Positions 1-64,000 of a stretch of 64,000 nt of DNA are shown here, in pieces; position 1 is the first letter of the stretch, and each line of letters begins with the position of its first letter. Under the pieces are notes generated by a model. That model was not told the origin of the DNA. It ran no database searches and saw only the letters and a list, made by a program, of their open reading frames with translations. Source of the stretch: Paracoccaceae bacterium (lineage in GTDB: Bacteria > Pseudomonadota > Alphaproteobacteria > Rhodobacterales > Rhodobacteraceae); contig JAJEBG010000016.1 in the NCBI GenBank assembly GCA_022824005.1, positions 62,001 through 126,000 of the forward strand, given 5' to 3'. Both the position numbers and the translations under genes were made by a program.

Positions 1-328
1 TGCGAGCGGCACCAATCAGCCAACGAATAGCAAGCGCATCACGGCGTTCGGCGCGCACTTCAACCGGAATTTGATAGGTGGAGCCACCGACACGACGAGA
101 TCGAACTTCGACTGTGGGTTTGACGTTGGTCAAGGCTTCATGAAACACCTCAAGTGGTGCTTTGCGCATCTTCACCTCAACCCGCTCAAAAGCATTATAG
201 ACGATGGCTTCGGCGACCGATTTTTTGCCATCTTTCATCAGATTGTTCATGAATTTAGAAACCGTCAGATCGCCATATTTCGCGTCAGGCAAAATATCGC
301 GTTTATCTGGGCGGCGGCGGCGGGGCAT
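1..328 (-). CDS. rpsG: 30S ribosomal protein S7, 3' end outside window
   Basis: Small-subunit protein that nucleates assembly of the 16S rRNA 3' domain and lines the E/P-site region. The frame is open from the ATG at 328 to the window edge (109 codons), so the C-terminus is missing here. The N-terminus [10 protein letters not shown] followed by the conserved [13 protein letters not shown] and [12 protein letters not shown] blocks is diagnostic for S7. It lies 11 bases downstream of rpsL in the usual str-operon order (rpsL-rpsG), with fusA and tuf expected beyond the edge. It is presumably co-transcribed from the rpsL promoter. Identification is secure; only completeness is open. Confidence 0.97.
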
Positions 329-339
329 CGTCTGAACTC

Positions 340-711
340 CTACTTGGGTCGCTTGGCGCCGTATTTTGAACGGCGTTGACGGCGGTCAGAGACCCCTTCA
401 GTGTCGCGGACACCACGAAGAATGTGATAGCGGACACCCGGCAAATCCTTGACTCGTCCCCCACGAATCAGCACCACTGAATGTTCTTGAAGATTGTGAG
501 ATTCCCCTGGAATGTAAGAAATCACTTCATATCCACTGGTCAGACGCACCTTGGCCACTTTGCGCATCGCTGAATTCGGCTTTTTGGGCGTCGTTGTATA
601 AACCCGCGTGCATACACCACGGCGCTGCGGACAGGCCAATAGATGCATGGACTTTTGCCGCTTGACTTTGGCTCTCCTGGGCTTGCGGATCAGCTGTTGT
701 ATCGTCGGCAT
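340..711 (-). CDS. rpsL: 30S ribosomal protein S12
   Basis: Decoding-centre protein of the small subunit, 123 residues. The start [12 protein letters not shown] at 711 is taken from the family; the frame stays open 17 codons further upstream, but that extension is not expected in S12. The streptomycin-contact segments TTPKKPNS (Lys43/Lys44) and [12 protein letters not shown] are intact and wild type. The segment before CPQRRGVC reads SMHLLA instead of the common SPALEA, a local divergence. It is the first gene of the str operon, with a long leader of roughly 190 bases from the promoter at 907-935. Confidence 0.97.
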
Positions 712-906
712 GCCGATTCCCACTTTTGCATTCCAAACACTTCCTTTTGTGGCATCAACCAAAAAAAATTCGTGAAAGAGACTACGTCCGCTGCAATCCG
801 TCGGCAGCTTGCGATCTTCAGAGGATCATGGCTCAGCCACGATCATGGCTTCTCAAACACGGATGAGCCGTCGGAGGCACAAGGCCACCGACAGCGAATT
901 GCCCTC

Positions 907-935
907 TAAATGGTGTGATTCGCTTTCGCTGTCAA
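907..935 (-). promoter_or_regulatory. Sigma70-type promoter of the rpsL operon
   Basis: Reading the minus strand, TTGACA (930-935) is followed after 17 bases by CATTTA (907-912). The -35 element is consensus and the -10 element is weaker. It lies in the 310-base gap between rpoC and rpsL. Downstream, inside the leader, an inverted repeat GATCATGGC / GCCACGATC (824-844) could form a hairpin. No other feature was recognised in 712-1021. Confidence 0.55.
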
Positions 936-1021
936 GCCAATAGATGGCGTTTTCACAAATTTATGTCACCGCATGGCGATGAGAACACTCATTTTTTGTC
1001 CCCGACATCATAGATTCCCAT

Positions 1022-4000
1022 TCACGAGCCTCTCTCATGCGAGTTGTCGGATTCTTCTTTCTTGGGCGATTTAGTTGCATGGAAGGCCGCATCGGGGTTC
1101 AACTCTTCGCTAGAGATGTCACTATCTTCAGCAAGACCCTCAATATTTTCGAATTCAATCTGCAAGACATCGTTGTCGGGGAATTCACCCTCAAGTTCAG
1201 CCAATTGTTGACGCTCCAACTCCTCGCGTTCGGCGACCAGCACTTGATCTCGTTCGCCAGCAATTCGACGCATTTCACTGGCCGCACCGCCTGTCCCTGC
1301 AGGAATAAGCCGGCCAACGATGACATTTTCCTTCAATCCCTTTAATAGGTCTCGCTTGCCCTGCACCGCTGCCTCCGTCAGGACTCGCGTCGTTTCTTGG
1401 AAAGAGGCCGCTGAAATAAAGGAACTCGTCTGAAGCGCCGCCTTGGTAATTCCTAGCAGAATCGTCTTGGCGGCCGCGGGCGTGAGCTTGTCTTCTATCG
1501 CCCGTTTGTTGATGTCAGCAAATTCCTGTTGGTCAAGTTGCTCACCTGCCAATAGCGTCGTCTGACCAGGGTCCGTGACTTCAACTTTACGGAGCATTTG
1601 CCGCAAGATCACCTCAATATGCTTGTCGTTGATCTTGACACCTTGCTGCCGATAGACATGCTGCACCTCTTCGACCAAATGGTCGGCTAGAGCTTCTACA
1701 CCCAGAATATCAAGTATGGCTTGAAGGGGTGCACTCCCCTCCGTGATCGAGTCACCCTTACGTACCCGGTCGCCATCTTGCACCAAGATATGCTCACTCT
1801 TGGGAATGAGATATTCGGGAGCCTCAACCGATGACTCCGCCGGTTCAATAGTCAACCTTCGCTTCCGCTTATGGTCAGGGTGGAAACGAATGGTGCCCGC
1901 GATACTGGCAATTTTGGCCGGCTCCTTGCTCCGTGCATCAAAAAGTTCTGCCACTTTGGGCAATCCACCCGTAATGTCGCTGGTCTTGGTACTTTCGCGT
2001 GGCACGCGAGCGACCACATCACCGCGCTTGATGGTATCACGATCACCGACCGAGAGCACCGCCCCCACGGGGAGAGAGTAATCAATCAAGCGCGTCATTG
2101 CTGTGGCGAGCCACGCCGAACTCTGACTTGCTCGGCCTTCATCAAGGACCGTTTCACGGATACCCACAACCGAAGGAGTCTTGGCTATCAGTTGGGAAAA
2201 ACTTGGATCCCATTCACATAAGATATCAGATGTCTTTACTTTGGTGCTATTTTTAACGGTCAACCGAGCCCCTATCGGCAAGGTCAATGTCTGATTTTTC
2301 TTGGCCCCCTGAATTTCAAGCGTCACATCACCAGAGGCGGTGACAATCATCCCCCGCGACTCATCAGCTGGCCCCATCACCTTGACACAACTGTCACCTT
2401 TAATGACCATTGTACCGGCCATCGGCGATCGGATTGAACGCGTTTGCGGAGAGAATCTGAAGAGTTCATCGCCCTCCTTCACTCGTTCACCCTCCTTCAC
2501 CAAGAGTTGGGACCCGATGGGCAAGACTTGAGGTGTCATATGCTCAAATTCCAACTTGACTCGTTCGCTTGAGCCATTTTTTTTGCCCACGGCTTGGCGA
2601 CGAACTTTGCCACTATAAGGGGCCAAACCAAGATGAGTCTGTGTGCAGGACACAAAGAGAACGTCGTTTTCCTTCACTTTATCGCCATCTCGAACCATGA
2701 GTTTTGCCCCCCGAGGAATCTTGCGGGTCACAACCCTCATGCTAGGCGCTTGAAGCCGGATGTAGGCGTTTCTTGACAGAACAAACTCGGCGTCTTTGTC
2801 ATCACCGTTAGCGACCTTTGCAAGCCTGACTTCCGTCAGTTGAACAGTACCGCTATGTTTGGCTTTGTATTCGGTTCGGTATTTGTCTGACGCGCCAACA
2901 AATAGAAGATCACCCACGCTGACTTGCTCATTGTTCTTCACGAGAATGCGCGCATCAGATGGTAGCGACAATTCTTCCTGACGCGCTTCAGTGATCTCAA
3001 TAAACGCCCCATTCTTGGCAATCAATTTCGATTTTGTTTTTGTTTTTTTGTCGGCAAATTCAAATTCGTAACTTTCGTCAATCTTCGATAGACCGATCAC
3101 TCCACCGTGTGGTGATCGAACAACCCATTCTTCGTTATCAAGCGAAGTGGAGGCGCAAATGCCAATCTGACTCGCGAGCTCACCCATTTCCGAGGCCGCG
3201 ATCAACCCGACATTCTGACCCTCGGGAGATAAGGAGATATCTCCATAACATTTGACACAAACACCCGGCTCAGATCGGCAAGTTAAGGGGGAGCGGATTT
3301 GTAGATTATTGAGACCTGATGCCTTTATGGCTTTCGCCGCCTTGACATCAATCACCTCTCCCGCATCGACAATCTGACGACCTGATTTGGGATCGGAGGC
3401 CTTCTCCGCTGCGATTCGACCCACCAATAATTTTTCTAAAACGGCACCGCTTCCGGCAATTTGTGTCAACAACTCGCTTGAAATCGAAGCTTCAGTTCCA
3501 CAATCGTCTTCAGTCAATAAACTGTGATGGAAACTCGATGTGAAATCTGATTCAAAGCTCAATTTCGCGCTTAAATCCTCCAGAGGCAACCGATTTTGAA
3601 TGGCGGCCCGGATAAGAACCTCAATATGTATGGGATCAATATCATTTTTTTCATGTGGATAAGTGAGAGGTTTTTCAGAACGCAAGAAGGCCGCCATCGC
3701 CAAACAAGAGGCGCGGGCCAAATCAAATTCGTGGTCTTCTCCTTTCTTGCCAGCCGTCTTGGGGAGTTGGAAAATACGCACTTCGCTACCCGTCACTTGG
3801 ATTCTAGGTTGGCTATTGGCAGGAGCCTCAACGACAATCTTTTGCGTCATTCCCGTGGTCGTATCGGTCTCTTCTCGGAAAGATGCATTGAGCCGAAGGT
3901 CATGGAATTTGGCTTGGCCATCCGTCTCGGCAATGATCTGTAGCGAGTGCGGGTCCCAATTATAGAGGACCTCACCATTCTCAACCTTATCGCCGTCAGA

Positions 4001-7000
4001 AACGTGCAGTCGCGCGCCCCGATCAAGTTTGTAGCGAACGGCCCGTCCCGACGAGTCATTGAGGAACAACGCGCCGTTGGTGCCAACAACAATTTCCTCG
4101 CCCAATTCATTAGAGATGCTCTTGACATCATTAAGTTCGACCGTTCCAGCATAACCGGCGGCCGATGATTGTTGCTCGCGTTGAGCGATGCCGCCAACGT
4201 GGAACATCCGCATAGTCAACTGTGTGCCGGGCTCACCGATGGATTGGGCGGCGATAATACCCACCGCCTCACCGATATTTACGGGCTCGCCTCGTGCCAA
4301 ATCGCGACCATAACATTTTATACACACGCCCATTTCCGACTCGCACGTCAGAGCCGAACGAACTCGGACCGATTGAATGCCCGCTTGCGTGATTTTCTCG
4401 GCGACCCCTTCCTCGACCAACTCGTTACGTTTGATAATCAATTCACCGGTTTTCGGATTCTTGACATCTTCGGCCACCACGCGACCCAAAATGCGTTCAC
4501 TCAGAGATGCCACCACCAGTCCATCACGCATGGCCGGACGTATGGTGATCGCGCGATCGGTTCCACAATCTTCCATTCTGACGATGCAATCTTGCGCGAC
4601 GTCAACAAGTTTGCGTGTCAGATAGCCGGAATTGGCCGTCTTCAGGGCGGTATCGGCAAGACCCTTTCTTGCCCCGTGCGTCGAGTTGAAATATTCGAGA
4701 ACGGTCAGCCCCTCTTTAAAGTTTGAAATAATCGGTGTCTCAATGATGTCGCCCGAAGGTCGCGTCATCAATCCCCGCATACCCGCTAACTGTTTGATTT
4801 GTGCCTCCGAACCCCGAGCCCCGGCATGCGCCATCATATAGATCGAATTCGGTTCGGCCTGTTGGTCATCATCGCCGTCTGGCAGCAATTTGATGCCATC
4901 CATCATCGCCCCAAGCACATTGTCCGAACATTCCGTCCAAGCTTCAACGACACGATTATATCGCTCTTCATCGGTGATATTGCCATCCCAGTATTGGTAA
5001 TCGAAGTCTTCCACCTTCTTGCGAGTCTCACTGACCAGTTCTTTTTTGGCCTCAGGAATCAGCATATCGTCCTTGCCGAATGAAATGCCGGATCGACACG
5101 CTTCATGGAATCCGAGTGCCATAATCTGATCACAGAAAATGATCGATTCCTTCTGACCGCAATAGCGATAAACGGTATCAATCACTTCTTGAACTTCTTT
5201 TTTTCGCAGCAAACGATTGACCAAACTGAAAGGCGTATTGACATTAAGCGGCAACAGTGAGCCAATCAGAACGCGGCCCGGAGTGGTATCAAATATTTGG
5301 TACTCGTCCTTTTGGCCGTCATCAATTTCCTCAATGGGTTTCGCCTGTTTGATGCGCGCGCGGATCTTTGCATGAAGATGCAATTGCCCCGATAGGAGCG
5401 CGTGTTCTACCTCATCAATTGAACCGTAGACTTTATTCGAAGCGGCGCCATTCTTGCGGCGAGCCCCCTTGCCCTCAACCCGAGTCTCGCCTTTCATTCC
5501 CCAGCGTTCCATACTGAGATAATAAAGACCCAAGACCATGTCTTGGGAGGGCACGATTATCGGCGCGCCATTCGCGGGTGAGAGAACATTATTGGTCGAC
5601 ATCATGAGAACTCGGGCTTCTAGCTGAGCCTCAAGTGACAGCGGTACATGGACCGCCATTTGGTCACCATCGAAATCAGCGTTGAATGCCGAGCAGACAA
5701 GGGGATGCAATTGAATCGCCTTGCCCTCTACCAAAACGGGTTCAAAAGCTTGAATGCCAAGACGGTGCAATGTCGGCGCGCGGTTTAAAAGAACCGGATG
5801 TTCACGAATGACGCTATCAAGAATATCCCAAACTTCCTCACGCTCCTGTTCAACAAACCCCTTTGATTGTTTGACAGTCGTTGAGATTCCTCTCTGTTCC
5901 AATTTGGCATAAATGAAAGGTTTGAACAGTTCCAAAGCCATTTTTTTGGGAATGCCGCATTGGTGCAGCTTAAGATCTGGGCCGGTAACAATGACCGAAC
6001 GCCCGGAAAAATCCACCCGTTTTCCAAGCAAATTCTGACGGAACCGGCCTTGCTTTCCTTTCAGCATGTCGCTCAAGGATTTCAGAGGTCGTTTATTGGT
6101 GCCGGTGATGGTGCGACCCCGCCGACCATTATCAAACAGCGCATCCACACTTTCCTGCAACATCCGTTTTTCATTGCGAATGATGATGTCTGGTGAACGC
6201 AGTTCAATCAACCGCTTCAATCGGTTGTTGCGGTTGATGACTCGCCGATACAGGTCATTCAGGTCGGATGTGGCGAACCGCCCACCATCCAGAGGAACCA
6301 GCGGACGGAGTTCGGGGGGGATGACCGGAATGACCGTCATGATCATCCATTCCGGCCGATTTCCTGATTGAATAAAACTCTCGAAAAGTTTCAGCTGTTT
6401 CACCAGTTTCTGTTTTTTGCTGACAGACTTTGTTTCAAGCAATTCCTCACGAATAAATTGTGCTTCTTCAACCAAATTGATTTGGCTGAGCATGTCGCGT
6501 ATCGCTTCGGCGCCAATACCAGCTTTGAAATTGCCCTCGCCCAATTCTTCTTGCGCCGTGACATATTCTTGCTCCGTCAACAGCTGTCCCAATTCAAAAT
6601 CCGTCAAACCTGGCTCAACAACCACATAGCTCTCGAAATACAATATCCGCTCCAAATCCTTGAGCGGAATGCCCAGCATGGTGCTGATTCGCGAAGGCAA
6701 AGATTTGAGAAACCAGATATGTGCCACCGGCGCGGCCAGAACAATATGACCCATCCGTTCACGGCGCACTTGCGCCAAGGTCACTTCAACCCCACATTTC
6801 TCGCACGTCACGCCACGATATTTCATCTTTTTGTATTTGCCACACAAACACTCGTAATCCTTGATGGGGCCTAGAATTCGGGCGCAGAACAAGCCATCTC
6901 GTTCTGGTTTGAAGGTGCGATAATTGATCGTTTCAGGTTTCTTGATCTCGCCATAAGACCAAGCGAGAATCTGCTCCGGTGAGGCCAACGAAATCCGAAT

Positions 7001-7063
7001 CTCATCAAACGAGTCAGGCACCTCGGTTTTTCTCAATGCAGTGGTTGAAAAATCCATATCCAT
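1022..7063 (-). CDS. rpoC: DNA-directed RNA polymerase beta-prime subunit with giant trigger-loop insertion
   Basis: Largest catalytic subunit of RNA polymerase, 2013 residues against about 1,370-1,410 in most proteobacteria. The N-terminal zinc ribbon (Cys72, 74, 87, 90), the catalytic NADFDGD loop (461-467), the second zinc site (Cys833, 907, 914, 917) and the first trigger helix (about 930-955, ending M951-R952...H955) are all intact. In the normal protein an insertion called SI3 (188 residues in E. coli) follows; here it runs from about 962 to 1690. It contains a diverged second zinc-site region (Cys1188, 1262, 1269, 1272), a degenerate trigger-helix copy and several sandwich-barrel hybrid motif repeats. 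The second trigger half resumes at [16 protein letters not shown] (about 1696-1711), and the C-terminal part is ordinary apart from an acidic tail of about 60 residues. The frame is uninterrupted, so frameshift or gene fusion is not indicated. It is co-transcribed with rpoB, 35 bases upstream. Confidence 0.98.
1733..4033 (-). repeat. Sandwich-barrel hybrid motif repeats in the rpoC insertion
   Basis: A degenerate motif of the form LP-x-GA-x-L-x-V-xx-GD-x-VK-xx-D-x-L recurs at about codons 1011, 1365, 1446, 1512, 1593, 1662 and 1751 of rpoC. Examples are [60 protein letters not shown] and [20 protein letters not shown]. The copies at 1011, 1662 and 1751 correspond to positions present in ordinary proteobacterial beta-prime. 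Those at 1365, 1446, 1512 and 1593 are extra. The repeats are visible only at protein level. Confidence 0.8.
3145..3502 (-). repeat. Diverged second copy of the beta-prime zinc-site and trigger-helix region inside rpoC
   Basis: Codons 1188-1306 mirror codons 833-955 of the same protein. EDDCGT matches [15 protein letters not shown] matches [21 protein letters not shown] matches [13 protein letters not shown], and [12 protein letters not shown] matches [12 protein letters not shown]. Cysteine spacings are identical in both copies (74, 7 and 3 residues). The two copies are offset by 355 residues. The first sandwich-barrel hairpin after each copy (codons 1011 and 1365) is offset by 354, so the duplicated unit probably covers about 350 codons (roughly 800-1150 duplicated as 1155-1505). 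Confidence 0.9.
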
Positions 7064-7098
7064 TTGTGATTTATCCTCTTACCTGAATAGGTTTGTGC

Positions 7099-10000
7099 TC
7101 AAGATTTCTCATGCGATATCAAGTCCATGTTCAGTCCAAGACCCCGCACCTCTTGAACCAACACATTGAAACTTTCCGGCACACCGGTCACAAAATGATC
7201 TTCGCCTTTGACGATCGATTCGTAGACTTTTTTGCGCCCCTTCACATCGTCGGCTTTAATGGTGAGCATCTCTTGAAGCGTGTAAGCGGCCCCATAAGCC
7301 TCAAGGGCCCACACTTCCATCTCGCCAAATCTCTGACCCCCAAATTGCGCCTTGCCACCCAAGGGTTGTTGGGTCACCAAACTATAGGGACCTGTGGACC
7401 TGGCATGAATCTTATCATCAACTAGATGATGTAATTTGAGGAGATATTTCATTCCCACGGTCACCGGGCGGGCGAATTTCTCTCCCGTTCTTCCATCATA
7501 TAACGACACTTGACCCGTTTCACTGAATCCCGCCTGTTGCAGCGCGTCTGTCACGTCCGTTTCTTTGGCCCCATCAAAAACAGGGGTCGCGATCGGTACA
7601 CCCGTTTTGACGTTGCGAGCCGACGCCACGAGTTCTTCATCTTGCATATCCGCGAGCTCATCATTCCAAGACTCCTCACCATACGCTTGCTTCATGGCCT
7701 TGCGCACTGGATCGGCATCTTGCGTGCGGTCATATTCCTCTAACGCCTTGGTCACCGCTTGACCAAATCCCCGCGCCGCCCATCCCATATGGGTTTCAAG
7801 AATTTGTCCCACATTCATCCGTGATGGCACACCCAACGGATTGAGAACAATATCGACCGGTGTCCCATCCTCAAGGAAAGGCATATCTTCCATCGGGACC
7901 ACTTTGGACACCACACCCTTATTGCCATGGCGTCCCGCCATTTTGTCCCCTGGTTGCAGTTTTCGCTTCACCGCGATGAAGACTTTGACACGGCTCATGA
8001 CACCCGGCGGCAAATCGTCGCCGCGGCGGGTTTTCTCAACCTTGTCGTCGAATCGTTCCTCTAGAACTTTCTTTTGCGCATCAAACTGGGATTTCATTTT
8101 CTCCTGGATCGACGCATCCTCCTCTGACGGCAGGGATAATTGCCACCATTGGCCCTTGCTCAACCGGCCAAGAAGTTCCTCGTCAATCACTGTGCCCGCT
8201 GTGATTCCTTTCGGCCCCTTCACCGCCTTTTTGCCAAGCAGAAGGGTTTTTAGCCGAGCATAGATATTTCGATCTAGAATCGCCCGCTCGTCATCACGGT
8301 CCCGTTTCAATGCCATAATTTCATCGCGTTCAATCTGAATGGCCCGATCATCTTTTTCAATCCCGTGGCGATGGAAAACACGCACCTCAACAACCGTCCC
8401 AAAATCTCCCGCACGCAGTTTCAGTGATGTGTCCCGTACATCCGCCGCGTTCTCACCAAAGATGGCTCGCAACAGCTTTTCTTCTGGCGTCATCGGTGAA
8501 TCGCCCTTGGGGGTAATCTTGCCGACCAAAATATCGCCCGGTTTGACCTTCGCGCCGATATGCACAATGCCGGCGTCATCCAAATGGTTCAGCGCTTCAT
8601 TGCTGACATTGGGGATATCTCGAGTGATGGCTTCGGGGCCAAGTTTGGTATCACGAGCATCAATTTCGAACTCATCAATATGTACCGACGTGAAAACGTC
8701 ATCACGAGCTATTCGCTCAGAGATCAATATTGAATCCTCAAAGTTGTAACCATTCCACGGCATGAACGCGACCAATATATTGCGACCCAAAGCCAATTCA
8801 CCGAGATCGGTGCACGGGCCATCGGCCACCACATCACCCTGCTTGACCCGATCCCCCACATTGACCAAAGGCCGCTGATTGATACAGGTGTTTTGATTCG
8901 ATCGTTGGAATTTGCGCAAACGATAAATATCAACGCCGGGATCCCCCACGTCCATCTCTTCTGTGACTCGGATAACGATCCGGGTGGCATCGACCTGATC
9001 AATCACACCGGCTCGACGTGCAGTGATCGCGGCCCCCGAATCTTTGGCCACCACAGATTCGATCCCGGTCCCCACAAACGGGGCTTCAGAGCGCAACAGG
9101 GGAACCGCTTGGCGCTGCATATTGGAGCCCATCAATGCCCTGTTCGCATCGTCATTTTCCAGAAATGGAATCAAAGACGCGGCGACTGATACCAGCTGTT
9201 TGGGCGTCACATCAATCATATCAACTTCTTCACGCGGGCTCGCTTTAATCTCCCCTTCATGTCGGGTGTTCACCCAATCATTGACCAGATTTCCCTCGTG
9301 ATCAATCTTGGCATTCGCCTGCGCGATCTTGTGGTTTTCCTCCTCGGTCGCCGTGATATATTCAAAATTGTCTGTCACCTTGGCATCGCGCACGCGCCGA
9401 TACGGAGTCTCAATAAAGCCATACTTGTTGACCTTGGCAAAAGTCGCCAATGAATTGATCAAGCCAATATTCGGCCCTTCCGGCGTCTCGACCGGACAGA
9501 TGCGCCCGTAATGGGTAGGATGGACATCACGCACCTCAAATCCCGCTCGTTCACGGGTGAGGCCGCCCGGCCCTAGAGCCGACAATCTTCGCTTATGTGT
9601 GACCTCTGACAACGGATTGGTTTGATCCATAAATTGTGAAAGTTGCGATGAGCCAAAAAATTCCCGTACCGCCGCCGCGGCCGGTTTGGAATTGATTAAA
9701 TCCTGAGGCATGACATTGTCGATTTCGACGCTTCCCATCCTTTCCCTGACAAGGCGAATCATGCGCATCAAACCGACACGATACTGGTTTTCCATCGACT
9801 CACCCACCGAACGCACGCGTCGATTGCCCAGATGATCAATATCGTCAACTTCTCCCTTGCCATCTCTCAATCCAACGAGAGTGCGCACACAATCAACGAT
9901 GTCTTCATTACGCAAAGTCCTTTGAGTATCGTCGACATCGACATCAAGGCGCATATTCATCTTCACACGTCCCACGGCCGAAAGGTCATAACGATCCGGG

Positions 10001-11340
10001 TCACTAAAGATTTGCGAGAAAAGTGCCTCGGCCGCGTCCTCGGTCGGCGGCTCACCCGGCCGAAGTGTGCTGTAAATACTGAACAAAGCATCAAGACGTG
10101 TGGTATTCTTGTCAGCGGCTAGAGTGTTACGGATATAGGGTCCAATATTGATGCCATCGACATACAGGACAGGGATGTCTCGAATACCATGCTGCCATAG
10201 TTCGAACAGATTTCCCCGCACCAATTGACCTCTCTCATCAAACGTGGCTGTCAGTTCATCACCCGCTTCAAGGAGCACCAAACCCGTCTCCTCATCAATG
10301 ATGTCTTCGGCGGCAAATTGACCCACCAAATGATCAAGGGGCAGAACAATGTCACGCTTGGCGGCGGTTTTGTTCAGAGCTTCGGTTTCTCTCGGTGTGA
10401 GGGATTTTTCTGCCTCGGCATAGATTTCACCTGTTTTTGCGTCAACAATATCAAACGGGGCCTGTTGTTTGATGGGGAAATCTGCAAAAGGCAATCGAGT
10501 GATCCAGTTCTGATCATCCTTCGACAACCGATAGATGACCTTGGAATAAAACTGCTCAAGAATATCTTCATGACTCAAACCGAGCGCTAGAAGAAGGGTC
10601 GACACCAACATCTTTCTCTTGCGATCGATTCGTACAAACACCAAATCTTTGGCATCAAACTCAAAGTCAATCCACGAGCCACGATAGGGAATGATACGAC
10701 AGGTATAAAGAATCTTCCCCGATGAGTTGGTGCGTCCCTTATCATGGTCAAAAAAGACACCCGGTGAGCGGTGCATTTGCGAGACCACCACTCGTTCGGT
10801 TCCCTTGATGATAAAGGTCCCATTATCGGTCATCAGGGGCATCTCTCCCATGAAGACATCCTGTTCCTTGATATCCTTAACATCACGGGAACCTGTATCG
10901 TCATCAATATCGAATACGATGAGGCGAAGTTTAACCTTCAGGGGAGAGGCGTAAGTGATGTCACGCTTTTGGCATTCTTCAATGTCGAATTTCGGCTTTT
11001 CCAACTCATAACTCACAAAGCTGAGTTCGGCCTTGCCATTATAGTCTGTGATAGGGAAAACAGATTGAAAGACACCTCTCAATCCTTCGTGATCGACATG
11101 AGTTTCCTCGCCGCCTGAATTGAGAAACAGATTATAAGACCGGGTCTGAACCTCAATGAGGTTCGGCATGTCAATCACTTCGTGGATGCGGCCATATTGG
11201 CGGCGGATCCTTTTGCGCTGCGCGGCCAGAGCCGACACTCCGAGATGTCCGTTGGCACGACCATCGACAGCGTGGGCCTCCGTGTCGCGTGATTTGTTGT
11301 GACTATTTTGCTTTTCGTTTTTTGCCGCTTTAAGAGCCAT
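7099..11340 (-). CDS. rpoB: DNA-directed RNA polymerase beta subunit
   Basis: Second catalytic subunit, 1413 residues. Conserved landmarks are the MPNLIEVQ N-terminal block, the rifampicin pocket [20 protein letters not shown] (Asp572, His582 and Ser587 align with E. coli Asp516, His526, Ser531; all are the sensitive residues), [10 protein letters not shown] with the two active-site lysines, and the C-terminal [14 protein letters not shown] block. About 40 polar residues precede the point ([11 protein letters not shown]) where most alphaproteobacterial RpoB proteins begin. There is no internal ATG to shorten it, so the extension is probably real. It lies 212 bases after rplL with a strong hairpin between, and 35 bases before rpoC. 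Confidence 0.98.
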
Positions 11341-11518
11341 GCGTGCATTCCCGATTCTTTATCTTTATGTGAGCCACGGGGCGGTTACCCTGTCGGTCGT
11401 GGCCATCGAATGACAAAGTTGTTCAATTCTTGCAGACTCCGCCATAGGCCTGCTCCCGAACAATTTTGTCCACGCCTGCGTCGAGATTGTCCAAAGGCAT
11501 TCTCGACGGAGAGGTGGG

Positions 11519-11539
11519 GCGGCCGGAAACCCCGGCCGC
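11519..11539 (-). promoter_or_regulatory. GC-rich hairpin between rplL and rpoB
   Basis: A perfect 8-base-pair stem GCGGCCGG / CCGGCCGC with a 5-base loop sits 14 bases after the rplL stop. It lacks a following T-run, so it is not a standard terminator. Its place matches the partial attenuator or RNA-processing site known between rplL and rpoB in other bacteria; that role is inferred by position. Confidence 0.5.
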
Positions 11540-11552
11540 TCAGCGTTTACGC

Positions 11553-11939
11553 CTATTTGATCTCGACCTCGGCGCCCACGGCTTCTAGTTGGTTCTTCAA
11601 CTCTTCCGCTTCCTCTTTAGAGACGCCTTCCTTGACAGTCTTGCCCCCTGCTTCAACAAGGTCTTTCGATTCTTTTAAACCCAAACCGGTAATATTTCTC
11701 ACCTGTTTGATTACGTGAACCTTCTGGCTTCCAGCCGCCTTCAGTATCACATCAAATTCGGTTTTCTCTTCGACTTGTTCACCGGCTTCACCATCGCCAG
11801 TGCTCGCTCCTGCCATCACCACCGCGCCACCGGCCGCCGGTTCAATGCCATATTCTTCCTTGAGATGATCTTTCAGCTGCTGTGCCTCAAGCAACGTCAG
11901 CCCGACAATCTCCGTAGCCAATTTTTTGATATCTGCCAT
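11553..11939 (-). CDS. rplL: 50S ribosomal protein L7/L12
   Basis: Acidic stalk protein, 128 residues, that recruits translational GTPases. The N-terminal dimerisation domain ([21 protein letters not shown]), an Ala/Gly-rich hinge (about 35-55) and the C-terminal domain with [20 protein letters not shown] and [11 protein letters not shown] are all present. It follows rplJ by 81 bases; the two are normally translated from one message whose L10 leader controls both. The length is normal. Confidence 0.97.
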
Positions 11940-12020
11940 GTTGTTTCATCCTTCACTTTGTCTTTCAAGCGGTCAAGCGCGACCTTGAGTCTCGCCCCAA
12001 CCGAACCTGTTCGCTGGTTG

Positions 12021-12539
12021 CTAAGAGACGGGTTCTCGCTCTTCAATTGTGCTGAGAATAGCGGCGATATTGGCACCTGCGGCCCCCACTGAAGCGGCCA
12101 AACCAGCCGCTGGAGAGGTAATGCAAGCGACAAGAGTCGACAACAATTCTTCGCGCGACGGCATGGCGGACACAGATTTGACACCCTCTCTGTCCAACAC
12201 AGCGTCTCCCATCGCGCCACCAAGAATCTCCAGTTGGGTGTTATCCTTGGCGAAGGACTCGGTCACTTTTGCGGCCGTCACCGGATCTTCCGAATATGAG
12301 AGAACTGTCATTCCCTTCATTATGTCTGCGACGGCACCACAGCGCGAAGTTTTCAACGCAATTTTAGCGAGCCTATTCTTGGCAACACGCACGGAGCCTC
12401 CGGCTTTCCGCATGCGGTTCCGAAAATTCTCCATTTCAGCGACGCTGAGTCCGGCATAGTGCGATACCACGACTACGCCAGAGCTTTCGAAGATATGGCT
12501 GAGTTCTTCAACCACTTTTTCTTTTCGAGCTCTATCCAC
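12021..12539 (-). CDS. rplJ: 50S ribosomal protein L10
   Basis: Stalk base protein, 172 residues, that anchors L7/L12 dimers to 23S rRNA. It starts [33 protein letters not shown], a typical L10 N-terminus, followed by [21 protein letters not shown] Shine-Dalgarno-like GGAAGGGG precedes the ATG at some distance. In other bacteria the L10-L12 complex represses its own leader, and the 268-base upstream gap has features of such a leader. Confidence 0.96.
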
Positions 12540-12569
12540 GTGCTTTGCTCCAAATTTAGGGAAGAGTCA

Positions 12570-12779
12570 CCCCTTCCAGCTCCATTGAACTGACCTAGAG
12601 GTCAGCCACTTCTATCCCAGACTTCAGGTCCAACCGGTCATCCCCAAAAGGATGATATGGCATTCACGTCTCAGGCAGGATTTACGCCAGCGGCTTGACC
12701 AATCACTGATCTCCGCCAACACCCACCGTCTCGGACAGTTCGATGGCCCGCTTGAGATCAGCGCACCAAAGAATAGTCT
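12570..12779 (-). promoter_or_regulatory. Probable L10 (rplJ) mRNA leader
   Basis: The space between rplA and rplJ contains, on the minus strand, CTGCCTGAGACGTGAATGCC (12659-12678 region). This resembles the conserved GCCTGAGAC core of proteobacterial L10 leaders, which bind L10-L12 and control rplJL translation. Boundaries are approximate; a covariance-model search would decide. The assignment rests on position and this short core. Confidence 0.45.
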
Positions 12780-12796
12780 GCCTCCATCAGGGAGGC
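12780..12796 (-). other. Hairpin just downstream of rplA
   Basis: A perfect 6-base-pair stem GCCTCC / GGAGGC with a 5-base loop lies 12 bases beyond the rplA stop. No T-run follows, so it may be an RNA-processing or stability element between rplA and the L10 leader, not a terminator. Confidence 0.4.
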
Positions 12797-12807
12797 GAAC
12801 ACATCTC

Positions 12808-13506
12808 CTAATTTCCCAAAGCCGACCCCACGTCGACCTTCACACTCGGTCCCATCGTGGAACTGATCGTGATTTTGTTTACAAATTTGCCCTTGGCCCC
12901 CGTTGGTTTGGCGGCGGATACAGCGCTCACAAAGGCACGAATGTTTTCCACCAATTTCATTTCCTCGAAAGAAATTTTTCCAACGCCTCCATGAATGATT
13001 CCGGCCCGTTCAACCCGAAATTGAACCTCGCCTGATTTCGATTTCGTCACCGCGTCACTGACATCCGGGGTCACGGTGCCGACCTTTGGGTTGGGCATCA
13101 AATTTCTTGGCCCTAAAATCCGCCCAAGTCGACCGACAATCGGCATCATATCGGGGGTCGCGATACAACGGTCAAAATTGATTTCACCTTTCTGCACCGC
13201 TTCCATTAAATCTTCGGCACCGACGATATCAGCTCCGGCTTCACGGGCTTCATCCGCTTTTGCGTCACGGGCAAAGACCGCCACTCTCACGGTCTTGCCA
13301 CTGCCATTGGGCAAGGCCACAACTCCCCGCACCATTTGATCAGCATGACGGGGGTCAACACCCAGATTCATCGTCACATCTACAGTCTCATCAAATTTGA
13401 CCGACGCTTGAGATTTGACCATCTTGACCGCATCTTCAACGCTCAGTGATCCCTTTTCAGCCACCGCTTCACGGGCGGCTCGTATCCGCTTTCCCTGATT
13501 CGACAC
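12808..13506 (-). CDS. rplA: 50S ribosomal protein L1
   Basis: L1-stalk protein, 232 residues, involved in E-site tRNA release and, in many bacteria, autogenous repression of the L11 operon. It shows [21 protein letters not shown], the [17 protein letters not shown] signature and a C-terminal TMGPSVKVD block. It begins 4 bases after the rplK stop, so the two genes are translationally linked. Length and motifs are normal. Confidence 0.97.
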
Positions 13507-13510
13507 GACC

Positions 13511-13939
13511 TTAACCTTTCACTTCAAAGCCCATTGACCGCGCCGTCCCGAGAACAATTTTCATCGCCGCGTCCACATTGTCGGTATTGAGATCAACTAA
13601 TTTCGCCTCGGCAATGTCCCTCACTTGAGCCGAGGTCACAGAAGCAACAATTTCGCGACCCGGTTCTTGAGACCCCGATTGGGCACTGGCCGCTTTCTTA
13701 AGAAACCACGAGGCCGTCGGCGTTTTGATCGCCAGTGAGAACGATTTGTCCTGATAATAGGTCACCTCCGTCGGACAGGGCGCACCCGGCTCCACATTCT
13801 GCGTTTGAGCATTGAAAGCTTTGCAGAATTCCATGATATTGAGACCACGTTGACCTATAGCTGGACCGACAGGTGGGGCCGGCTTGGCTTGGCCAGCGGG
13901 CACTCGAAGTTTCAATTTTCCAGCCAGTTTCTTAGCCAT
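13511..13939 (-). CDS. rplK: 50S ribosomal protein L11
   Basis: Protein of the GTPase-associated centre, 142 residues. The N-terminal proline-rich switch ([19 protein letters not shown]) and the C-terminal rRNA-binding domain ending [17 protein letters not shown] are intact. The gene follows nusG by 37 bases and precedes rplA by 4, the standard nusG-rplKA order. Confidence 0.97.
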
Positions 13940-13976
13940 CGGACATTCTCGATTCTCTTAATTCTTAGGATTGTAT

Positions 13977-14510
13977 TCAGACTTGTTTGGTGACTTGCGT
14001 ATAATCAAGATCAACAGGTGTGGCTCTTCCAAAGATTGATACGGCCACTTTCAGGCGAGCCGCGTTTTCATCAACATCTTCCACCATTCCAGAAAATCCT
14101 TCAAAGGGGCCATCGGTCACGATCACAATCTCCCCAGCGTCAAACGTAATCAGTGCTCTCGGCTGTTGTGCCCCCTGCTCAGCACGCTCAAGAATCGCCT
14201 CAACTTCTTTGTCGGGAAGAGGCGATGGCTGACCCACCGGACCCAAGAAACCCGAGACACGATTGAGCGATTTAATGAGGTGGTAACCCGGATCCGTCAT
14301 TTCCATTCGAACAAGAATATAGCCCGGCATGAAGCGGCGCTCAAGTTTAACCTTTTTGCCGCGCCTTAACTCCAGAACCTCTTCGGTTGGAACCAAAACC
14401 TGCTCTATCTTATCGTGAAGTCCTGTCCGCTCTGCCTCCGCCCTTATCTGCTCAGCAACGCGTTTTTCGTAATTTGATAGGACACTCACCGAGTACCAAC
14501 GCATTGCCAT
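13977..14510 (-). CDS. nusG: Transcription termination/antitermination factor NusG
   Basis: Processivity factor that binds the beta-prime clamp helices and links RNA polymerase with Rho or the ribosome; 177 residues. The NGN domain (MRWYSVSVLSNYEKRVAEQI, then FMPGYILVRMEM) and the C-terminal KOW domain (FDAGEIVIVTDGPFEGFSG, 122-140) are both present. secE, which usually lies directly upstream, is absent: hemA is the next gene at 14,729. The gene has its own promoter at 14,639-14,667. Confidence 0.96.
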   Translation of the reverse strand: MAMRWYSVSVLSNYEKRVAEQIRAEAERTGLHDKIEQVLVPTEEVLELRRGKKVKLERRFMPGYILVRMEMTDPGYHLIKSLNRVSGFLGPVGQPSPLPDKEVEAILERAEQGAQQPRALITFDAGEIVIVTDGPFEGFSGMVEDVDENAARLKVAVSIFGRATPVDLDYTQVTKQV

Positions 14511-14638
14511 TCCGCGAATCCCCTGCCAATCCGATGACCAGCACGTTTCCGATTGTTTCTTTTTTCCACAACAAAATAAGGTGGCAACGCATTCTCATGC
14601 TTGGCGTGCCATGCGAATCAGATTTATCGTGTCGGGAA

Positions 14639-14667
14639 AGGATACACTATTGCTGACAAAATGTCAA
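14639..14667 (-). promoter_or_regulatory. Sigma70-type promoter of the nusG-rpl-rpo operon
   Basis: On the minus strand, consensus TTGACA (14,662-14,667) and TATCCT (14,639-14,644) are separated by exactly 17 bases. The predicted start is about 120 bases upstream of nusG. It is the best promoter match seen in the window and fits a highly expressed operon. Confidence 0.75.
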
Positions 14668-14728
14668 AGGAAATTTTAGCCCAACGTGAATTTTTTTTCA
14701 AAACTGCCAGAACGAAACTCAAAAAACT

Positions 14729-15943
14729 TTAAGCGACGGCTCGTGACACTTTACACTGTTTCCACAAATGGTTCAGTGTTTGCACCAAACGATCAATATC
14801 TTCATCACTATGATAGGGGCCCGGCGTTATACGCAACCGTTCAGTCCCTTTCGGAACCGTCGGGTAATTGATCGGCTGGATATAGATGCCCCACTCACGC
14901 ATCAGATAATCGCTAAGCATTCGACATTTGACCGGATCCTTGATCAACACTGGAATGATATGGCTCGGATTGTCCATATGAGGAATCCCCGCCGCGTTAA
15001 GCTTGGCACGGAGCTGCTCTACATTGCGACGCTGCGCCCGCCGCTCCACATCGCTGTCCTTGAGGTGAGCGACCGACAAGCGCGCCGCGGCGGCTAAGGC
15101 CGGCGGCAGGGCGGTCGTAAAAATGAAGCCACTCGCGAACGATCTGATGAAATCACACAAAGCCGCCGAGCCCGTAATGTAGCCCCCCATACACCCGAAA
15201 GCTTTTCCTAGCGTCCCCTCAATCAAGGTGATGCGGTCCATCAACCCTTCTTGCTCCGCGATACCGCCGCCATGAGGCCCATAGAGTCCAACGGCGTGGA
15301 CCTCGTCAAGATAGGTCAGGGCATTGTACTTTTCCGCGACTTCAACAATTTCTTTCATGGGGCAGATATCACCATCCATCGAATAGACAGATTCAAAAGC
15401 CACAATTTTGGTGCTGTTGGCTGGCGCTTGTGCGAGTTTACGATCTAGATCTTCGACGTCATTGTGTTGCCAAATCACCTTCATACACCGAGCCTGCTTG
15501 ATTCCTTCAATCATTGAGGCATGATTCAAACTATCGGAAAAGATGATGCTATCGGGCAATCGTGAGCCAAGCGTGGAAAGCGAAGCCCAATTTGATACGT
15601 ATCCTGAAGTGAAAAGAAGCGCCGCCTCCTTGCCATGCAGATCGGAGAGTTCCTTTTCAAGAAGAATATGCTCATGGTTGGTGCCAGAAATATTCCGTGT
15701 CCCCCCGGCTCCAATTCCGCCCGCATCAATAGCTTCTTTCATCGCTTTGCAAACTTTCGGATGTTGACTCATCCCAAGATAATCATTTGAGCACCAAACA
15801 GTTACCTCTGTCGGCATATCAGGATCATGATTCTTGGCGCGAGGCAAAGCTTGATTGATGCGCTCCAACTCGGCAAAAACTCGATAATTTCCCTCCTCTT
15901 TCAGACTCGCGATCTGAGATTGGAAGAGTGGATCAAAATTCAT
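14729..15943 (-). CDS. hemA: 5-aminolevulinate synthase
   Basis: PLP enzyme condensing glycine and succinyl-CoA to 5-aminolevulinate, the first step of heme and corrin synthesis in alphaproteobacteria (C4 route). It has 404 residues. Visible are [28 protein letters not shown], the [10 protein letters not shown] cofactor block and the GTLGKAFG signature, whose Lys247 should form the PLP aldimine. Length and motifs are normal. It is monocistronic in appearance, between a lipoprotein gene and nusG. No FNR-like palindrome was noticed upstream. Confidence 0.97.
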
Positions 15944-16170
15944 TCAATAACTCCGCAACCGGGGCAACCTTACCCCCTCCAAGAAGTGAGGTAGAGGGTA
16001 TCTAGGCTTCAGCCTTGGCAAAAACAAGTCATTCCATGCCCATAGCCGACTCATTTTTTGGACATTGTTAGATACCGCAAAGGATGGCTTGGCACTCAAG
16101 CGAATATCATAACAACGCGTGATGCGGCTGTCTAGCCATCCCCCTTCGACATTGGCGCGCATCCAACAAT

Positions 16171-16737
16171 TTATCTTGAATTCACGCTAATCAAGGGACT
16201 TTCTTCCAATGATTTAAGCCAATTCTCAATCACCACGGCGGCGCGCCGAGAAAGCGCGGTGAGTTGTTCCTGCTCATCACGCATGAGACCAGAACCAATG
16301 ATGGTTGAGACCGAGAAGGGTTCAATAATCGTGAAATCTTTTGGTTTTTCATTGAGGATGATACCTTGAGCATCATCCCAAACTTGAACACGCAGGGCCA
16401 TCATTGATTTGGGTGACATGACAACGGGAACGCCCGCTGGCGCAAGAATCGCCCCTTCAATCGCCACGGTGATATGGTACCATTTGTTTCCTTTATGGCG
16501 TCCAAGCCGCTCGCGCAGGGCGTCATTTAGTGAGGCTTCAAGATCAGCCTCCTTGACAGGACGCGAAACATCGGAAATGTCCGTTCCCGCTGCCGACACC
16601 TTGAGATGGGCTAGGCGAAAGTCACCGATTGGGGGCGGATTGGATGGAAGCTCTGGAGGCGCGTCACACGCCACTAAAGCCAAACAGGCCATAGCCATAC
16701 CAAGATATTTTTTCCAACTCAAGATCGCTCCTCCCAC
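16171..16737 (-). CDS. Putative lipoprotein of unknown function
   Basis: A 188-residue protein with an N-terminal hydrophobic stretch followed by the lipobox LVAC (Cys24), so it is probably lipid-anchored in the envelope. The mature part has a proline-rich linker (PPELPSNPPPIGDF) and then an alpha/beta-looking domain with WYHITVAIEGA and VSTIIGSGLMRDEQEQL. I do not recognise the family with certainty. It lies downstream of parC and upstream of hemA on the same strand, with gaps of 585 and 227 bases, so operon membership is doubtful. Confidence 0.75.
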   Translation of the reverse strand: MGGAILSWKKYLGMAMACLALVACDAPPELPSNPPPIGDFRLAHLKVSAAGTDISDVSRPVKEADLEASLNDALRERLGRHKGNKWYHITVAIEGAILAPAGVPVVMSPKSMMALRVQVWDDAQGIILNEKPKDFTIIEPFSVSTIIGSGLMRDEQEQLTALSRRAAVVIENWLKSLEESPLISVNSR

Positions 16738-17322
16738 TCCTAGTAGCGGAATTCAGTTTTCAGGCCGATGACCTGTTTTATACACATTGTGCGACCGGTT
16801 CAAGAAAATCCAATGAATCAACTCACTCGATCCTGCCGGTCTTCGCTGGCCTCGCCAACTGTCGGCAAATTGTTAAGGAATATCGACTGACCCGCCTTGC
16901 TATAGGGTCAGACTTTACCCTGCCACCGTTGGATAACCATTGGCTTGATGAATGGTAGAATATCTCCCATCATCGTCCATGAACGATGACCAAAGAGGGA
17001 ATGGCGGAGCCCATGACGAGTCGACAATCTCCTCGCCAACTTTTCAAGCGGTAGAAAGGCCGCCCCTGACAGCGATCAAGATAGCTTCCCCAATGAACAA
17101 TAACGAGCAAGATAAAGGCTTTGATCTGATGCTGCATGGTGAGGTAAGAACGACCCTCAAAGATAAGAAGTCGATCAACGATACCGTCCATCTTGCCTTG
17201 CGGCGACAATTGATGCTTGAAGCCATACGACTCTATCCACCCGCCGCGTACCAAAACCCGTCTTGGTTCTCATTCTTCCTCCTGAGAGCGAGCTGGAGCG
17301 ATGAGTTCAATCTCTTGATAAT
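16738..17322. other. Gene-poor interval between parC and the lipoprotein gene
   Basis: No convincing gene is seen in these 585 bases. A plus-strand frame (16,952-17,326, possibly starting at 17,092) encodes a hydrophilic peptide with LMLHGEVRTTLKDKKS, but it lacks a ribosome-binding site and runs into the parC end. An inverted repeat CATCGT / ACGATG lies near 16,972-16,989. The interval may hold decayed sequence or the 3' end of the parC transcript. Confidence 0.4.
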
Positions 17323-19566
17323 TTAAGATTTCATTGCGGCTAAGCGCCGTAATCTTGGGTAACCGCGAGGAGGTTTCACTCCCTTGCGCCCTCGTTTTCC
17401 AAGCCAAGGGGCAAGGTCCTTGACAGTGCGCTGACGTCCCGCCGAGTCGTACCATTGAAGTCCATCACTAATGTTGAACACACACAGATCCTCGAGACCG
17501 CCCTCAGTGTATTTTTGCGCGATATTTCCCCGTCCCCTCACTAGCGTCGGCAATTCGGTGATCGCAAAGATAAGGAATTTGCCATTCTCACCAATCATGG
17601 CCACATGGTCACCATTGTTTTCGATGGCCACGGCCGCTCTCAACGACTCGCCATCACGAAGATTCATCACCTGTTTGCCATTTCGTGTCCCTGCCACCAT
17701 ATCGTCTTCATTAACGACGAACGCATAGCCTGACGAAGAAGCTAGAACCCGTTTTCGCGTCGGGACATAAGACCACAAATCGGTAATAAGACTGTCATTC
17801 GGCAAGTCAACCATAAGCCTCACCGGTTCTCCAAGACTGCGCCCCCCGGGGAGCGAGGATGCGTTGAGCGTGTAGAAACGGCCATTCTCTCCACTAAGAA
17901 TGAGACGGTCAGTGGTTTGGGCATGAAATACGAATCGCCCGGCATCACCATCGCGATAACGAAACTCTTGAGTGAGCGATACCGCGCCCTTGATGGCTCT
18001 GATCCAACCGGCTTCAGAACAGATCACCGTGATAGGTTCTTTTTCGATCATCACTTCGGATGGGATCTCATCAAAAATTCGGGCGACGGCAAAGGTTGTT
18101 CGACGTTCGCCCTTCTCGCCGCTCGACCCAAATTGTTTCTTTGCGTCCTTCATCTCACTCGCCAATCGGCGGGTTTGAATCGACTCATCTTCAAGTAAAT
18201 CTTCAATATCCGCCCTCTCTCGGAGCAAAAGGTCAAGCTCTTTGCTCAACTCGATTTCCTCAAGTTTGCGCAGATTACGCAGACGCATATTGAGAATGGC
18301 TTCGGCCTGCCCCTCCGTCAGCGTGAACTCCTCCATCATCACCAGTTTGGGTGAGTCTTCAAATCTGATGATCTCAATGATGCGGTCAAGTTGATGAAAG
18401 ACGACGAGATATCCCTCGATGATCTCGACGCGCTTATCAATTTGTGATAGCCGGTAACGAGAGCGGCGAAGCAAAACCTCTCGGCGATGATTCAAAAAGG
18501 CCAACAACACAGTTTTGAGAGAACACACCCGTGGTGTCTTGCCATCAATCAGGACATTAAGGTTCAAGGAAAAACGGTTTTCCAGATCACTGTGTCGGAA
18601 AAGTGATTCCATAAGAAGGTCAGGGTCAACGCTGCGACTCTTGGGCTCAAGAACGATGCGCACATCGTCGACCGATTCATCTCGAATATCCGTGACCATT
18701 GGCACTTTCTTGTTCTGAATGAGGTCAGCGATTCGCTCAATGAGTCGTGATTTTTGAACTTGGTAGGGAATTTCAGTAACCACAATCTGCCAATGGCCTC
18801 GATCAAGCTTTTCGACATCCCAACGGGCACGAACGCGAATGAAACCTCGCCCGGTTTGATAAGCCTCTTTAATCTTTTCGGGAGTCTCAATGATAACGCC
18901 GCCAGTCGGAAAATCGGGACCTTTCACGTAATTTAGGAGGGTCGCGTCCCGCGCCTCAGGCATTTTCAAGAGATGAAGACAAGCATCACATAATTCACCA
19001 ATATTATGGGGTGGAATATGGGTGGCCATGCCGACGGCAATTCCGCTTGCGCCATTGGCCAACAAATTTGGAATTTTAGCGGGGAGGACCTCTGGCTCTT
19101 GCCGACTGCCATCATAGTTGGGACGGAAGTCAACCGCTTCTTCATCTAACCCTTCCATCAGTGCTTCGGCGACCATCGTCAGGCGCGCTTCTGTGTAGCG
19201 TTCGGCGGCGGCGCCGTCACCATCGATATTGCCGAAGTTTCCTTGTCCGTCAACAAGTGGATACCGCATGTTGAAGTCTTGTGCGAGGCGTACCAAGGCA
19301 TCATAAATCGCCTGATTACCATGAGGGTGAAAATTACCCATCACATCGCCGGCGATTTTTGCCGATTTACGAAAAGGCCCATTGGGCGAGAGTTTGAGTT
19401 CACGCATGGCGAACAGGATTCGCCGATGCACCGGTTTGAGCCCATCTCTAGCATCTGGCAAGGCGCGATTCATAATGGTTGACAAAGCGTATTGAAGATA
19501 TCTCTCGCTGACCGCCTCTCGCAGAGTCTCGCTTTCTTCGTGGTGGAAATTAAACCCGTCGCTCAT
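17323..19566 (-). CDS. parC: DNA topoisomerase IV subunit A
   Basis: Breakage-reunion subunit of the decatenating type II topoisomerase, 747 residues. The start MSDGFNFHHEE at 19,566 fits the family; the frame is open about 110 codons further upstream, but that part is low-complexity and not ParC-like. The QRDR segment FHPHGNQAIYDALVRLAQDF leads to the catalytic Tyr124 (AERYTEARLT). A long coiled region (EEIELSKELDLLLRERADIED) and a C-terminal beta-propeller follow. At the quinolone contact positions it has Asn84-Gln85 where E. coli ParC has Asp79-Ser80. Confidence 0.96.
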   Translation of the reverse strand: MSDGFNFHHEESETLREAVSERYLQYALSTIMNRALPDARDGLKPVHRRILFAMRELKLSPNGPFRKSAKIAGDVMGNFHPHGNQAIYDALVRLAQDFNMRYPLVDGQGNFGNIDGDGAAAERYTEARLTMVAEALMEGLDEEAVDFRPNYDGSRQEPEVLPAKIPNLLANGASGIAVGMATHIPPHNIGELCDACLHLLKMPEARDATLLNYVKGPDFPTGGVIIETPEKIKEAYQTGRGFIRVRARWDVEKLDRGHWQIVVTEIPYQVQKSRLIERIADLIQNKKVPMVTDIRDESVDDVRIVLEPKSRSVDPDLLMESLFRHSDLENRFSLNLNVLIDGKTPRVCSLKTVLLAFLNHRREVLLRRSRYRLSQIDKRVEIIEGYLVVFHQLDRIIEIIRFEDSPKLVMMEEFTLTEGQAEAILNMRLRNLRKLEEIELSKELDLLLRERADIEDLLEDESIQTRRLASEMKDAKKQFGSSGEKGERRTTFAVARIFDEIPSEVMIEKEPITVICSEAGWIRAIKGAVSLTQEFRYRDGDAGRFVFHAQTTDRLILSGENGRFYTLNASSLPGGRSLGEPVRLMVDLPNDSLITDLWSYVPTRKRVLASSSGYAFVVNEDDMVAGTRNGKQVMNLRDGESLRAAVAIENNGDHVAMIGENGKFLIFAITELPTLVRGRGNIAQKYTEGGLEDLCVFNISDGLQWYDSAGRQRTVKDLAPWLGKRGRKGVKPPRGYPRLRRLAAMKS

Positions 19567-19887
19567 GGTTGGCCTTGTGAATGATTCTCGACTCTTCAAT
19601 ATAACACCACTTGTATGAATAAATGCGAAGGCTAGTTTAAAAATTTCTAAACCCGAGTGACTTGAATGTGTTGGTGTTTCTGCCGCTGTCGGCTCCCAAG
19701 CCTGAAATCGTTCATAAGAGTCTCCTCGCACCTCTTTTACCACATGCACGATATCAGGATTTTTCCGCCGACGGCGTGGCAGAATATTTTGCTGAACGGA
19801 GAGAATGAAAGAGTTGTTTTTTGACAAAAACATCATAGATAAGAGAGGCAAGAATTTAATTCGACGCAGAGAGGGTTTAAGTCGGTT
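19567..19887. other. Divergent intergenic region between parC and the SDR gene
   Basis: These 321 bases separate divergent genes, so promoters for both are expected. A TTATAT-like -10 element for parC is visible near 19,600, but no clear -35 element accompanies it. The parC frame continues through most of the interval without stops, which I regard as chance because the translation shows no family similarity. Confidence 0.35.
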
Positions 19888-20739
19888 TTGAAGTTTCAAA
19901 CCAGTAGCCGTAGCGTATTGATCACCGGTTGCTCATCGGGAATCGGTTATGATGCCGCCGTGACACTCCGAGACCGGGGTTGGCATGTGTTTGCATCTTG
20001 CCGAAATCAACAAGATTGCGTGCGATTAGAGAATGAGGGATTTGAAAGTCCCCAACTTGACTATGCGGACGAAGAGTCAATCTCGTCGACTGTAGAGCAG
20101 GTCATGAAACGGACGAGCGGGCGTCTAGGCGCTGTCTTTAACAATGGCGCGTTTGCCGTCCCGGGTGCCGTGGAAGATGTGCCCCGAGCCGCCCTCCGAG
20201 ACATCTATGAAACCAACTTTTTTGGATACCATGATCTCACGACTCAATTGATTCCCCATATGCGCAAACAAGGGAGCGGGCGGATCATCAATTGTTCATC
20301 AATCCTCGGCTTTTTGGCATTACCGTGGCGAGGGCCGTATAACTCGACAAAATTCGCACTCGAAGGATTGACAGAAACAATGCGGATGGAACTCCGAGGA
20401 TCCGGCATTCATGTTTCGCTCATTGAACCGGGTCCCATCAACACAAAAATTCGTGTTAACTCGCGCCCACACTTCGAAAAATGGATCGACTGGAAGTCAT
20501 CGCCCCATCGGGCATATTATGAAAAAGCTTTGATTCCTTCCCTGAAAAAGCCTCAAGGAAGCAGCAAAGTCGCGTTTGAATTGTCTCCCCGTGCCGTCTC
20601 ACGCAAACTCATCCATGCCCTCGAGTCACCTCGACCGAAAGCGAGATATTTTGTCACCACACCCACTTATGCAGCGGCCATCCTCAAGCGGATATTGCCG
20701 GTCGCGACTGTCAACAATTTGTTTGGCTCCCTCCAATAA
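19888..20739 (+). CDS. Short-chain dehydrogenase/reductase
   Basis: NAD(P)-dependent oxidoreductase of the classical SDR family, 283 residues. It has the Rossmann glycine motif TGCSSGIG (about 14-21), FNNGAF in place of NNAG, the catalytic Ser in INCSSILG, and the YNSTK motif. The substrate is not evident; the C-terminal extension (after about 200) with VAFELSPRAVSRKLIHALES resembles retinol/17-beta-hydroxysteroid-type SDRs. The apparent initiator is TTG at 19,888, with a GAGAGG run upstream. It is followed closely by the HIG1-like gene. Confidence 0.9.
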   Translation: MKFQTSSRSVLITGCSSGIGYDAAVTLRDRGWHVFASCRNQQDCVRLENEGFESPQLDYADEESISSTVEQVMKRTSGRLGAVFNNGAFAVPGAVEDVPRAALRDIYETNFFGYHDLTTQLIPHMRKQGSGRIINCSSILGFLALPWRGPYNSTKFALEGLTETMRMELRGSGIHVSLIEPGPINTKIRVNSRPHFEKWIDWKSSPHRAYYEKALIPSLKKPQGSSKVAFELSPRAVSRKLIHALESPRPKARYFVTTPTYAAAILKRILPVATVNNLFGSLQ

Positions 20740-20754
20740 TCCGCCTCCCTAGTG

Positions 20755-20958
20755 ATGCTTAAAGACCCCCTTTTCCTCATCGCCGCACTCGCCGCACTCG
20801 CGGTCGTGATCATTCTAGCGACCGGTATCACGGGTTATGCACGAGGCGGTGAATTTAATCGAAAATACGCCAATAAGATTATGCGGATGCGGATCATCGC
20901 TCAAGCTCTGGCGGTTTTTCTTATCCTTTTATTTGTATTTTTTAGGAGCGGTGGTTGA
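20755..20958 (+). CDS. Small twin-transmembrane HIG1-domain protein
   Basis: A 67-residue inner-membrane protein with two hydrophobic segments (about 6-27 and 47-65) around a short basic loop (YARGGEFNRKYANKIMRMR). This is the layout of alphaproteobacterial HIG1-domain proteins, whose mitochondrial relatives associate with respiratory complexes III and IV. An ATG at 20,755 is preferred over the GTG one codon earlier. Its stop lies 4 bases before the adenosyltransferase start, so the two are co-translated. Confidence 0.8.
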   Translation: MLKDPLFLIAALAALAVVIILATGITGYARGGEFNRKYANKIMRMRIIAQALAVFLILLFVFFRSGG

Positions 20959-20962
20959 CGGT

Positions 20963-21538
20963 ATGGTCGTCTTGAACAAAATTTATACGCGAACCGGCGA
21001 TGACGGCGACACGGCCCTCGGCGACGGCACACGGGTTGCCAAATTTTCGGCTCGCGTGGAGGCCTACGGCACCATTGATGAACTCAATTCAGTCATCGGC
21101 GTGGCGAGAACAGACGCTTGCGAAGAATTTGAAGCGCGTCTTGCCATCATACAAAATGACCTTTTTGACCTTGGGGCCGATTTATGCCGACCGGAGTCAG
21201 AAGAGGACAAAACCGCCTCTCATCCGCCTTTGCGAGTGACCGATTCTCAGACCCGCCGGCTTGAGACGCAAATTGATGCGATGAATGAGAGTCTGGAACC
21301 ACTCAACAGTTTTGTCTTGCCGGGAGGGTCTCGCCTCGCCGCGTCTCTTCATCATTGCCGAACCGTGGCGCGGCGCGCCGAGAGACTGGCCGTCGAATTA
21401 TCAAGTCGGGAGATCGTCAATGCCCACCTTCTGATCTACCTTAACCGTCTGTCGGACTGGTTCTTTGTGGCCGCCCGTTGCGCTAATGACAATGGGCGGG
21501 ACGATATTCTATGGGTGCCGGGGGAATACCGCGAGTGA
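20963..21538 (+). CDS. ATP:cob(I)alamin adenosyltransferase, PduO type
   Basis: Transfers the adenosyl group of ATP to reduced cobalamin to make coenzyme B12; 191 residues. The N-terminal ATP-binding signature TRTGDDGDTALGDGTRVAK and the C-terminal ERLAVELSS / LIYLNRLSDWFFVAAR helices are family-defining. The ATG at 20,963 is used; an upstream in-frame extension overlaps the HIG1-like gene and is unlikely. Its place before etfBA and a 3-hydroxyacyl-CoA dehydrogenase is common in alphaproteobacteria. cobT and cobS lie about 17 kb away. Confidence 0.93.
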   Translation: MVVLNKIYTRTGDDGDTALGDGTRVAKFSARVEAYGTIDELNSVIGVARTDACEEFEARLAIIQNDLFDLGADLCRPESEEDKTASHPPLRVTDSQTRRLETQIDAMNESLEPLNSFVLPGGSRLAASLHHCRTVARRAERLAVELSSREIVNAHLLIYLNRLSDWFFVAARCANDNGRDDILWVPGEYRE

Positions 21539-21659
21539 ATGGATTTCGGTCACATCTGTGGCTCTAGAGAACCCGTAGATATGAAGGAATGTGGGTTAAC
21601 CAAAAATTCAGTGCAAGGACAGATATGACCTCAACGATAGTTTATAAGGAGTGAACGCG

Positions 21660-22421
21660 ATGAAGATTCTAGTGACAGTCAAACGGGTCATCGACTATAA
21701 TGTAAAGGTCAGAGTCAAAACCGACGGCTCCGGGGTTGATCTAGCCAACATCAAGATGTCAATGAACCCGTTCGATGAGATCGCGGTTGAAGAGGCCGTG
21801 CGCTTGAAGGAAGCGGGAAAGGCCGAAGAAATTATCGCCGTTTCCATCGGTGTTGAACAGTCGAAGACAATTCTACGTACCGCTTTAGCGATGGGAGCCG
21901 ACCGTGCCATTCTCGTTGAGGCGGTCGATGACCCGCATCACGATATTGAACCCCTCACGGTGGCAAAAATACTCAAGGCCATCGTCGATGAAGAAAAGCC
22001 CGGTCTAATCTTGATGGGCAAGCAGGCTATAGACAATGACATGAATGCCACCGGGCAAATGTTGTCGGCTCTTATGGGTTGTGGGCAAGCGACGTTTGCC
22101 TCTCAGTTAGAGTTAGAAGGAGAAAAAGCTATTGTGACGCGCGAAGTCGACGGTGGCTTGCAGAAAATCGAAGTCAATCTGCCAAGTGTCGTCACGGTTG
22201 ATTTAAGAATGAATGAGCCTCGATATCCCTCGTTACCCAATATCCAACGCGCCAAACGCAAACCCTTCGAAATCAAGTCACCGACCGACTATGATGTTGA
22301 TATTCAACCCCGCTTGGAAATACTAAAAACTGTTGAACCCCCCGTGAGGGAGGCAGGAATGATCGTTGAATCGGTTGATGAATTGGTCACCAAACTCAAA
22401 GATGAAGCAGGAGTTCTCTGA
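21660..22421 (+). CDS. etfB: Electron transfer flavoprotein subunit beta
   Basis: AMP-binding small subunit of ETF, which carries electrons from acyl-CoA and other dehydrogenases to ETF:quinone oxidoreductase; 253 residues. It starts [20 protein letters not shown] at 21,660, eight bases after an AAGGAG box; a GTG at 21,651 overlaps that box and is rejected. The signature [22 protein letters not shown] is clear. Its TGA overlaps the etfA ATG by one base. Confidence 0.97.
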
Positions 22422-23365
22422 TGACGGTATTATTGCTTGCCGAGCTTAATGGTCCGAATCTCGCCACTGACCTGACGGCCAAAACATTGACCGCTGCCAA
22501 ACAATTGGGCGGTCAAGTCGATATCCTTTGTGCCTCAGAAGGTTGTGAAAAAGCGGCCCAAGAAGCGGCTTCTCTTGATGGGGTCAATCAAATTCTGTAC
22601 GCCGACCATCACCAATATGGTCACGCTTTGGCAGAGCCAGTGGCCGATTTGATCGTGCATTTGACGCAAGATTATGAGCATATCATTGGGCCGGCATCGA
22701 CATCGGCACAGAATATTTTGCCGCGTGCCGCGGCGCTTTGTGACGCGATGATGATTTCAGATGTATCAGCGATTGTGGATGACCAAACATTTGAACGACC
22801 GATTTACGCTGGCAATGCGATTCAGACGGTACGATCAATTGACTCCAAGAAATTTATGACCATCCGCACAGCGGCTTTCGAGGCGACACAGGCCCAAGGT
22901 TCGGCACCGGTGGTGGCGATTGAGACGTCATCAAACCCCGGATTGAGTGCTTGGATCGAAAATAGTGAAGCGGTTTCAGACCATCCTGAATTGACTTCGG
23001 CAAAAATAGTGGTGTCGGGCGGGAGAGGTATCGGGTCAACCGAAGACTTTGCCCTTGTTTCATCGCTAGCCCAGAAATTGGGGGCCGCGGTGGGTGCCTC
23101 CCGGGCCGCCGTTGATTCGGGCTACGCCCCCAACGATTGGCAAGTGGGACAAACCGGAAAGGTCGTGGCACCGGAACTCTATATCGCGGTCGGAATTTCT
23201 GGAGCGATTCAACATTTGGCGGGGATGAAGGACTCAAAAATCATTGTTGCGATCAACAAAGATCAGGATGCGCCTATCTTTCAAGTTGCCGATTATGGTC
23301 TTGTCGCAAATCTGTTTGACGTGGTTCCCGAACTCACCGAAAAAGTGACATCCCCCGGTGCATGA
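22421..23365 (+). CDS. etfA: Electron transfer flavoprotein subunit alpha
   Basis: FAD-binding subunit of ETF, 314 residues. The N-terminal part holds the alpha/beta fold with the ASTSAQNILPRAAA segment. The C-terminal FAD domain has VVSGGRGIGSTEDF (about 192-205), GASRAAVDSGYAPNDWQVGQ and the IAVGISGAIQHLAGM and INKDQDAPIFQVADYG motifs. It is translationally coupled to etfB by TGATG and followed 45 bases later by the dehydrogenase gene. Confidence 0.97.
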   Translation: MTVLLLAELNGPNLATDLTAKTLTAAKQLGGQVDILCASEGCEKAAQEAASLDGVNQILYADHHQYGHALAEPVADLIVHLTQDYEHIIGPASTSAQNILPRAAALCDAMMISDVSAIVDDQTFERPIYAGNAIQTVRSIDSKKFMTIRTAAFEATQAQGSAPVVAIETSSNPGLSAWIENSEAVSDHPELTSAKIVVSGGRGIGSTEDFALVSSLAQKLGAAVGASRAAVDSGYAPNDWQVGQTGKVVAPELYIAVGISGAIQHLAGMKDSKIIVAINKDQDAPIFQVADYGLVANLFDVVPELTEKVTSPGA

Positions 23366-23410
23366 TCACCCCCCAATGCGACCGACAATGACTGTCAGCA
23401 GGAGATGCGT

Positions 23411-24289
23411 ATGATGGACATCAAACAAGTCAGTGTGATTGGTGCCGGGCAGATGGGCAATGGTATCGCACATGTGTTTGCGCTCGCCAATTATCAGGTG
23501 ATTCTCCACGATATCTCTAAAGATGCTCTGCAAAACGCGTTAACTCAGATTGATGCCAATTTAACTCGTCAAGTTTCCAAAGGCCGCATTAGCGAAACGG
23601 ATAAACAAGGGGCTTTACGGCGAATTACAACCACGTGCGATCTCGAGAATTGTGGGCGCGTTGACCTCGTTATTGAAGCGGTCACCGAACGTGAATCTGT
23701 CAAGGCGGCGGTCCTTGAAGACCTCACACCTCACCTAAATCATGACACAATTCTCACAACCAATACATCGTCTATTTCAATCACTCGCCTCGCCTCACGG
23801 ACTGATCGGCCCGACCGCTTTATGGGATTTCATTTTATGAATCCGGTTCCCGTCATGCAGCTGGTTGAATTGATTCGGGGGATTGCCACGAACGAAGACA
23901 CCTACCAGTCACTTCTCCATGTTGTTGCCCGTCTGGACAAAACAGCCGCTTCCTCATCAGACTTTCCTGGTTTCATTGTCAATCGCATTTTGATGCCCAT
24001 GATCAATGAAGCTGTTTATGCCCTTCTGGAAGGAATCGGCTCGGTTGAAGCTATAGATAGTTCAATGCGTCTCGGAGCCAATCACCCAATGGGTCCGCTT
24101 CAACTCGCTGACTTTATTGGGCTTGATACATGTCTGGCGATTATGAATGTCCTTTTCGATGGGCTCGGTGATTCAAAATATCGCCCGTGCCCGCTGTTGA
24201 CCAAATATGTGGAAGCGCAATGGTTAGGAAGAAAGACCCGCCGTGGATTTTATGATTATTCAGGCGATGTCCCCGTACCCACGCGTTAG
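23411..24289 (+). CDS. 3-hydroxybutyryl-CoA dehydrogenase
   Basis: NAD(P)-dependent oxidation or reduction of 3-hydroxybutyryl-CoA in butanoate, fatty-acid and PHB metabolism; 292 residues. The Rossmann GAGQMGNGIAHV, the VIEAVTER and TNTSSISITRLA segments, the catalytic His in GFHFMNPVPVMQLVE and the C-terminal NHPMGPLQLADFIGLD are characteristic. ATG 23,411 is chosen because AGGAG at 23,400-23,404 abuts an earlier ATG (23,405) too closely. It is last in the etfB-etfA operon and ends 9 bases from the convergent ptsH stop. Confidence 0.94.
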   Translation: MMDIKQVSVIGAGQMGNGIAHVFALANYQVILHDISKDALQNALTQIDANLTRQVSKGRISETDKQGALRRITTTCDLENCGRVDLVIEAVTERESVKAAVLEDLTPHLNHDTILTTNTSSISITRLASRTDRPDRFMGFHFMNPVPVMQLVELIRGIATNEDTYQSLLHVVARLDKTAASSSDFPGFIVNRILMPMINEAVYALLEGIGSVEAIDSSMRLGANHPMGPLQLADFIGLDTCLAIMNVLFDGLGDSKYRPCPLLTKYVEAQWLGRKTRRGFYDYSGDVPVPTR

Positions 24290-24298
24290 ACGCTGAGA

Positions 24299-24574
24299 TC
24301 AATAGTCTTCGTGAAAACCTTCGGAAATGAGATCTCCGAGGGCCGCGGCGAGGGTTTCAGACTCCTCTCCGCTGAGACGCACTTCAATGGATGTGCCTTT
24401 GGACGCGGTGAGCATCAAAAGGCCCATGATCGAATCACCGAAAGCAGAAACCCCGTCTTTGAAGACTTCGGCTTCAGCTTCAAATCGCTCGACCGTCTCT
24501 ACAAACTTGGCCGCGGCACGCGCATGCATACCTTTCTCGTTGATAATCTTATAATTCCGTACAATATCAGGCAT
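24299..24574 (-). CDS. ptsH: HPr phosphocarrier protein
   Basis: Phosphocarrier of the nitrogen-type PTS, 91 residues. His17 in KGMHARAAAKF is the site phosphorylated by enzyme I. Ser48 in FGDSIMGLLMLTASKG is the residue targeted by HPr kinase. Both are intact. It is the last gene of a minus-strand run hprK, EIIA-like, ptsH, with 12 bases separating it from the EIIA stop. No sugar permease PTS components are in the window, so a regulatory function is likely. Confidence 0.95.
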   Translation of the reverse strand: MPDIVRNYKIINEKGMHARAAAKFVETVERFEAEAEVFKDGVSAFGDSIMGLLMLTASKGTSIEVRLSGEESETLAAALGDLISEGFHEDY

Positions 24575-24586
24575 CGAAAATTCCTC

Positions 24587-24967
24587 CTATTCGAAGACCT
24601 TGACATATTTCCTCCCACATTCGGCGGCCTGCTGGGCCGCTTCCTTGAGGCCTCCTTGGCGCAATTTGACGAGTTTTACGAGCATCGGAACATTGGCCCC
24701 TGACACGATGACCCGGTCCGAGCCCTTGCAGGCTTTGAGAGACAAATTGCAAGGTGAGCTACCATAAATGTCGGTGACGACAATGACTCCCTGACCTTCG
24801 TCAACTTCGGTGACAGCGGCGCAAATTTCCTCCTGCTTTTTCTCTTGGTCATAATTGCCATTCAACGAAATCGCAGACATCCCAGATTGTGTGCCCACAA
24901 TCTGCTCCACACATGCGAGAAGCTCACACGCAATATTTCCGTTCGCCACAATGACAATGCCGATCAA
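24587..24967 (-). CDS. EIIA-Man-like PTS protein with the active His replaced by Asn
   Basis: A 126-residue EIIA domain of the mannose family, as found in alphaproteobacterial regulatory PTS clusters. The best start is TTG at 24,967, which gives the family N-terminus M-I-G-I-V-I-V and lies 8 bases after GGAGG; a longer frame (to 25,060) looks non-coding. In this family the phosphorylated histidine lies in the THG motif at residue 9-10. Here the segment reads VANGNIACELL, with Asn9. Other family blocks are present: VVTDIYGSSPCNLSL and VSGANVPMLVKLVKL. If functional, it cannot be phosphorylated in the usual way. Confidence 0.85.
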   Translation of the reverse strand: MIGIVIVANGNIACELLACVEQIVGTQSGMSAISLNGNYDQEKKQEEICAAVTEVDEGQGVIVVTDIYGSSPCNLSLKACKGSDRVIVSGANVPMLVKLVKLRQGGLKEAAQQAAECGRKYVKVFE

Positions 24968-25167
24968 GTCATGGCCTCCGGATTTCATCTGTCTGAAACA
25001 ACAATGAAATATCCCTTTCACATGACAAGGGGCACAATTGCAAGGCCAATCTTTCGGCACATTTTAAATTCAGCTTTATGGACCGAAGTGTTGAAGGGCT
25101 GGGTTCAAACGTTTTAGATGCAGGGGCTAAGCCCTCACTGAGGTGAGATTAGAGCCGTTGTCGTGGT

Positions 25168-25587
25168 TCAATCAATATTGGTCAGCATCACCATGAGGGC
25201 GGCCGGTAAACCGCTCTTTCCTCGTCCTAGAATCAAAGGAAATTCGACATCAATGAGTGACCTCTTTCGTTCAGGTAATCGCTCTGTCTCTTGTGCATCC
25301 ATATCGACGATTACCGATAGATGAGCCTTTGGATGATGTCTCATTCGCAGAATACCGATACCACGCGCCTCAATCATTCCAGCAATGGCTTTGGGAGCCG
25401 ACAATTCCACTCGCTGGTTGACCCGTTGCGCTATGACTTTGTCGTCGGATACGAGGTCGGCTCCCCTAGATATCATCTCGAGAGCGAGCGACGACTTGCC
25501 ACTCCCCGACAACCCCGTGATCAACGCGGCGTGGCGGCCGACGGCAACGGCGCTGCCGCTCACGATCGCTGGGTTTGACTGTGACAT
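25168..25587 (-). CDS. hprK: HPr kinase/phosphorylase, short alphaproteobacterial form
   Basis: Bifunctional enzyme acting on the regulatory serine of HPr; 139 residues, corresponding to the C-terminal catalytic domain only, as is usual in alphaproteobacteria. It has Walker A GLSGSGKSS (25-33), DLVSDDKV (44-51) and the family signature AGMIEARGIGILRM (about 69-82). In relatives it often follows chvI-chvG; here it follows an HpcH/HpaI aldolase gene by 23 bases. A 200-base gap separates it from the EIIA-like gene. Confidence 0.93.
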   Translation of the reverse strand: MSQSNPAIVSGSAVAVGRHAALITGLSGSGKSSLALEMISRGADLVSDDKVIAQRVNQRVELSAPKAIAGMIEARGIGILRMRHHPKAHLSVIVDMDAQETERLPERKRSLIDVEFPLILGRGKSGLPAALMVMLTNID

Positions 25588-25610
25588 CTGCGTTTTGTGG
25601 CGTCACGTCA

Positions 25611-26438
25611 TCAGTAATTACTGGGTTTCTTGTGGTTTATCGCAATGTCAATGCCAAGATTTTTGAGGCAAGAATGGAGTGTTGAGAGGCACGTTGCGGC
25701 TCCATTCGCTACCAAAGATGTATCGTTAGAGACGGTGACAAAATCAAATCCCCAAGCGATGGCGTCAGCGGCATATTCGGGGGTTCCACAATGTATCCCC
25801 GCCAAAATATCAGCATTTTTGGATGCATCCAGAATTCTTTTTATCGCCTCTAAAAGTTCATCTTCACGGCGGTCCAACCCGACGCCCATCCGCCCCTTGG
25901 TCAATCCTAGTGATAAATCCGACGGCCCAATATAGGTTCCATCAAGACCGGGTGTCACGACAATCTCCTGCAAGTTCTCATAAGCCTCTCCCGTCTCAAT
26001 CATGGCAAAACAGACAATATTCTCATTCGACTGCTCCACGTAATTGTCTGCCCCCGTCGACAAAAGCGCGCGTGTGGGACCGAAACTGCGCACCCCTTTA
26101 GGTGGATAGCGAACATATGATACAAGTGTTTCAGCCTGCTCACGATTATTGATCATAGGACAGATCACGCCGAGCGCGCCGGCGTCCAAAGTCTTCATAA
26201 TGATGCCCGGCTCAAGCCAAGGAACACGGGCGAGCGGGGCCACACCGCTGGCTCGAATGGACGCAAAAGCCGCCACCATATCCTGATAATCCATCATTCC
26301 GTGCTGCATATCTGCGGTCAAGCTGCTATAGCCAAAATCAGCTTGAACTTCGGCCGCAAAAGCACTTCCTAAGGTCAGCCAGCCGTTGATGATGGGCGAC
26401 TTTCTTAGAGGCAATTCCTTTATCGGGTTGGCAATCAT
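25611..26438 (-). CDS. HpcH/HpaI aldolase/citrate lyase family protein
   Basis: Class II (metal-dependent) pyruvate-type aldolase, 275 residues. Conserved blocks are FGYSSLTADMQHGMMDYQD, PLARVPWLEPG, GALGVICPMINN, SFGPTRA, the metal-binding glutamate in CFAMIETGEA, and GTYIGPSDLSLGLT. Start ATG 26,438 follows GAGGAGAAGGGA. A longer frame to 26,525 lacks such a site. Substrate cannot be told, though 2-keto-3-deoxy acids or hydroxy acids are typical. It lies 228 bases downstream of an amino-acid ABC transporter and just before hprK. Confidence 0.9.
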   Translation of the reverse strand: MIANPIKELPLRKSPIINGWLTLGSAFAAEVQADFGYSSLTADMQHGMMDYQDMVAAFASIRASGVAPLARVPWLEPGIIMKTLDAGALGVICPMINNREQAETLVSYVRYPPKGVRSFGPTRALLSTGADNYVEQSNENIVCFAMIETGEAYENLQEIVVTPGLDGTYIGPSDLSLGLTKGRMGVGLDRREDELLEAIKRILDASKNADILAGIHCGTPEYAADAIAWGFDFVTVSNDTSLVANGAATCLSTLHSCLKNLGIDIAINHKKPSNY

Positions 26439-26666
26439 TCCCTTCTCCTCAATTGTGTACTGATCCATATAAGGGGTTTCATCCCTGAGTGCGAAATCAA
26501 AAACTGTTGATTGGATTTGAGCCATGAGCGGCGTCTATCGGCGAACCTTCCTATGCCCCGACAGTTTTCATCTCATCCCCCGTGTGTCGTGACATGATGA
26601 CGTTGATCGTTTCGCGTGAATAACCTTTGATGTCATTTCAACGATGTCACCTCGGTATTTCTGAGG

Positions 26667-27560
26667 TCAGTCTGGGACGAGCTTCGCACGGTTTTCAAGC
26701 CATCGGAATAGCATCGATAAACCGAAACAGAGAACAAAATACAAAACCGCAACCGTAATCCACGTCTCGAAGAGCATCCGCGTAGAATTGGCCAACTCGA
26801 CCGCTCGCAGGGTTAAGTCTTGCACTGAAACAAGAGAAATAATGGCACTATCCTTGATCAGCACAATAAATTGATTGGCCAGAGGGGGTAAAATCTTTCG
26901 AAAGGCTTGCGGCAAAACCACAATTTGCATCTCATCTCGCCAACGCATGGCCAGTGACTGCGCCGCCTCTCGTTGGCCTTTAGACACAGATTCGATACCG
27001 GATCGCACAATTTCACCGACGAAAGCGCTTTCAAAGAGGGCAAGAACAATGACTCCAGAGATGAGTGATGGAAACCGCCGCATATCACCAAAGAAAAATT
27101 CCCAAATGGCCACATTTTCAGAACGTGACACTGCATAGGCCCAGCTCTCAATATTGAGCGCCGTGACAACCTGCTCTGACAGGAAGAAAAAAAAGATGAA
27201 AATGATCACCAGCGGCGGAATATTGCGGAGCAATTCGAGGTAAGTTCGCGCCAACATTCGAACCGTCAAATTTTTTGCCGTGCGCGCCATTCCGAGAATA
27301 ACACCCAAGACGATCGCCAAAAGACTGGCAAATATGCTGATGCGAATCGTCGTCAACAAACCTTGTATGAGAACATTGGCGACCCATCTCTCACTGTCCT
27401 CGTCATAGCGAAAAAGATAAGTCGGGATTCGCTCCCATTGCCATTTATAGTTCAGTTTTCCGTCAATCTGGATCCAAATGTAACCGAAGAAAAGAACCAA
27501 GACAGCGACGACAATGATATCTGCCCAGTGGACTTTACGAGTGAAGAAACGGGTCCACAT
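26667..27560 (-). CDS. Polar amino-acid ABC transporter permease (HisM/GlnP family)
   Basis: Inner-membrane permease of a family-3 uptake system, 297 residues from the ATG at 27,560. A longer frame begins at a TTG (27,611) but would run through a perfect hairpin, so the shorter start is preferred. After one N-terminal membrane segment (VVAVLVLFFGYIWI) there is a periplasmic part, then a bundle of helices with the coupling-loop motif EAAQSLAMRWRDEMQIVVLPQAFRKILPPLAN. It pairs with the permease at 28,495-29,352. Confidence 0.92.
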   Translation of the reverse strand: MWTRFFTRKVHWADIIVVAVLVLFFGYIWIQIDGKLNYKWQWERIPTYLFRYDEDSERWVANVLIQGLLTTIRISIFASLLAIVLGVILGMARTAKNLTVRMLARTYLELLRNIPPLVIIFIFFFFLSEQVVTALNIESWAYAVSRSENVAIWEFFFGDMRRFPSLISGVIVLALFESAFVGEIVRSGIESVSKGQREAAQSLAMRWRDEMQIVVLPQAFRKILPPLANQFIVLIKDSAIISLVSVQDLTLRAVELANSTRMLFETWITVAVLYFVLCFGLSMLFRWLENRAKLVPD

Positions 27561-27585
27561 AGGCGATCGCAACCCACTAGTTATT

Positions 27586-27607
27586 CCGGGCCTGAAAACC
27601 GGCCCGG
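27586..27607 (-). other. Intercistronic hairpin between binding protein and second permease
   Basis: A perfect 7-base-pair stem CCGGGCC / GGCCCGG with an 8-base loop lies 26 bases after the binding-protein stop. There is no T-run. In other ABC operons such structures protect the binding-protein mRNA, giving more binding protein than permease; that role is inferred. Confidence 0.5.
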
Positions 27608-27632
27608 ACAAATATTGAAGCGTGGATAGAAA

Positions 27633-28457
27633 CTAGTCTTCTTTCCACTCGGTGGTCGCGAACCAATAATTGTGACGTTCGTCCAACCAACCCGTGCGAT
27701 GATTATGCGCGATCCAATTATTGAAATAATTCAAGGCATCAAAATCGCCTTTGCGGACAGCAAACGCTTCTCCTCGAGGATCGAACAGCGTATCAAATGG
27801 CACATACAAGGTCTCAGGATACTGGTAAGCGTCTTGCGAAGGGGTTGGCTCGGCCCCCAATGTTGCATGGGCTTTCCCGTTCAAAACCTCTTGCGTGGCG
27901 GCTCCATCTTCATCAAATTGCAAGAGTTGGGCTTTAGGAAATAGTTGGGGAATGAGAGCCGCGGGAGTCGCACCACGACGCGCCGCGAAGATGACATCCT
28001 CACGATTGAAATCTTCCATAGAAAAGCCTTCCGTCATCTGGCGGTTGGCCAAAATGGCCAATCCTGAAAAAGCATAAGGATCGGTGAAATTAATCGTCAA
28101 GTTGCGTTGCGCTGTGACTGACATGCCGCTGATGATGACATCAAACTTCTTGCCAACCAAGGCGGGAATGATCCCATCCCAAGCGGTTGGCACAAATTCC
28201 GGTTCAACCCCCATATCGGCAGCAAGTTTTCGGCCGACGTCAAGTTCAAAGCCGACCAACTCTCCTTGTTTGTTGCGCATAGACCAAGGCTGAAAAAGCG
28301 ACAGGCCAATTTTGATAACACCACGTTTCTTGATGGTCTCAATGACGCTCTCGCTCGCCAGCGATTGGGTCGCATTTTGTGAAAAGGCTGGCAGCGCCAG
28401 CCCCATGGCAAGTAGACCAGCAAACGCGGCACTTAAATGTCGTCGAGTCAGTTTCAT
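27633..28457 (-). CDS. ABC transporter substrate-binding protein, family 3
   Basis: Periplasmic polar amino-acid binding protein, 274 residues. ATG 28,457 is used because AAGGAG lies 6 bases upstream. A Sec signal peptide follows (MKLTRRHLSAAFAGLLAMGLALPAFSQ). The mature protein shows the family-3 features RGVIKIGLSLFQPWSM, GFELDVGRKLAADMGV, WDGIIPALVGKKFDVIISGMSVT and NFTDPYAFSGL. The exact ligand cannot be deduced. It is placed between two permease genes of the same transporter. Confidence 0.93.
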   Translation of the reverse strand: MKLTRRHLSAAFAGLLAMGLALPAFSQNATQSLASESVIETIKKRGVIKIGLSLFQPWSMRNKQGELVGFELDVGRKLAADMGVEPEFVPTAWDGIIPALVGKKFDVIISGMSVTAQRNLTINFTDPYAFSGLAILANRQMTEGFSMEDFNREDVIFAARRGATPAALIPQLFPKAQLLQFDEDGAATQEVLNGKAHATLGAEPTPSQDAYQYPETLYVPFDTLFDPRGEAFAVRKGDFDALNYFNNWIAHNHRTGWLDERHNYWFATTEWKED

Positions 28458-28494
28458 TGTTTTCTCCTTCATAATTATCTGACGGACAAGAAAT

Positions 28495-29352
28495 CTAATT
28501 GATGACCTCAAACTTCTTTTCGAGAAAGGTCACAAAAATTGAGAGAATAAGGGTAAAGATGAGATAGATGGCCGCCACGGTGAACCATATCTCGAAACTC
28601 ATATATGTATCCGAGATAATGTTGCGGCCCATCGTCGTCAACTCCGCCACCGCAATCACACTGACGATGGCTGAACTCTTGATGAGGTGAACGGCTTCCC
28701 CAGTGAGCGGAGGCAGGATAAACTTTACCGATTGCGGAATTAAGATATAACGATAGCATTGGGGCGTTGACAAACCGACGGCGCGAGCCGCCTCCCATTG
28801 TCCGAGAGGTACTGCTTGGATGGCGGCCCGAAAAATTTCGGCCACCAACACTGAATGATAGACCGCGAGGCAAAGAACTGAAGCGGTGAAGCGCCCCAAA
28901 TCAAATATCGGCCCGACAACATAATAAATCAAATAGAGCAGGACCAGCAGAGGCAAGTTCCGAACAAATTCAATAAAGCCAATGGCGATACGAGAACCGA
29001 TCATCAGCGATGAGAGTTGCAACAGCGCGATGACCAACCCTATGGCCACCGCTAGAGCAAAAGATCGAAATGTTAAATCAATCGTGGTGACCAATCCGAG
29101 CAGCAATTCACCCACTTGAAATCCGTCATCGGTCATCTCTAGTATGTAGTCGGAAACCCGATACCACTGCCAATTATAGCCGATGGCTTGGGCGCCGGTC
29201 ATCAATACTCTGATAATCAAACCCATAATCAAGACGTAAAGAAGAATGGACATCAGTCTCGAATCCAGCATCAATCGAACCCATCGTCCTGCGTCCGCTG
29301 TCCGATGCTGGGATGACTGGAATTTGATCAACGAGGGATGAGTCTTGGGCAT
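28495..29352 (-). CDS. Polar amino-acid ABC transporter permease
   Basis: Second HisM/GlnP-type permease, 285 residues. A first membrane segment (about 32-54) precedes the five-helix permease domain, with NLPLLVLLYLIYYVVG and the coupling loop EAARAVGLSTPQCYRYILIP. It starts 5 bases after the ATPase stop, so the two genes are coupled. Domain content matches its partner at 26,667-27,560, making a heterodimeric channel likely. Confidence 0.92.
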   Translation of the reverse strand: MPKTHPSLIKFQSSQHRTADAGRWVRLMLDSRLMSILLYVLIMGLIIRVLMTGAQAIGYNWQWYRVSDYILEMTDDGFQVGELLLGLVTTIDLTFRSFALAVAIGLVIALLQLSSLMIGSRIAIGFIEFVRNLPLLVLLYLIYYVVGPIFDLGRFTASVLCLAVYHSVLVAEIFRAAIQAVPLGQWEAARAVGLSTPQCYRYILIPQSVKFILPPLTGEAVHLIKSSAIVSVIAVAELTTMGRNIISDTYMSFEIWFTVAAIYLIFTLILSIFVTFLEKKFEVIN

Positions 29353-29357
29353 GAGTT

Positions 29358-30104
29358 TTAATGTTCCAGAACTTTATCAAGGAACATTTGGCAACGTTTA
29401 CTTCTTGGATGATTGAAGAATTCCTCGGGGGGCGCTGTCTCAATGATTTCTCCCTCTTCCATGAACACCATTTTGTCCGCCACTTTGCGGGCAAATCCCA
29501 TTTCGTGGGTCACACAAATCATTGTCATTCCGGTCGATGCGAGTTCCACCATGACATCGAGCACTTCATTGATCATTTCTGGATCAAGAGCTGATGTGGG
29601 TTCATCAAAAAGCATAATTTTGGGCTCCATACATAGGGAGCGGGCAATCGCCACACGTTGCTGTTGTCCACCTGAGAGTTGCGAGGGGTATTTATCAGCC
29701 TGTTCGGGAATGTGAACACGTTGCAAATATTTTCGTGCTCGCCTCTCCGCGTCCCGTCGCGACATCTTTCGGACACGAACAGGCCCCACGGTGAGATTAT
29801 CAAGTACAGTGAGATGAGGAAACAGATTGAACTGCTGAAACACCATCCCTATTTCCATTCGCACATTGCGAATATTTCGAGTCTCTTCACCAATTTCCAC
29901 ACCATCAACAAAGAGTTGACCTGAACTATGCTCCTCTAGGCGATTGATGCATCGAATGAGTGTTGATTTGCCTGAGCCGGAAGGCCCACAAATCACAACT
30001 TTTTCACCCGCTTCGACTGACAAACTGACATTTGAAAGCGCTTGGAATTTACCAAAATACATACCCAATCCACGGATTTCTATCATCGAGTTAACATTGT
30101 TCAT
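29358..30104 (-). CDS. Polar amino-acid ABC transporter ATP-binding protein
   Basis: ATPase of the uptake system, 248 residues. It has Walker A GPSGSGKST (40-48), the Q-loop MVFQQFNLFPHLTVLDN, signature LSGGQQQRVAIAR, Walker B IMLFDEPTSALDP and the H-loop ICVTHEMGFAR. These are the motifs of the GlnQ/HisP subfamily. It is the first gene of a minus-strand operon that continues through two permeases, the binding protein, an aldolase, hprK, the EIIA-like gene and ptsH. No convincing promoter was found in the 118 bases upstream. Confidence 0.95.
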   Translation of the reverse strand: MNNVNSMIEIRGLGMYFGKFQALSNVSLSVEAGEKVVICGPSGSGKSTLIRCINRLEEHSSGQLFVDGVEIGEETRNIRNVRMEIGMVFQQFNLFPHLTVLDNLTVGPVRVRKMSRRDAERRARKYLQRVHIPEQADKYPSQLSGGQQQRVAIARSLCMEPKIMLFDEPTSALDPEMINEVLDVMVELASTGMTMICVTHEMGFARKVADKMVFMEEGEIIETAPPEEFFNHPRSKRCQMFLDKVLEH

Positions 30105-30222
30105 TGATTAAAAGTGTGAGGCACGAATTGTTCCCAACTGTGCCATTATCCCGAACTCGGACTTCTATCCATCTCACTCGCGCTGCGCTAACCTCACTAT
30201 CATCTCTTGCTGGGGGTTGCAA

Positions 30223-33201
30223 TCAACAACTTGGCTCTAACGGCTCTTTTCTTTTATTCATTTTCTTTTTGCCGGTGCAGTCGGGATAGCGGATGCATCC
30301 CAAGAACTTTCCAAATCGTCCTTTGCGTTCGACGAGCCAGCCGTTCTGGCAATCGGGACAAGAATCGAAACGAGCTCCACAAATACATACCTTAATTTGT
30401 GGGTCTCTCTCGCACGGGATCGGCAAATGTTGGCCGCATTCGTGACACGGATAGAGGATTTCACGGCACAAAGGGCGATACTCGCAGCAAAAGTAAGTTC
30501 TTTTCTGATGTTTGAGAGGGGCTATCATTCGCCCACCACAGGCAGAACATTTTACGTCACTGACAAGTCTCTCACCTGTTTCATGCACGACATTCTCTCC
30601 TTTATATTTGGCCATTTCACGGACGAAAGTGGAGGGTTGACTTCGATCGGCTAGTATTGTGGTCGTTCGCTTGGCCCGTGTCAGGGCCACATAAAAGAGT
30701 CGTCGCTCTTCAGCATGTTCATAATTTTCGGGTTGGGGAAGAACGAGATTGAGCACCGGATCATCGGTGATTTCTGAAGGAAATCCTAAAATACCTGAAT
30801 TGGCTGCCAAAATGATCACGTGATCAGCTTCTAATCCCTTGGCACCATGCACGGTCATAAAGTGAAGAGACAATTGAGGGAAACGAGCCGCTATGGCTTT
30901 AAGGTTCTTGGGTTTAACGAAGTTGTAACGCCCCAAGAGCAAGACCGAGGCTTTACGAGAAATTGACCGCAACACAGTTTTGAGTGCCACCTGATCTTGG
31001 CCACGATCGTAATAAACCAGATCAATCGCGGGCGTGTCGCTCGCTGACACCGTCACGACCTCCTTCATAATTTGCGATGGATTCTTGAGAATGAAGGATC
31101 TCGCAGGGATAGCAATTCTGTCAACACTACGAAACGTTTTGGTCAGGGCGACGGTCTTATAAATCCCAGTTTTTGAACCCAGACATCCTCCGAACACCTT
31201 ACCAAAATTCTGTGTCAGATGAATATCGGCCCCAGCAAAACGGAAAATCGACTGCCAGTCATCGCCGACAGCAAAGATTCGTGCACTGGAATGTTGGGAT
31301 TTCAATGCGTTGAGAAGACTTGCTCGTCCATCAGAAATATCTTGGAACTCATCAACGAGAATATGCCGATACGGGCTTTGATAGCGGCCCGTTTTCACAT
31401 GATGGGTCGCGCGATTGATCATATCCTCAAAATCAATCTCATCTCCGAGGTGGGTTTGGTAATTCTCGTAAATTGACTCAAAAACGGTCAGAAATGCCGA
31501 GTGTCGGGCTCCACCACCCAACCCTTGACATCGAGAACGACAACTCGCCATGGTTGATTGGGAACTCTTATAATGTCGCAAAAAAGTCGCGACTGTTTGC
31601 GTGAAAGAACCCACTTGCCCCATCTTCATAAGATTATCGAAATACTGCTCTTCAGGAATGGGTCGTGGTGAAACGTAAGGTTGGAGCCTTTCCTCGAGTC
31701 GCGTCAACAAATGACCCTCGACTTTTTCATAACTGAACGTCTCAATAAGCGTGGTTTCGTGATCACGATGAAGTTGTCTTTTCCATTGCATCATTTCAAG
31801 GTAGCGATCGCGATCAATATAGGGGGCCGTCTTAAGGTCAATCGTACCGTCACGGTTGCGGACCTTTCGGACGCCAAAATGCTCAAGGTAGACCCCGCTC
31901 TCGGTTAGACGGAAATCGGGACGATAAGTTCCATGCTTATTTGTTGGGATAGGATGCTCGTATACGGGTTCATATTCGTAGTCGATGCCGTTGCAAAAGA
32001 GCCAATTGGCAATTTCCCATTCTTCGAAACTTTTGACACGGTCGCCATTTAGCGATCGTAAATCATGGGACCTCACCCATTCAAAATATTCAGATTGTGA
32101 ACTAAAATCCCATTCGTTCTTGTAAGGCCAATAAAATTCCGAAAACCACTCGTGTAGAGCCGATGCGAAACTTTTATTCTCGGACGCCGCATTTATGACA
32201 ATCTCATTCAAGAGTGCGCGTAATTTCGCTTCATCGTTGGCAAGGGAGGCCAAAGGCGGAGCAAATTCTTCAACCTCACGAATGATTTTGTTACCGAGCG
32301 CATGAAATGTCATCGCTTCAATTTGGGCACCTGTGCGTGATTGAAGACGTGCCGCCATTTCCTTTGCCGCCTTATTTCCAAAGGCTAACAAGAGAATATC
32401 ATCAGGCTGACATATACCTCGCTCCACGAGATAAGCCGCCTTGGCCACCATCACGCTGGTCTTCCCCGAACCCGCTCCGGCCAAAACAAGTGTGGCATCT
32501 TCATCGGTTAAAACGGCGACTCTCTGCTCTTTTGTGAGGGGATTTGATTCAATTTCGTCAAAAAATTTTTGTTTTTCGCGCAATTCTTGCTTGGTAAATT
32601 TGGCAATTGAGGCTTCTCTCATTTCAGCGGCCTCATTGAGAAAATTTTTCACCTTGTCATAATTTTTCTGCTGTCGATGAGAGAGCCCATTTTCAGGTAA
32701 TGTTTGCGGAAGTTGATTGATCACCTCGTTGGCACGTTTCACAAAGGGTTGAAGCAAACACGCGGCTGGATACCGACGAGGCTGTTTTAGCCTGTCAACA
32801 ACTTCAACGAGAGTTTGAATCTCACTTTCGAAGGCTTCCAACTGGTCTTTGAAATATCTGGCATAAGCCAGATTGGCCGATTCGGTCAGTTTTTTGGCTT
32901 GCCGATGGCTAAGGCCGGCGATTCTGAATCTGACTCCTCCTCGGATGGATACAGTCACGACCCTCAACCCGATGCATCTTTCGACCGACAGAGGCTTAGA
33001 CAAATCCGAAAATTTTATCAATTGTTGGGGATTGCCAAAAAGTTGCAATCCAGATTCATGCGCCTCAATCCCATTGATACCCCACCCTAGTTGACGAAGT
33101 ATCAAGCTCTTGAACCCGTTTCGTTTCACTCGCGTCTGAGCATTTTGGTCAAGAACCGTTATCATATGAAAACTCGGATAGGGGCTATAGTCATTATTCA
33201 A
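30223..33201 (-). CDS. UvrD/HelD-type superfamily 1 helicase with nuclease-like and zinc-ribbon parts
   Basis: A 992-residue helicase. A long N-terminal region (1-225), partly helical, precedes Walker A LAGAGSGKTSVMV (about 239-251), LLAFGNKAAKEMA and TFHALG. Between motifs Ia and II lies an insert with EEWEIANWLFCNGIDYEYE, TYRPDF (about 426-430) and YLEHFG, the D...E pattern of a PD-(D/E)xK nuclease fold. Walker B is VDEFQDIS (about 611-618), followed by VGDDWQSIFRFAG, TVHGAKGLEADHV and YVALTRAKR. The last 100 residues carry cysteine pairs of zinc ribbons, including a topoisomerase-I-like CPDCQNGWLVERKGRFGKF. It resembles E. coli helicase IV with additions. Role in repair is inferred. Confidence 0.9.
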   Translation of the reverse strand: MNNDYSPYPSFHMITVLDQNAQTRVKRNGFKSLILRQLGWGINGIEAHESGLQLFGNPQQLIKFSDLSKPLSVERCIGLRVVTVSIRGGVRFRIAGLSHRQAKKLTESANLAYARYFKDQLEAFESEIQTLVEVVDRLKQPRRYPAACLLQPFVKRANEVINQLPQTLPENGLSHRQQKNYDKVKNFLNEAAEMREASIAKFTKQELREKQKFFDEIESNPLTKEQRVAVLTDEDATLVLAGAGSGKTSVMVAKAAYLVERGICQPDDILLLAFGNKAAKEMAARLQSRTGAQIEAMTFHALGNKIIREVEEFAPPLASLANDEAKLRALLNEIVINAASENKSFASALHEWFSEFYWPYKNEWDFSSQSEYFEWVRSHDLRSLNGDRVKSFEEWEIANWLFCNGIDYEYEPVYEHPIPTNKHGTYRPDFRLTESGVYLEHFGVRKVRNRDGTIDLKTAPYIDRDRYLEMMQWKRQLHRDHETTLIETFSYEKVEGHLLTRLEERLQPYVSPRPIPEEQYFDNLMKMGQVGSFTQTVATFLRHYKSSQSTMASCRSRCQGLGGGARHSAFLTVFESIYENYQTHLGDEIDFEDMINRATHHVKTGRYQSPYRHILVDEFQDISDGRASLLNALKSQHSSARIFAVGDDWQSIFRFAGADIHLTQNFGKVFGGCLGSKTGIYKTVALTKTFRSVDRIAIPARSFILKNPSQIMKEVVTVSASDTPAIDLVYYDRGQDQVALKTVLRSISRKASVLLLGRYNFVKPKNLKAIAARFPQLSLHFMTVHGAKGLEADHVIILAANSGILGFPSEITDDPVLNLVLPQPENYEHAEERRLFYVALTRAKRTTTILADRSQPSTFVREMAKYKGENVVHETGERLVSDVKCSACGGRMIAPLKHQKRTYFCCEYRPLCREILYPCHECGQHLPIPCERDPQIKVCICGARFDSCPDCQNGWLVERKGRFGKFLGCIRYPDCTGKKKMNKRKEPLEPSC

Positions 33202-33414
33202 TCGAATTGGGTGGCAGTATTGTGTCCTACATCAGTTGTCTGTTAGACGGTTATGAAATATGCAACCTTTCGCCCCGATTGATTGGGGGCCCCGGCCGAT
33301 TTTGTGACAACTGGTTAAGAGTGATTTTGGTTTGATGTCACATCCTCTGTCGACATTTTTAGCCATCGAGGCTAACAGGTGATTGGAACAAAAATATCTC
33401 CAGCAGGTCAATCC

Positions 33415-34392
33415 ATGGGCAATCAGTTACGAAGAGAATCACAACATAATCAGCCCGTATTGACACCCATTACCCAAGCCATGCAAGACGGCGCTTTGTC
33501 CCGGCGCGAATTGAAACAGTTGATGACAAGATCAAACCTCCCCGGCCTCATTCACCTTTTCGGTTTTGCCCTCACTCTTATATGCACTGGAAGTCTGATA
33601 TGGCTTGCATCTGGCACTTGGTGGATGGTGCCGGCGATGTTTGTTCATGGCATTGTTTGGGTGCATCACTTTGCCTTGCAACATGAATGCGTGCATTACA
33701 CCGCTTTCCGCACCCGCTGGCTCAATGAAGTGATTGGCAATTATTGTGGTTTTGCCATTCTTTTGCCGAACCGATTCTTTCGCTACGAACACTGTGACCA
33801 CCACACCTATACGCAACTCCACGGCAAAGACCCGGAACTCATTGAGCTCCCCATCTCTCTGCGAAAATATCTCTGGACCATTAGTTCAATCCCTTACTGG
33901 AAACAGAAGTTCATAGAAATTTTTGCACATGCCCGGGGGCGATTTTCGCCTATCGAGGAGAAATTCGTTCCCAAGGAAGATCGTCGTTCACTCGTCATTG
34001 AAGCCCGCGTTATGTTGGCGTTATTTGGAGCCATCGTGACATTCTGTATTGGCACGAATTGGTGGGGCCCGTTATTTTATTGGTGGTTGCCATTATTTTT
34101 GGGTGAGCCGGTGATGCGGATTATTCGTATGACTGAACATGTGGGGCGGCCTCACATTCGTGATATGAAAGAAAATACACGCACCAACCTCGTTTCATGG
34201 CCGATGCGTTTTTTGGCATGGAACATGAATTACCACGCCGAGCATCATTATGCTTCATCCGTCCCCTTTCATGCACTTCCCAAATTACACCGGAAACTTG
34301 AGGGTTTCGTGCATATCGAGAGGCGCGGTTATCTCGGTGCCCATATTGACATTCTTTCGCAGATTTGCACGAGATCCAAAAAACCACTTTAA
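33415..34392 (+). CDS. Membrane fatty-acid desaturase family protein
   Basis: Di-iron membrane oxygenase family, 325 residues from ATG 33,415 (a GTG at 33,379 would add 12 residues). Three histidine boxes are seen: HECVH (90-94), HCDHH (126-130) and HAEHH (274-278). Membrane segments surround them. The substrate is unknown; relatives include fatty-acid desaturases, alkane-type hydroxylases and MocD of rhizopine catabolism. A Rieske ferredoxin gene follows 22 bases later and is the likely electron donor, which favours a MocD/MocE-like pair. Confidence 0.85.
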   Translation: MGNQLRRESQHNQPVLTPITQAMQDGALSRRELKQLMTRSNLPGLIHLFGFALTLICTGSLIWLASGTWWMVPAMFVHGIVWVHHFALQHECVHYTAFRTRWLNEVIGNYCGFAILLPNRFFRYEHCDHHTYTQLHGKDPELIELPISLRKYLWTISSIPYWKQKFIEIFAHARGRFSPIEEKFVPKEDRRSLVIEARVMLALFGAIVTFCIGTNWWGPLFYWWLPLFLGEPVMRIIRMTEHVGRPHIRDMKENTRTNLVSWPMRFLAWNMNYHAEHHYASSVPFHALPKLHRKLEGFVHIERRGYLGAHIDILSQICTRSKKPL

Positions 34393-34414
34393 ACCCAGAA
34401 TAATATTCGATTCA

Positions 34415-34768
34415 GTGGCAAACCAAGAAAATATCCGACCGTTGAATGAAATGAGGGGGCGTCGCGTTTGGCAAGATTTGATGGCCGTGACTGAATTGGA
34501 AAAAGGTGATGTCACTCCGGCCAAGTTGGGTTCACGTGAGTTTGCCATTTATGATACCGTTGATGGAATCCGCGTCAGTTTGGCGCGCTGCACGCACGGG
34601 GCCGCCAATCTTTGTGACGGCTATTTTGACGGAAAATTCATTGAGTGCCCACTGCATCAAGGATTGTTCGACGCTAGGAGCGGAGAAGCTAAAGCCGCCC
34701 CGGCACGAAAGAGTCTCTTCATGATTGAAAACCGAATCATTGATGGCATGATTCAAGTGTATATCTAG
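34415..34768 (+). CDS. Rieske [2Fe-2S] ferredoxin
   Basis: Small soluble electron carrier, about 105-117 residues depending on start (GTG 34,415 or ATG 34,451; neither has a clear ribosome-binding site). The cluster motif is CTH (CTHGAANLCDG) followed by CPLH (ECPLHQGLFD), the standard C-x-H and C-x2-H arrangement. It is similar to ferredoxins that feed multi-component oxygenases. The stop TAG overlaps the convergent Sel1-gene stop in the palindrome CTAG. Confidence 0.87.
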   Translation: MANQENIRPLNEMRGRRVWQDLMAVTELEKGDVTPAKLGSREFAIYDTVDGIRVSLARCTHGAANLCDGYFDGKFIECPLHQGLFDARSGEAKAAPARKSLFMIENRIIDGMIQVYI

Positions 34769-35685
34769 TCTTTTTCCTGAAAATACTCATGAGTCACTGG
34801 AATCAAATCGGGCGGCCCTTCAAGCAAAGAACTGCGGAGTGATTCCACGTCCCGCAACTGCTCTTCTGACATCTGCACTCGCAAGGATGTCGCCTCCTTC
34901 ATCGCCATTTCGTGACCATATTCTTCGGCCAAACTTAACCACACCAGTCCTAGAATGATATCCCTGTTTACATCCGAGCCTGTCACATAAATCATTCCTA
35001 AGCGATAACTCGCGGCGGCGTGCTCTGATTTTGCCGCGACACGATAAAGACTCATGGCTAATCCGATATCTTTTTCAACCATACGGCCCAATTCGTATAA
35101 TTGACCGAGTTCATACATCGCCAAACTGTTACCGTGCTCGGCGGCCAATCTGAGCCAAGTGAGTCCTTCATCTTTATCGGGTTCCACGCCATCACCATTC
35201 AAATACGCCAATCCGAGCGCGAACTCGCCAAATGAATTTCCTAAATCGGCCGCCGTACGAAACAATTCAATGGCTCGCTTCTTATTGGTTTTGACTTCCC
35301 TCCCATCACGATACAAGATTCCTAGATTATAATAGGCGGGAGCATAATTTTGCTTGGCCGCGCGTTCAAACCACGCCACCGCTCCCATGTCATCAGCAAC
35401 CTCAACTCGTTGGCTGACAAGCAGCAATCCCAAATTTAACTGGGATGGGGCGTGCCCTTGATTGGCAAGCGGTAACCATTGGTAATAAGCCTCAAGATAG
35501 TCACCTTTGCGATAAGCCACATCGCCTGTTCTGAAATCAGCCAATGCCACTTGGTGAAGAGCCATCACGAACATAAGAACCGTCAACGAAACCCACTGAT
35601 AGTTGCAAATGTGGGCAAAACGACCATCACACAAATGGCGCAACTGAAGCCAATTTTTGTGAGCCATGCGCCAAGATAAAGTCAT
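34765..35685 (-). CDS. Sel1-repeat (SLR) protein
   Basis: An envelope protein of about 306 residues from ATG 35,685; longer starts to 35,805 are possible. A hydrophobic stretch WVSLTVLMFVMALHQVALA is a signal peptide or anchor. The rest is built of about six Sel1 repeats, for example APSQLNLGLLLVSQR, APAYYNLGILYRDGR, SFGEFALGLAYLNGDGV and SLAMYELGQLYELGR. Such repeats mediate protein contacts; no specific function can be assigned. The gene stands alone, convergent with the Rieske gene. Confidence 0.85.
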   Translation of the reverse strand: MTLSWRMAHKNWLQLRHLCDGRFAHICNYQWVSLTVLMFVMALHQVALADFRTGDVAYRKGDYLEAYYQWLPLANQGHAPSQLNLGLLLVSQRVEVADDMGAVAWFERAAKQNYAPAYYNLGILYRDGREVKTNKKRAIELFRTAADLGNSFGEFALGLAYLNGDGVEPDKDEGLTWLRLAAEHGNSLAMYELGQLYELGRMVEKDIGLAMSLYRVAAKSEHAAASYRLGMIYVTGSDVNRDIILGLVWLSLAEEYGHEMAMKEATSLRVQMSEEQLRDVESLRSSLLEGPPDLIPVTHEYFQEKD

Positions 35686-36006
35686 GATGTGACCCCTGTT
35701 CTCTTCCTGACTCAAGTGAAAATTCGGCGATGAATATTCACATTTTTTGACGCGTTCACCTGTGCTTTTCATACCTTCGTTGACCTTAATGAATTCCGGT
35801 GCCATCTGTCATTGATAACGGTTTAGTCGTGATGTTGGCCTGACCAGAACCAGCGATGACAGCGTTGTTTCTTTTGTCCTATTCGCAATAACTCTTGCTT
35901 TGTCTCGTTTAATCTTGCTTATTGTGTGCAAAATACCTTCCCCTGACAAGACACCAAATGTTAAGACAAACCCATGCCCTTTCGCCCAAGCCCTTTTGAG
36001 TGAGCG

Positions 36007-37998
36007 ATGGATTCCTTTTTGGTATTGGCAACGATATTCCTCTCGGCAATGGTTCTAGCTGTCCCGGTGGCCCGTCGAGCCGGTCTCGGTTCGGTTCTTG
36101 GTTATCTTTTCGGCGGCATTTTTGTCGGCCAGGTCATTGGTCTGGTGGGGCATGGGGCACAAGAAATTCGTGAATTCGCTGAATTTGGGATTGTCATGTT
36201 GCTGTTCGTTATCGGCCTTGAAATGCGACCACAAACTTTGTGGGATATGCGTGATAAATTGATTGGGCTTGGCGGATTGCAACTGAGTTTGACGACCGTG
36301 GCCATCACCGTCGCCGGCTTATTTCTTGACCTGCCATTACCCACTTCCCTCGCCATTGGTATGGCATTGGCCTTGTCTTCGACGGCGATGGTTCTCCAAA
36401 CTCTGTCTGAGAAGGGCCTCACACAGACCAATGGCGGACGGTCGTCACTCTCAGTCTTGCTCACCCAAGATGTGGCGGTGATTCCCATGCTGGTGATTAT
36501 ACCGTTTCTCGCTGTGTCCGAATTTTCGAATACAGCTATTTCTGATGTTCAAATTGGGGAGACGTCCGTCAACAATATCGAGCCCGTCTGGACCCTCGTT
36601 GATCAGTTACCCGGTTGGGGAGTGGCGGGTGTGATGTTGGGCGCAATCCTATTGATCGTTGTCGGCGGACATTTTCTGGTTCAGCCCCTGTTTCGCTATG
36701 TGACCTCAGCCGGTCTCAGGGAAATTTCGACCGCGGCCACATTGTTGCTCGTGGTTGGCATTGCCTTGCTGATGAAACTGGTGGGGCTCTCACCGGCCCT
36801 TGGCACCTTTCTCGCAGGTGTCGTCTTGGCAAATTCTGAATTCCGCCACGAGATGGGCTCGAACATTGAACCCTTCAAAGGATTGCTGTTGGGATTGTTT
36901 TTCTTGATGGTCGGAACGACAATGGATTTTCAAGTTCTGTCGGATAATTTCTTCGCTGTCGTTGGCATCACCATCGGAATGATCATCATCAAGTTCGGTA
37001 TTCTTTACGGTCTCGCCCTTCTGTTCAAAATCAAGGGGCGCGATCAATGGTTGTTTACATTGGGTCTGGCACAGGCTGGTGAGTTTGGGTTGGTGCTGAT
37101 AAACTTCATGAGTCAGACTCGTGTTTTGTCTCAAGAGCATTCAGAAATTCTTCTCCTCGTGGTGGCATTTTCGATGATTCTGACACCGGCTCTCTTCATT
37201 GCCTATGACTTTTTGGCGCGTCGAATTGGCGACCCAGTGGACCGAGCCCCTGATGAGGATGTCATTCAACAGGGACCCATTATTATTGCTGGCGTCGGCC
37301 GATTTGGACAAATGGTCAACCAGCTGGTTGCCGCCAATGGCTTTCGTGCGACTGTTTTGGATTCCGATATCGATGCCATCACGCGAATCCGTCGCTTCGG
37401 CGTCAAGGCCTATTTGGGGGATCCGTCCAGACCTGAACTCTTACAAGCGGCAGGCTTGAATTCGGCCGAGGCCTTGGTGGTTGCCATTGATGACGCAAAG
37501 CAGGCAACAGAAATTGTCCGTTTGGCTCGGCGTTGGAGACCTAATCTCTATATTTTGTCACGAGCCTACGACCGCCTGCATGCCTTTGAACTTTACAAAG
37601 CCGGTGCCAATGAAATCATCAGAGAAACCTTCGATAGCTCACTTCGAGCCGGCCGTTACATTTTGCAAAGACTAGGAGTCCCCGAGGATGAAGCTCATCG
37701 TCGAACCCGTGCCTTCTTCCAATTTGATCGCAACGCCACGCATGAATTAGCGCTGGTATGGAATCCCGATATCCCGATTGATGAGAACGAGGCCTACATT
37801 GCCAGCGTTCACAAAATTAATAGCGAAATGAACCTGGGGGCGATAACTCCTGTCCCAACGATTTCAGGTGCTGGCAGTGAAACTCTTCCAGCCCCGCCAG
37901 AGGCATCTACCAAAATTGACACATGTGGGGGTGCCAATGAAGCGGCCGACATTGATTCAAAGCCAAGCATTAACGACCCGACACACCCGCCTCGGTAA
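36007..37998 (+). CDS. CPA2-family cation:proton antiporter with RCK/TrkA-N domain (Kef type)
   Basis: Membrane antiporter, 663 residues, for K+ or Na+ efflux against protons. The first 400 residues form about 12-13 helices, including GIALLMKLVGLSPALGTFLAGVVLANSEF. A cytoplasmic TrkA-N domain follows with the Rossmann glycines IIAGVGRFGQMVNQL (about 424-438). The tail (600-663) is low-complexity and proline-rich. KefB/KefC-like, but no ancillary KefF/KefG gene is adjacent. The 3' end overlaps the convergent cobT by 29 bases. Confidence 0.93.
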   Translation: MDSFLVLATIFLSAMVLAVPVARRAGLGSVLGYLFGGIFVGQVIGLVGHGAQEIREFAEFGIVMLLFVIGLEMRPQTLWDMRDKLIGLGGLQLSLTTVAITVAGLFLDLPLPTSLAIGMALALSSTAMVLQTLSEKGLTQTNGGRSSLSVLLTQDVAVIPMLVIIPFLAVSEFSNTAISDVQIGETSVNNIEPVWTLVDQLPGWGVAGVMLGAILLIVVGGHFLVQPLFRYVTSAGLREISTAATLLLVVGIALLMKLVGLSPALGTFLAGVVLANSEFRHEMGSNIEPFKGLLLGLFFLMVGTTMDFQVLSDNFFAVVGITIGMIIIKFGILYGLALLFKIKGRDQWLFTLGLAQAGEFGLVLINFMSQTRVLSQEHSEILLLVVAFSMILTPALFIAYDFLARRIGDPVDRAPDEDVIQQGPIIIAGVGRFGQMVNQLVAANGFRATVLDSDIDAITRIRRFGVKAYLGDPSRPELLQAAGLNSAEALVVAIDDAKQATEIVRLARRWRPNLYILSRAYDRLHAFELYKAGANEIIRETFDSSLRAGRYILQRLGVPEDEAHRRTRAFFQFDRNATHELALVWNPDIPIDENEAYIASVHKINSEMNLGAITPVPTISGAGSETLPAPPEASTKIDTCGGANEAADIDSKPSINDPTHPPR

Positions 37999-39007
37999 AG
38001 GTGGCCATCCCACAGTGACAAGCCAACGCACATTTGACAATTTGCGCCGCGACCGCGGCTCCAGAAGCTTCGCCGAGACGCATATCTAGTTCCAGAATGG
38101 GAGTCTTACCCATTCTCGCCAACAGCGCTGCATGTGGCAACTCTGCCGATAGATGTGCAGCCACCGTATGATCCAAAGCACTCCTTTCCTGCCGCTGCAG
38201 ACATGCGGCCGCCGCACACGAAACAAATCCATCAAGCAGGACAGGTATCTTCAACATCCTCGCTTTGATGACCGCACCTGCCATGGCAGATAGCTCAAAC
38301 CCACCCAATCGCCGCAATATTTCCAACCCGGACAGTTCATCCGAGGTGATGTTTGCGAGCCGCGCTCTTTGGACAATATCCTTCTTGCGCTCAAGGGTGG
38401 CATCCGTCACTCCTGTCCCACGTCCGACCCACTGGTCAACTGAACCACCAAATAAGGCATAACAGATAGCCGCCGCAGATGTGGTGTTGCCAATCCCCAT
38501 TTCACCTACCAACAGCAAGTCTGCACTGGGATCGACGGACGTCCAACCGACTTTCAAAGCCTCGGTACATTCACTCTCCGTCATGGCCGGCCCCCCACTC
38601 AAATCGGCGGTAGGAGAGTCAAGTTTCAATGGCACAACATCCAAACGTCCATTGGCGATCTTCGCCAATTGATTGATGGCGGCCCCGCCAGCAAAAAAGT
38701 TTTCCACCATCTGTTCTGTGACATCGCTTGGATAAGCCGATACTTGATGACTGGCGATTCCGTGATTGGCGGCAAAAACAAGGATCTGTGGTATCAGTTT
38801 GTTTGCATCGCTCGGTGTCCGCCAAGCGTGATACCAAATGGCCAATTCTTCCAATCGTCCTAGCGAACCCTCGGGCTTTGTCAGTTGATCGTTACGCCGC
38901 CGGGCTTTGTGCTCGGCTCGTTTGTTAGCTGAGGGTAATTGGCCGAGAATATCGGTAAATTCCCCAAGATCAAAAAAAATCTTATCTTCTCGTCGTTTTT
39001 GCATCAT
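37970..39007 (-). CDS. cobT: Nicotinate-nucleotide-dimethylbenzimidazole phosphoribosyltransferase
   Basis: Makes alpha-ribazole phosphate for the lower ligand of cobalamin; 345 residues from ATG 39,007, which has AAGGTGAG upstream (a GTG at 39,022 is also in frame). Motifs are RNDQLTKPEGSLGRLEELAIW, FAANHGIASHQVSAYP, GEMGIGNTTSAAA and, at the C-terminus, the catalytic glutamate in TFTEAGVSGR. It is divergent from cobS with 69 bases between, so the last two steps of B12 assembly are grouped here. Confidence 0.95.
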   Translation of the reverse strand: MMQKRREDKIFFDLGEFTDILGQLPSANKRAEHKARRRNDQLTKPEGSLGRLEELAIWYHAWRTPSDANKLIPQILVFAANHGIASHQVSAYPSDVTEQMVENFFAGGAAINQLAKIANGRLDVVPLKLDSPTADLSGGPAMTESECTEALKVGWTSVDPSADLLLVGEMGIGNTTSAAAICYALFGGSVDQWVGRGTGVTDATLERKKDIVQRARLANITSDELSGLEILRRLGGFELSAMAGAVIKARMLKIPVLLDGFVSCAAAACLQRQERSALDHTVAAHLSAELPHAALLARMGKTPILELDMRLGEASGAAVAAQIVKCALACHCGMATFTEAGVSGR

Positions 39008-39076
39008 TGATGTCGATCTCACCTTGCTTTAACGCTGCCGTCTAATCGCTCTAGAAACTAGATAGGTTGTCAAGAC

Positions 39077-39835
39077 ATGAACCCAAGACTTGTATTTCGT
39101 CAACTTGTGATTGACTTAACGGCCGCTTTGAGTCTTTTGACGCGATTTCCCGTGACCTCACAAGAGGAATTTCAACACCATCGTGGGGCTTGGGCATGGC
39201 CGGTTATTGGTGCCGGGCTCGGCGCATTAGCAGGGATTCTTGCCGCCGTGAGCTTGGCTATGACTGAGAGTCCATCCATCGCGGCCATTGTTGGGCTTGC
39301 TAGTCTTGCCGTCATGACGGGATGTCTGCATGAAGATGGTTGGGCCGATAGTATGGACGGGCTATGGGGCGGCTCAAATATTGAGAGACGCATTAAAATC
39401 ATGCGCGACAGCCATATTGGTGCCTATGGTGCCACGGCATTGGTGGTCATTTTAATCTCTAAGTTTGCGATGATTTCTGCCATTGTGGCATCCATCAATC
39501 CTATCATCGTTTTTGCTGTCGTCGGTGCTCTTTCTCGAGCGATGATGCTTTTGGCGATACACATATTTCCATTGGCACGCCACGAAGGACTGGCGGCCAC
39601 TTGTGGTAAGCCCACTCGGGAAGTCACCCTGTGGGGCGGCACTCTTGCTATTCTCTTTTCGGTTCTGATGCTTGGTTGGCAAGCGGCGATCGTTATTGTC
39701 TTGATGGGTATCGTTGGCACGCTTTTTGGTTTTTGGGTCAAGCAAAAAATTGGCGGGCACACCGGAGATACATTGGGAGCAACACAACAAGTGGCAGAGT
39801 TGGCTGGCCTGTTAATGCTAGCGGCCTTGCATTAA
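39077..39835 (+). CDS. cobS: Adenosylcobinamide-GDP ribazoletransferase (cobalamin synthase)
   Basis: Integral membrane enzyme joining adenosylcobinamide-GDP to alpha-ribazole; 252 residues. Characteristic blocks are FLTRFPV-like SLLTRFPVTSQEEF, GCLHEDGWADSMDGLWGG with acidic metal ligands, MRDSHIGAYG, and GGHTGDTLGATQQVAELAG near the C-terminus. Multiple membrane helices are evident. The stop TAA shares the palindrome TTAA with the convergent carD stop. Confidence 0.96.
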   Translation: MNPRLVFRQLVIDLTAALSLLTRFPVTSQEEFQHHRGAWAWPVIGAGLGALAGILAAVSLAMTESPSIAAIVGLASLAVMTGCLHEDGWADSMDGLWGGSNIERRIKIMRDSHIGAYGATALVVILISKFAMISAIVASINPIIVFAVVGALSRAMMLLAIHIFPLARHEGLAATCGKPTREVTLWGGTLAILFSVLMLGWQAAIVIVLMGIVGTLFGFWVKQKIGGHTGDTLGATQQVAELAGLLMLAALH

Positions 39836-40347
39836 TGGCGCGTCGATGCCGCTCTTGACTTTTTGCGGGAGACAAGGATCGTTTGCATTTTCTCATTGGC
39901 ATCGTCTTGGCTGGTACCCGTCACGATGGCGACCTCTCGTCCCAATCTGTCAAAGGCTGACTCAAAGAGTTGCCGTTCAGAATAAGATTGTTCACGCTGC
40001 TCGTTATGACGGTGCAAATCGCGCACCACTTCTGCGATCTGAAGAATATCGCCCGAGTTAATCTTCTGATCATATTCCTGAGCCCGCCGCGACCACATCA
40101 ATTTTTTCTGAATGGCCTTACCCTTTAAGGTTGCCATGGCCTCTTGAACCTCATCCTTTGACGCCAGTTTTCGCATCCCGATGTCGCGAGCTCGTTGGGT
40201 TGGCACACAGAGGGTCAATTTATCGCGCTCAACGTAGATAACGAACATTTCAATATTTGCGCCATTGATTTCCTGATCTTCAATACGCCGAATCTTTCCC
40301 ACACCATGCGCCGGATACACAACATGTTCACCGACTCTAAAGTTCAT
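39832..40347 (-). CDS. CarD/CdnL-family transcription regulator
   Basis: RNA-polymerase-binding protein that stabilises open complexes, notably at rRNA promoters. It has 171 residues from ATG 40,347, five bases after AGGAG; an ATG at 40,371 would add 8 residues. The Tudor-like beta-binding domain is seen in FRVGEHVVYPAHGVGKIRRIE and LTLCVPTQRARDIGMRKL. The C-terminal helical domain has the conserved LMWSRRAQEYDQKINSGD. It is grouped with fdxA and the helicase, as in other alphaproteobacteria. Confidence 0.93.
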   Translation of the reverse strand: MNFRVGEHVVYPAHGVGKIRRIEDQEINGANIEMFVIYVERDKLTLCVPTQRARDIGMRKLASKDEVQEAMATLKGKAIQKKLMWSRRAQEYDQKINSGDILQIAEVVRDLHRHNEQREQSYSERQLFESAFDRLGREVAIVTGTSQDDANEKMQTILVSRKKSRAASTRH

Positions 40348-40444
40348 TCTGCTCCTGCGAACCATCTTCATTATTCCTTATTTTTTCGACGGGGGCCTAC
40401 CCAGCGATCCATGGTGTATTTCGAATTCATTCCCGCTGTATCTA

Positions 40445-40783
40445 TCATGTCCCCCCACCCGGTTTTTCTGAAAAATACTTTTTGAGTTTTTCTGTTTCGC
40501 CCTCGTGGCTCTCGGCATCTGGGGGTGGATCAATTTTTTCGTAAATGACCGGCCAAATTTCAGAATATTTGCGGTTAAACTCGACCCAAGTTTCCATCCC
40601 GGGTTCGGTATCGGGACGAATGGCATCGACAGGACATTCAGGCTCACATACACCACAATCAATGCACTCATCGGGGTGGATAACCAGCATATTCTCACCT
40701 TCATAGAAGCAGTCAACAGGACACACTTCAACGCAGTCGGTGTATTTACAAGCAATACAGCTATCTATCACGACATAGGTCAT
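40445..40783 (-). CDS. fdxA: 7Fe ferredoxin (3Fe-4S/4Fe-4S)
   Basis: Electron carrier, 112 residues. The N-terminal half holds both cluster motifs: [18 protein letters not shown] and [16 protein letters not shown]. The C-terminal half, with [13 protein letters not shown], is the FdxA-type extension. It precedes carD by 97 bases and follows the helicase gene by 183 bases. In many relatives an S4-domain RNA-binding gene lies in that latter gap; no such gene was seen. Confidence 0.95.
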
Positions 40784-40966
40784 ATTGAGTCGAAACCAAA
40801 AGAAGAGGAGGTTGGTGAGTAGGTAACGGCTACGGCTTGTTCATTCAAGTTCTTATTCTCGATTATGGGTATGATGACAAGGCGTTTTCAACAGGATAAC
40901 CCATCAATGGATAGCAAGACATCCCCCAAAAGAGACAACTTTGTTGTTTCAAAGGCCAAAAGTCGG

Positions 40967-43726
40967 TTAAATTCGTTCTTTCAATTCTGCTAACACCGCG
41001 AAGGGACTATCTGGATCCGAGGCATTTTTCTCCGGACTTGACTCGTACGTCTTCGCTTTTCCCATCCCGAATTTGCTTTTTTTCTTCAGTTTCTTTTGAG
41101 AGGATTTAATCCTCTTAATTGGAGAGGAGGGCTCTGTGGGAGATGAAATTCTTGAATCACGGCTCTTGCTAGCATCAAATGCTTGTTTTTTTGCCTTATG
41201 TCGCCAAAAAAACGTATAGGTGATCTCTTTGGCATCTGACAAAGTATCAGATGTTGTGGACGGCCGGTCGTCATCATCGATTTTATGGCTCCGAGACTCA
41301 ACCTCTAATTCCACCACCGAGGATTTGCTCTCTGACTGATTAGTTTTGCTGCGCTCACCTCTCTTCACACGGTATCCCAACCCCTTCAAAAGATCGGCAA
41401 ACCCTTCCGCCGACAAACCGCAAATTGATAACATTTCAGCACTAGCTTCAAATCCAACTCGACCATCTTGCTCCCGGAGAAGATTTGACAATCGGTCGAG
41501 CATATCAATGCGGATTGAGCGGCTCCCAACCCTATAATATCCGACGACGGGATAGTAATCGGGGTGAAGGTCGGGGGCAGTTTTTATGGTCACCAAGCCA
41601 GGCGGCGGCGCGGGAGGGATTTCTTCCAAACCTTCCCTTAGAGACCATAGAAGAAGCCTCAAACGGGTCGCCTCCGGTTTCAGCGCCGAGAAAACAAATA
41701 TTGCGTGCTGTCCAAAGCGAACACCGTGCGCACGCAGTAGCTTTCGTGAGTCCTGCGGCAATGACTTGAGGTCATCGGCGATCTTTGACCTTAGAATCAC
41801 GCCAAAAGATTCATAAATCTGGTAGGCCACTCCTCTCGCCAAACCAAAGATCGTGGGGTCTTCCTTGAGTTGAAGAAGAGCGGCGCAGTGCGTTGAGATT
41901 TTTTGTTGAACGTAGGCTTGCAAGCGACGTTCAATTTGTTGCCTCGACTCTTGAGTGACTTCATCATCGACAAAAATTTCGATATTGGGCTCGTAGGGGT
42001 TGACCCCCACCACCAATTTGCCAACGGCATGCTCACCCCACATGATTCCACCTTGATCGGTCAACCCGATTTCCTTGTCAGGTGCGTTGTAGAGACGTCG
42101 CGCCCGCCTCGACAATTCAGCTGTCAGTGTGTTGGCACTAGCTTGCCTCAGAGTCTTCGCTTCCATGTTCGAGTTAGATTTATCAGGTGTAAATTGGAAA
42201 CCGTTAATCTTGCCGACACGCTCGCCTTCGACGGTGAGTATACCCTCTCCATCTAAGTCCGCCAAAAGATTATCCTCCCCTTTCAGTCGCGCCATTAAGA
42301 CACCCATTCTCCGGTCAACGAACCGACGCGTCAGTCCGTGATGGAGGGCGTCAGAGATTTTGTCTTCAACAGAGCGTGCCCGCTCTTGCCAATATCGCGA
42401 GTCGTCTAACCAATTTGACCGTTGTGACAGATATGTCCAAGTGCGCACAAAGGCAATCCGCCTTGACAGTAAATCGACATCACCATCAATGCGGTCCACC
42501 TTGCCGATCTGTTGTTCTAACCAATCCCCGGGTATGTGGCCCAAGTCCTGAATAAAACAATAGAGTTTTGATAGCAATTCTGTGTGAACCTGCAAAGATA
42601 TTTTTCGATAATCCGGTATTTGACAGACATCCCAAAGCAATCGTATGTCAAGAGGGTTTTGAGCTCGATTGCGAATATCCGTTAAACTCGCCATATGGTG
42701 TAAAGCCAAGAGGTCATCAGACTCTCGTGCCCTCACAAGTATCGGGTTGTCGCTCGGTAACCGAAGCGTCTCTAGGAGGCCATCGAGTGATCTGAAAGAC
42801 AAATTATCGTTGCGCCACTGAAGTTGCTTGAGGGGCCGAAAGCGGCCTTTTTCCACCGATGAGGCGAGGAGTGGATCAAGCGGCTCAACATCAGCGGTCA
42901 CGCCAAAACTACCTGAAGAAAGATATCGACCCGCCCGACCGGCAATCTGTCCGATTTCATGCGGCCATAATGGTCGCATCCGTCGGCCATCAAATTTGGT
43001 CAGTCCAGCAAACGCCACATGATCAATATCAAGATTGAGTCCCATACCAATGGCATCAGTCGCGACGAGGACCTCAACATCGCCACTTTGGTAGAGTTCA
43101 ACTTGTGCGTTGCGGGTTCGGGGACTGAGTGCCCCTAGCACCACCGCCGCGCCGCCTCTTCTTTGTCTAATCGCTTCCGCCATAGCATAAACATCTTCCA
43201 CCGAAAAACTGACGATGGCCGATCGCGGTTTGATACGCGAAAGTTTCTTGACCCCCGTATAGGTCAATTCCGACAATCGCTCACGGCGGACGAAATGGGC
43301 TTCGGGTACCAACGTCTGAATGGTTGCCCGCATTGTGTCCGAGCCTAGGAAGACGGTTTCCAGTCGCCCTCTCGCCGCCAAGAGATTCTTAGTGAAAACA
43401 TGACCACGCTCCGGGTCACCACAGAGTTGAATTTCGTCTATAGCAAGAAAATCAACACCAATGGACTGGGGCATGGCCTCGACTGTGCAAACCCAATAGC
43501 AAGTTTGCGGCGGCACAATTCGCTCTTCACCGGTAACCAAGGCCACCGACTGAGGGCCCCTTGCGATGCGAATACGATCATAAACCTCGCGCGCCAAGAG
43601 ACGCAGGGGCAATCCGATCACGCCGGATTGATATCCGAGCATTCGATCAATCGCATACCAAGTCTTGCCGGTGTTGGTGGGACCAAGGACAGCCGTCACC
43701 CGTCCCCGTTTCACATTAGATGTCAT
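40967..43726 (-). CDS. SUV3-like DExH RNA helicase
   Basis: Superfamily 2 helicase of 919 residues, homologous to mitochondrial SUV3. Motif I is GPTNTGKTWYAIDRM (about 15-29), motif II DEIQLCGDPERGH, then LVATDAIGMGLNLDIDHVAF and the motif VI IGQIAGRAGRY. The C-terminal third has GTKF-independent, lower-conservation sequence and ends with a basic, lysine/serine-rich tail. Presumably it acts in RNA turnover. The carD-fdxA-helicase block is an alphaproteobacterial signature. Confidence 0.92.
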   Translation of the reverse strand: MTSNVKRGRVTAVLGPTNTGKTWYAIDRMLGYQSGVIGLPLRLLAREVYDRIRIARGPQSVALVTGEERIVPPQTCYWVCTVEAMPQSIGVDFLAIDEIQLCGDPERGHVFTKNLLAARGRLETVFLGSDTMRATIQTLVPEAHFVRRERLSELTYTGVKKLSRIKPRSAIVSFSVEDVYAMAEAIRQRRGGAAVVLGALSPRTRNAQVELYQSGDVEVLVATDAIGMGLNLDIDHVAFAGLTKFDGRRMRPLWPHEIGQIAGRAGRYLSSGSFGVTADVEPLDPLLASSVEKGRFRPLKQLQWRNDNLSFRSLDGLLETLRLPSDNPILVRARESDDLLALHHMASLTDIRNRAQNPLDIRLLWDVCQIPDYRKISLQVHTELLSKLYCFIQDLGHIPGDWLEQQIGKVDRIDGDVDLLSRRIAFVRTWTYLSQRSNWLDDSRYWQERARSVEDKISDALHHGLTRRFVDRRMGVLMARLKGEDNLLADLDGEGILTVEGERVGKINGFQFTPDKSNSNMEAKTLRQASANTLTAELSRRARRLYNAPDKEIGLTDQGGIMWGEHAVGKLVVGVNPYEPNIEIFVDDEVTQESRQQIERRLQAYVQQKISTHCAALLQLKEDPTIFGLARGVAYQIYESFGVILRSKIADDLKSLPQDSRKLLRAHGVRFGQHAIFVFSALKPEATRLRLLLWSLREGLEEIPPAPPPGLVTIKTAPDLHPDYYPVVGYYRVGSRSIRIDMLDRLSNLLREQDGRVGFEASAEMLSICGLSAEGFADLLKGLGYRVKRGERSKTNQSESKSSVVELEVESRSHKIDDDDRPSTTSDTLSDAKEITYTFFWRHKAKKQAFDASKSRDSRISSPTEPSSPIKRIKSSQKKLKKKSKFGMGKAKTYESSPEKNASDPDSPFAVLAELKERI

Positions 43727-43738
43727 CGATAATAAACT

Positions 43739-44320
43739 TCAGATTGACTGCACGTTCAATTTTCTCTGTAAGCGACCAATGGCCTCGGCAAGACCATCAC
43801 GGTTGGGATGAAGGCGTTGGATATCCAAATACACTTTCAGCGCCGCCGAATTCTCACCGTATTTTTCCATGATCAATGCCAACCCATTCAACGCACCAAA
43901 ATGTCGCCCGTTCAATTGAAGTGTAGCGGCAATATCGGTGACCGACAATTCATACTTCTGCATCAAGTACCAAGCCGTCGCTCGTGCATTCCAGCCTTCG
44001 GCAAAATCAGGAGCTAGTTCTGTCAACATTGTAAAATCATTGACCGCCGCTTGATAGTTTTTTGTGATCATCGCGCTTCGGCCTCGCTGAAGTAGCAGAT
44101 TCAGTGCAGGAGAGCCTGAATCTGACCACAAATCAAGGATTTGCTTTTCGATCTGATTGGACATTTCTGGAGTCGCGGTTTGCAATTGCTCAAACAACCG
44201 GTCTTCTAAATTGATCTCCTGTGCGCTGATGTCATGACCATTCAACATTGCTATGGTCAACAACGTGACCGCTATCGTCACAATTGACCGCCTAAAATAA
44301 TCAACGCCCAACATTCTCAT
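43739..44320 (-). CDS. Periplasmic TPR-like protein
   Basis: A 193-residue protein with an N-terminal hydrophobic signal (IVTIAVTLLTIAMLNGHDISAQ). At least two tetratricopeptide-like units follow: SAMITKNYQAAVNDFTMLTELAPDFAEGWNARATAWYLM and YELSVTDIAATLQLNGRHFGALNGLALI. Proteins like this are widespread in alphaproteobacteria without a defined role. It is 12 bases upstream of the helicase gene on the same strand and probably co-transcribed with it. Confidence 0.83.
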   Translation of the reverse strand: MRMLGVDYFRRSIVTIAVTLLTIAMLNGHDISAQEINLEDRLFEQLQTATPEMSNQIEKQILDLWSDSGSPALNLLLQRGRSAMITKNYQAAVNDFTMLTELAPDFAEGWNARATAWYLMQKYELSVTDIAATLQLNGRHFGALNGLALIMEKYGENSAALKVYLDIQRLHPNRDGLAEAIGRLQRKLNVQSI

Positions 44321-44373
44321 CTCCCCGAGCGCAGGTTAAACATCATTCCAGAATATGCAACTGAGAAGACATC

Positions 44374-44658
44374 ATGACTGCTAAACTTCATGAAGCACTT
44401 GAAGCCCTTCAAGCATCACTCCCCAATGGATTCGATGGCTGCATCAATTTTGAAATTACCGACTTGGGTTGGCTCTTTGTCAATCCATCAGGAGTTCGTA
44501 TCGGCACCGGTGCGGCCGACTTGGTCTTGCGCGCCGACTCAGAGACTTTCGCGGCCATCATATCCGGCCAAAAGGATCCGGTCCATCTCTACTTCACCGG
44601 TCGATTACAAATTGAGGGCGACCTCAATCTCGCGATGCGGCTAGGACGGCAGTTGTGA
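44374..44658 (+). CDS. SCP2 sterol-transfer-like domain protein
   Basis: A 94-residue protein corresponding to a single SCP2 fold, a hydrophobic-ligand-binding domain. Supporting features are GFDGCINFEITDLGWLFVNPSGV, ADLVLRADSETFAAIISGQKDPVHLYFTGRLQIEGDLNLAMRLGR, which match the typical C-terminal pattern of SCP2 proteins. It is followed by a lysophospholipase-like gene whose GTG overlaps its stop by 4 bases, so the two proteins may act on the same lipids. Confidence 0.85.
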   Translation: MTAKLHEALEALQASLPNGFDGCINFEITDLGWLFVNPSGVRIGTGAADLVLRADSETFAAIISGQKDPVHLYFTGRLQIEGDLNLAMRLGRQL

Positions 44659-45569
44659 CCCCCCTCCAAACGGCACCTTTCTTTGCCAAAAGTAAGGGTC
44701 ATCGCTCGTATTGGATTAAGACTCGCGACCAAAAGCGCCTTCGGCTTGTCACTTGGCCGCAAGGCCAGCGGGGCACGGTACTTCTCTTCAATGGACGGAC
44801 GGAATATTGCGAAAAATTCATTCATGTGGCGGCTGAATATTGTCGCCATGGTTACGCATTTTTGACATTTGATTGGCGTGGGCAAGGGTTATCTGATCGA
44901 CCGTCGGATGATCGAACATTATGTCACGTCAATGACTTTGTTGACTTTCAACTCGATGTCGAGGCCGTGCAACAGGCGCTGGATGCGTTGCATTTGCCCC
45001 AACCGGTTTATCTTCTTGCACACTCAATGGGTGGATGTATCGCTTTGCGGGCACTCTATCAAAATCTGCGCGTCCGCGCCGTCCATTTTGCCTCACCGAT
45101 GTGGGGAATCAAGATGAACAAACTCAGCCATGTTTTGGTTCAACTTTTTTGTCGTACTTTGAGCCGAATGGGCTTCCAGATGCCTCATTTCCCTAATCCT
45201 ATTTCGCAACAGCAATACAACCGCCTCACCTCCGATTCGGACATGCTTAAAATGATTAATCAACAAGTGACCGAACGTCCTGACCTTTATGTGGGCGGGC
45301 CTTCAATGGGTTGGCTCGACGCGGCGCTCCGAGAATGCAGGAATCTAGCGGCTATTAATGAGCCTCCTCAATGCCCAACATTGATCTCCGTCGGCGAACA
45401 CGAAAAGATCGTTGACATCACCGCCATCCGCCGCTGCCATCGTCGCTGGCCCCAATCCGAACTCGACATTGTGGGCGGGGCTCTCCACGAGTTGATGATG
45501 GAGCGCCCAGAAATTCGACAGAAATTCTTGACTCGGAGTCTCAATTTTTTCTTGTCACAAGGCCCCTAG
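44655..45569 (+). CDS. Alpha/beta hydrolase, lysophospholipase L2-like
   Basis: Serine hydrolase of 304 residues resembling PldB and monoacylglycerol lipases. The oxyanion region LLFNGRTEYCEKF, the TFDWRGQGLSDR block, the nucleophile elbow AHSMGGCIA, and a late GGALHEL with a histidine complete the likely catalytic machinery. Start is GTG 44,655, overlapping the SCP2-like stop. It probably acts on lysophospholipids or acylglycerols, inferred from the family. Confidence 0.88.
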   Translation: MTPLQTAPFFAKSKGHRSYWIKTRDQKRLRLVTWPQGQRGTVLLFNGRTEYCEKFIHVAAEYCRHGYAFLTFDWRGQGLSDRPSDDRTLCHVNDFVDFQLDVEAVQQALDALHLPQPVYLLAHSMGGCIALRALYQNLRVRAVHFASPMWGIKMNKLSHVLVQLFCRTLSRMGFQMPHFPNPISQQQYNRLTSDSDMLKMINQQVTERPDLYVGGPSMGWLDAALRECRNLAAINEPPQCPTLISVGEHEKIVDITAIRRCHRRWPQSELDIVGGALHELMMERPEIRQKFLTRSLNFFLSQGP

Positions 45570-45623
45570 CCTAAACTTTGGGTTCTTAGACAAACCATCG
45601 ACATTAATCACCGTGCGTTATGA

Positions 45624-45656
45624 CCCCGTGTCGCCGAAGACTCGGGCTCTTTTTTG
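45624..45656 (+). terminator. Possible weak terminator after the hydrolase gene
   Basis: A short hairpin CCGA / TCGG (45,634-45,645) flanked by CCCG / CGGG is followed by CTCTTTTTTG. The stem is short, so Rho-independent activity is uncertain. It lies about 60 bases downstream of the stop. Confidence 0.35.
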
Positions 45657-45803
45657 CCAAACCGTCAGGCGGCTATTGTTATTGATTCGGCCGATTGGAT
45701 GGACATCCTGATAGTTAAATCTTGACCAAAATGATCGTGTCTTTGGGGTTATCTCAAACTGGCGACACCTTCGGCGGGCACTCCCAATTCAACCCCTTTC
45801 GTT

Positions 45804-46631
45804 TCACCTTTGCGACCAAGCGAGTCTCTTCAGTGCCTTTTCGTGTATGGCTGCGTTGGCAGCGGCCAAAATCTGGCCCCCATGATGGGCACTTTCCCCT
45901 TCCCAATCAGTCACAACACCACCCGCCGCCGTCATGACAGCTATCGGAGCATGTACATCGTAAGGTTGAAGCCCCGCTTCAATCACAAGATCAATTTGGC
46001 CTAACGCTAACAGCGCGTAAGCATAACAATCAATTCCGTATCGCGTGAGATGAACATGTTTTGACACTCGCTCAAATGCGCATTTTTCTGCCTCGGAACC
46101 GATTTCTGGCATGGTCGAAAAGAGGAGAGAATCTTCCAGTCTCAATGTTTCACGAGTCTTGAGTGGCCGAGTTTGGGTACCGACTCCCTGCATAAGAGAA
46201 CGGCCAAATCCGCCTTCAAAACGTTCCCCAATATAGGGCTGGTCGATGATGCCATAGAGGGGTCCATCATCATCGGAAACTGAGATCAACACGCCCCAAA
46301 CTGGCGTGCCACAAACAAAGGAACGGGTGCCATCAATCGGATCTAGAACCCACACTAAACCCGACCGGCCTTCAATAGCGTCAAATTCCTCACCTAAAAT
46401 GCCATCGTTGGGCCGCCTTCTGGATAGAACTTCACGCATCCGTCTCTCACAATCCCTATCGGCCTCGGTCACTGGATCCCAACCTTCAGCCGCCTTGTTC
46501 TCTGCTCTCAGCGTCTCCGAACGAAAATGTTCAAGCGTGGCCTCTCTTGCGACATCTGAGAGATGCCTCGCGACGTCAATCAGTTCTGTTTCGAGAGTTT
46601 CATCTAATCGCCGCATCGCCTTTGGCTCCAT
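45804..46631 (-). CDS. hisN: Inositol-monophosphatase family phosphatase, probably histidinol-phosphatase
   Basis: Mg2+-dependent phosphatase, 275 residues from ATG 46,631 (longer starts are open). The metal-binding motifs are EEFDAIEG with Glu, WVLDPIDGTRSFVCG and a C-terminal YDVHAPIAVMTAAGG. The FVCG-TPVWG variation around the DPIDGTRSF motif is typical of alphaproteobacterial HisN, the last-but-one step of histidine synthesis. Inositol or other sugar phosphates remain possible. It stands alone, convergent with the hydrolase gene. Confidence 0.83.
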   Translation of the reverse strand: MEPKAMRRLDETLETELIDVARHLSDVAREATLEHFRSETLRAENKAAEGWDPVTEADRDCERRMREVLSRRRPNDGILGEEFDAIEGRSGLVWVLDPIDGTRSFVCGTPVWGVLISVSDDDGPLYGIIDQPYIGERFEGGFGRSLMQGVGTQTRPLKTRETLRLEDSLLFSTMPEIGSEAEKCAFERVSKHVHLTRYGIDCYAYALLALGQIDLVIEAGLQPYDVHAPIAVMTAAGGVVTDWEGESAHHGGQILAAANAAIHEKALKRLAWSQR

Positions 46632-46710
46632 TGTCAAATCCAAAATCCCTTTATTGTGTTGATATTGACGATTCAGCAACCTGAATTCATCAATCAAACC
46701 CTATGACAAT

Positions 46711-46845
46711 ATGTCATTCCTTCGCAAACCTAACGAGATGAACCCCCGTAGTGTGGCCGCCGGCATCGTATTCAAGGGAGATGGCCTTATTTTTATTGAC
46801 AGGTTGGGGAGCGACATCTTGAGCCAATGTAAATTTCTGCCTTGA
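46711..46845 (+). CDS. Possible 44-residue small protein
   Basis: A short frame ATG 46,711 to TGA 46,845 encodes MSFLRKPNEMNPRSVAAG followed by IVFKGDGLIFIDRLG. The latter looks faintly like the first strand of a Nudix hydrolase, but the protein stops long before the Nudix box. No ribosome-binding site is evident. It may be chance or the remnant of a lost gene between hisN and the Bax-inhibitor gene. Confidence 0.2.
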   Translation: MSFLRKPNEMNPRSVAAGIVFKGDGLIFIDRLGSDILSQCKFLP

Positions 46846-46916
46846 AAATACCCTCGCCTCACTCCATATTAATGGTGTCAAACAAATCCAATTTCGAATT
46901 CCTAGCGGAGGTTAAG

Positions 46917-47639
46917 ATGGACTTAAGGCAAACAGTCGTGCGCGGAGCGACCCGCACTGACAATGCACTTATTGATGCCGGGCTTCGTGCTCATATGAAT
47001 AAGGTTTATGGGATGATGTCGGGGGCGATGCTGATCACCGGAGTGGTCGCGTTCCTCGTTGGTCAAAACACACAACTTCTCTCATTGATTTTCAGCACCC
47101 CACTTCAATGGGTTGTGATGCTAGCCCCACTTGGTGTCGTCTTTTTGTTGGCGGCTCGAATCAACAAAATGTCAATGGCATCGGCTCAGTCTGTCTTTTG
47201 GGGATTTTCTGGGTTGATGGGATTATCAATCTCCTACATCTTTGCGGTATACACAGGATTTTCTATCGCACAGACATTTCTGATCACCTCCATCGCTTTT
47301 GCGGGTCTGAGCCTTTTTGGATATACAACCAAGAAAGACCTGAGTGGTTGGGGTTCGTTCTTGGTGATGGGGCTGATTGGCATTATTGCCGCCGCTATCA
47401 TCAATATTTTTCTTGGCTCGCCCGCTTTGGCTTTTGCGATTTCAGTGATCGGGGTTTTGGTGTTTGCCGGACTGACGGCTTACGATACGCAAAACATCAA
47501 GAATACTTATTTGCAGATGGCCCATTCTGGCAATTCTGAATGGCTCGGGAAGGCGGCATTGATGGGAGCATTGAGCTTATATCTCAATTTCCTGAACATG
47601 TTCCTCTTGCTGCTCGCCTTATTTGGCCAACGTGAGTAA
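46917..47639 (+). CDS. Bax inhibitor-1 family membrane protein (YbhL/YccA type)
   Basis: Polytopic inner-membrane protein, 240 residues from ATG 46,917, preceded by GGAGG. Seven hydrophobic segments are present. The family signatures are MNKVYGMMSGAMLITG, the GLTAYDTQNIKNTY motif with the conserved aspartate, and ALSLYLNFLNMFLLLL at the C-terminus. Bacterial members act as pH-sensitive calcium leak proteins or interact with FtsH. A strong terminator follows 20 bases downstream. Confidence 0.95.
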   Translation: MDLRQTVVRGATRTDNALIDAGLRAHMNKVYGMMSGAMLITGVVAFLVGQNTQLLSLIFSTPLQWVVMLAPLGVVFLLAARINKMSMASAQSVFWGFSGLMGLSISYIFAVYTGFSIAQTFLITSIAFAGLSLFGYTTKKDLSGWGSFLVMGLIGIIAAAIINIFLGSPALAFAISVIGVLVFAGLTAYDTQNIKNTYLQMAHSGNSEWLGKAALMGALSLYLNFLNMFLLLLALFGQRE

Positions 47640-47660
47640 ACACACATTATTGAACCAACA

Positions 47661-47687
47661 ACGGCCGCTTCACGCGGCCGTTTTTTT
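47661..47687 (+). terminator. Rho-independent terminator of the Bax-inhibitor gene
   Basis: A perfect 8-base-pair stem ACGGCCGC / GCGGCCGT with a 5-base loop is followed by seven T residues. It is directed with the upstream plus-strand gene. On the minus strand no T-run follows, so it would not serve rpmG. Confidence 0.9.
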
Positions 47688-47715
47688 ATCAGTCAGATAA
47701 AGTATGCTTATCCCC

Positions 47716-47883
47716 TTACTTGATTTTACCTTCCTTATACTCGACATGTTTGCGCGCCACTGGGTCATATTTGCGCACCGTCATTTTGTCTGTCATCGTG
47801 CGGGCGTTCTTGCGTGTCACATAGAAGTGTCCAGTCCCCGCGGTCGAATTCAGTCGGATTTTTATTGTCGCTGGCTTGGCCAT
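47716..47883 (-). CDS. rpmG: 50S ribosomal protein L33
   Basis: A 55-residue ribosomal protein translated from ATG 47,883. It reads [18 protein letters not shown], then [29 protein letters not shown] and a final KIK. This matches the proteobacterial L33 pattern. It is the zinc-free form, lacking the CxxC pairs. It stands alone with its own likely promoter at 47,946-47,974. Confidence 0.95.
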
Positions 47884-47945
47884 TTCCTTCCCTCACTCAT
47901 GACTATAGATCGTATCCGACCCGATAGATTTCGGAATAAAGAGAT

Positions 47946-47974
47946 TTTTTATCTGCTTTAGTGTGGAGTGTCAA
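47946..47974 (-). promoter_or_regulatory. Probable sigma70 promoter of rpmG
   Basis: On the minus strand TTGACA (47,969-47,974) is separated by 17 bases from TAAAAA (47,946-47,951). The -35 is consensus, and the -10 matches four of six positions. It lies about 60 bases upstream of the rpmG start. Confidence 0.5.
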
Positions 47975-47983
47975 ATCTTTGGC

Positions 47984-48324
47984 TTTACTTGTGAAAGGCG
48001 TTGGGCTTGAAAACCAAGGGTCGGGGTACCGACCTCAAATTCACAAAATTTCTTATTTCGATGGATATGTCAATTTGGCTATCTTGGTTGGTTTTGTAGT
48101 GCGCGACAAAACCATTCCCAATATTTTGTGTTTTTGAACCCCTCACGGATTGATGCTGTGATCGCTGATGGGCGATTGAACCTTAAGACCGAGCTGCAAA
48201 CTCGCCATTCACACCGCTGAGAGACTCGAAACAAGCACCGTGGTATCTTGACCCTCAATCACTCTCAAAACCCAAATCCACTGCAACTAAATGGGTTATT
48301 TTTTGTGCAATCGATGCGCTTTCA
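47984..48324. other. Interval between rpmG promoter and rnpB, no gene seen
   Basis: About 340 bases without a supported gene. A perfect hairpin GGTCGG-GGTA-CCGACC lies at 48,019-48,034 without a T-run. Near 48,264-48,300 AACCCA...TGGGTTTT on the minus strand might help terminate rnpB transcription, but it is weak. Confidence 0.4.
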
Positions 48325-48718
48325 ATTTTGGTGCGGATGGCCTGTAAGCCGGATTCTGTACCCTGCAGCGGTGCCACAAGGTGGTGACCATTCATCTCGC
48401 CGTTATGTTACCATAACGGTCATGCTGCCTACCCGGATCACATAAGCCAAGACGAGCTTTTGGCGATGCCATATGCGTGATCCCTATTTGGCATTGCTCC
48501 CGGTGGGGCTTGCCTTGCCGTTGCCGTTGCCAACCCCGCGGTGGGCTCTTACCCCACCGTTTCACCCTTACCCAAGATGATGGGCGGTCTGTTCTCTGTG
48601 GCGCTTTCCCTCGAGTCTCCTCGGCCGGGCGTTACCCGGCACCGTTGTCTTTATTGGAGTCCGGACTTTCCTCACGACGATTCTGTCGCGCGGCCACCCG
48701 ACCATCCGCTGCTCATCA
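48325..48718 (-). ncRNA. rnpB: RNase P RNA (catalytic subunit)
   Basis: On the minus strand the 5' core GAGGAAAGTCCGGACTC (P4/CR-I) and the 3' core ACAGAATCCGGCTTACAGG (CR-V) are the universally conserved ends of bacterial RNase P RNA. The terminal P1 helix can pair AGCGGATGG (48,702-48,710) with CCATCCGCA (48,332-48,340). The total length is about 390 bases, in the usual range of A-type RNAs. Ends are approximate. It matures tRNA 5' ends together with the RnpA protein, which is not in the window. The amidase gene ends directly at its 5' side. Confidence 0.95.
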
Positions 48719-48720
48719 AA

Positions 48721-49443
48721 CTAATCACGACGGGTTGAGGGGTCAAGTGATCCAAAACGTAAAGCTAGATCTTCTATTGCCGACATGTCAGCGTTGCACA
48801 ACCCGCCTTGCCGCCAAGGCGCAAAACGCAGACGGAATGCGTTCAATAAGGACTTAAATTGTTTGTCATCGTTGTTCTTGATGCTCGGATATCCAAAAGA
48901 TGCGGCGGCGGTCTTGAAGGCCTGACGATTGGGGGCCATTGACGATGTGCAAGTGGGCCATACCGACAACCCTTGATGAGCGAGACGATACCAATCGAAT
49001 TTTCTTCCCGGGTCGCTCTTCCGCCCGAGAGCAAAATCGGAGTGAGCAATGACACCGACCGCGGGGATTCGCCAACGTTTCATCAAGTCGATAAGCAATC
49101 GCTCCAATGAGACCATCTGATGTTCCGAAAAGGGGCTCGTGCCGCTATTGTCAAGTTCGATACCAACTGAACGCGAGTTAATGTCTTGACGTCCCTGCCA
49201 AGTTCCGGCTCCTGCATGCCAAGCACGCTTTGCTTCGGCAACCAATTGAAATAATGTCCCGTCAGCAGCAATTAGATAATGGGCCGAAACCTTAAATTTC
49301 GGATCGCATAACCTTTTTAGAGCAGCTCTTGAATCGAGCATAGCGGTATAATGAAGAACGATGAGTTCAGGCTTCACGTCTCCCTTTCTGTGGCCAAAGT
49401 TTGGCGAAGGAAACCAAGTGGCGCCAGCGGTTTCAGGGTTCAA
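48721..49443 (-). CDS. N-acetylmuramoyl-L-alanine amidase (AmpD-like)
   Basis: Zinc amidase for cell-wall recycling, 240 residues and no signal peptide, so probably cytoplasmic. Expected zinc ligands are His31 (VLHYTAM), His134 (IAHSDFALGRK) and Asp144 (SDPG); Glu96 lies in GIELDN. The C-terminal part beyond 160 may hold a peptidoglycan-binding-like segment. It cleaves the amide between anhydro-MurNAc and the stem peptide in the AmpD family; exact specificity is inferred. The start overlaps the upstream lipoprotein stop by 4 bases. Confidence 0.9.
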   Translation of the reverse strand: MNPETAGATWFPSPNFGHRKGDVKPELIVLHYTAMLDSRAALKRLCDPKFKVSAHYLIAADGTLFQLVAEAKRAWHAGAGTWQGRQDINSRSVGIELDNSGTSPFSEHQMVSLERLLIDLMKRWRIPAVGVIAHSDFALGRKSDPGRKFDWYRLAHQGLSVWPTCTSSMAPNRQAFKTAAASFGYPSIKNNDDKQFKSLLNAFRLRFAPWRQGGLCNADMSAIEDLALRFGSLDPSTRRD

Positions 49444-50474
49444 TTGACAAGGCTTCGGTAAATCTCAGGTGACCAATTACAGGCGAAACCATCGCCATCG
49501 GGATCAATATGCAACTCGTCTATCTCGGGGCCTCCAGCATCAAGGAATGTTTGTTGTGCCGCGTAGGCACTTCCCAAGGCGGAGCAACGCTCCACCAAGG
49601 TTGTTTTATTCTCTGATTTCATGTCGCGACGATAGATTTTATTGCCCACGATATTGATTGACGCTACAGCGTATTCGGCGACGTTGGCCGCGCCTTTTCG
49701 TTCCGGAATGTCTTGCGGGGTAAAGTCCACTCGTGTGGCCCGCTGTCGTGACAGGCGGAGAGCATCTGACTCAATTGACTCCCTTTGCGAAACCGCCTCA
49801 AAATCTTGTTCATCGGACATGGCGAGTTCAGCCATCTCGATATCGCTAGTCTCCGTCATTTCTGCGGCCGAGTTGGGCTGACCAATCGTCGCTGACGGCA
49901 ACTCCGCAACGGCAGGGGGTGACTGATCATTCGTGTGGGCTTCTTTGTTCACCTCGCCCAAATCGTCCCTTGCTTCCACTGAAACTTGAGAGGTCTGATC
50001 AACGGAGCCGTTTTCTTGAGTTGCTTCTTCTGACAAGGCTCTTCTGGCGACCGACTTGATTTGGGCAAGGGCCACCTCTGGAGTCTTTTCTTGGCCTGTT
50101 GTGATTGGGTCATCTATCGGTGGGTTGGAGCCAACTTCGATGGTGGAGGTCTGAGGTTCGGAATCCTGATGAGGCGGATAAATCCTCGCTATGATATTGC
50201 CATTGTCATCGACGCGATAAACGGCGTGATCATTGTCGAGAGAAAGTGGCCCATTTCCCTCGCCGCCCGAGGACCGCCATCTCGAAAGATCTTGTGGTGC
50301 CCGCCGACCCTCACCAACTGATGCGACGGTCTGATTGCCCGCCACTTTGGTCTGACTCTCGGGAGGAGTGCTTTCAGTTACTTGAGTTTGCTGACCACAG
50401 GCCGTGAGAACGAAGAGGGCTGATATGACCATTGTCACAATCTGCCCTGCCCCAAGGAAGATTCTTTTCCGCAT
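49440..50474 (-). CDS. Lipoprotein with C-terminal Excalibur-like calcium motif
   Basis: A 344-residue lipoprotein with lipobox LTAC (about Cys26). A long, acidic, Ser/Glu/Gln-rich, low-complexity middle part (about 110-260) follows, then a small C-terminal domain with a conserved cysteine (VERCSALGSAYAAQQTF) and the motif DPDGDGFACNW. That motif matches the Excalibur calcium-binding pattern D-x-D-x-D-G-x-A-C. Function is unknown. It sits between gatA and the amidase on the same strand, 4 bases after gatA. Confidence 0.8.
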   Translation of the reverse strand: MRKRIFLGAGQIVTMVISALFVLTACGQQTQVTESTPPESQTKVAGNQTVASVGEGRRAPQDLSRWRSSGGEGNGPLSLDNDHAVYRVDDNGNIIARIYPPHQDSEPQTSTIEVGSNPPIDDPITTGQEKTPEVALAQIKSVARRALSEEATQENGSVDQTSQVSVEARDDLGEVNKEAHTNDQSPPAVAELPSATIGQPNSAAEMTETSDIEMAELAMSDEQDFEAVSQRESIESDALRLSRQRATRVDFTPQDIPERKGAANVAEYAVASINIVGNKIYRRDMKSENKTTLVERCSALGSAYAAQQTFLDAGGPEIDELHIDPDGDGFACNWSPEIYRSLVN

Positions 50475-50478
50475 CGAA

Positions 50479-51969
50479 TTACCACCATTTTTCTGGTTTG
50501 TTATTAAATTCTAGCGCCGCCTCAAGCGCCGATGCCAAGTTAAATAAAGCACCTTCCTCCCAAGGTCTACCAATAAGTTGCAGTCCGAGAGGCAATCCTT
50601 TGGCGTCCAATCTCGCCGGAATTGAAATTCCGGGGAGCCCCGCCAAATTTACGGTGACGGTAAAGACATCGTTAAGATACATCTTAATCGGGTCGCTATC
50701 AACCATTTGCCCAATTGGAAAAGCTGAATTGGGCGTTGCCGGTGTCAATATCGCGTCCACTCCCGCCTTGAAGACCATCTCGAAGTCCTGCTTAATCAGC
50801 GATCGCACCTTTTGGGCCCGACGATAATAGGCTTCATAAAATCCTTGTGAGAGTACGTAGGCACCGACCATCACTCGTCGCTTCACTTCAGAACCAAAAC
50901 CCTCTGCGCGCGTTTTCTCATACATATCATCAATTCCCTCGCCCTCGGAAATTTCAGCACGGAATCCATAACGCACGCCATCGTATCGAGCGAGATTTGA
51001 TGAAGCCTCGGCAGGGGCAATCACATAATATGTGGGGAGAGCATATTGGGTGTGGGGAAGGGAGATTTCGACAAGTTCAGCGCCTATATCCTTTAATATT
51101 GCTGCCCCTTCCCGCCAGACTTGGTCAACTTCTGCGGGCATGCCATCAACCCTATATTCGCTCGGAATACCAATTTTCATGCCGCGAATATCACCACGAA
51201 TGGAGTCGACAAAATTTGTATCTTTTCGTTCCGCAGAGGTAGAATCTCGATGGTCATGTCCAGCGATCGTTTGAAGAACGATGGCGGCGTCTCGAACAGA
51301 TTTGGTCATGGGCCCGGCTTGGTCTAGTGAGGACGCAAAGGCGACGATTCCCCATCGCGAACAGCGACCGTAGGTCGGTTTGATTCCTACAATTCCGGTC
51401 AAAGCGGCGGGTTGACGAATCGAACCTCCCGTATCGGTGCCGAGGGCGGCTAAACAAAGATCAGCCGAAACCGCGGCCGCTGAACCACCTGATGACCCGC
51501 CGGGGGAGAGAGGTATAGAGGAGTCCAATTGTCGCCAAGGGTTGAGACTCGCTCCATAGACTGAATGCTCTGTTGATGAGCCCATGGCAAACTCATCCAT
51601 GTTAAGTTTGCCTAGCATCACCGCGCCGGCCTCACGCAATTTGGTGGTGACGGTTGATTCGTATTGTGGAACAAATCCATCAAGTATCTTGGACGCCGCT
51701 TGCGTCGGGACGTTTTCGGTACAAAACAGATCTTTGATCCCCACTGGAATCCCACACATGGCTGCATCATCGCCCGCGGCCAAACGTTGATCGGCATCAC
51801 GCGCCCGCTCTAGGGCGATATCTGCTGAGACATGTGAAAAAGCATTCAACTCCTGTGCCTCGTCAATCGCTTGTAAACAGGATTGTGTCAACTCGACGGA
51901 AGAAAAGTCCCGGCGGCGCAATCCCTCTTGCGCTTCTGATACTGACAAGCGGTTTAACTCTTGGCTCAT
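50479..51969 (-). CDS. gatA: Aspartyl/glutamyl-tRNA amidotransferase subunit A
   Basis: Amidase subunit that frees ammonia from glutamine to convert Glu-tRNA(Gln) and Asp-tRNA(Asn); 496 residues. The catalytic Lys79, cis-Ser159 and Ser183 are present in [21 protein letters not shown] and [14 protein letters not shown]. Length is normal. gatC lies upstream with a 4-base overlap; gatB is not in the window, so it must lie elsewhere or beyond. Confidence 0.97.
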
Positions 51970-52253
51970 TCTACAACCTTCGGAACAGCGAAAAATCCTT
52001 CCCGTGCGTCGGGTGCATTGGACATGACCTTTTCGCGATGACCCCCTCGGCGGACTTGATCATCTCTCTTTTTGAGTGGCATTGGTGTCACCGAAGTCAT
52101 AGGTTCGACACCTGCAATATCAACTTCCTTCAAACTCTCCATAAACACCAAAATCGATGACAGTTCGTTAGCGATTCTCGGTAATTCGTCATCAGTCACT
52201 CTGATTCTCGCAAGTCTCGCGGCTCTCCGCGCATCCTCAAAACTAATCGTCAT
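51966..52253 (-). CDS. gatC: Aspartyl/glutamyl-tRNA amidotransferase subunit C
   Basis: Small stabilising subunit of GatCAB, 95 residues. The pattern [31 protein letters not shown] and a final [11 protein letters not shown] is typical. It is coupled to gatA by the ATGA overlap. The start overlaps the stop of the ceramidase-like gene by 11 bases. Confidence 0.96.
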
Positions 52254-52953
52254 TATATTCTCCTCTTTTGGATGTTTCCAAACCGGCCGATGACGTTAGG
52301 GTCAAATGTTTCTCCAATGCGACGATCATCCAAGCGAGCATCACCGCGTTCAAAATATGCCAAACAAAATGTGTGCCCACTGGAATGAGATGACAAACCG
52401 GCTCGTCGAGCCAGCGAAAAGAAATTGAGATGACCAACAGGCCAAATCCAATGGCCAAGTCTTTAGCAAAGAGCGGCCAACGTCTCCACAACAACAGGCT
52501 ATACAACAGAATCATCAACGCGATGGGGACATACCCAACGGACCCCCCGAGCCAAGGAAACGCCGCTGAGAGAGCCGCAATCATAAGCCAAGAATACGGA
52601 AAAAACAGCAATGTCACCATAACCGCCGGCACGGGCCTCATCCGCGCCACATATCGGTTAGTCGCAAAAAGATATGTTAACACAAATAGCGCGATGGGAA
52701 TGACATCTGCAATCACTGTCAAGCGATTGGCGAATGTATGAAACAACAATGAGCCAACGCCGATAGCACCGAGAATGAGCGACAAAACGAAGGTGATGGG
52801 ATAGCGGCGAGCTCCGAATTTCGTGAACGCAATGACGGCGGCAATAATGAAGGCAAAATTGGTCAGGGCGTTGACGGGTTCAGCCAAAAGGCCCGGCTCT
52901 AACCTCTCACAATAGCCATCAATGTAAACGGTCAACTGTTCCATTTTGATCAC
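52243..52953 (-). CDS. Ceramidase-like (CREST superfamily) membrane hydrolase
   Basis: Polytopic membrane protein, 236 residues, with seven hydrophobic segments. The sequence begins with a short soluble part (IDGYCERLEPGLLAEPVNALTN) shared with alkaline-ceramidase-related proteins. Potential metal ligands are the His in GSLLFHTFANR, an Asp in VIADVIP, and GTHFVWHILNA. In the CREST superfamily such S, H, D, HxxxH residues bind zinc. The substrate is unknown, and sphingolipids are uncertain. It overlaps gatC by 11 bases. Confidence 0.78.
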   Translation of the reverse strand: MIKMEQLTVYIDGYCERLEPGLLAEPVNALTNFAFIIAAVIAFTKFGARRYPITFVLSLILGAIGVGSLLFHTFANRLTVIADVIPIALFVLTYLFATNRYVARMRPVPAVMVTLLFFPYSWLMIAALSAAFPWLGGSVGYVPIALMILLYSLLLWRRWPLFAKDLAIGFGLLVISISFRWLDEPVCHLIPVGTHFVWHILNAVMLAWMIVALEKHLTLTSSAGLETSKRGEYNDD

Positions 52954-53026
52954 TCGAAATTTAGTGAGAAGACTTGTTTGGTGTCATTTCCTGCCATGAT
53001 AGCATTCCAGGCGAGAATCCCAATCA

Positions 53027-53482
53027 TCATTTCGCGTGATTGCGCTGTTTTTGACGCAATTCGTCAAAAAATATCTGTAACAATTCTCGGGACTCTTTTT
53101 CAGCGATCCCCGAATATATTTCGGGACGGTGATGACATTGCGGTTGCGCAAAAATCCCAACCCCCGACTCAATGCCCCCAGATTTTGGATCCGAAACAGC
53201 ATAATAAAGACGGCCAATACGGGCTAATGAGATAGCCGCGGCGCATAAAGGACAGGGCTCCATCGTCACATACAATCGATATCCCGGAAGGCGCTCATTT
53301 TTTGCCAACCGACAGGCTTGCCTAATAACCAAGATTTCGGCGTGAGCCGTGGGGTCATTCCACTCGCGGGTGCGGTTGCCCGCCGTGGCAATTAACCTTC
53401 CATCCGAGTCCGCGATGGCAGCCCCCACCGGAATTTCACCCCGCTTGAAAGCCGCCCGGGCCTCAACCAACGCCGGGTCCAT
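53027..53482 (-). CDS. tadA: tRNA-specific adenosine deaminase
   Basis: Converts A34 to inosine in tRNA-Arg(ACG); 151 residues from ATG 53,482, which has AAAGG upstream and gives the normal length. Longer starts at 53,524 and 53,578 would run into the divergent rluB leader. The deaminase motifs HAE (AHAEILV) and PCxxC (MEPCPLCAAAI) are intact. The C-terminal part shows GIESGVGIF. Divergent from rluB, as in many alphaproteobacteria. Confidence 0.94.
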   Translation of the reverse strand: MDPALVEARAAFKRGEIPVGAAIADSDGRLIATAGNRTREWNDPTAHAEILVIRQACRLAKNERLPGYRLYVTMEPCPLCAAAISLARIGRLYYAVSDPKSGGIESGVGIFAQPQCHHRPEIYSGIAEKESRELLQIFFDELRQKQRNHAK

Positions 53483-53634
53483 ATAGCCTTTAAAAGGAAA
53501 CGAATTATTTGACTCATTTTGCATTGGTTTCCAATCCTTTAACACGTCTTCCTGACAGTTCCTCGTGCCTATTGGCATTCAATCGACAGCACAAGAAAGG
53601 CAAGAATTATTGGCATGTTCGCTATGGCCAATAT

Positions 53635-54420
53635 ATGCAAGTCAACATGCAAGAATTTAGTGGACAAAGTCAAAGACTGGCTAAAGTGATGGCTCGTGCT
53701 GGTGTCGAGTCGCGGCGCGGCGCAGAAAGACTCATCTCGGCTCGACGAGTCACCGTCAATGGAAAGATTGTTGAAAGCCCGGCTATCAATGTCGATCATC
53801 ACGATACCATCACCATTGATGGTCAGCCGTTACCCAAACCCGAACCGCCAAAACTATATTTGTTTCATAAACCTGTCGGTCTCGTGACAAGTCGTAGCGA
53901 TGAGAAGGGCCGAGAAACCATTTTTGATCGTTTGCCAAAACACCTTCCCCGTCTCATGCCAGTCGGACGATTGGACATCGCGTCGGAGGGATTGCTGCTC
54001 TTGACCAATGATGGTGAATTAAAACGTTGGCTTGAACATCCCTCTACAGGTTGGCTTCGGCGCTATCGTGTCCGCACATACGGCAAACTCAATCAGCAAA
54101 AGCAGCAACAGGTTCAAAGGGGAGTTTTGGTTCAAGGGTTCAGACTTGGCCCCATGGAAATCGTCATTGACCGACAAACGTCTCACAGCAACCTCTGGTT
54201 TACCATTGGTCTGCGGCAAGGACGAAACCGTGAAGTACGCCGAGCCATGGAGTTCATCGGTATGCAGGTGAACCGACTCATTCGAGTCTCCTATGGCCCA
54301 TTTAAACTTGGTGAATTGGCACCGGGCGAGGTCAAACGGGTACGACAAAAGATTCTCCAAGATCAAGTGGGCAAATTGGCAAAAATTCCAAGTTCGAATG
54401 AAAAAAATCAAACAGTCTAG
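53635..54420 (+). CDS. rluB: 23S rRNA pseudouridine synthase B family
   Basis: Modifies a uridine in helix 80s of 23S rRNA; 261 residues from ATG 53,635 (53,647 is an alternative). The N-terminal S4 domain [22 protein letters not shown] is followed by the RluB/RluE/RsuA catalytic domain, with [11 protein letters not shown] and the catalytic aspartate in [17 protein letters not shown]. The basic motif [11 protein letters not shown] is intact. A basic C-terminal tail follows. Of the family, RluB is the best fit; RsuA or RluF cannot be ruled out. Confidence 0.9.
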
Positions 54421-54590
54421 GATTTTCGCTAGAGACACAGGTTTAGGACATTTGAAGCCCACGAAAAGAGATTTGGAGACGAAATAGGATAGAGACCATC
54501 GGTCATGACAAAAAAGTGCGAATCATGGTCGGAGTTGATAAAATAATTGTCAGATTTTATCGGAGGCATAACAATCTCGTTTTTTCACCC

Positions 54591-55451
54591 ATGATGACTC
54601 ATATTTTTTCTAAATTAATCTCACCGCCGTGGTTGGTGATAATCGTCGCTCTCTTCCCTATGATGGGTTGCAACTTATCCGATACGCCACCGGTTCAGGA
54701 TAATAGGCTTCCTGATCGCTATCTTTCGGAGACCCAAAGAGCCGAGATGGTCAGGACGGCTCATCTTCCCGGCAAGACCATTCTGATGAACGATGATCAA
54801 TCGGCTATCACTTGGCCTGCATCTATCCTCGTTGAAGACTTTGAAACCTTAGCTTTTGGCCCCATCCAAAGGGAGAGTGACAATTCAAAACTGCAGAAAT
54901 GGGTCGATCCTGTTAGAATTTCAATCAATTTTGATCAATCGCTGTCCGCAGAAGAACGTCTCGCTGATCTCTCCCAAGTTCTCGCACTGACCAGCAGACT
55001 CGAACATTATACCGGCCACCCCATTCGATTGACCGAGACAAGTCCAAATGTTCAGATTTGGGTGATGGACAGGGCGCGAATCATGGCACTTGGAGAGAAT
55101 AGCCAACGGCTTATTAGAGAGCAAATATCGTCAAATTGTGCTCTCCAAATGACCCCTTATCAGTCGCCTGAAAAGGGGTTGAGTGAAGCGACGATCTATG
55201 TCGTCACGGAACCAAACAAAGAGTCTCGTCAGCATTGTTACAGACAACTGATCGCCCAAAGTCTTGGACTCACGGGGGGAATGGGACAATTACCTTCCAT
55301 TTTGTCTGCCGACCCCAAGACAACAGAATTCACAAGTCACGACGACTTGATGTTGCGAATTCTTTACGACCCCCGTCTTCAGGCGGGGATCACGAGAGAC
55401 GAAGCCCGTCCCATTGTCCAAATGCTGGCCAATGAACTTGATGCGTCCTAA
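54591..55451 (+). CDS. DUF2927-like lipoprotein
   Basis: A 286-residue envelope protein from ATG 54,591; longer starts to 54,516 are open. The lipobox PMMGC (MGCNLSD) indicates a lipid anchor. The rest resembles the DUF2927 family: WVDPVRISINFD, a conserved CYRQLIAQSLGL with Cys, SILSADP, and LRILYDPRLQAGITRDEA. Some zinc-protease-like families have similar outlines, but no HExxH motif is visible. Function unknown. After the stop, no further gene occurs up to tRNA-Phe (285 bases). Confidence 0.8.
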   Translation: MMTHIFSKLISPPWLVIIVALFPMMGCNLSDTPPVQDNRLPDRYLSETQRAEMVRTAHLPGKTILMNDDQSAITWPASILVEDFETLAFGPIQRESDNSKLQKWVDPVRISINFDQSLSAEERLADLSQVLALTSRLEHYTGHPIRLTETSPNVQIWVMDRARIMALGENSQRLIREQISSNCALQMTPYQSPEKGLSEATIYVVTEPNKESRQHCYRQLIAQSLGLTGGMGQLPSILSADPKTTEFTSHDDLMLRILYDPRLQAGITRDEARPIVQMLANELDAS

Positions 55452-55736
55452 AAATTTTAGTTCCCTGTCATTGAATCGATCATCGGGGGCTTCGAAGATA
55501 GGCGAACTTTTCCTCCGCCCCGAACGGCTTGAAATTTACAAACCCGCTCATCGGCTCGCACCGTTGGCTCTTGGGTTGACAGCCAATCTGTCTCAAACGC
55601 CAAACAAATTATCCATGTGTTTGGCGGGTCGATAAAATTAAGGGCAGACTCAAACGCCAACCTGCTTGTCACCATCAAAGTGCCAAGATTACAGAATCGC
55701 TAAAGAAAATGAACGGTTGTTTACCGGTCGGCGAAA

Positions 55737-55811
55737 TGGTGCCTGGGGGCGGATTTGAACCACCGACACGAGGATTTTCAGTCCACTGCTCTACCCCTGA
55801 GCTACCCAGGC
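55737..55811 (-). tRNA. tRNA-Phe (GAA)
   Basis: On the minus strand the cloverleaf runs GCCTGGG (acceptor), TA, GCTC-AGGGGTA-GAGC (D-arm), anticodon stem/loop GTGGA-CTGAAAA-TCCTC with anticodon GAA, variable GTGTC, T-arm GGTGG-TTCAAAT-CCGCC and CCCAGGC-A, with CCA encoded in the DNA. One pair in the anticodon stem (28-42) is U-U instead of Watson-Crick. The position after maf and the RNase E/G gene is usual for alphaproteobacteria. Confidence 0.95.
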
Positions 55812-55979
55812 ACATTATGGGTTTGCTACGATAGTCTTTCACAACTGTCTATAAAAATAATTGGATCTCTTGGCAATTCACCGGTTTCGCATGTGGTACC
55901 GTTGACAGCATTAATTTCTACCTCGTGTTTAGGCAAGATGGCTTCACCCAAAGCGTGTTATGCAAGCCTATTGAACAAT

Positions 55980-57053
55980 TCACGCTTGAAACCAGCGGGT
56001 TATTGGCAATCGCTTTCTTTGCCGGTGCAGTTCGAAATGCCCCAGTCCCGTCCAACCTACGAGCGTGGTGGACACACAATCTAGACTGAAAGCCTTCTCA
56101 AGAACCTCCTTAACTTGGGCTCTTTTTTTGTTGGCCGTGGGCGCAAAATCGACAACAATTTGACCTCCCAATCCACGAACACGCAACTGCCTCGGCAATT
56201 CCCTTGCTGCCGCAAGATTGGTTTCAAATGCGGCATTCGGCGAGAGTGATGCCTTTTGACTGTTCACATCAACAGCGACCAAAGCATCCGTCGGCTCAAT
56301 AACCAGATTCGCTCCATTCTTAAGTTCAACGGTGGTCTGGGAAAACGCATCCAAGTGATCAGGGATAAAATATCTCTCAAATGAGCCCATGCTGCCATCA
56401 ATGGAGATGGATTGGCAATTCCAGTCCGAAATGGCTTGATCAAGTATTGGCGATGGTTCTCGAACCAATGCTGGGGCTTGGCTCATCTTTAAAGATAGAA
56501 TCTGGTTAAATTCGTGGGACAATTTATCGATTTCTGCGACAATCTCTTGGTCGCTGGCAAATCGACACGAATGCCGAACAATTATCCCCCAATCTCGATG
56601 CCCTTTAATCGCCGATTCCGCGAGATGTCTGAAATGCCGATTCTCCTGCGAGTCACGAATTTTTCGGGAGACACTGACCCCTTGCCGTGGATTGATCAAT
56701 ATTGAGAATTTTCCGCTGAGTTCCAATCTGTCTCGAACCGGAACCAACTTCCCTTTCGCGCCATAGCCGCTGACTTGAACCAAAATTTTCCCTCCCTGCT
56801 CAAGAGGTAATTTGGTTCGCAGATACCCGTGTTGTGCGCCGGGAAGCCTGACAACCCAAGCCCCTTGGCCCTTTAAGTTTCGGTCTGCAATCGCTTGAAT
56901 GATGGTGTCCGGTTGGGGCTCACTTGTATGAACAGAGAAAAGAAAATCAGTCAGAACATTGCCGTTTAAGACGGCCACCGCGTCACCTTGCTCAAACTTG
57001 TCAGCGATGATCTGACGACCGACCAATATCTTCCCTCGATATAAAATAACCAC
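55980..57053 (-). CDS. Ribonuclease E/G family protein, short form
   Basis: Endoribonuclease of 357 residues, equal to the catalytic core without the long C-terminal scaffold of RNase E. A degenerate S1-like section (about 60-95) precedes the DNase-I-like domain. Its metal-binding aspartates are seen in [14 protein letters not shown] and QIVVDFAP. The cysteine pair of the Zn-link of RNase E is not obvious. Start ATG 57,053 lies 53 bases inside maf; no later start gives a plausible N-terminus. Commonly annotated as ribonuclease G-like in alphaproteobacteria. Confidence 0.83.
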
Positions 57054-57600
57054 ATGCTCTTAGTAACTCTACAGTTTCAGCCTGTGGTAGGCCAACAACG
57101 GCAGAAAAAGAGCCTCTTAACCATGGAATGAATGCACTGGCTTGACCTTGAATGCCGTAGGCTCCCGCCTTTCCCTTCCACTCACCGCAATCAATGTAGG
57201 CTTCAATTTCAGATTTGGTCAATCGCTTCATTTTTAAGACCGTCACGACGTCCTTGACAGCTAATTGCGACGAAGTCCTGACAGCGACCGCAGTTATAAC
57301 ACGATGACGGCGTCCAGATAATCTCAACAAGAAGTCACGTGCTCCATCAACGCCTGTTGGTTTGCCTAAGAGGCGACGTCCGAGTGCCACAATCGTGTCA
57401 GCTGCTAGGACAATTTCATCTGAACCCAAACAGCTCGTACAAGCTTTGGCTTTAGCCATCCTGCGACAATAAAGCCTTGGTTTCTCACCAACAAACGGCG
57501 TCTCATCAATATTTGGGTCGCGAGTCTCATCTGGGTGGATACCGATCTGCAGAAGCAACGCTCTTCGACGCGGACTCGCGGATGCGAGGATAAGACGCAT
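57001..57600 (-). CDS. maf: Maf-like nucleoside triphosphate pyrophosphatase
   Basis: House-cleaning enzyme hydrolysing non-canonical or modified NTPs; 199 residues. It starts [16 protein letters not shown], the diagnostic Maf N-terminus, then [15 protein letters not shown] and the C-terminal [30 protein letters not shown]. It lies 5 bases after infA and overlaps the RNase E/G gene by 53 bases. Confidence 0.95.
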
Positions 57601-57605
57601 TGAGT

Positions 57606-57824
57606 CTATTTGTACCGGAAGTTAATTCGGCCCTTAGTCAGATCATAAGGTGTCATTTCAACCCGAACACGATCACCCGCCAAGACTCGAATTCGGTTTT
57701 TACGCATTTTGCCTGCCGTGTGAGCGATAATTTGATGGCCAGTTTCCAACTCGACCCTGAAAGTCGCATTCGGCAGGAGTTCCTTCACGACGCCGGGAAA
57801 TTCGAGTAATTCTTCTTTTGCCAT
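57606..57824 (-). CDS. infA: Translation initiation factor IF-1
   Basis: OB-fold initiation factor of 72 residues from ATG 57,824, preceded by AAGGAGTGAGG; 11 extra upstream codons are rejected. It reads [33 protein letters not shown] and a final [13 protein letters not shown]. First gene of the infA-maf-RNase E/G block. Confidence 0.97.
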
Positions 57825-58020
57825 CCTCACTCCTTCGTTTGATTGAATGATACCCATGAAATTTGGGCAAGTCTTTTCCTACACCAAGACGACCGATTCA
57901 TCAACACATCTCCATCCGTCTGGGCGCCAATTGAAGAGGGTAATCTCCAAACATTATTAAAGCGGAGCCGATGATCTAACAACATCTCTCAGCTTTGGGG
58001 ATGGGGGAAGAGTCATCAAT

Positions 58021-59304
58021 CTACATAAATTGATAAATCGGATATCCGGCACACAAATCGGCAACTTCTTGACGCACTTCTTTCTCGACATCAGTGTTGT
58101 CGTTAGACTTGACCAGCCCTTCAAGAGTCTTCGCGATCAATTCACCAATGCGCCAAAACTCTGGGCCTCCAAAACCCCTTGTGGTGCCTGCTGGAGTTCC
58201 TAACCGTAGACCTGATGTCACGGCTGGTTTTTCAGGATCAAAAGGCACTGCGTTCTTGTTGCAAGTGATCCCAGCATGACCAAGCGATTCCTCGGCGGCA
58301 TTTCCTTTAACTCCTTTAGACCTCAAGTCCATGAGGACAAGATGCGTGTCGGTACCATCCGTTACGATATCAAATCCAGTTGACTTTAAGCTACTGGCAA
58401 GAGTTTGGGCATTGGACACGACATTCTGGGCGTATTCTTTAAATGCCGGCTGTAAAGCCTCGCCAAATGCAACCGCTTTAGCCGCAATGACATGCATCAT
58501 CGGGCCTCCTTGAATACCAGGGAAAATGGCGGAATTGACCTTTTTGGCAATATCAGGGTCGTTGGTCATGATCACGCCACCACGAGGACCCCTTAACGTT
58601 TTATGCGTCGTGGACGTGATCACATCGGCGATGCCAACCGGCGACGGGTGGGCATGACCTGCGACCAAACCAGAAAAATGCGCCATATCGACGAGAAGGT
58701 AAGCCCCCACTTCATCAGCGATTTCCCTAAATCTCGCAAAATCAATCTGGCGAGGAACCGCTGATCCCCCCGCGATAATCAGTTTCGGTCGACACATCTC
58801 AGCTTGCTCTCTGACCTGATCATAGTCAATCATACATGTCTCTTTGGAAACACCATATTGAACGGCATTGAACCACTTGCCAGACTGGTTGGGCCGAGCG
58901 CCGTGCGACAAGTGTCCACCTGATGAAAGAGACATTCCAAGAATAGTGTCGCCCGGTTTAAGAAGCGCGGTGAACACTCCTTGATTAGCTTGGCTGCCAG
59001 AATGGGGCTGGACATTGGCGTAGCGGCATCCAAAGAGTTGGCAAAGACGCTCAATGGCCAACTGTTCTGCTACATCTACAAACTCGCAGCCACCATAATA
59101 CCGCCTTGCCGGATAACCCTCGGCGTACTTGTTTGTCATGACCGAGCCCTGAGCTTCCAGGACAGATCTCGATACAATATTTTCTGAAGCAATCAGCTCA
59201 ATTTCATGGCGTTGACGACCGAGTTCCGCTTGAATCGCCGAAAAGATTTTAGAGTCCGAAGATTCTAATTGAGACTCAAAAGAAGTGGGAGTGAAGATAT
59301 TCAT
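58021..59304 (-). CDS. glyA: Serine hydroxymethyltransferase
   Basis: PLP enzyme interconverting serine and glycine with tetrahydrofolate; 427 residues from ATG 59,304 (7 extra codons upstream are unlikely). [48 protein letters not shown] and the lysine motif [14 protein letters not shown] are all intact. It presumably supplies one-carbon units and the glycine used by hemA. No glycine-riboswitch-like sequence was noticed upstream. Confidence 0.97.
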
Positions 59305-59810
59305 TACACGTTTCCAACCAACCAAATGTCATGATTCTTTGACCTTAAACTTAATCAAACTAAATCCGACCATGTCAAGAGGCCAGCAAGCAGGCGAAAA
59401 ATTCAGATGACTATGGCCAAAATTTGAACCCGACGATTTTCATACAAATAACGCAATTTGGAACGGTCATCAAATTCAGAAGTTGACACGACACGCGCCT
59501 TCTTTTGAGAAGATGTCATATTTTTCTGCAGTCTTAACCGAGGCCAGAATCGATTCGGTTATTCGTGCTTCAATTCATATATCCACCATTTTCGACAAAT
59601 TTTTGTCGCTCATTGACAATATTTATCTTAACCGTCAGTGGATTCTTGATCTGTATTGTGGGGAAAGTCAGTCAAGCACGCGTCATTTATCAAGCGGAAT
59701 TTTCATTTAGGTCTCTTCAGTGATATGAGATGAAGGTATGGCGTCCCTTGTGGCAAAATCTGTTGGATGACAAAAACCGCTATTTTGGGCTTGTTTCAGA
59801 TTTAGAGATC
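59305..59810. other. Interval between glyA and nadK
   Basis: About 500 bases between divergent genes. A 75-codon plus-strand frame (59,483-59,710) shows no family resemblance and no ribosome-binding site, so it is not called. The frame of nadK also extends back to 59,730. Promoters for both genes must lie here, but no strong match was found. Confidence 0.35.
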
Positions 59811-60587
59811 ATGAGCCGAATGGTTAATTATGAGAACATAAGATTTCTGTCTAGCCGCGCAGAGGCCGCGACCCGTTCATGGCAAAGGTTAACCGACATC
59901 TACGGAAATGCCTCCGAAGACCGTGCCGATGTGATTGTCGCGCTTGGTGGTGACGGTTTTATGCTACAGACTTTGCATCATGCCAGCAGCTTGGATTGCC
60001 CAGTCTATGGCATGAACAGAGGAACCGTTGGTTTTTTAATGAACGATTTTCGGGAGGACGGTCTGCACGAGAGGCTGAAAGCGGCCGAGGAAGAAATGAT
60101 CAACCCCTTGCTCATGAGAGCGGTCGATCTTCACGGCAAGTGTCACACCGATATAGCCATCAATGAAGTATCGCTGATTCGCGCCGGTGGGCAGGCCTTG
60201 CGCCTGCGAATTTCCGTAGACGGCAAGATACGCCTTGAGGAATTGATTTGTGATGGTGCCATGGTATCAACACCAGCAGGGTCGACAGCTTATAACTATT
60301 CGGTGAACGGTCCCATCCTCCCAATTGGGAGTAATATTTTGGCACTCACCGCGATGGCGGCTTTTCGTCCCCGCCGTTGGCCCGGCGCGCTCTTGCCAAT
60401 GACGGCTATCGTTCGTTTTGACGTGTTAGATCCCGAGTCACGTCCTGCCATGGCCGACGCCGACGCCCGCTCAGCTCACGACATTGTTTCGGTTGAAGTC
60501 ACCAGTGAAACCTCTCGCCGCCACCGTATTCTCTTTGATCACGGCCATGGACTTGAAGAGCGTTTACTCCGCGAGACTTTTCGTTAA
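59811..60587 (+). CDS. nadK: NAD kinase
   Basis: Phosphorylates NAD to NADP. The start is uncertain; ATG 59,811 gives 258 residues, the family's usual size, whereas ATG 59,730 would give 285. The motifs are ALGGDGFMLQTLH with the GGDG loop, NRGTVGFLMNDF, AINEVSLIR and LICDGAMVSTPAGSTAYNYSVNGPI. The C-terminal part is shorter-conserved. It stands alone. Confidence 0.94.
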   Translation: MSRMVNYENIRFLSSRAEAATRSWQRLTDIYGNASEDRADVIVALGGDGFMLQTLHHASSLDCPVYGMNRGTVGFLMNDFREDGLHERLKAAEEEMINPLLMRAVDLHGKCHTDIAINEVSLIRAGGQALRLRISVDGKIRLEELICDGAMVSTPAGSTAYNYSVNGPILPIGSNILALTAMAAFRPRRWPGALLPMTAIVRFDVLDPESRPAMADADARSAHDIVSVEVTSETSRRHRILFDHGHGLEERLLRETFR

Positions 60588-60840
60588 TCGTTGAGAATCC
60601 CTACGCATCATTTCCCTAGGAGTTATCAAGCACTCATCTTCCCGTTTGAGTGGGATCAAAGAGGCGGTTTCAGGGGTCTCGTTCTATCGAGCGAGTGGCG
60701 GGAGGCCGGTAAGGAGAGGAGTTTCTTAATGAACTAGATATTCGATCTAACGTTTCCCAAAAAGACGTGGTATTATGTCTAATCCAATGAGAGTGAAAAT
60801 CATAAGGGCTTGACCTGACTTGTCCAAAAAGTGTGTTTCG

Positions 60841-60870
60841 TTGATGGTTCACTCATTATCGTAGTATAAA
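60841..60870 (+). promoter_or_regulatory. Promoter-like sequence before the Rpn-type pseudogene
   Basis: TTGATG (60,841-60,846) and TATAAA (60,865-60,870) are separated by 18 bases and lie just upstream of the pseudogene ATG at 60,887. If active it would transcribe the remnant. The 299 bases after nadK contain no other recognised feature. Confidence 0.4.
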
Positions 60871-60886
60871 ATAGGGTTTAATAAGT

Positions 60887-61420
60887 ATGGAGCCGATTCT
60901 TGAACTTCACGATAAATTATTTCGCCAACTCGTGAAGGATAAGGGGCGGATGACCGCTTTACTCAAAATGTGTTTGCCAAATAATATTCTCTCTGATCTC
61001 GATTTTTAGAGAGCCCACACACGCTCTGACAGCACTTTGGTAACGGGTACGGGAAAGAAAATACAAGCTGACGCCATCTTTCGCCTCCATGTAAAAGATG
61101 ATCCAAAAGGTCGCACCTTAGTGATCATTGAGCACAAATCTCGACCTGACCCGAATACTCGAAAACAGTTACTGGGCTACGCCTTAAGTCTTGGCATACA
61201 AGAGTTGCAGAACAGCAAGGATGACCAACTGAGCAATTTGCCCGCGGTCATTCAATTGGTCTTTTATCATAGGCAACAGCGTTGGAAAAATCCTCCCCTC
61301 AATTTATGCCTATTGCTGTTCTTTTAGACATAAATATTGTCCTATTTTCCGAATCTTGGATATCGACCTCATTGTTATAAAATGGGATTTTTCGCTCAGA
61401 ATTTGCCATTGAATACCAAA
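60887..61420 (+). pseudogene. Rpn/YhgA-type PD-(D/E)xK nuclease-transposase remnant
   Basis: The frame starts MEPILELHDKLFRQLVKDKG, typical of the Rpn family of recombination-promoting nucleases. After 40 codons it meets one in-frame TAG (61,007-61,009). The same frame then continues to 61,327 with the nuclease core intact: ADAIFRL with the Asp and IIEHKSRPD with ExK, then FYHRQQRWKNPP. Beyond this point the reading frame is shifted: around 61,340-61,400 another frame reads FRILDIDLIVIKWDFSL, like the family's next block. It is therefore a decayed copy with a nonsense codon, a frameshift and a missing C-terminus. Confidence 0.8.
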
Positions 61421-61735
61421 AGTGACCCATCTTAAGTTCTTCCGTTTCGATGTCGCATAAGGCGATAGATTGCAATCATCGTTGTATGCTTGGCCGTCTC
61501 GGTAATCCGTCTTGGATTGATATGAGAAATCGCAAGAATGACTGAGACTGAACGAGTTCGACGTGGCCTACCAACCTAAATTGTTCACGCGGCGGCTTTT
61601 GACCTCTCCCATATCAGCTTCATTTGATTGATTGCCCAGAATATTGATTTTCTGACTGTCCATCTTTAGACAGTTGGTTTGTGTATTCCTCTTTGCAGCA
61701 GTACCAAGAATGGGAGCAAAAGAAGGGCCGATCGG
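61421..61735. other. Interval between the pseudogene and perM
   Basis: No gene seen in these 315 bases. A 14-base direct repeat TAGACAGTTGGTTT occurs at 61,667-61,680 and again at 61,753-61,766 inside the start of perM. The perM frame remains open to 61,679 from a TTG but family length favours ATG 61,736. Confidence 0.35.
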
Positions 61736-62809
61736 ATGGCTTGGTCAACAAATAGACAGTTGGTTTTTTGGGGATTTGGCATTCTCCTTTTTTTCCTCAT
61801 TGTGTGGCGGCTTGGTGATGTATTGCTTCCATTCGTTGTCGGTATGGCACTAGCTTACCTACTCAACCCACTTGCGAGTCGGCTTCAGAGTTGGGGCCTC
61901 TCAAGATTTTTTGCCACCGCTATCATTTCTTTGGTGGGCTTATCCATTGTCGTTTTGGTGATTGTGGCGGTGCTTCCTTACCTTGTTGGTCAACTTCTTG
62001 AGTTGGTGAACCATTTGCCAAAAATAACAAAAGCCCTGCAAGAATGGATCAATTCTTTAGCGGTCAAATTTGCCCCCTCCTTGGTCAGTGAAACCTTTCA
62101 ACTCTCAACAGCTCTTGAGAATTTTGGAGTCGCCGCGGGTTTGGTCGCCAAGTCTGTGGTTGAAAGTACCTTCTCTATTGGAATGGGGGCCTTTCATCTA
62201 TCAATCTTCGTTCTCGTTGTTCCGGTGGTCATGGTCTACATGTTGGGCGATTGGCAAATCACCATTGACAAACTCAATCAATGGCTGCCTCGCGATCATG
62301 CCAACAGCATCCGTCAGTTGGTTTATGAAATTGATCAAGCATTATCAGGATTTGTCCGTGGACAATTGACAGTTTGTGTCATTATTGGCATTGCCTATGC
62401 TTTAGCTTTGGAACTGCTCGGCTTAGATTATGGCGGTGTCATCGGACTGCTAGCCGGGTTCTTGTCCTTTATTCCATTTGTAGGTTCCATCGGCGGCGGT
62501 GCTTTGGCTATAGGCGTGGCCCTTTTTCAGTTTTGGTCTGAGCCCGTCTGGATATTTGCGGTGTTGGCCGTCTTCGTCGCTGGTCAGATCATTGAAGGAA
62601 ATATCCTAACGCCGAGACTGGTCGGTCAATCGGTAGGTCTCCACCCCGTCTGGTTACTCTTGGCTCTCTCCGCTTTTGCAAGTTTGTTTGGTTTTGTTGG
62701 TATGCTCTTGGCAGTGCCTTTGGCGGCCATCGTCGGTGTTTTGTCACGCTTTGCGATAAAGCAATATCTCTTAAGCCCGCTCTATAAAGGTCATGGCAAG
62801 TCAGAGTGA
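61736..62809 (+). CDS. AI-2E/PerM family transporter
   Basis: Polytopic membrane protein, 357 residues from ATG 61,736. Typical features are the early VVGMALAYLLNPLASRLQ, a soluble helical part (about 75-140), SGFVRGQLTVCVIIGIAYA and the C-terminal FIPFVGSIGGGALAI and EGNILTPRLVGQSVGLHPVW signatures. Substrate unknown; members export small molecules or ions. It overlaps hdaA by 17 bases, in the conserved alphaproteobacterial order perM-hdaA-ppk. Confidence 0.92.
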   Translation: MAWSTNRQLVFWGFGILLFFLIVWRLGDVLLPFVVGMALAYLLNPLASRLQSWGLSRFFATAIISLVGLSIVVLVIVAVLPYLVGQLLELVNHLPKITKALQEWINSLAVKFAPSLVSETFQLSTALENFGVAAGLVAKSVVESTFSIGMGAFHLSIFVLVVPVVMVYMLGDWQITIDKLNQWLPRDHANSIRQLVYEIDQALSGFVRGQLTVCVIIGIAYALALELLGLDYGGVIGLLAGFLSFIPFVGSIGGGALAIGVALFQFWSEPVWIFAVLAVFVAGQIIEGNILTPRLVGQSVGLHPVWLLLALSAFASLFGFVGMLLAVPLAAIVGVLSRFAIKQYLLSPLYKGHGKSE

Positions 62810-63503
62810 AAACCATTTTTCCCCTCTACTTGGGTTGAACACGCCGCCATCGCTGCGAGATGAAGATTTTATTCGCTCAGATTGCAACCGCGTTGCTTAC
62901 CATCACGTCTTGGTCGAAAAAAACTGGCCTGAAGGGAGACTGATTGTCACTGGACCGGCAAAAAGCGGCAAAACCCATCTCGTGAAAATTTGGGCTCGAC
63001 AGACCAACGCGTTGATTATGAACTGCAATGACTTGGCGTGCGAGAGTAAAGTGGCAGCGGCCCGTGAGGGTCAAGCAACCGTCGTTTTGCATGCCAACAA
63101 TGTGGCAGGTCACCCAAGCAAGGAAATCGCGTTGTTTCACATGTGCAATCACGTAGCCACAAGGCCAGGCCATCAACTGTTGTTGTTGGCCCGACAAAGC
63201 CCTGTGAAATGGTCGATTGAACTAGCCGATTTGGCAAGCCGTTTACAAGGAAGTCGCATTGCCGCGATCGCCGCACCTGATGACCAACTCATGGCTGCTT
63301 TACTGACAAAATTGTTTGCAGATCGGCAAATTTCCGTTAGAAAGAATATCATTAACTTTATCTTACCCCGCATGGAACGCAGCTTTAATTCTGCTCAAAA
63401 ACTCGTGGCTGAAATGGATCGACGGGGCATGTCAACTGGCCGACAAATTACCCTTTCGATAGCCGCCGCCTCGCTCGCTTCGGTCACCAAGAGCAATGAC
63501 TAA
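62793..63503 (+). CDS. hdaA: HdaA/Hda-like DnaA regulator
   Basis: AAA+ protein related to DnaA domain III, 236 residues, that stimulates hydrolysis of DnaA-bound ATP to limit re-initiation. The Walker A region is VTGPAKSGKTHLVKIWA (about 52-68); LHANNV marks the Walker B position, with Asp replaced by Asn. LADLASRLQGS and MERSFNSAQKLVAEMD are typical of the family. It overlaps perM (17 bases) and ppk (8 bases), indicating co-translation. Confidence 0.9.
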   Translation: MASQSENHFSPLLGLNTPPSLRDEDFIRSDCNRVAYHHVLVEKNWPEGRLIVTGPAKSGKTHLVKIWARQTNALIMNCNDLACESKVAAAREGQATVVLHANNVAGHPSKEIALFHMCNHVATRPGHQLLLLARQSPVKWSIELADLASRLQGSRIAAIAAPDDQLMAALLTKLFADRQISVRKNIINFILPRMERSFNSAQKLVAEMDRRGMSTGRQITLSIAAASLASVTKSND

Positions 63504-64000
63504 ACATTCTCAATTGCCATTTACCAACGCCGATTTTCTGAACGGTGATTTTCCCTCCCCCGTCGGCACGCCACGAGTTGAAGTGTTAGGGCCAAAACGA
63601 TTCTTTAACCGTGAATTGTCGTGGTTGGCGTTTAACTGGAGAGTGTTGAATGAGGCACAGAATTCAGATGTACCTCTACTTGAGAGAGTGCGTTTTCTGG
63701 CCATATCGGCAGCCAATCTTGACGAATTTTATACCGTTCGTGTGGCCGGATTGCTTGAGTTGGCGGCCGCGGGCGACCAGCATGCCGCAGCAGATGGACT
63801 TCTGCCATCTGAACAACTTGATGCGATCAATAAAGACACATTGAAACTCTTGACGGTGCAACAGCAAGTTTGGAATGAGTTGAAATCCGATTTGGAGAAA
63901 GAGGGCGTTTGCTTGCTAGAGGGATCTGACTTAAACAAAGAGGAACAAGCTTTTTTGGATGATATCTTCATTGAGAAAGTGTTTCCCGTCCTCACCCCCC
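63496..64000 (+). CDS. ppk: Polyphosphate kinase, 3' end outside window
   Basis: Only the first 168 codons are in the window. The sequence from ATG 63,496 has a low-complexity start and then FFNRELSWLAFNWRVLNEAQ and LLERVRFLAISAANLDEFYTVRVAGL, the N-terminal domain of Ppk1. The enzyme polymerises the gamma-phosphate of ATP into polyphosphate. It overlaps hdaA by 8 bases. Catalytic histidines lie beyond the window edge. Confidence 0.95.
   Translation, partial: MTKHSQLPFTNADFLNGDFPSPVGTPRVEVLGPKRFFNRELSWLAFNWRVLNEAQNSDVPLLERVRFLAISAANLDEFYTVRVAGLLELAAAGDQHAAADGLLPSEQLDAINKDTLKLLTVQQQVWNELKSDLEKEGVCLLEGSDLNKEEQAFLDDIFIEKVFPVLTP

Follow-up and report, generated by a model that had tools for sequence, protein, structure and literature searches.

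The rpoC gene of the window, the whole 64,000-nucleotide stretch of DNA analysed here, raises the question of why a four-cysteine segment of the RNA polymerase β′ subunit occurs twice in one protein, and of what the second occurrence does. Cys833/907/914/917, which we take to be zinc site 2 of β′ in name and in its zinc role, are spaced 74-7-3; Cys1188/1262/1269/1272 (codons at 3500-3502, 3278-3280, 3257-3259 and 3248-3250, respectively) repeat this spacing, and their flanks are kept too in the window protein, as the original prediction described. The corresponding site of E. coli β′ is presumably Cys814/888/895/898. A one-to-one BLASTP comparison of the copy with the canonical segment gave 43 identical residues out of 119 (79 bits, E 1e-23), and the match ran beyond the cysteines into the N-terminal trigger helix, where 15 residues of one segment aligned with 15 of the other. 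The copied module was homologous over its whole length, both to a profile of canonical RpoC (E 1e-29) and to the zinc-site-2 region of solved β′ chains (lowest E 2.4e-17 with the full PDB set searched; residues 808-931 in E. coli). Judged by these sequence comparisons, the resemblance of the two segments is not due to chance, and the second is a true copy of the zinc-site-2 module.

The four-cysteine repeat is therefore real, but the cysteines are part of a copied module of about 130 residues, which in turn lies within a gain of about 540 residues in SI3 (Table 1). The copy stands outside the usual place of the module between the bridge helix and the trigger loop, inside SI3, and the canonical module is also present. 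The repeat had been suggested to be a second zinc centre. Cys72/74/87/90 are presumably zinc site 1 of β′, with the zinc role that goes with it; since this site and the canonical site 2 are already there, the copy would be the third zinc site of the subunit. Putative zinc binding by the copy is likely in the window protein. No second rpoC was found in the genome, where PF04997 and PF04998 have one match each, which rules out an extra rpoC gene elsewhere.

Table 1. Features of the rpoC gene in the window (residues of the β′ protein; positions in the window).
Feature	Residues	Position	Strand	Basis
rpoC, RNA polymerase β′ subunit, 2013 aa		1022..7063	-	ORF; Pfam Rpb1 domains 1-5
Canonical zinc site 1	Cys72/74/87/90	6794..6850	-	cysteine listing
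Rim-helix region	669-721	4901..5059	-	8/24 near-invariant positions changed in both carriers
Canonical zinc site 2 module (Cys833/907/914/917) and N-terminal trigger helix, with a ten-residue trigger sequence	826-958	4190..4588	-	
SI3 insertion in trigger loop, 738 aa	959-1696	1976..4189	-	
First (canonical) SBHM of SI3	968-1084	3812..4162	-	profile of 31 canonical RpoC, E 3e-32
Remnant resembling C-terminal helix region	1113-1158	3590..3727	-	hhalign E 9e-6
Copied zinc-site-2 module (Cys1188/1262/1269/1272) and degenerate trigger helix	1181-1312	3128..3523	-	
SBHM-like unit after copied module	1313-1408	2840..3127	-	continuation of profile match 501-728, E 1e-29 for the whole stretch
Extra SBHM-like stretch	1396-1473	2645..2878	-	profile E 2e-6
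Extra SBHM-like stretch	1513-1573	2345..2527	-	profile E 7e-7; Pfam RPOC_hybrid 1512-1536
Extra SBHM-like stretch	1571-1639	2147..2353	-	profile E 7e-8
Last canonical SI3 part and start of C-terminal trigger-loop half	1656-1709	1937..2098	-	profile E 2e-19
C-terminal helix region resembled by the remnant	1788-1826	1586..1702	-	

SI3 lies between the two halves of the trigger loop, with a ten-residue trigger sequence before it and ITGGLP after it. Its length is 738 aa in the window protein, 725 in the related genome G003, 192 in G001, 199 in G002 and 192 in G077. When 75 rpoC ORFs were measured with the boundary set one residue later, SI3 was 192-200 aa long in 71 of them, and the exceptions were the window genome, G000 (739), G003 (726, present twice), and G062 (296). 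A larger collection, of 129 ORFs, in which overlapping loci of one genome were treated as separate and G062 was not caught by the motif, had an SI3 of 192 in 98 cases, 193 in 21 and 200 in two; seven belonged to G000 and G003, and the remaining ORF, from G032, failed the motif and has a normal SI3 by eye.

The insertion is made of SBHM repeats, namely the canonical SBHM and further stretches recognized by the profile, with Pfam barrel-sandwich matches that include RPOC_hybrid. Both carriers, G000 and G003, have the same order of parts: the canonical SBHM; the remnant of the C-terminal helix region; the zinc module with its trigger helix and an SBHM; three SBHM-like stretches; and the last canonical SI3 part with the C-terminal trigger half. 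The zinc module, trigger helix and SBHM form one unbroken profile match (E 1e-29 for the window insert and 4e-21 for that of G003); the profile was built from 31 canonical RpoC ORFs, G001 and G077 twice each, and its E-values hold for one or two sequences searched. The helix remnant, which is short and known from two sequences, scored 45.4 in hhalign, where 200 column shuffles reached 28.2 at most, and was weak by plain HMM (-0.2 bits in the window, 5.4 bits in G003). The residues of the trigger motif LTMRxFHxGG have a catalytic role; the motif is present in the first copy and gone from the second, so the second trigger helix is no longer a working one.

Among the genomes searched, the duplication is limited to two sister species, the window genome and G003, a Rhodobacteraceae MAG. 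Of 147 relatives (126 with any match), these two were found to have a pair of zinc-site-2 modules within a single rpoC; they account for two of the four members of the genus. Among 150 genomes from the phylum (145 with a match), the window's own was the one case found. Two of 394 family genomes gave a strong match to the remaining part of the insertion (E 4.6e-104 or better), and the next best value was 3.3e-16. A search of contigs with the window insertion alone as query confirmed no relative. With both inserts aligned, the whole 586-residue query was covered by one among the best 80 of 528 relatives, and this sole full-length match was G003's own contig, JAPOTI010000027.1; the search used two patterns only, and absence elsewhere does not follow from it. 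In a quick tree of 72 RpoC cores, G000 and G003 formed one clade (SH-aLRT 100) on a long stem (1.53), and G002 stood beside them (92), a placement that is unsure because of the long branches; the stem and tips of the insert are long branches as well. On the evidence of this tree and distribution, the insertion has one origin, in the clade of G000 and G003. Misassembly is ruled out by the same architecture in two genomes at 35% identity. Between SRITT and ERVLYF, the RpoC of G003 has, by eye, about 29 residues more than that of the window.

We consider it fairly probable that a lineage-specific internal tandem duplication of rpoC produced the giant SI3, and that the module copy within it is structural, probably zinc-bound, and dispensable. 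In the common ancestor of the two Rhodobacteraceae species, an in-gene tandem duplication would have begun at zinc site 2, taken in SI3 and reached as far as the C-terminal helix region. The C-terminal trigger half of the first copy would have been lost and its C-terminal end reduced to the remnant; the active trigger loop would now pair the N-terminal half of the first copy with the C-terminal half of the second, and all the sequence between them would have become the giant SI3. The order of the parts is the one expected from such a duplication minus the first C-terminal trigger half. Inside the giant SI3, the copied module would have lost its trigger-helix residues, the SBHM-like units would have multiplied, and the whole would have diverged fast. 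Most likely the copied module serves the SI3 tower as a folded structural element. The four cysteines of the window protein would probably still hold a stabilising zinc, and this metal would be dispensable, because the sister species has lost one ligand. As with the duplication route and this structural role, we infer the placement of the enlarged SI3 relative to the rim and the jaw. The copied modules share slightly more identity with the canonical module of G077, a member of another genus (40% and 38%), than with their own (34% and 33%), which makes a foreign donor of the copied module possible; this closeness can be explained by fast evolution of the carriers' core.

How far the copy is maintained bears on its role. 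It might be a tolerated leftover with no selected role, in an SI3 that accepts extra sequence, with the module decaying and the zinc site going first. The comparison of the carriers offers this account some support: the ligands of the G003 copy are Cys, Cys, Ser and Cys, spaced 73-7-3, and DCGT is replaced by SCAV; copy 2 is only 29% identical between the sisters, where copy 1 reaches 80% and the N-terminal core 84%; and the retention of three of four ligand columns does not go beyond the background identity of 30% (P = 0.08). At the canonical zinc site 2, all four cysteines are invariant (34/34 rows). Against decay, the ligand cysteines are better kept between the carriers than the other cysteines of SI3 (3/4 versus 1/11; 45/1365 = 0.033, one-sided, calculated by hand), and both species keep the whole insertion in the same order. 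The codon-position identities of the copy between the carriers, 0.38, 0.59 and 0.32 for positions 1, 2 and 3, also speak against it: they indicate that the copy is constrained as a protein, chiefly at codon position 2, with position 1 little above position 3. On balance, a mere leftover is unlikely, although it keeps an appreciable share of our expectation. Considering the low identity of copy 2, the ligand loss and the codon-position constraint together, a fold-like sequence seems to have been kept, and the metal site of the copied module looks optional.

Very unlikely is the idea put forward in the original prediction, namely a further structural or sensory zinc centre with all four ligands under selection. 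The four cysteines and their flanks are all present in the window protein, and the copy is homologous to the module in solved β′ structures, which is presumably a zinc-binding one. However, ligand 3 is changed from Cys to Ser in G003, the only homologue found, where the copied cysteines are thus not all kept, and the searches made here found no evidence of a sensing role for the copied zinc module. What stands of that interpretation is the true copy, the presence of four ligands in this protein and the protein-level constraint; selection on all four ligands is not borne out in G003.

Structure prediction was of limited help. The canonical zinc-site-2 module binds zinc, and it served as a control for the copied one: AlphaFold gave the cysteine region of the copy a pLDDT below 50 and that of the control likewise below 50, and since the control failed alike, the models say nothing on cysteine clustering. 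The subdomain between the first and second cysteines was fairly confident in both (blocks of 83-93 in the copy and 69-92 in the canonical module). The 50 Foldseek matches listed for the copy model were RNAP β′ chains; this adds little, because the rmsd was 9.6-24 Å and the TM-score 0.24-0.32 by query length.

A regulatory role was considered in view of DksA. According to two reports, E. coli Si3 touches the shelf and the jaw and takes a second position at the TraR globular domain; TraR, a relative of DksA, also binds the rim helices, its globular domain with a C4 zinc motif contacting both these and Si3; and DksA binds in the secondary channel (PMC6970531, PMC9239242). Neither carrier gave a DksA match with PF01258 or a full DksA query, and both non-carrier members of the genus did. 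In a sample of 150 family genomes at least 95% complete, which did not include G003, DksA was found in 147; the three others were G000, G032 and G062. Among the 70 genomes with both measures, expanded SI3 went without DksA in 3/3 cases versus 1/67 for non-expanded SI3 (P 7e-5, or 1e-3 with the two sisters taken as a single case). ORF length was the measure of expansion in this comparison; G009 and G063, which had the longest ORFs among the others, proved on checking to have an SI3 of 192 aa. In the Rhodobacteraceae genome G062 (locus L035), which sits on a very long branch and yielded no DksA, SI3 is enlarged to 296 aa; the extra stretch of about 100 residues is SBHM-like by eye and has no second zinc module.

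The rim helices were also altered. Of 780 near-invariant RpoC columns, defined on 69 non-carriers with G062 left out, 69 were changed in both carriers: 8/24 in the rim-helix region versus 61/756 elsewhere (P 6e-4), the boundaries of this region being set by a motif and the region having been picked after the DksA result. RelA/SpoT was found in 6/6 genomes, both carriers among them, which rules out loss of ppGpp synthesis. Loss of Gre factors as a correlate of the insertion is likewise ruled out, as GreA/GreB were found in both carriers and in G002; they were missed in the non-carrier G001 (91% complete).

These observations could be taken to mean that the enlarged SI3 and its zinc module stand in for the lost DksA, the retained RelA/SpoT and the zinc-bearing domain of TraR adding to the appeal of the idea. 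However, the cases come down to one clade and G062, which lacks the second zinc module; residues 1697-1870 are nearly as changed as the rim (24/99); G032 has no DksA found and yet a normal SI3; the MAGs are 97-98% complete, so a gene may have been missed; and both changes could stem from fast evolution combined with genome reduction. The DksA and rim pattern is therefore read as correlated change around a remodelled SI3, with fast evolution and genome reduction as confounders. It is improbable that this RNA polymerase, with its self-duplicated zinc module in SI3, employs the giant insertion as a built-in regulator at the rim of the secondary channel, replacing the DksA lost from both carriers. 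Least probable of the readings weighed here is a replacement of DksA in which the enlarged SI3 and zinc module contact the remodelled rim helices in cis.

The internal duplication favoured above can be set against known systems. The window copy resembles zinc site 2 of bacterial β′ in its four cysteines, the 74-7-3 spacing, the homologous subdomain between the first and second cysteines, and the trigger-helix-like segment that follows; it differs in being a second copy within SI3, in having lost the trigger residues, and in the loss of one ligand in the sister species. The giant SI3 is an SI3 expansion, a kind of change already known. The SI3 of E. coli RNAP has 188 residues and two SBHMs (PMC6970531), and like it the window SI3 sits between two trigger-loop halves and consists of SBHM units; unlike it, the window SI3 has 738 aa, a copied zinc module and a remnant of the C-terminal helix region. 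Cyanobacterial Si3, with 645 residues and eight SBHMs, is described as the largest known in the main text of its report, where the word "zinc" was not found (PMC10802570). The window SI3 is likewise giant and SBHM-rich, but it is longer by the boundaries used here, contains the copied zinc module, and belongs to an unsplit rpoC (a single 2013-aa ORF, no rpoC1/rpoC2).

A survey of BEAN and HABAS domains describes, in its main text, β′ insertions that are lineage-specific and in some cases recursive, and the expansion in the window is lineage-specific as well; "duplicat", "zinc" and "SBHM" were not found in that main text (PMC11515920). Judged by titles and the beginnings of abstracts, the literature searched held no case of an SI3 or rpoC with a duplicated zinc module or a partial duplication, and nothing usable was found there on the function of zinc site 2.

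No β′ other than this one was found in the genome, and it has taken up about 540 additional residues midway through its trigger loop, a copy of a core zinc module included. The two sisters amount to a natural experiment in how much insertion a catalytic centre tolerates; in what zinc does in the module, one sister having four cysteines and the other three; and in whether SI3 enlargement goes with loss of DksA.

Three minor observations came from the same sequence sets. One rpoC (L103), from a contig with the title Enemella evansiae (Actinomycetota), groups with Marivita in the tree; that record is likely contaminated. In a 0.6-Mb genome of the same class, a 2712-aa open frame surrounds rpoC (G106:C1:116468-116842) and is perhaps an rpoB-rpoC fusion. 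The trigger helix itself (residues 931-958, window 4190-4273) has the same ten-residue sequence in both carriers, with two changed positions at which the non-carrier rows have Thr (69/69) and Ile (68/69).
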